12,332 bases of DNA, taken from positions 1 through 12,332 of the forward strand of contig CAJCJE010000391.1 of NCBI GenBank assembly GCA_903970565.1, written 5' to 3'. Below the pieces are notes generated by a model that searched no databases, was not told the DNA's origin, and worked only from the letters and a program-made list of their open reading frames with translations. This stretch comes from Candidatus Melainabacteria bacterium (GTDB lineage: Bacteria > Actinomycetota > Actinomycetes > Mycobacteriales > Pseudonocardiaceae). Positions 1-12,332 of this stretch are shown piece by piece (position 1 is the stretch's first letter; each line of letters begins with the position of its first letter). The position numbers were made by a program, and so were the translations under genes.

Positions 1-174
1 CTCCAGCGCCTCCGCCAGCGAGCCGACCGCCCTGGCACCGAACTCGCCGGCCAGCGCCTCGGCGCGATCGTCGGTGGAGTAGACCCGGACACCCGCCCCG
101 GTTCCCAGCCACGCGGCCAGGTGCAGGCGCGCGATCAGTCCCGCGCCGATGAGTGCGATCTCAAGCTGTCGCAT
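1..174 (-). CDS. Gfo/Idh/MocA-type NAD(P)-dependent oxidoreductase, N-terminal part
   Basis: The first 58 codons read leftwards from an ATG at 174 and run off the window. The protein begins MRQLEIALIGAGLIARLHL, a beta strand followed by a GxGxxA-like dinucleotide loop and the H-x-x-A/x-W helix typical of the Rossmann domain of Gfo/Idh/MocA oxidoreductases. A second strand (VRVYSTDD) and then a residue run like 'A..LAGEFGARA.GSLAEAL' match the usual order in that family. A G-rich stretch (GGGCTGGGG) just upstream can act as ribosome binding site. Family members oxidise or reduce sugars, inositols and related alcohols; the substrate cannot be told from this fragment. The catalytic EKP region and the C-terminal domain lie outside the window. 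The gene is in the same direction as the TetR gene behind it but 217 bases away, with inverted repeats between them, so co-transcription is uncertain. Confidence 0.8.
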   Translation of the reverse strand, partial: MRQLEIALIGAGLIARLHLAAWLGTGAGVRVYSTDDRAEALAGEFGARAVGSLAEALE

Positions 175-263
175 GGCATCCCCAGCCCTTCCCTCGTGCT
201 GTTGGCGATGTTCCGCGACGGCACCTCCCACAACGACCACAGGCTATGGAGTGCCGCTGTGGA

Positions 264-301
264 CTGCCTGCCGGGACAGTCACTTTTTTTCCGGCAGGCA
301 G
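264..301. repeat. Perfect 11-bp inverted repeat with T7-containing spacer
   Basis: CTGCCTGCCGG (264-274) is the exact reverse complement of CCGGCAGGCAG (291-301). The 16-base spacer ends in seven T. A second, weaker inverted repeat, CCACAG (237-242) with CTGTGG (257-262), lies immediately next to it. The pair sits about 90 bases upstream of the oxidoreductase start and about 90 bases downstream of the TetR stop. It could be an operator for the oxidoreductase gene or a hairpin terminator for the TetR transcript. No U-tract follows the stem on the minus strand, which speaks somewhat against a classical terminator. Confidence 0.55.
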
Positions 302-316
302 GTCCTGATCAGCTTC

Positions 317-354
317 ACCCACGCGGCTCATGAGAGGCCATTACTCACGTGGGT
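317..354 (-). terminator. Possible terminator hairpin after the TetR gene
   Basis: ACCCACG (317-323) pairs with CGTGGGT (348-354), and an inner stem TGAG (331-334) pairs with CTCA (344-347). The structure starts about 40 bases after the TetR stop codon in the direction of transcription. There is no run of U after it, so it would be one of the U-poor hairpins common in actinomycetes. It could instead be a regulatory site for the next gene on the same strand. Confidence 0.3.
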
Positions 355-391
355 AGTCTCAGCCGGGCACCGGAGGTGGGACGCGGCCAGG

Positions 392-1099
392 TCAGCGCAG
401 CAGGGTGAGGCCGGCGCAGGCGACGCGGTGGAAGGTGCTCAACTGCGCGATGAGCGATTCGACGTCCTGCTCCTGGCCGGGGTCGTGGTCGTGCAGCCAG
501 TCGACGATGAGTTCGAACATGCCGCCGATGACCCCGACCGCGATCGGCCGCAGACCTCCCTCGGGCACGCCGGCATCGACGACCTCGTACTGCCGCCACA
601 CGGTTTCCAGGAATGCCGCCGCCCATCGGCGGTTGGCGCGACGCTGGGTCTCCACCGTCGCCGAGATGGCCGGGGACTGGCCGAAGACCACCTTGGCCAC
701 TCGCGGGTCGCGCACCAGGCTGCGGGCGAAGGTGTCGATGAGCCGTTCCATCCCGCCCGGCTCGTTGCCGGGCTCGGCCCGCACCGCCTGCTGCATCCGG
801 GCTTCCAGGTCGGCCGCGAGGTTGCCGAACAGCGCGAGATAGCAGGCTTCCTTGCTGTCGAACAGCTCGTAGAAGCTCTTGGTGCCGACGTAGGCGGTCT
901 GGCAGATCTCCTCGATGGAGACGTTCGGATATCCCTTGTCGCCGAACAGGGTCAGCGCCGAGGTGATCAGGTCGGCGCGCCGTTGGGCCCGGCGCTGCTG
1001 GGCGTCCAGACCGCGAACCCGGCGTCCGGCCGCGCCGGGTTGCTGCTCGTGCTGGCCGGCGGCGGGAGTGCGGGTCATGGCACGCATGGTACGGACCAC
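392..1099 (-). CDS. TetR/AcrR-family transcriptional regulator
   Basis: A 235-residue protein if the GTG at 1099 is used. In-frame ATGs at 1087 and 1078 are alternatives, and none has a convincing Shine-Dalgarno sequence, so the start is uncertain and the mRNA may be leaderless. Residues about 40-90 form a typical TetR DNA-binding domain: a first helix 'ITSALTLFGDKGYPNVSIEEI', then the recognition helix region 'VGTKSFYELFDSKEACYLALF'. The remainder (about 100-235) is a variable all-helical ligand-binding and dimerisation region with no recognisable ligand signature. The stretch before the domain (1-38) is Arg/Gln-rich and probably disordered. The gene diverges from the secreted lipase gene, with 126 bases between starts, which is the usual arrangement for a local repressor acting on itself and its neighbour. 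Palindromes in that gap are listed separately. Which small molecule it senses is unknown. Confidence 0.9.
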   Translation of the reverse strand: MVRTMRAMTRTPAAGQHEQQPGAAGRRVRGLDAQQRRAQRRADLITSALTLFGDKGYPNVSIEEICQTAYVGTKSFYELFDSKEACYLALFGNLAADLEARMQQAVRAEPGNEPGGMERLIDTFARSLVRDPRVAKVVFGQSPAISATVETQRRANRRWAAAFLETVWRQYEVVDAGVPEGGLRPIAVGVIGGMFELIVDWLHDHDPGQEQDVESLIAQLSTFHRVACAGLTLLR

Positions 1100-1121
1100 G
1101 CAGCGGAAGGAGCGCTGATCG

Positions 1122-1168
1122 CACTAGTGAAAAGATCTCTTGTTCTTAACATGATGCCGTGCTGTACT
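1122..1168 (+). promoter_or_regulatory. Divergent control region: palindromes and candidate lipase promoter
   Basis: A perfect 8-bp palindrome CACTAGTG (1122-1129) is directly followed by a near-palindrome AAAAGATCTCTT (1130-1141, one mismatched pair, centred on GATC). These are candidate operator halves for the divergent TetR protein. On the plus strand TTGTTC (1140-1145), 17 bases, then TGTACT (1163-1168) make a plausible -35/-10 pair, placing the lipase start codon roughly 50 bases past the expected transcription start. The second palindrome overlaps the -35 box, as expected for repression. All of this is inferred from pattern only. Confidence 0.35.
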
Positions 1169-1225
1169 GGCTCTCGCCAGCCCATCTGGTGACCCAGGTC
1201 ATAGTTGCCCTGCACAGGAGGTCCG

Positions 1226-2083
1226 ATGCGCACCCTTCTCGGCCGAATCGCCCTACCCGTTCTGCTCACGATCGGGCTGCTCGCGGCCGGCACCGGCGCG
1301 GCATCGGCCGCGCCACCCTCGTCCGGGGTGAACGACTGGGCCTGCGTGCCCAGCGCGGCACATCCCGAACCGGTGGTGCTCGTGCACGGCCTCGGCGCGA
1401 ACGCGGCGATCAACTTCATCACCCTCGCCCCGGCCCTGGCGCAGCAGGGTTACTGCGTGTTCGCGCAGACCTACGGCACCGGCATCCTGGGGCCGACGGT
1501 CGGCGGCCTGGCCCCGATGGAGAACAGCGCGGCGCAACTGAGCGCCTTCGTCGACACGGTGCGCTCCGCGACCGGCGCGGCCAAGGTCGACATCGTCGGG
1601 CACTCGGAAGGTTCCACGGTGCCGGCGTACTACCTGACGTTCCTCGGCGGCGCGGCCAAGATCGCGCACTTCGTCGGGTTCGGCGCGAACTACCACGGCA
1701 CCACGCTGCTCGGCCTGGCCAGCCTCGCCAACGCACTGCACCTCGGCCCGCTGCTGACCGGCATCGGCTGCGCCGCCTGCACCGAATACCTGCCCGGCTC
1801 GGCGTTCCTGACCAGACTCGACGCCGGTGGGGTGGCCGTGCCCGGCCCCACCTACACCAACATCGTCTCCCGCGACGACGAGGTCGTCACGCCGTACACC
1901 AGCGGGATCATCGACGCGCCCAACTCCACCAACATCGTCATCCAGGACGTGTGCCCGGCCGACGCCACCGGTCACCTCGGCCAGGCCATCGACCCGAACG
2001 TCGCGGCCCTGGTCGACAACGCCCTCGACCCCGCCCACGCGCGACCGCTGGACTGCCAGCCGTTCGACGACCTCGGTCTCTGA
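1226..2083 (+). CDS. Secreted lipase/esterase (alpha/beta hydrolase, lipase class 2-like)
   Basis: The 285-residue reading starts at the ATG at 1226, chosen because AGGAGG lies just upstream at normal spacing. Residues 1-29 form a signal peptide: MRT plus Arg7, a hydrophobic stretch (IALPVLLTIGLLAAG), then an AxA-type cleavage site near ASAA. The mature part has the lipase layout: 'VVLVHGLGANA' (oxyanion loop, His54-Gly55), nucleophile elbow GHSEG with Ser127, acid in 'SRDDEVVTPY' (Asp217 or Asp218), and His250 in 'TGHLGQ'. Six cysteines (40, 77, 182, 185, 243, 277) are likely paired as disulfides in the exported enzyme. This pattern fits bacterial class 2 lipases that hydrolyse triglycerides or esters outside the cell. 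It is divergent from the TetR gene and probably controlled by it. It converges on the oxygenase gene, with 45 bases between the two stop codons. Confidence 0.9.
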   Translation: MRTLLGRIALPVLLTIGLLAAGTGAASAAPPSSGVNDWACVPSAAHPEPVVLVHGLGANAAINFITLAPALAQQGYCVFAQTYGTGILGPTVGGLAPMENSAAQLSAFVDTVRSATGAAKVDIVGHSEGSTVPAYYLTFLGGAAKIAHFVGFGANYHGTTLLGLASLANALHLGPLLTGIGCAACTEYLPGSAFLTRLDAGGVAVPGPTYTNIVSRDDEVVTPYTSGIIDAPNSTNIVIQDVCPADATGHLGQAIDPNVAALVDNALDPAHARPLDCQPFDDLGL

Positions 2084-2128
2084 CGCGGCAACCGGTTGGC
2101 GGGGCGGGATTCCTCGCGGGGCGGGGAC

Positions 2129-3646
2129 TCACAGACCGATCGAGGACTCCGCTCGGTCGGCGTCCCGCCAGCCGGGCAGCGCGGAACCCGGCGCCCAGGT
2201 GGCATGGGTGCCGCTGGAGATCCGCTCGGGCAGCCGCAGGGTGCAGACCGGGCCGTCGCCGACCCCGGCCGCCTCGAACACCAGGCAGTAGGAGGCGTCG
2301 TCGGGCATACTCGTGGTCAGCGTGACCAGATAGCCGTCGTCCTCACCGGTCCCACCGGCCCTCGGCGCCACGGCGACCTCGCTGCCGTACACGCCCTCGC
2401 CGAAACCGAATCGCTCCTCGGCCCCGGTGCGCAGGTCATGTTTGACCAGGCCGTCGAACAGGAACCAGCCCGGTTTGCCCGTTGCCGCGTAGACATACCG
2501 GTGCGGACGGGCGAGCACCGCCGGGTTGATCACGCCGAACTCGGTGATCGACTCGGTCAGCCGCTCCTCCCGCACCTGCCCGGTGACCAGGTTCAGCCGC
2601 CAGCGGTGCAGCCGGGTCTGCATCCGGTCCAGGGCCAGGAAACGGAACGCGCGGGCCCAGGTATCACCCATGCCGTTGTCGGCGGGTTCCGGATCGTCCT
2701 GGAAGAAACCGTCCAGCACGATCTCGTGGCCGTCCTCGTAGGCGTTGACCCAGTGCAGTACATACGTCGACGCCGCCTCGAACCAGCGGATCGAGGCGCT
2801 GTCGCCGCGACGCGGCAGAACCCCGATGCGCAGCGGCAGGTCCCGGTGGAACCTGGCCGCGTACTTGCCCTGCGAGATCAGCTCGGGGTCCCAGAACATC
2901 GGGCAGTCGTTGAGGATGGCGTAGTTCTCGGTGAACGCCATGTCGTGCGGCAGCCGAGGGCCGGGCAGTTCGACATCCACGTAGTGCACCAGCTTGTCGG
3001 CCGAGTCGACGACGCCGTAGTGCAGGTAGGGCGCCTCGGTGCCGTAGTTGAAGAACAACAGCTCGCCGGTCGCGTCGTCCACCTTCGGATGCGCGGAAAC
3101 ACCCCACCCGGTCGGGAAGTCACCGCCCCACCCGGCCTTGCCAAGGGTCTGTGCCGAGAGTGGATCGACCTGGTAGAGGTCGCCGCACTGGTAGAAACTG
3201 GTCAACGCCCGACCGCCGTGCACGATCACGTCGGTGCTGGAGGCGTCCTTCATCCGGCCACGCGCTCCCCAGCCGTCCTGGCGGATCGCCGAACTCGGCC
3301 GCTCGGCCAGGCCGGCCCACAGCGGAGCGCCGGCCTCCTGCTCGGCGAGGAACCCGTCGGTGCGGACGAAACGGTTGCGGTAGAACGCGGTGCCGTCCCG
3401 GAAGCCGACCACGTGCACCATCGCGTCTCCGTCGAAGGGATGGTAGTTGCGCAGCGCCGGATGCACCGGGTTCTCGGTGTTGCGCAGGTACACGCCGTCG
3501 AGGTCGGCCGGGATCTGGCCGCTGACCACCTCAAGGTCCTCCGCCCGCCACTCGGTGTGCTGCGGACGCCAGGGGCCGGTCCGGTACGGGTGGTCGTCAT
3601 CGGTGGGCAGCGTGGCCAGCATCCGGCCGACGATCTCCACGTCCAC
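2129..3646 (-). CDS. Carotenoid/stilbene-cleaving oxygenase (RPE65 family)
   Basis: A 505-residue protein from a GTG at 3646, supported by AAGGAG seven bases upstream. It has the whole seven-bladed propeller of the carotenoid oxygenase family. The four histidines that hold the catalytic Fe(II) are visible: His186 (VSAHPK), His234 (RLPHDMAFTE), His298 (YVLHWVNAYE) and His481 (SSGTHATW). Typical second-shell acids are candidates at Glu304, Glu369 and Glu423. 'YLRNTENPVHP' and 'YHPFDGDAMVH' near the N terminus are also family hallmarks. Members split C=C bonds of carotenoids, apocarotenoids, stilbenes or phenylpropenes with O2; the substrate cannot be read from sequence. No signal peptide or membrane segment is seen. 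It follows the thiolase gene by 51 bases on the same strand, so the two are probably co-transcribed, and a CoA-dependent degradation route for its product is likely. Confidence 0.93.
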   Translation of the reverse strand: MDVEIVGRMLATLPTDDDHPYRTGPWRPQHTEWRAEDLEVVSGQIPADLDGVYLRNTENPVHPALRNYHPFDGDAMVHVVGFRDGTAFYRNRFVRTDGFLAEQEAGAPLWAGLAERPSSAIRQDGWGARGRMKDASSTDVIVHGGRALTSFYQCGDLYQVDPLSAQTLGKAGWGGDFPTGWGVSAHPKVDDATGELLFFNYGTEAPYLHYGVVDSADKLVHYVDVELPGPRLPHDMAFTENYAILNDCPMFWDPELISQGKYAARFHRDLPLRIGVLPRRGDSASIRWFEAASTYVLHWVNAYEDGHEIVLDGFFQDDPEPADNGMGDTWARAFRFLALDRMQTRLHRWRLNLVTGQVREERLTESITEFGVINPAVLARPHRYVYAATGKPGWFLFDGLVKHDLRTGAEERFGFGEGVYGSEVAVAPRAGGTGEDDGYLVTLTTSMPDDASYCLVFEAAGVGDGPVCTLRLPERISSGTHATWAPGSALPGWRDADRAESSIGL

Positions 3647-3697
3647 TGCTGAACTCCTTGCTGGGTAGGGACAACGGGCATTCGCGACCGGTGCGGG

Positions 3698-4927
3698 TCA
3701 GGAATCCGGCGCGGCGCCGACCACGAAGCTGACCGTGGTGGTGGTACTGCCGCCGATGTTGAGGGTGGCGAAGCGGCGGGCGCCGGGCACCTGGTACTCG
3801 CCGGCCCGGTCGGTCACCTGCCGACTGGCGTCCAACAGCATCCGCACCCCGGTCGCGCCGACCGGATGGCCGCCGCCGATCAGGCCACCACTCGGATTGA
3901 CCGGCAACCGGCCGCCGATCTCCAGATCCCCGTTCTCGATGGCCTTCCAGCTCTCCCCCGGCCCGGTCAGCCCGATGTGGTCGATCGCCAGGTACTCCGA
4001 GGGCGTGAAACAGTCGTGCGTCTCAAGACCGTGCACTCCGTCAAGATCGGTACCGGCACGATCGAAGGCCTGCCGCACCGCCTGCCGAACGTGCGGCAGG
4101 ACGTAGGGGTCCTCGGCGCTGCGCGCCAGTTTCTGCGCCAGACCGAGACCGGCGGTGGTGTGCCCCCAGCCCTCGATCCGGGCCGGCCGACGAGCCGACA
4201 GGTGCGGATGCGCGCGCAGATAGCCGTCGGAGACCAGCACGACACCGGCCCCGCCGTCGGTCACCTGGCTACAGTCGTAGCGCCGCAACCTGCCGTCCAC
4301 CACCGGATTGTCCGCGTCCTCCAGCGTGGCCAGGTCGCCGACGTGCCAGCCACGGGTCTGGGCGTTCGGATTGCGCTTGGCATTGGCGAAGTTCAGCTGC
4401 GCGATGGCTCGCAGATGCGTCTCGTCGAGGCCGTAGCGCCGGTCGTACTCGGCGGCCACCAACTCGAACATGCGCGGCCAGACGAACCGGACCTGCTCGG
4501 CCTCGTGCCCGACCCAGGCCGCCGCGCCCAGGTTCACCGCCGCCTGCTCGCCGCTGACCGTCTTCTCCAGCTCCGCGCCGATGACCAGCGCGCAGTCGTA
4601 GTTGCCGGCCCGCAGGTCGGCCACGGCCGCCAGGACCGCGACGCTGCCGGACGCGCAGGCGGCCTCGTGCCGGGAGGCCGGACGCCCCCACAAGGCCGGT
4701 TCGACCGTCGCCGGCATCGCACCGAGCTGGCCCTGACCGGTGAACAGCTGGCCGAAGGCGTTGCCGACATGCACCACGTCGATCTCGGTGGCCGGTACCG
4801 CGGCGTCGGCCAGCGTGCCGGCGACCAGTTCGGCGACCAGGTCCGCGAAGTCGGCTCCTTCACGGTTGAGGTTGCGGGCGAAGTCGGACTGATAGCCGCC
4901 CAACACCCAGACGTCACTCGCGGCCAT
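3698..4927 (-). CDS. Thiolase family protein, SCP2/acetyl-CoA acetyltransferase type
   Basis: The ATG at 4927 gives 409 residues and has GGGAGG just upstream; a longer reading from 4969 adds 14 residues without a better binding site. Active-site features: nucleophilic Cys91 in 'HEAACASGS', His304 with Cys306 in 'ETHDCFTPSEY', and His354 in 'GGGHPVGATG'. The C-terminal CxG motif of classical degradative thiolases is replaced by NIGG (390-393). HDCF plus no C-terminal CxG is the pattern of SCP2-type thiolases, which cleave or form 3-oxoacyl-CoA, often branched or sterol-side-chain substrates. The enzyme is cytosolic, with no signal or membrane segments. The usual SCP2-thiolase partner, a DUF35/OB-fold protein, is not adjacent. 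It is probably the first gene of an operon with the carotenoid-oxygenase-family enzyme. Its promoter would lie in the 230-base region shared with the divergent hydrolase. Confidence 0.9.
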   Translation of the reverse strand: MAASDVWVLGGYQSDFARNLNREGADFADLVAELVAGTLADAAVPATEIDVVHVGNAFGQLFTGQGQLGAMPATVEPALWGRPASRHEAACASGSVAVLAAVADLRAGNYDCALVIGAELEKTVSGEQAAVNLGAAAWVGHEAEQVRFVWPRMFELVAAEYDRRYGLDETHLRAIAQLNFANAKRNPNAQTRGWHVGDLATLEDADNPVVDGRLRRYDCSQVTDGGAGVVLVSDGYLRAHPHLSARRPARIEGWGHTTAGLGLAQKLARSAEDPYVLPHVRQAVRQAFDRAGTDLDGVHGLETHDCFTPSEYLAIDHIGLTGPGESWKAIENGDLEIGGRLPVNPSGGLIGGGHPVGATGVRMLLDASRQVTDRAGEYQVPGARRFATLNIGGSTTTTVSFVVGAAPDS

Positions 4928-5047
4928 GCCATCCTCCCGCCCGGACGACGCCACCATGCGCCGCCCCACCAGACCAGGTTCTCACAGCCGGCGCCCGACC
5001 GGGCCCGCTCGACCGATCGCGTTCGCTGACCAATCCGGCACGACCAC

Positions 5048-5062
5048 CGGTACGAATTACCG
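5048..5062. promoter_or_regulatory. Palindrome CGGTA-N5-TACCG in divergent promoter region
   Basis: Five-base arms CGGTA (5048-5052) and TACCG (5058-5062) flank an AT-leaning five-base centre (CGAAT). It lies 120 bases before the thiolase start on one strand and 95 bases before the hydrolase start on the other. It could be an operator serving both promoters. No regulator gene is adjacent, so the protein that would bind is unknown. Chance occurrence cannot be excluded. Confidence 0.35.
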
Positions 5063-5078
5063 TGCTGTTCGTCGCCGC

Positions 5079-5126
5079 TTGTTCGTGGCTCTGTTCGGGG
5101 CCTTGTTCGGGGCCTTGTTCGGGCCT
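5079..5126 (+). repeat. Four tandem copies of a 12-bp repeat (TTGTTCGGGGCC-like)
   Basis: Copies at 5079-5090 (TTGTTCGTGGCT), 5091-5102 (CTGTTCGGGGCC), 5103-5114 (TTGTTCGGGGCC) and 5115-5126 (TTGTTCGGGCCT). A fifth, looser copy (CTGTTCGTCGCC) lies at 5065-5076, two bases before the array. The array ends 31 bases before the hydrolase start and is inside the divergent intergenic region. It would read as a repeated Leu-Phe-Gly-Ala or Cys-Ser-Gly-Pro tract if translated, but the hydrolase's own start and binding site lie downstream of it, so it is more likely untranslated DNA. It could be a multi-site protein-binding array or simple slippage expansion. Confidence 0.7.
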
Positions 5127-5157
5127 GCCGATTTTTCTCCGGTCGAGAGGATCGAAC

Positions 5158-6075
5158 GTGGACACCATCAGCTTCACCAGTCACGGCGCGCGCTGCCAGG
5201 CCTGGCACCTGACCGCCCGCGACGACCGGCTCGGCACGGCCGCCGGTCGGCCGTGCGTGGTGATGGCGCACGGTTTCGGTGCCACCCGCGACGCCGGCCT
5301 GCTGCCCTTCGCCGAACGTTTCGCCGACAACGGCACGGAGGTGCTCGTCTTCGACTACCGCGGCTACGGCACCTCCGAGGGCCGCCCCCGCCAGCACGTC
5401 TCGCATCTGCGGCATCGGCAGGACTACCACGCGGCCATCGCCACCGCCCGCCGGTTGCCCGGCGTCGACCCCGCTCGGATCGTCGTCTGGGGCAGTTCCT
5501 ACTCCGGCGGCCACGTACTCCCGGTCGCGGTGGCCGACGGCCGGGTGGCCGGGGTGATCTCGCAGGGCGCGGCGATGGACGGCTTCGCCGCGCTGCTGTG
5601 TATCGGCCGGTATGCCGGCATCGGCCAACTGCTGCGGCTGACCGGACACGGTCTTCGCGACCTCGGCCACGCCCTGCTCGGTCGCGCGCCGCACCTCATC
5701 CCGGTGGTCGGGCCGCCCGGCTCGCTGGCCGCGATCACCGCTGAGGGTGCCGAAGCCGGATACCAGACCATCATGGGCCCGACCTTCCGCAACGAGATGT
5801 GCGCGCGCGGCGTACTGGCCATCGCGGCGAACCGACCGGTGCGCGCGGCCGGCAAACTACGCGCGCCGATCCTGTTCGTCATCGCCGAACGGGACAACAT
5901 CGCACCGCCCGGCTCGGTACGCGCGGCCGCCAGGAAGGCCGGCCGGCACGCCGAGACCCACACCTTCGCCTGCGGTCACTTCGACATCTACCAGGGCGAG
6001 ACCTTCGACCGGTCGGCGGCGCTCCAGGTCCAGTTCCTGAATCGGATTCTGGCCACGGCACGAACCGGAGGATGA
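5158..6075 (+). CDS. Alpha/beta hydrolase (S15/dienelactone-hydrolase-like)
   Basis: The GTG at 5158 is preferred because GAGAGG lies seven bases upstream; an earlier in-frame ATG at 5062 would read through the 12-bp repeats and has no such site. The product has 305 residues. Visible are the oxyanion strand-loop 'VVMAHGFGATRDAG' (about 34-47), the 'FDYRGYGTSEGRPR' loop (66-78), and the nucleophile elbow 'VVWGSSYSGGHV', where Ser114 is the likely nucleophile. The acid is Asp246 in 'AERDNIAPP' and the base is His274 in 'CGHFDIY'. This elbow, with Ser in place of the final Gly of GxSxG followed by GGHV, recalls cytosolic hydrolases related to X-Pro dipeptidyl-peptidase (S15) and acetoxylan-esterase-like proteins. 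It has no signal peptide. It is divergent from the thiolase-oxygenase pair and may hydrolyse an ester or lactone of the same pathway (inference). Confidence 0.85.
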   Translation: MDTISFTSHGARCQAWHLTARDDRLGTAAGRPCVVMAHGFGATRDAGLLPFAERFADNGTEVLVFDYRGYGTSEGRPRQHVSHLRHRQDYHAAIATARRLPGVDPARIVVWGSSYSGGHVLPVAVADGRVAGVISQGAAMDGFAALLCIGRYAGIGQLLRLTGHGLRDLGHALLGRAPHLIPVVGPPGSLAAITAEGAEAGYQTIMGPTFRNEMCARGVLAIAANRPVRAAGKLRAPILFVIAERDNIAPPGSVRAAARKAGRHAETHTFACGHFDIYQGETFDRSAALQVQFLNRILATARTGG

Positions 6076-6144
6076 TGTGCGCGAACCCCTGATCCCGCCG
6101 ATTCACCGACCGCCGCGCTCGGCTCCAGGTGCGGCCGACAGCTG

Positions 6145-6498
6145 TCAGCGGGCGGGTTCGTGGAGTTCGATGGAGTTGCCGGAGGGGTCGGCCAGGAAAG
6201 CCTGCCTGGCCGCGCCGACCCCGACCGCGTCGCTCACGCTCACCCCGGCCGCGCGCAGTTCCACCGTGGTCGCGTCGAGGTCCTCGACCAGGATCGCGAA
6301 GTGTTGTCCGCACGCGGCGGGCGGCTGGGCCTGGATCAGGTGCAGTTGCTGGCCGCCGACGTCCAGCCAGGCACCGTCACCGATGTCGGCCGGCCGGTCG
6401 CCGCGCTGGGTCAGCCCGAGCTTGTCGAGGTAGAAGGCCAGCGCCTCCGGCACGTCGAGCACCGAGATCGAGACGTGATGCACGGCCAGTGGTTTCAT
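6145..6498 (-). CDS. VOC/glyoxalase-fold metalloprotein
   Basis: A short protein of 117 residues, with AAGGAGG seven bases before the ATG at 6498, so the start is firm. It has the two beta-alpha-beta-beta-beta modules of the vicinal oxygen chelate fold. Module 1 starts 'VHHVSISVLDVPEALAFYLDKLGL' and module 2 starts 'HFAILVEDLDATTVELRAAG', ending 'FLADPSGNSIELHEP'. All four expected metal ligands can be placed: His8, His53 (QLHLIQ), His66 (GQHFAI) and Glu111 (SIELHE). This suggests a functional metal site. Family reactions include glyoxalase I, extradiol dioxygenase, epimerase and fosfomycin/bleomycin resistance; the sequence alone does not choose among them. It converges on the hydrolase, with a 10-bp palindrome GACAGCTGTC at 6137-6146 overlapping its stop codon, and diverges from the HhH-GPD gene. 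Confidence 0.87.
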   Translation of the reverse strand: MKPLAVHHVSISVLDVPEALAFYLDKLGLTQRGDRPADIGDGAWLDVGGQQLHLIQAQPPAACGQHFAILVEDLDATTVELRAAGVSVSDAVGVGAARQAFLADPSGNSIELHEPAR

Positions 6499-6625
6499 CG
6501 GCCAGCCTCCTTGTCGATTTGCGGTTGGCGGCCCGGCTTCTTCGAATCTGCCACCTTCTCCAGCCTAACCGGCGTATCGACCGGTGGCCGTGCCCGAAAG
6601 GGGGCCCGGATGAGATGCTGGCGCT

Positions 6626-7207
6626 ATGGCACGGACCCTACGTCTGACCGGTGACCCGGCCGCCGACGCGCTGCTGTCCACCGACCGCTTCGCGCTGCTC
6701 ACCGGGATGCTGCTGGACCAGCAGATGGCGATGGACATCGCGTTCATCGGGCCGAGGAAGATCGCCGACCGGATGGACGGCTTCGACGTCCACCGGATCG
6801 CCCAGAGCGATCTACAGGAGTTCGTCGAACTGTGCGTGACCAAACCGGCCATCCACCGCTACGGCGGCGCAATGGGCCGACGGGTCCACGAACTCGCCCA
6901 GTTCATCGTGTCCCGCTACGCCGGCCGAACCGACCGGATCTGGAAGACCGGCAAACCGGACGGCACCGAGGTGCTGCGGCGGCTGAAGGAACTACCGGGT
7001 TTCGGCGACCAGAAGTCGAGGATCTTCCTCGCTCTGCTCGGCAAGCAGCTGGGCGTGCGGCCGGAGGGTTGGCGGGAGGCGGCCGGTCCCTACGGGGAGG
7101 ACGGCTCGCGCCGCTCGATCGCCGATGTCACCGGCCCGGAGTCGCTACAGGAGGTCCGCGCGTTCAAGAAGGCCGCGAAGCTGGCCAATGCGGCCTCCGC
7201 GACGTAG
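6626..7207 (+). CDS. HhH-GPD-type base-excision-repair family protein (uncharacterised actinobacterial type)
   Basis: 193 residues from the ATG at 6626. No clear ribosome binding site precedes it, so the transcript may be leaderless. 'FALLTGMLLDQQMAMDIAF' (22-40) matches the first conserved helix of HhH-GPD glycosylases, where 'QQ' precedes the DNA-contacting helix. 'LKELPGFGDQKSRIFLALLGKQ' (120-141) is a helix-hairpin-helix with the LPGxG turn. The later part (SRRSIADVTG ... VRAFKKAAK) is typical of a small actinobacterial family annotated as HhH-GPD base excision repair protein. The catalytic Asp that normally follows the hairpin in MutY/Nth/AlkA is not obvious, so glycosylase activity is unproven. 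A fragment of a close second copy lies 1.7 kb downstream, on the far side of the Fic gene. The gene itself looks intact and full length. Confidence 0.85.
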   Translation: MARTLRLTGDPAADALLSTDRFALLTGMLLDQQMAMDIAFIGPRKIADRMDGFDVHRIAQSDLQEFVELCVTKPAIHRYGGAMGRRVHELAQFIVSRYAGRTDRIWKTGKPDGTEVLRRLKELPGFGDQKSRIFLALLGKQLGVRPEGWREAAGPYGEDGSRRSIADVTGPESLQEVRAFKKAAKLANAASAT

Positions 7208-7236
7208 CCCTCCACCGGCTGACGCAAGGCGGCAGG

Positions 7237-7273
7237 CGACTACGGCAAGCCCACATTCGTCGCTCCGTAGCCG
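7237..7273 (+). terminator. Possible hairpin terminator after the HhH-GPD gene
   Basis: CGACTACGG (7237-7245) can pair with CCGTAGCCG (7265-7273), giving nine pairs with one mismatch around a 19-base loop. It starts 29 bases past the stop codon. No T-tract follows. It also lies close to the left edge of the lower-GC segment. Confidence 0.3.
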
Positions 7274-7345
7274 ACGCAACCAGGCTCGGCACCCTCCGGT
7301 AAGTCCGCACTTCAAAGCACAAAAGGGCTCTGGTATGGAGAGGTT

Positions 7346-7370
7346 TGCAGATTGTCTACATATGCAGATT
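7346..7370. promoter_or_regulatory. Palindrome and direct repeats between convergent genes (operator-like)
   Basis: TCTACATATGCAGA (7355-7368) is a 14-bp palindrome centred on CATATG with one mismatched pair. TGCAGATT occurs twice, at 7346-7353 and 7363-7370, 17 bases apart. The site lies just past the Fic stop codon in a gap between two convergent genes, where no promoter is needed. It resembles autoregulatory operators of GntR- or antitoxin-type regulators (pattern only). It may be the remains of the control region of a gene that once belonged to the acquired segment. Confidence 0.35.
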
Positions 7371-7380
7371 ACCTGTATCT

Positions 7381-8868
7381 TTAGCTCAGGCTCGCCGAGA
7401 ATCTGTCCAAGACGACCATCAAGCTTTCATCCAAGAGATCTTCGACTCGGCCCCAGTGTGCGTTGACACCGTCGCTATAGGTCCAGGTCACGCTTTCCGT
7501 AGGACTCGATATTGCGATCTGCTCTGCGGTATCCCGCTCCTCATCACCGCTATCTTCTATTATCTCGGCAAAAATAGTCAGCGTAAGAACACCGGTCTCG
7601 CCATGTCCAACCTTTTGTATGAACACAAGGTAGCGCAGTCGTTGACCTAGCACGTCGAGGCGTAGCTGAGCCCACCATGAGCCATCGGATAGATTAGCGT
7701 AGAAGTCGACGCTTCGAGCGGTCTTGACCAGCTGACGTCTCCACCACCGCGATCTTGGATCACTAGGAGTGGCAGACCCGACAAACGCCTGAGCGCTTTC
7801 GTCGACCGTTTGGTAGCGCTCTTGAATTTTTTCGCCAAACGATCGCAGCCATACGACGGTGCGCTCATGAATATTCGCAGCAATCAACTCGATTTTCTCG
7901 CGACGCTCTTCCGCCCCCGTTTCGCCTCTCAAGTTCCGTAGGCGGTCAATGTGGGCATCGAGGACTGCCAGGGCGCCTCCACTGGAGACGCCGGCGAGTT
8001 CGGCGGCCGGGCGCTCCAACTCGCTCCGGAGCGCAACGATTTCCAGCTCAGCGAAGAAGCGGACAAGGGGACGGATATCCCCTTCGTTTGCTCGATCCAG
8101 GCACTGGATATATCTATCGCGTTCACGTCTATCGACTACCAAGGGCGCCAGATTAGCTGAAAGCAGGGCGAGTAGCGTCAATCCTCGAGCCACGCGCCCG
8201 TTACCATCCTCGAACGGGTGAATTCGAACAAAACGGTGATGTAGCCAGGCTGAACGAATGACTGGATGAATCTCTGAAATCTCAGAGTAGATCTGGACCA
8301 ACTTTTCCATCTGGGGTTGGACCTGATCGGCTGGCGTGTACTCCAATGTGGAGCCATCCGGCCTGGTGACGTGGTTGGACTGCTCTTTCCACAAACCATG
8401 ATGGAGTGTGGCCTCGAACTTGTGGCCAGTCGGTGCCGTCGCAGTATAAGTTGCCTGGGTTCTGGTCAATGCCACGTGTAGCTCCTTGACCAGATGCACT
8501 GAGAGTGGTCGGCCTTGCCTGGCAACCTCGCTCAAGAATTCAAGGGCGTCATACTGTGAGCGGATCACCTCAAGCACATCATCATCCAGCGGTCCGCTGC
8601 TGGCCCTGGCTACAGCCTCAGCCGTCAGTCCTTCGGCGACGAGAGCTTCCGTCACGCCCCAATCGACGTCGTAGAGTCGCTCGACAATGCCGGTTTCGAT
8701 CGCGTGCCGCCGCAGTCCTCGCCGCCGAGCCTCCCGAAAAGACTCACTGTTCCGTGCGACTACCGTCTCCCAGGCACTCTTCAGTGAGTCAACAGAATCC
8801 AGTACGGACCGGATGTCACCATTGATGTGCGGGAGTGGCTCGACGTCCACCCATGAGAGATCAGGCAT
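7381..8868 (-). CDS. Fic-domain protein (putative AMP-transferase) with unrecognised C-terminal domain
   Basis: 495 residues from the ATG at 8868, which has GGATGAG upstream; a GTG at 8874 would add two residues. Residues 1-110 are helical and hold 'HAIETGIVERLYDVDWG', the place where Fic proteins carry the inhibitory (S/T)xxxE(G/N) helix; here it is T59-xxx-E63-R64. The Fic core (about 120-285) has the flap region 'TLHHGLWKEQSNHVTRPDG' and a complete active-site motif HPFEDGNGR (217-225), with catalytic His217, Asp221, Asn223 and Arg225. Intact motifs of this kind usually transfer AMP, or another nucleotide or phosphate, from a nucleotide to a protein hydroxyl. Residues about 330-495 are Trp-rich (WWRRQ, SWWAQL, HWGRVEDLLDE) and match nothing I recognise. 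Codon use is clearly less GC-biased than in the neighbours, suggesting transfer. No antitoxin gene is adjacent. It could be a toxin, a defence protein or a signalling enzyme. Confidence 0.9.
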   Translation of the reverse strand: MPDLSWVDVEPLPHINGDIRSVLDSVDSLKSAWETVVARNSESFREARRRGLRRHAIETGIVERLYDVDWGVTEALVAEGLTAEAVARASSGPLDDDVLEVIRSQYDALEFLSEVARQGRPLSVHLVKELHVALTRTQATYTATAPTGHKFEATLHHGLWKEQSNHVTRPDGSTLEYTPADQVQPQMEKLVQIYSEISEIHPVIRSAWLHHRFVRIHPFEDGNGRVARGLTLLALLSANLAPLVVDRRERDRYIQCLDRANEGDIRPLVRFFAELEIVALRSELERPAAELAGVSSGGALAVLDAHIDRLRNLRGETGAEERREKIELIAANIHERTVVWLRSFGEKIQERYQTVDESAQAFVGSATPSDPRSRWWRRQLVKTARSVDFYANLSDGSWWAQLRLDVLGQRLRYLVFIQKVGHGETGVLTLTIFAEIIEDSGDEERDTAEQIAISSPTESVTWTYSDGVNAHWGRVEDLLDESLMVVLDRFSASLS

Positions 8869-8906
8869 AGTCACTCATCCAGCATAGGTGCAGCCTGTGA
8901 GCAGCT

Positions 8907-9059
8907 GCCTATCGGATGAGCGGCTTCGATGTCCACCGGATCGCCGAGAGCGATCTACAGGCCGACAGGTCCACGAACTCGCCCAGTTCATCGTGTCCCG
9001 CTACGCCGGCCGGACCGACCGGATCTGGAAGACCGGCAGACCAGACGGCACAGAGGTGC
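8907..9059 (+). pseudogene. Decayed partial copy of the HhH-GPD gene
   Basis: Bases 8907-8961 match 6764-6818, and 8962-9059 match 6877-6974, with 11 mismatches in 153 aligned positions by my count. Compared with the intact gene, 58 bases (6819-6876) are missing at the junction. Since 58 is not a multiple of three, the frame is broken. The copy covers residues about 47-117 of the 193-residue protein and lacks both the start region and the helix-hairpin-helix. Identical protein stretches such as HELAQFIVSRYAGRTDRIW remain readable in one frame. It lies in the same orientation as the intact gene, on the other side of the Fic gene. Confidence 0.88.
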
Positions 9060-9304
9060 GGACGACCGTGCCGGCGGCGTGGCGGCTCTTCACCGTTTCA
9101 CCAACTGTCACGATCACCCGGCCGGCGCGCGCGGACCGCTGACGAGCGGCTTCGTCCCCGCCTCCGGTCGCATCGACGGCGCGGAACCGTATCCGCCAGT
9201 GAATGAGTCAACAGCCTGTCCGCTCTGTCAACCGTGGGCGAATGGGGATTGCCTGTTATATCTGGCGGGGAGCTGCCGTGGATTTTCGGGTGAGGAGAAT
9301 TCGA
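9060..9304 (+). other. Gene-free stretch between pseudogene and GH76 gene
   Basis: No convincing gene is seen. The first part (to the TGA at 9140-9142) stays open in frame with the pseudogene's C-terminal half but does not resemble the HhH-GPD protein. It may be scrambled remnant DNA. The last 120 bases are the likely control region of the mannanase gene: AT-richer spots include TTATAT at 9256-9261, a possible -10, without a well-spaced -35. GAGGAG seven bases before the ATG at 9305 is the ribosome binding site. Confidence 0.4.
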
Positions 9305-11194
9305 ATGCGGACGCACCGGAGATCAACCCTGTCAGCCATCGCCGTTGTCGTCGCCGTCGTGGCCACCCTCCTGGGCGGCGGCTGGGGGCCGGTCGGGGGC
9401 GCCACCGCGCACGCGGACACCACGACGGTCTGCTCGGTGTACTGCGACACCAGAGACCCGTCGTTGGCCAGGCAGGAAACCTTCCCGGTGCCCACTGTCA
9501 ACCTCAACGGCCGACTGTTGGAACTGCACGTGGACGACGCGGACGGGATGGCCTGGGCCAGCGTGGACGACGGGGACGTCGGCGACTCGGTGTGGCTGGA
9601 CCGGTCCTGGGACGGCGGCGGCACCTGGGACGGGATGCTGGGCGAGGCGTCCATTCCGCAGACGTGGACCGGCACCCGCACCCTGATGTACAACCTCTAC
9701 GACCCGGTCAACCATCGGCGCGGCCTGTTGCGGGCCTGCGCCGACGCGGGTGCGGTCACCTGCACCGACTGGGCGCATGTGTTGGTGTGCAACACGTTCT
9801 GCGACCAGCAGAGCACGTCCAGCGCGAGCGGGGACAGTCAACCGGTCGCGCCGACCACCCTGTCCGGCCGGACGATCTCGCTGCACATGGACCCGGTGAC
9901 CGGGCTGGCCTGGGGTGTCATCGCCAACGGCGCACCCGGCGACGAGGTGTGGCTGGACCGGTCCTGGAACGAGGGCGCGTCGTGGCCGGACGGTTCCTCG
10001 CTGGGCCGGTTGGCCATCCCGACTGGTGCCACCGGCACCAGCACGACGATGTTCAACACCACCGACCAGAAGGGCCTGCTCTACGGGGGCGCGGTGCGGG
10101 CCTGCGGGGTGGCGATCACCGGCGAGAACGGCAGTTGCACGGCCTGGGCCCGACCGGCGGAGGTCCGAACATCCGCGGCGGCCGACGCGCTGATGTACTC
10201 CTATGATCCGAACAACGCCTGGTGGCCGTCGAGTTGGTGGAACTCCGCCTCGACGCTGACGAGTCTGATCGACTACCTGCGGACCACCGGCAGCACCGCC
10301 TACGACTGGGTGGTCGCGCGGACCTTCGCGGTGAACGACGTCGCCTTCCCGGCCGGCGCGCGGGGGACCGATCCGATCCAGGGCAACTTCATCTCCGACG
10401 CGATCGACGACAGCCAGTGGTGGGCGCTGGCCTGGATCGACGCCTACGACCTGACCGGTGACTCGACCTACCTCAACGAGGCGGTCACCATCGCCAACTA
10501 CGCCACCCAGTACTGGGATACGAGCACCTGCGGCGGCGGGGTGTGGTGGTCCACCGCGGAAACCTACAAGAACGCGATCACCAACGCCCTCTACATCCGG
10601 CTCACCGCCGCGCTGCACAACCGGATTCCCGGCGACACGCTGTGGCTGGGCCGGGCGCAGACGGCGTGGAACTGGTTCACCGGCAGCGGCATGATCAACT
10701 CTTCCGGTCTGGTCAACGACGGCCTGACATCCTCCTGTACCAACAACGGCCAGACGGTGTGGACCTACAACCAGGGAATGGTGATCGGCGCGGCGATGGA
10801 ACTGTGGCGCGCCACCGGGAATTCCAGCGTGCTGTCCACCGCCGAGACACTGGCCGACGCGGCGCTGAACTCGCCGCTGGTGGTCTCCGGGATACTCACC
10901 GAGTCCTGCGACGCGCAGAACGCGACCTGCGACGACGACCAGAAACAGTTCAAGGGCATCTTCATCCGCTACCTCGCCGAACTGGCCAAGGCCACCGGGA
11001 ATTCGACCTACGAGTCGTTCATCGCGACCCAGGCGAACACCATGTGGAGCGCGGACCGGGACTCCTTCAACCAGATCGGTGAACGCTGGTCGGGCGCGAA
11101 TCCCGGTGCCGATCCGAACATCAGCGACTGGCGAACCCAGGCCAGCGCGCTGGACGCCCTCGACGCGGCCCAGTCGATCGGCCAGTCCGGATAG
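9305..11194 (+). CDS. Secreted GH76 family endo-alpha-1,6-mannanase with duplicated N-terminal module
   Basis: 629 residues from the ATG at 9305 (GAGGAG seven bases upstream). Residues 1-37 are a signal peptide: RTHRR, then a hydrophobic core (AIAVVVAVVATLLGG), then AHA-type cleavage. Residues 41-158 and 160-283 are two copies of one module. Each starts VCxxxCD, contains 'GDxVWLDRSW..G.(T/S)W' and 'LGxxxIP', and ends RAC...CTxWA. Residues about 292-629 form a GH76 alpha-toroid: 'DDSQWWALAWIDAYDLTGD' (368-386), 'CGGGVWWSTAETYKNAITN' (409-427), 'SGMINSSGLVNDGL' and 'TVWTYNQGMVIGA'. The Asp pair 368-369 most likely supplies the catalytic residues, since GH76 uses adjacent aspartates. The enzyme would cut alpha-1,6-linked mannan, as in yeast mannan backbones or mycobacterial-type mannans, outside the cell. 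The module could bind substrate; its role is unknown. A strong hairpin follows the gene. Confidence 0.9.
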   Translation: MRTHRRSTLSAIAVVVAVVATLLGGGWGPVGGATAHADTTTVCSVYCDTRDPSLARQETFPVPTVNLNGRLLELHVDDADGMAWASVDDGDVGDSVWLDRSWDGGGTWDGMLGEASIPQTWTGTRTLMYNLYDPVNHRRGLLRACADAGAVTCTDWAHVLVCNTFCDQQSTSSASGDSQPVAPTTLSGRTISLHMDPVTGLAWGVIANGAPGDEVWLDRSWNEGASWPDGSSLGRLAIPTGATGTSTTMFNTTDQKGLLYGGAVRACGVAITGENGSCTAWARPAEVRTSAAADALMYSYDPNNAWWPSSWWNSASTLTSLIDYLRTTGSTAYDWVVARTFAVNDVAFPAGARGTDPIQGNFISDAIDDSQWWALAWIDAYDLTGDSTYLNEAVTIANYATQYWDTSTCGGGVWWSTAETYKNAITNALYIRLTAALHNRIPGDTLWLGRAQTAWNWFTGSGMINSSGLVNDGLTSSCTNNGQTVWTYNQGMVIGAAMELWRATGNSSVLSTAETLADAALNSPLVVSGILTESCDAQNATCDDDQKQFKGIFIRYLAELAKATGNSTYESFIATQANTMWSADRDSFNQIGERWSGANPGADPNISDWRTQASALDALDAAQSIGQSG

Positions 11195-11215
11195 CCACGG
11201 CGTGACGCGCGGCGC

Positions 11216-11242
11216 GCGGCGCGTCCGGCGTGGACGCGCCGC
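11216..11242 (+). terminator. Strong GC-rich hairpin terminator after the GH76 gene
   Basis: GCGGCGCGTCC (11216-11226) and GGACGCGCCGC (11232-11242) form a perfect 11-bp stem with a five-base loop, starting 22 bases after the GH76 stop codon. No T-run follows, so it is an I-shaped terminator as is common in actinomycetes. It separates the mannanase transcript from the peptidase gene, which should therefore have its own promoter. Confidence 0.75.
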
Positions 11243-11262
11243 ATCACCACACTCCCTCATAA

Positions 11263-11287
11263 AAACGTTTCAACACAGTGATGTCAC
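11263..11287 (+). promoter_or_regulatory. Operator-like palindromes upstream of the S53 peptidase gene
   Basis: AAACGTTT (11263-11270) is a perfect 8-bp palindrome of the type bound by LacI/GalR-family sugar repressors. GTGATGTCAC (11278-11287) has perfect GTGA/TCAC arms around two bases. Both lie in the only AT-leaning part of the gap, 40-64 bases before the peptidase start and after the mannanase terminator. They would suit control of the peptidase gene by carbon source (inference). Direct promoter boxes could not be assigned with confidence. Confidence 0.35.
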
Positions 11288-11326
11288 AACCGCACCCCGC
11301 GCAGGTCCACATTCGAAGGAGATCTG

Positions 11327-12332
11327 ATGAGACGTGTTCTCTACGGCTTGCTGGCGTTAGCCACCGCCGCCGGCATCAGCGCGGCCACACCGCTGCTGGC
11401 AGCGGCGACGACCACGCCCGGCGCGACCGCGAGCACCATCCAGTCGGCGCCGGCGAACTCCACTCCGACCACGACGCCGTACTCGACCGCGCCCACCTCG
11501 GTGCCGACGAAACGGGCCTGCGCGCAGCCGCTGCGGCCGGGCGGCCCGGTGTGCCTTGCGTTGGTGCGCACCGACATCACCGCGGTACGGGCCGACGCGA
11601 TCCGCCCGAACTCCACGCCCGGCGGCTACGCCCCGAGCGATCTGGACAGCGCCTACAACCTGCCCTCCACCAGCGCGGGTTCCGGCCAGACGGTCGCGGT
11701 CATCGAGAACGCCGACAACCCGAACCTCGAATCGGATCTCGGTGCCTACCGATCCCAGTACGGCCTGCCGGCCTGCACCACGGCCAACGGCTGCTTCGAG
11801 AAGGTCAACCAGGACGGCCAGCAGGGCAACTATCCGGCTGGTGACACCGGTTGGGGCCTGGAGGCGTCGCTGGACGTGGACATGGTCTCCGCGATCTGCC
11901 CGAACTGCCACATCATCGTCGTGGAGGCGGGCGACCTGAACGCGGCGCAGAACACCGCGGTGTCGTTGGGCGCGCACTACATCTCCAACAGCTGGGGTAC
12001 CGGCGACGGTTCCGGCGACGCCGGCTGGGACGCCGACTACGATCACTCCGGTGTCGTCGACGTGGCCAGCACGGGGGACGGCGGCTACGGGACGAGTTTC
12101 CCGGCCACCTCCCAGTACGTCGTCGCCGCCGGTGGCACCTCCCTGGACCGAGACTCCGGCTCCAGCCGGGGTTGGTCGGAAACGGCGTGGTCCGGATCGG
12201 GTGCGGGCTGCTCCTCCTGGGAGACCAAACCGTCCTGGCAGACCGATTCCGGCTGCGGAAACCGGACGGTAGCGGATGTCTCGGCGGTCGCCGATCCCGG
12301 CACCGGGGTAGCGGTCTACGACACCTACGGCG
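11327..12332 (+). CDS. Secreted sedolisin-like (S53) serine-carboxyl peptidase, N-terminal part
   Basis: The ATG at 11327 has AAGGAG five bases upstream. The frame stays open for 335 codons to the window edge. Residues 1-26 are a signal peptide (MRR, hydrophobic stretch, AAA). Residues 27-62 are Thr/Pro/Ser-rich and probably disordered. The catalytic domain starts near 100 (YAPSDLDSAYNLPS). Glu179 and Asp183 in 'GWGLEASLDVDM' fit the sedolisin ExxxD pair, and Asp251 in 'STGDGGYG' fits the oxyanion Asp; 'ISNSWG' (219-224) and 'FPATSQYVVAAGGTSL' are further family marks. The catalytic GTSxxxP serine lies beyond the window. The stretch before the catalytic core is about 100 residues, too short for the usual pro-kumamolisin propeptide. 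Codon 11 is TTA, a rare leucine codon in such DNA. Sedolisins work at acid pH; here probably on extracellular protein. Lacking its serine in view, subtilisin-like relatives cannot be fully excluded. Confidence 0.85.
   Translation, partial: MRRVLYGLLALATAAGISAATPLLAAATTTPGATASTIQSAPANSTPTTTPYSTAPTSVPTKRACAQPLRPGGPVCLALVRTDITAVRADAIRPNSTPGGYAPSDLDSAYNLPSTSAGSGQTVAVIENADNPNLESDLGAYRSQYGLPACTTANGCFEKVNQDGQQGNYPAGDTGWGLEASLDVDMVSAICPNCHIIVVEAGDLNAAQNTAVSLGAHYISNSWGTGDGSGDAGWDADYDHSGVVDVASTGDGGYGTSFPATSQYVVAAGGTSLDRDSGSSRGWSETAWSGSGAGCSSWETKPSWQTDSGCGNRTVADVSAVADPGTGVAVYDTYG

Follow-up and report, generated by a model that had tools for sequence, protein, structure and literature searches.

Serine integrases have been reported in 19 of 144 AICEs, and Faln2929 of Frankia disrupts a putative endonuclease gene (PMC3218068). 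In Streptomyces, loss of the integrase or replicase from an AICE leaves cargo and repeats behind; the locus described here resembles these decayed AICEs (DAICEs) in the cargo and flanking repeats left at an insertion hot spot, but the hot spot shown for the DAICEs is a tRNA-Arg gene (PMC9513070), whereas here a repair gene is the target and a piece of that gene forms the repeat. Diverse large serine recombinases are also described as sharing one attB in a conserved prolyl isomerase gene (PMC10083194), much as diverse recombinases strike one conserved coding site in the HhH-GPD gene considered below; the main text of that report, however, contains no mention of HhH, glycosylase or base excision. 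Furthermore, a standalone Fic gene and AICE genes have been described near diDNase genes of actinomycetes (PMC11706625). The window analyzed here is a 12,332-nucleotide stretch of a metagenome-assembled genome of the family Pseudonocardiaceae, and it is, somewhat probably, the right end of a serine-recombinase element that has lost its integration and replication genes.

The window contains an intact HhH-GPD-type base-excision-repair gene of 193 codons (positions 6,626 to 7,207, + strand). The gene is complete, as an earlier note on this DNA had claimed: the whole protein scored 285.5 bits with the NCBIfam model TIGR03252 (cut-off 136.5), and the Pfam HhH-GPD model gave 22.4 bits, below its cut-off of 26.2. 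A match to this protein was found in 359 of 390 family genomes. Codons 31-32 of the gene read GACCAG (6,716 to 6,721, + strand), which is the attB core in relatives, as judged from their attL/attR junctions, and which is unbroken in the window. A dead C-terminal piece of the same gene, covering codons 47-117, lies in the same orientation at 8,907 to 9,059 (+ strand). Two direct blocks were aligned, gene nucleotides 139-193 with window positions 8,907-8,961 (49 of 55 identical) and gene nucleotides 250-349 with positions 8,960-9,059 (95 of 100 identical); the blocks overlap by GG, which gives 153 aligned bases with 11 mismatches (92.8% identity), and 58 gene bases are absent between them as an internal deletion. 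The larger block, compared with the whole of its own assembly, gave E = 3.9e-39, far above chance, and the runner-up match of the dead piece among the compared loci was 77.6% over 98 bases. A scan of the window returned 27 families of direct repeats, and among the 20 listed, D1, D4 and part of D6 represent the HhH-GPD repeat. The direct repeat described in the earlier note is confirmed, and the view that it is not a recent target duplication holds.

When codons 1-46 and the sequence after codon 117 were sought beside the dead piece, the likeness was no better than that of shuffled sequence; next to the intact gene, no N-terminal stub was detected, the search of its own genome listing no further match. 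A local tandem duplication of the HhH-GPD gene, followed by decay of the second copy and later insertion of an unrelated Fic gene between the copies, would agree with the six of 11 differences between the copies that change a residue, as expected of a dead copy, and two genomes (G195 and G191) carry full-length tandem copies separated by one gene. Those copies, however, are complete and about 78-79% identical, whereas the dead piece has nothing N-terminal to codon 47, and two independent events would be required, making this origin rather improbable.

The two copies enclose a 1,699-bp inserted segment (7,208 to 8,906) that is slot-like in place and composition when compared with relatives, as described below; its GC content is 56.8% versus 69.4% for the remaining window, with a sharp step. 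In agreement with the earlier note, this lower-GC DNA carries one Fic gene (7,381 to 8,874, - strand), which encodes a protein of 497 aa in an open reading frame, is antiparallel to the HhH-GPD gene and has its start adjoining the dead piece. The protein belongs to the Fic/DOC family (Pfam Fic, 58.5 bits against a cut-off of 24), with the motifs HPFEDGNGRVAR, beginning at residue 219, and TGIVER, beginning at residue 61. It matched the PADLOC models SoFic (E = 4.7e-23) and PDC-S04 (E = 2.2e-21), whose proteins it resembles in the Fic domain and the HPFxxGNGRxxR motif; however, it is not a SoFic protein, because it scored 33.2 bits against the NCBIfam cut-off of 550 for SoFic adenylyltransferase (NF046030), and its long C-terminal part has no Pfam match. 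A role in defence may be proposed for this protein.

Relatives of the window's Fic protein (at least 51% identity) are patchy, being present in six other genomes of the 390, and no match to HhH-GPD, to the recombinase of locus L151 or to RepSA was found in the 17-18 kb around them; thus, this Fic subfamily has no tie to the HhH-GPD site. The same result, which covers the wider family, speaks to some extent against the opposite expectation, that every member of the window's clade carries Fic here as a native gene. The sharp GC step, together with a fragmented assembly (the 12.3-kb contig is one of 1,020, and the genome is 75% complete), could also point to an artefact of assembly or binning. 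This is very improbable: a copy difference of 7% with a deletion would not arise from misassembly, and similar split loci occur in single-contig genomes, including G119, G257 and G267.

Across the family, at least 13 of 390 genomes (G029, G075, G078, G119, G129, G178, G257, G263, G267, G277, G279, G282 and G285) have an HhH-GPD gene that is broken at GACCAG, codons 31-32. What remains at these loci is a displaced N-terminal stub or C-terminal copy, and in some cases the two together. In loci of the G029 type, palindromic arms flank GACCAG, the stubs terminate in LLDQ followed by HT(V/A)-stop, and the displaced copies open with (C)CDQQ; the junction arms of L156 and G257 are unlike this type. 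L156 and L160 are split loci in which the region searched gave no recombinase match, and in L162 the displaced copy has decayed and bears a deletion adjoining the core. Diverged recombinases were also found at the same HhH-GPD gene in another family and in another order. These data provide good support for codons 31-32 of the HhH-GPD gene as an integration hotspot, and the earlier note's suggestion that accessory genes may insert here recurrently is upheld by other genomes, where such genes lie between displaced pieces cut at these codons.

Several candidates were not accepted as displaced copies: G226 (its single copy lacks the usual N-terminus), G498 (one gene carrying an internal insertion), G061, G169, G179, G204, G247, G248 and G287 (no cut at codons 31-32 in the second matches), G008 (a second match of 26% identity), and G191 and G195 (full tandem copies). 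The gene between the tandem copies in G195 is of the metallo-beta-lactamase fold. Recombinase relatives of 34-36% identity in L185-L187 and L189 were not accompanied by an HhH-GPD stub within the short loci searched.

A related large serine recombinase is present at the split gene in nine of the 13 genomes. Recombinases 64-100% identical to that of G029 were found in nine of the 390 genomes, and a tenth (G257) is 40-42% identical. The stub lies directly upstream of the recombinase in eight of the nine (seven by tblastn and G119 by reading the sequence; G075 is without one). Both the crossover and the arrangement of a compact element were observed at the hotspot, with eight genomes carrying, in order, the recombinase, a regulator, RepSA, usually a spare HhH-GPD gene, cargo, attR and the displaced copy; RepSA, HTH and mostly NUDIX genes come after the recombinase. 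A full-length spare HhH-GPD gene is present in seven of the eight fuller examples, and the host therefore retains a working copy. The cargo between the spare gene and attR, here termed the slot, consists of one to a few low-GC genes, mostly of defence type. In seven recombinase loci, the slot measures 1,000-4,071 bp with 53.6-56.4% GC, its longest ORFs run opposite to the spare gene in six, and its genes match PADLOC models in five; the CBASS genes of the recombinase-less L156 match PADLOC models as well. Other Fic genes at the hotspot were found in G029 (L151) and G078 (L207).

Similar to AICEs, the relatives' elements carry a serine recombinase, a RepSA initiator, and NUDIX and HTH regulator genes, and integrate site-specifically in a coding gene. 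The L151 recombinase has Resolvase, Recombinase and zinc-ribbon domains, with kin in nine genomes, and Pfam RepSA matched with E = 1.4e-150 (L151) and 1.1e-154 (L158); the NCBIfam RepSA model gave the initiator 496 bits, under its cut-off of 700. Dissimilar from AICEs, seven of eight of these elements bring a spare copy of their target gene; in the subset of ORFs scanned, no FtsK/SpoIIIE transfer gene was seen. In a tree of 71 HhH-GPD rows, from which the window's dead piece was left out, the 12 full-copy and 12 displaced-copy rows fall in several clades (nine changes each), and this scatter indicates that the spare copies did not all arise from one source; among the full-copy rows are also L153, L156, L160, L164 and L169, whose loci do not belong to the G029 element type. 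Saccharothrix sp. S26 is represented by L145, which is identical with locus L155 of G129 and was counted once; its displaced copy clusters with resident genes, whereas its spare copy clusters with the spare of G119.

For the window, these loci suggest the following origin. GACCAG at codons 31-32 serves as the attachment site for large-serine-recombinase elements, and on integration the resident gene is divided, its N-terminal part remaining as a stub (attL) and its C-terminal part as a displaced copy (attR), while the element usually brings a spare full-length HhH-GPD gene and, before attR, a slot with low-GC, mostly defence-type genes. The complete HhH-GPD gene, the antiparallel Fic gene and the eroded displaced C-terminal copy would then most likely be the right end of such an element, from which the stub and the genes for recombinase, regulator and RepSA may have been lost, for example by recombination between the stub and the spare gene. 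The window holds a complete HhH-GPD gene, a low-GC accessory gene and a displaced C-terminal piece in that order, its segment of 1,699 bp and 56.8% GC compares with the relatives' ranges given above, and its Fic gene is antiparallel like the longest slot ORFs in six of seven loci.

The displaced piece begins at codon 47 rather than at codons 31-32 with an attR arm, no recombinase beside a stub was found among the window genes scanned, and none was found in its own genome (75% complete) at E <= 1e-80. An nhmmer profile recovered the 12 attR sites from which it was built; the junction between the Fic start and the dead piece (8,875 to 8,906, + strand) was unmatched, and the hits elsewhere in the window were short and weak, the best (E = 0.035) lying in a GH76 gene. 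A gapped scan showed a weak, non-significant likeness to the attR arm at this junction, where placements starting at 8,856-8,876 rank 146 to 773 of 4,916 overlapping placements, too weak as evidence. Because the arms of L156 and G257 themselves differ from the G029 type, the absence of the arm is not decisive; it is no help either. No close relative showed an empty site, there being no other genome of the genus (g1) among the matches listed. Ten window proteins compared with the loci from L071 on gave no clear match in gene order; only three loci were hit, and all were set aside. In L108 and L121 (Nocardia), HhH-GPD is followed at a distance of 1.3-1.5 kb downstream by a dioxygenase relative (34-35%), but in the window the dioxygenase is situated 3 kb upstream of HhH-GPD; L111 has a lipase relative about 8 kb upstream.

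Also counted against a relic of such an element are the parallel slot gene of L145, L157, in which the spare gene was not found and the slot ORF checked had no defence match, the absence of the window's Fic subfamily from the HhH-GPD gene in the six other genomes that carry it, and the identity between the window copies (92.8%), which is above that in the recombinase loci (67-81%) and L156 (88%). Such identity, as among congeneric strains, would fit homologous import, in which a segment of a related strain (HhH-GPD with a downstream Fic gene) recombined at HhH-GPD without a site-specific recombinase and left a remnant of the old copy on the far side. Neither attR nor a recombinase is seen, as this would predict, and L156 likewise combines a split locus and closely matched copies with no recombinase match. 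However, L156 is still split at GACCAGCAG, so that even this locus began at the att core, and the composition, length and orientation of the window segment match the slots of recombinase loci; import is thus unlikely, although less so than tandem duplication. The earlier note, which had proposed insertion into a tandem duplicate or homologous import, is partly supported overall: its observations stand, and its two mechanisms seem less likely than serine-recombinase integration followed by decay, each retaining some probability for the window because attR and recombinase are unrecognizable and the matches listed include no other g1 genome.

It is conceivable, if doubtful, that immunity genes are swapped at codons 31-32 in several actinobacterial families, the spare gene both preserving host health and providing a fresh landing site, and that the spare enzyme may itself have a part in immunity. 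If true, the spare repair gene would offer the next element a new landing site, so that defence genes stack between stubs, and single defence genes, like the Fic gene here, would outlast the element's own machinery as domesticated genes. A conserved actinobacterial repair gene would offer a predictable address for new immunity genes, between the complete copy and the displaced piece. It also provides recombinases with well-defined attachment sites from Pseudonocardiaceae, a group rich in antibiotic producers, and an example of a mobile element that supplies a spare copy of the gene broken by its landing.

The window, contig 391 of a metagenome-assembled genome (4.86 Mb, 75% complete), carries a complete HhH-GPD gene, a member of TIGR03252, at 6626-7207, and a dead piece of the gene at 8907-9059 that aligns to gene bases 139-193 and 250-349. 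Over the 153 aligned bases the piece shows 11 mismatches to the intact gene, and 58 gene bases are absent; six of the differences change a residue and five are silent, a substitution mix like that of a copy free of selection. The 1699-bp segment between the two copies has a GC content of 56.8%, compared to 69.4% in the remainder of the window, and contains a single Fic gene (7381-8874) on the strand opposite to the HhH-GPD gene. Directly 3' of the dead piece is a GH76 glycosidase gene (9203-11194).

The window's HhH-GPD protein was searched against 390 family genomes and was matched in 359, with at least two matches in 23 besides the window's own genome. When the multi-match genomes and the recombinase loci were read, copies cut at one common point were found in 13 genomes, which is a lower bound because short stubs (N-terminal parts) can escape the search, as the stub of genome G119 did. 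Both parts of the gene are present in some split genomes and one in others (stub alone in G282, displaced C-terminal copies alone in G075 and G267). Stubs end at codons for Leu-Leu-Asp-Gln and displaced copies start Asp-Gln-Gln, sharing the core GACCAG at codons 31-32. At loci of the G029 type the stub continues into CACACTGTcTGATGTATGAC and ACATACATnnnnnATGTGTTGC precedes the displaced copy, both with variations; the CACACTGTcTGATGTATGAC and ACATACATnnnnnATGTGTTGC arms combine into a palindromic attP, matching expectation for a large serine recombinase. The arms around the core differ from this type in locus L156 and in G257. A match to the core of attR, the displaced-copy side, near 9800 inside the window's GH76 gene is weak and probably due to chance. 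Two further loci, L153 (8598-10574) and L154 (8709-10694), hold a tandem pair of complete HhH-GPD genes that share about 78-79% identity and are not split at codons 31-32; the gene lying between the pair has a metallo-beta-lactamase fold in L153.

The stub is adjoined by a gene of about 530-537 codons, the product of which in L151 (the G029 locus) has Resolvase, Recombinase and zinc-ribbon domains. Relatives of this recombinase (E <= 1e-80) occur in 10 of the 390 family genomes, nine being 64-100% identical and that of G257 40-42%; none was detected at this threshold in the window's own, 75% complete genome. In eight of the nine genomes with 64-100% relatives the stub lies directly upstream of the recombinase, the exception being G075; in G263 the two share a contig and the remaining HhH-GPD copies are on another. 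Eight genomes (G029, G075, G078, G119, G129, G277, G279 and G285) share a run of recombinase, NUDIX, HTH regulator, RepSA, complete ("spare") HhH-GPD gene, slot, attR and displaced copy, except that NUDIX was not found in G078, the HTH regulator of G078 is 31% identical, and the complete HhH-GPD gene was not found in G277. These elements are termed AICE-like, and not AICEs (actinobacterial integrative and conjugative elements), because no FtsK transfer gene was present among the element ORFs scanned. Stubs also occur in pairs (L151, 15240-16599; L157, 13624-14986; L211, 10801-12150), separated by some 1.2 kb of cargo that comprises Fic in L151 and different genes in L157 and L211, a pattern that would fit elements stacked one upon another. 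In G257 (L164, L165) about 66 kb separate a stub and a complete copy from the displaced copy, and the recombinase is found at the far end: an element of far greater size at this site. Displaced copies in G263 and G267 (L166, L167, L169, L170), with related attR arms, are 83-87 kb from the nearest other HhH-GPD copy, perhaps reflecting large elements or rearrangements.

Beyond the family, a recombinase relative (E <= 1e-60) was found in 8 of 397 genomes drawn from the order, among them G597, from another family, where a 37% identical recombinase is accompanied by two stubs and by a displaced copy from codon 31. The HhH-GPD gene is present in 185 of 281 genomes of a class-wide sample. Ten of these were examined more closely. 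Six of the ten come from family f32, in another order, and five of the six had been picked for several matches; the split pattern fits three of the six (G790, G821 and G897). It does not fit G723, G743 and G920. G790 has three stubs inside about 40 kb (L212, L213), each with a recombinase just upstream that shares 44-50% identity with the G257 enzyme; in G029 the recombinase is downstream, and the G790 elements are therefore built differently, perhaps supplying the gene with a new 5' end. Displaced copies in G821 and G897 start at codons 29-31, and no convincing recombinase match was found in the regions searched. Diverged recombinases of at least three lineages are therefore located at the HhH-GPD gene, the cuts lying at or beside the same codons. 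Literature searches returned no paper linking HhH-GPD to integrative and conjugative elements and attB, none naming TIGR03252, and none with HhH-GPD among the matches listed for serine recombinases; among those listed for AICEs, RepSA, serine integrases and defence, no title or abstract opening describes the site, although subscription papers fall mostly outside this scope and an earlier description is possible. A Frankia AICE with a serine integrase is reported to interrupt a putative endonuclease gene (PMC3218068).

Seven recombinase loci have both copies, and in these the spare gene and the displaced copy lie 1000-4071 bp apart, over sequence of 53.6-56.4% GC; the measurement for L162 takes in a second, decayed displaced copy. 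The slots contain DUF4917/PDC-S21 (L145), a TIR effector/PDC-S35 with DUF6414 (L151), AAA/HEC-04 (L158), PDC-M55 A, B and C (L159), SLATT (L161), a phosphorylase-type effector (L162) and NACHT (L163). Slot genes match PADLOC models in five of the seven loci; the SLATT and NACHT assignments rest on NCBIfam or Pfam, and we take these two to be linked to defence. The longest slot ORFs run antiparallel to the spare gene in 6/7 loci. In L158, L159 and L161, a further slot beside the recombinase is occupied by TIR, Shedu or HNH genes. CBASS genes are present in L156, which has no recombinase match. The one slot ORF tested in L157, a locus without a spare gene, gave no defence match. Outside the window, Fic genes at the HhH-GPD locus lie between the two stubs of G029 and just outside the stub of G078.

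The order, orientation, spacing and base composition seen in the window agree with those at the right end of these elements. No attR, stub or recombinase was seen in it, and the dead piece begins 16 codons downstream of the core. Among the relatives, L156 and L160 are split loci with no recombinase match in the regions searched, and L162 holds a decayed displaced copy in which a deletion adjoins the core. We consider it somewhat more likely than not that the window is a relic of a serine-recombinase element that targets the HhH-GPD gene. Such an element would have landed carrying Fic and a spare HhH-GPD gene; recombination of the stub with the spare gene would then have deleted the integration and replication genes, after which the displaced copy would have decayed and Fic been retained. 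Homologous import, also raised in the earlier note, is a less probable origin of the arrangement, and tandem duplication followed by insertion is unlikelier still.

The Fic protein has the catalytic motif HPFEDGNGRVAR and, in its N-terminal part, TGIVER, which is similar to the inhibitory motif of Fic proteins. Of the best 120 of 929 homologues, a set that is 51-100% identical to the Fic protein and takes in its own record, 116 have the catalytic pattern and 119 a (S/T)xxxE-x-LY pattern, and the named members are actinobacterial. Relatives at >=51% identity are patchy in the family, occurring in six further genomes of the 390. Going by what is known of the Fic family, the probable role of the protein is to AMPylate a target when cells are infected or stressed.
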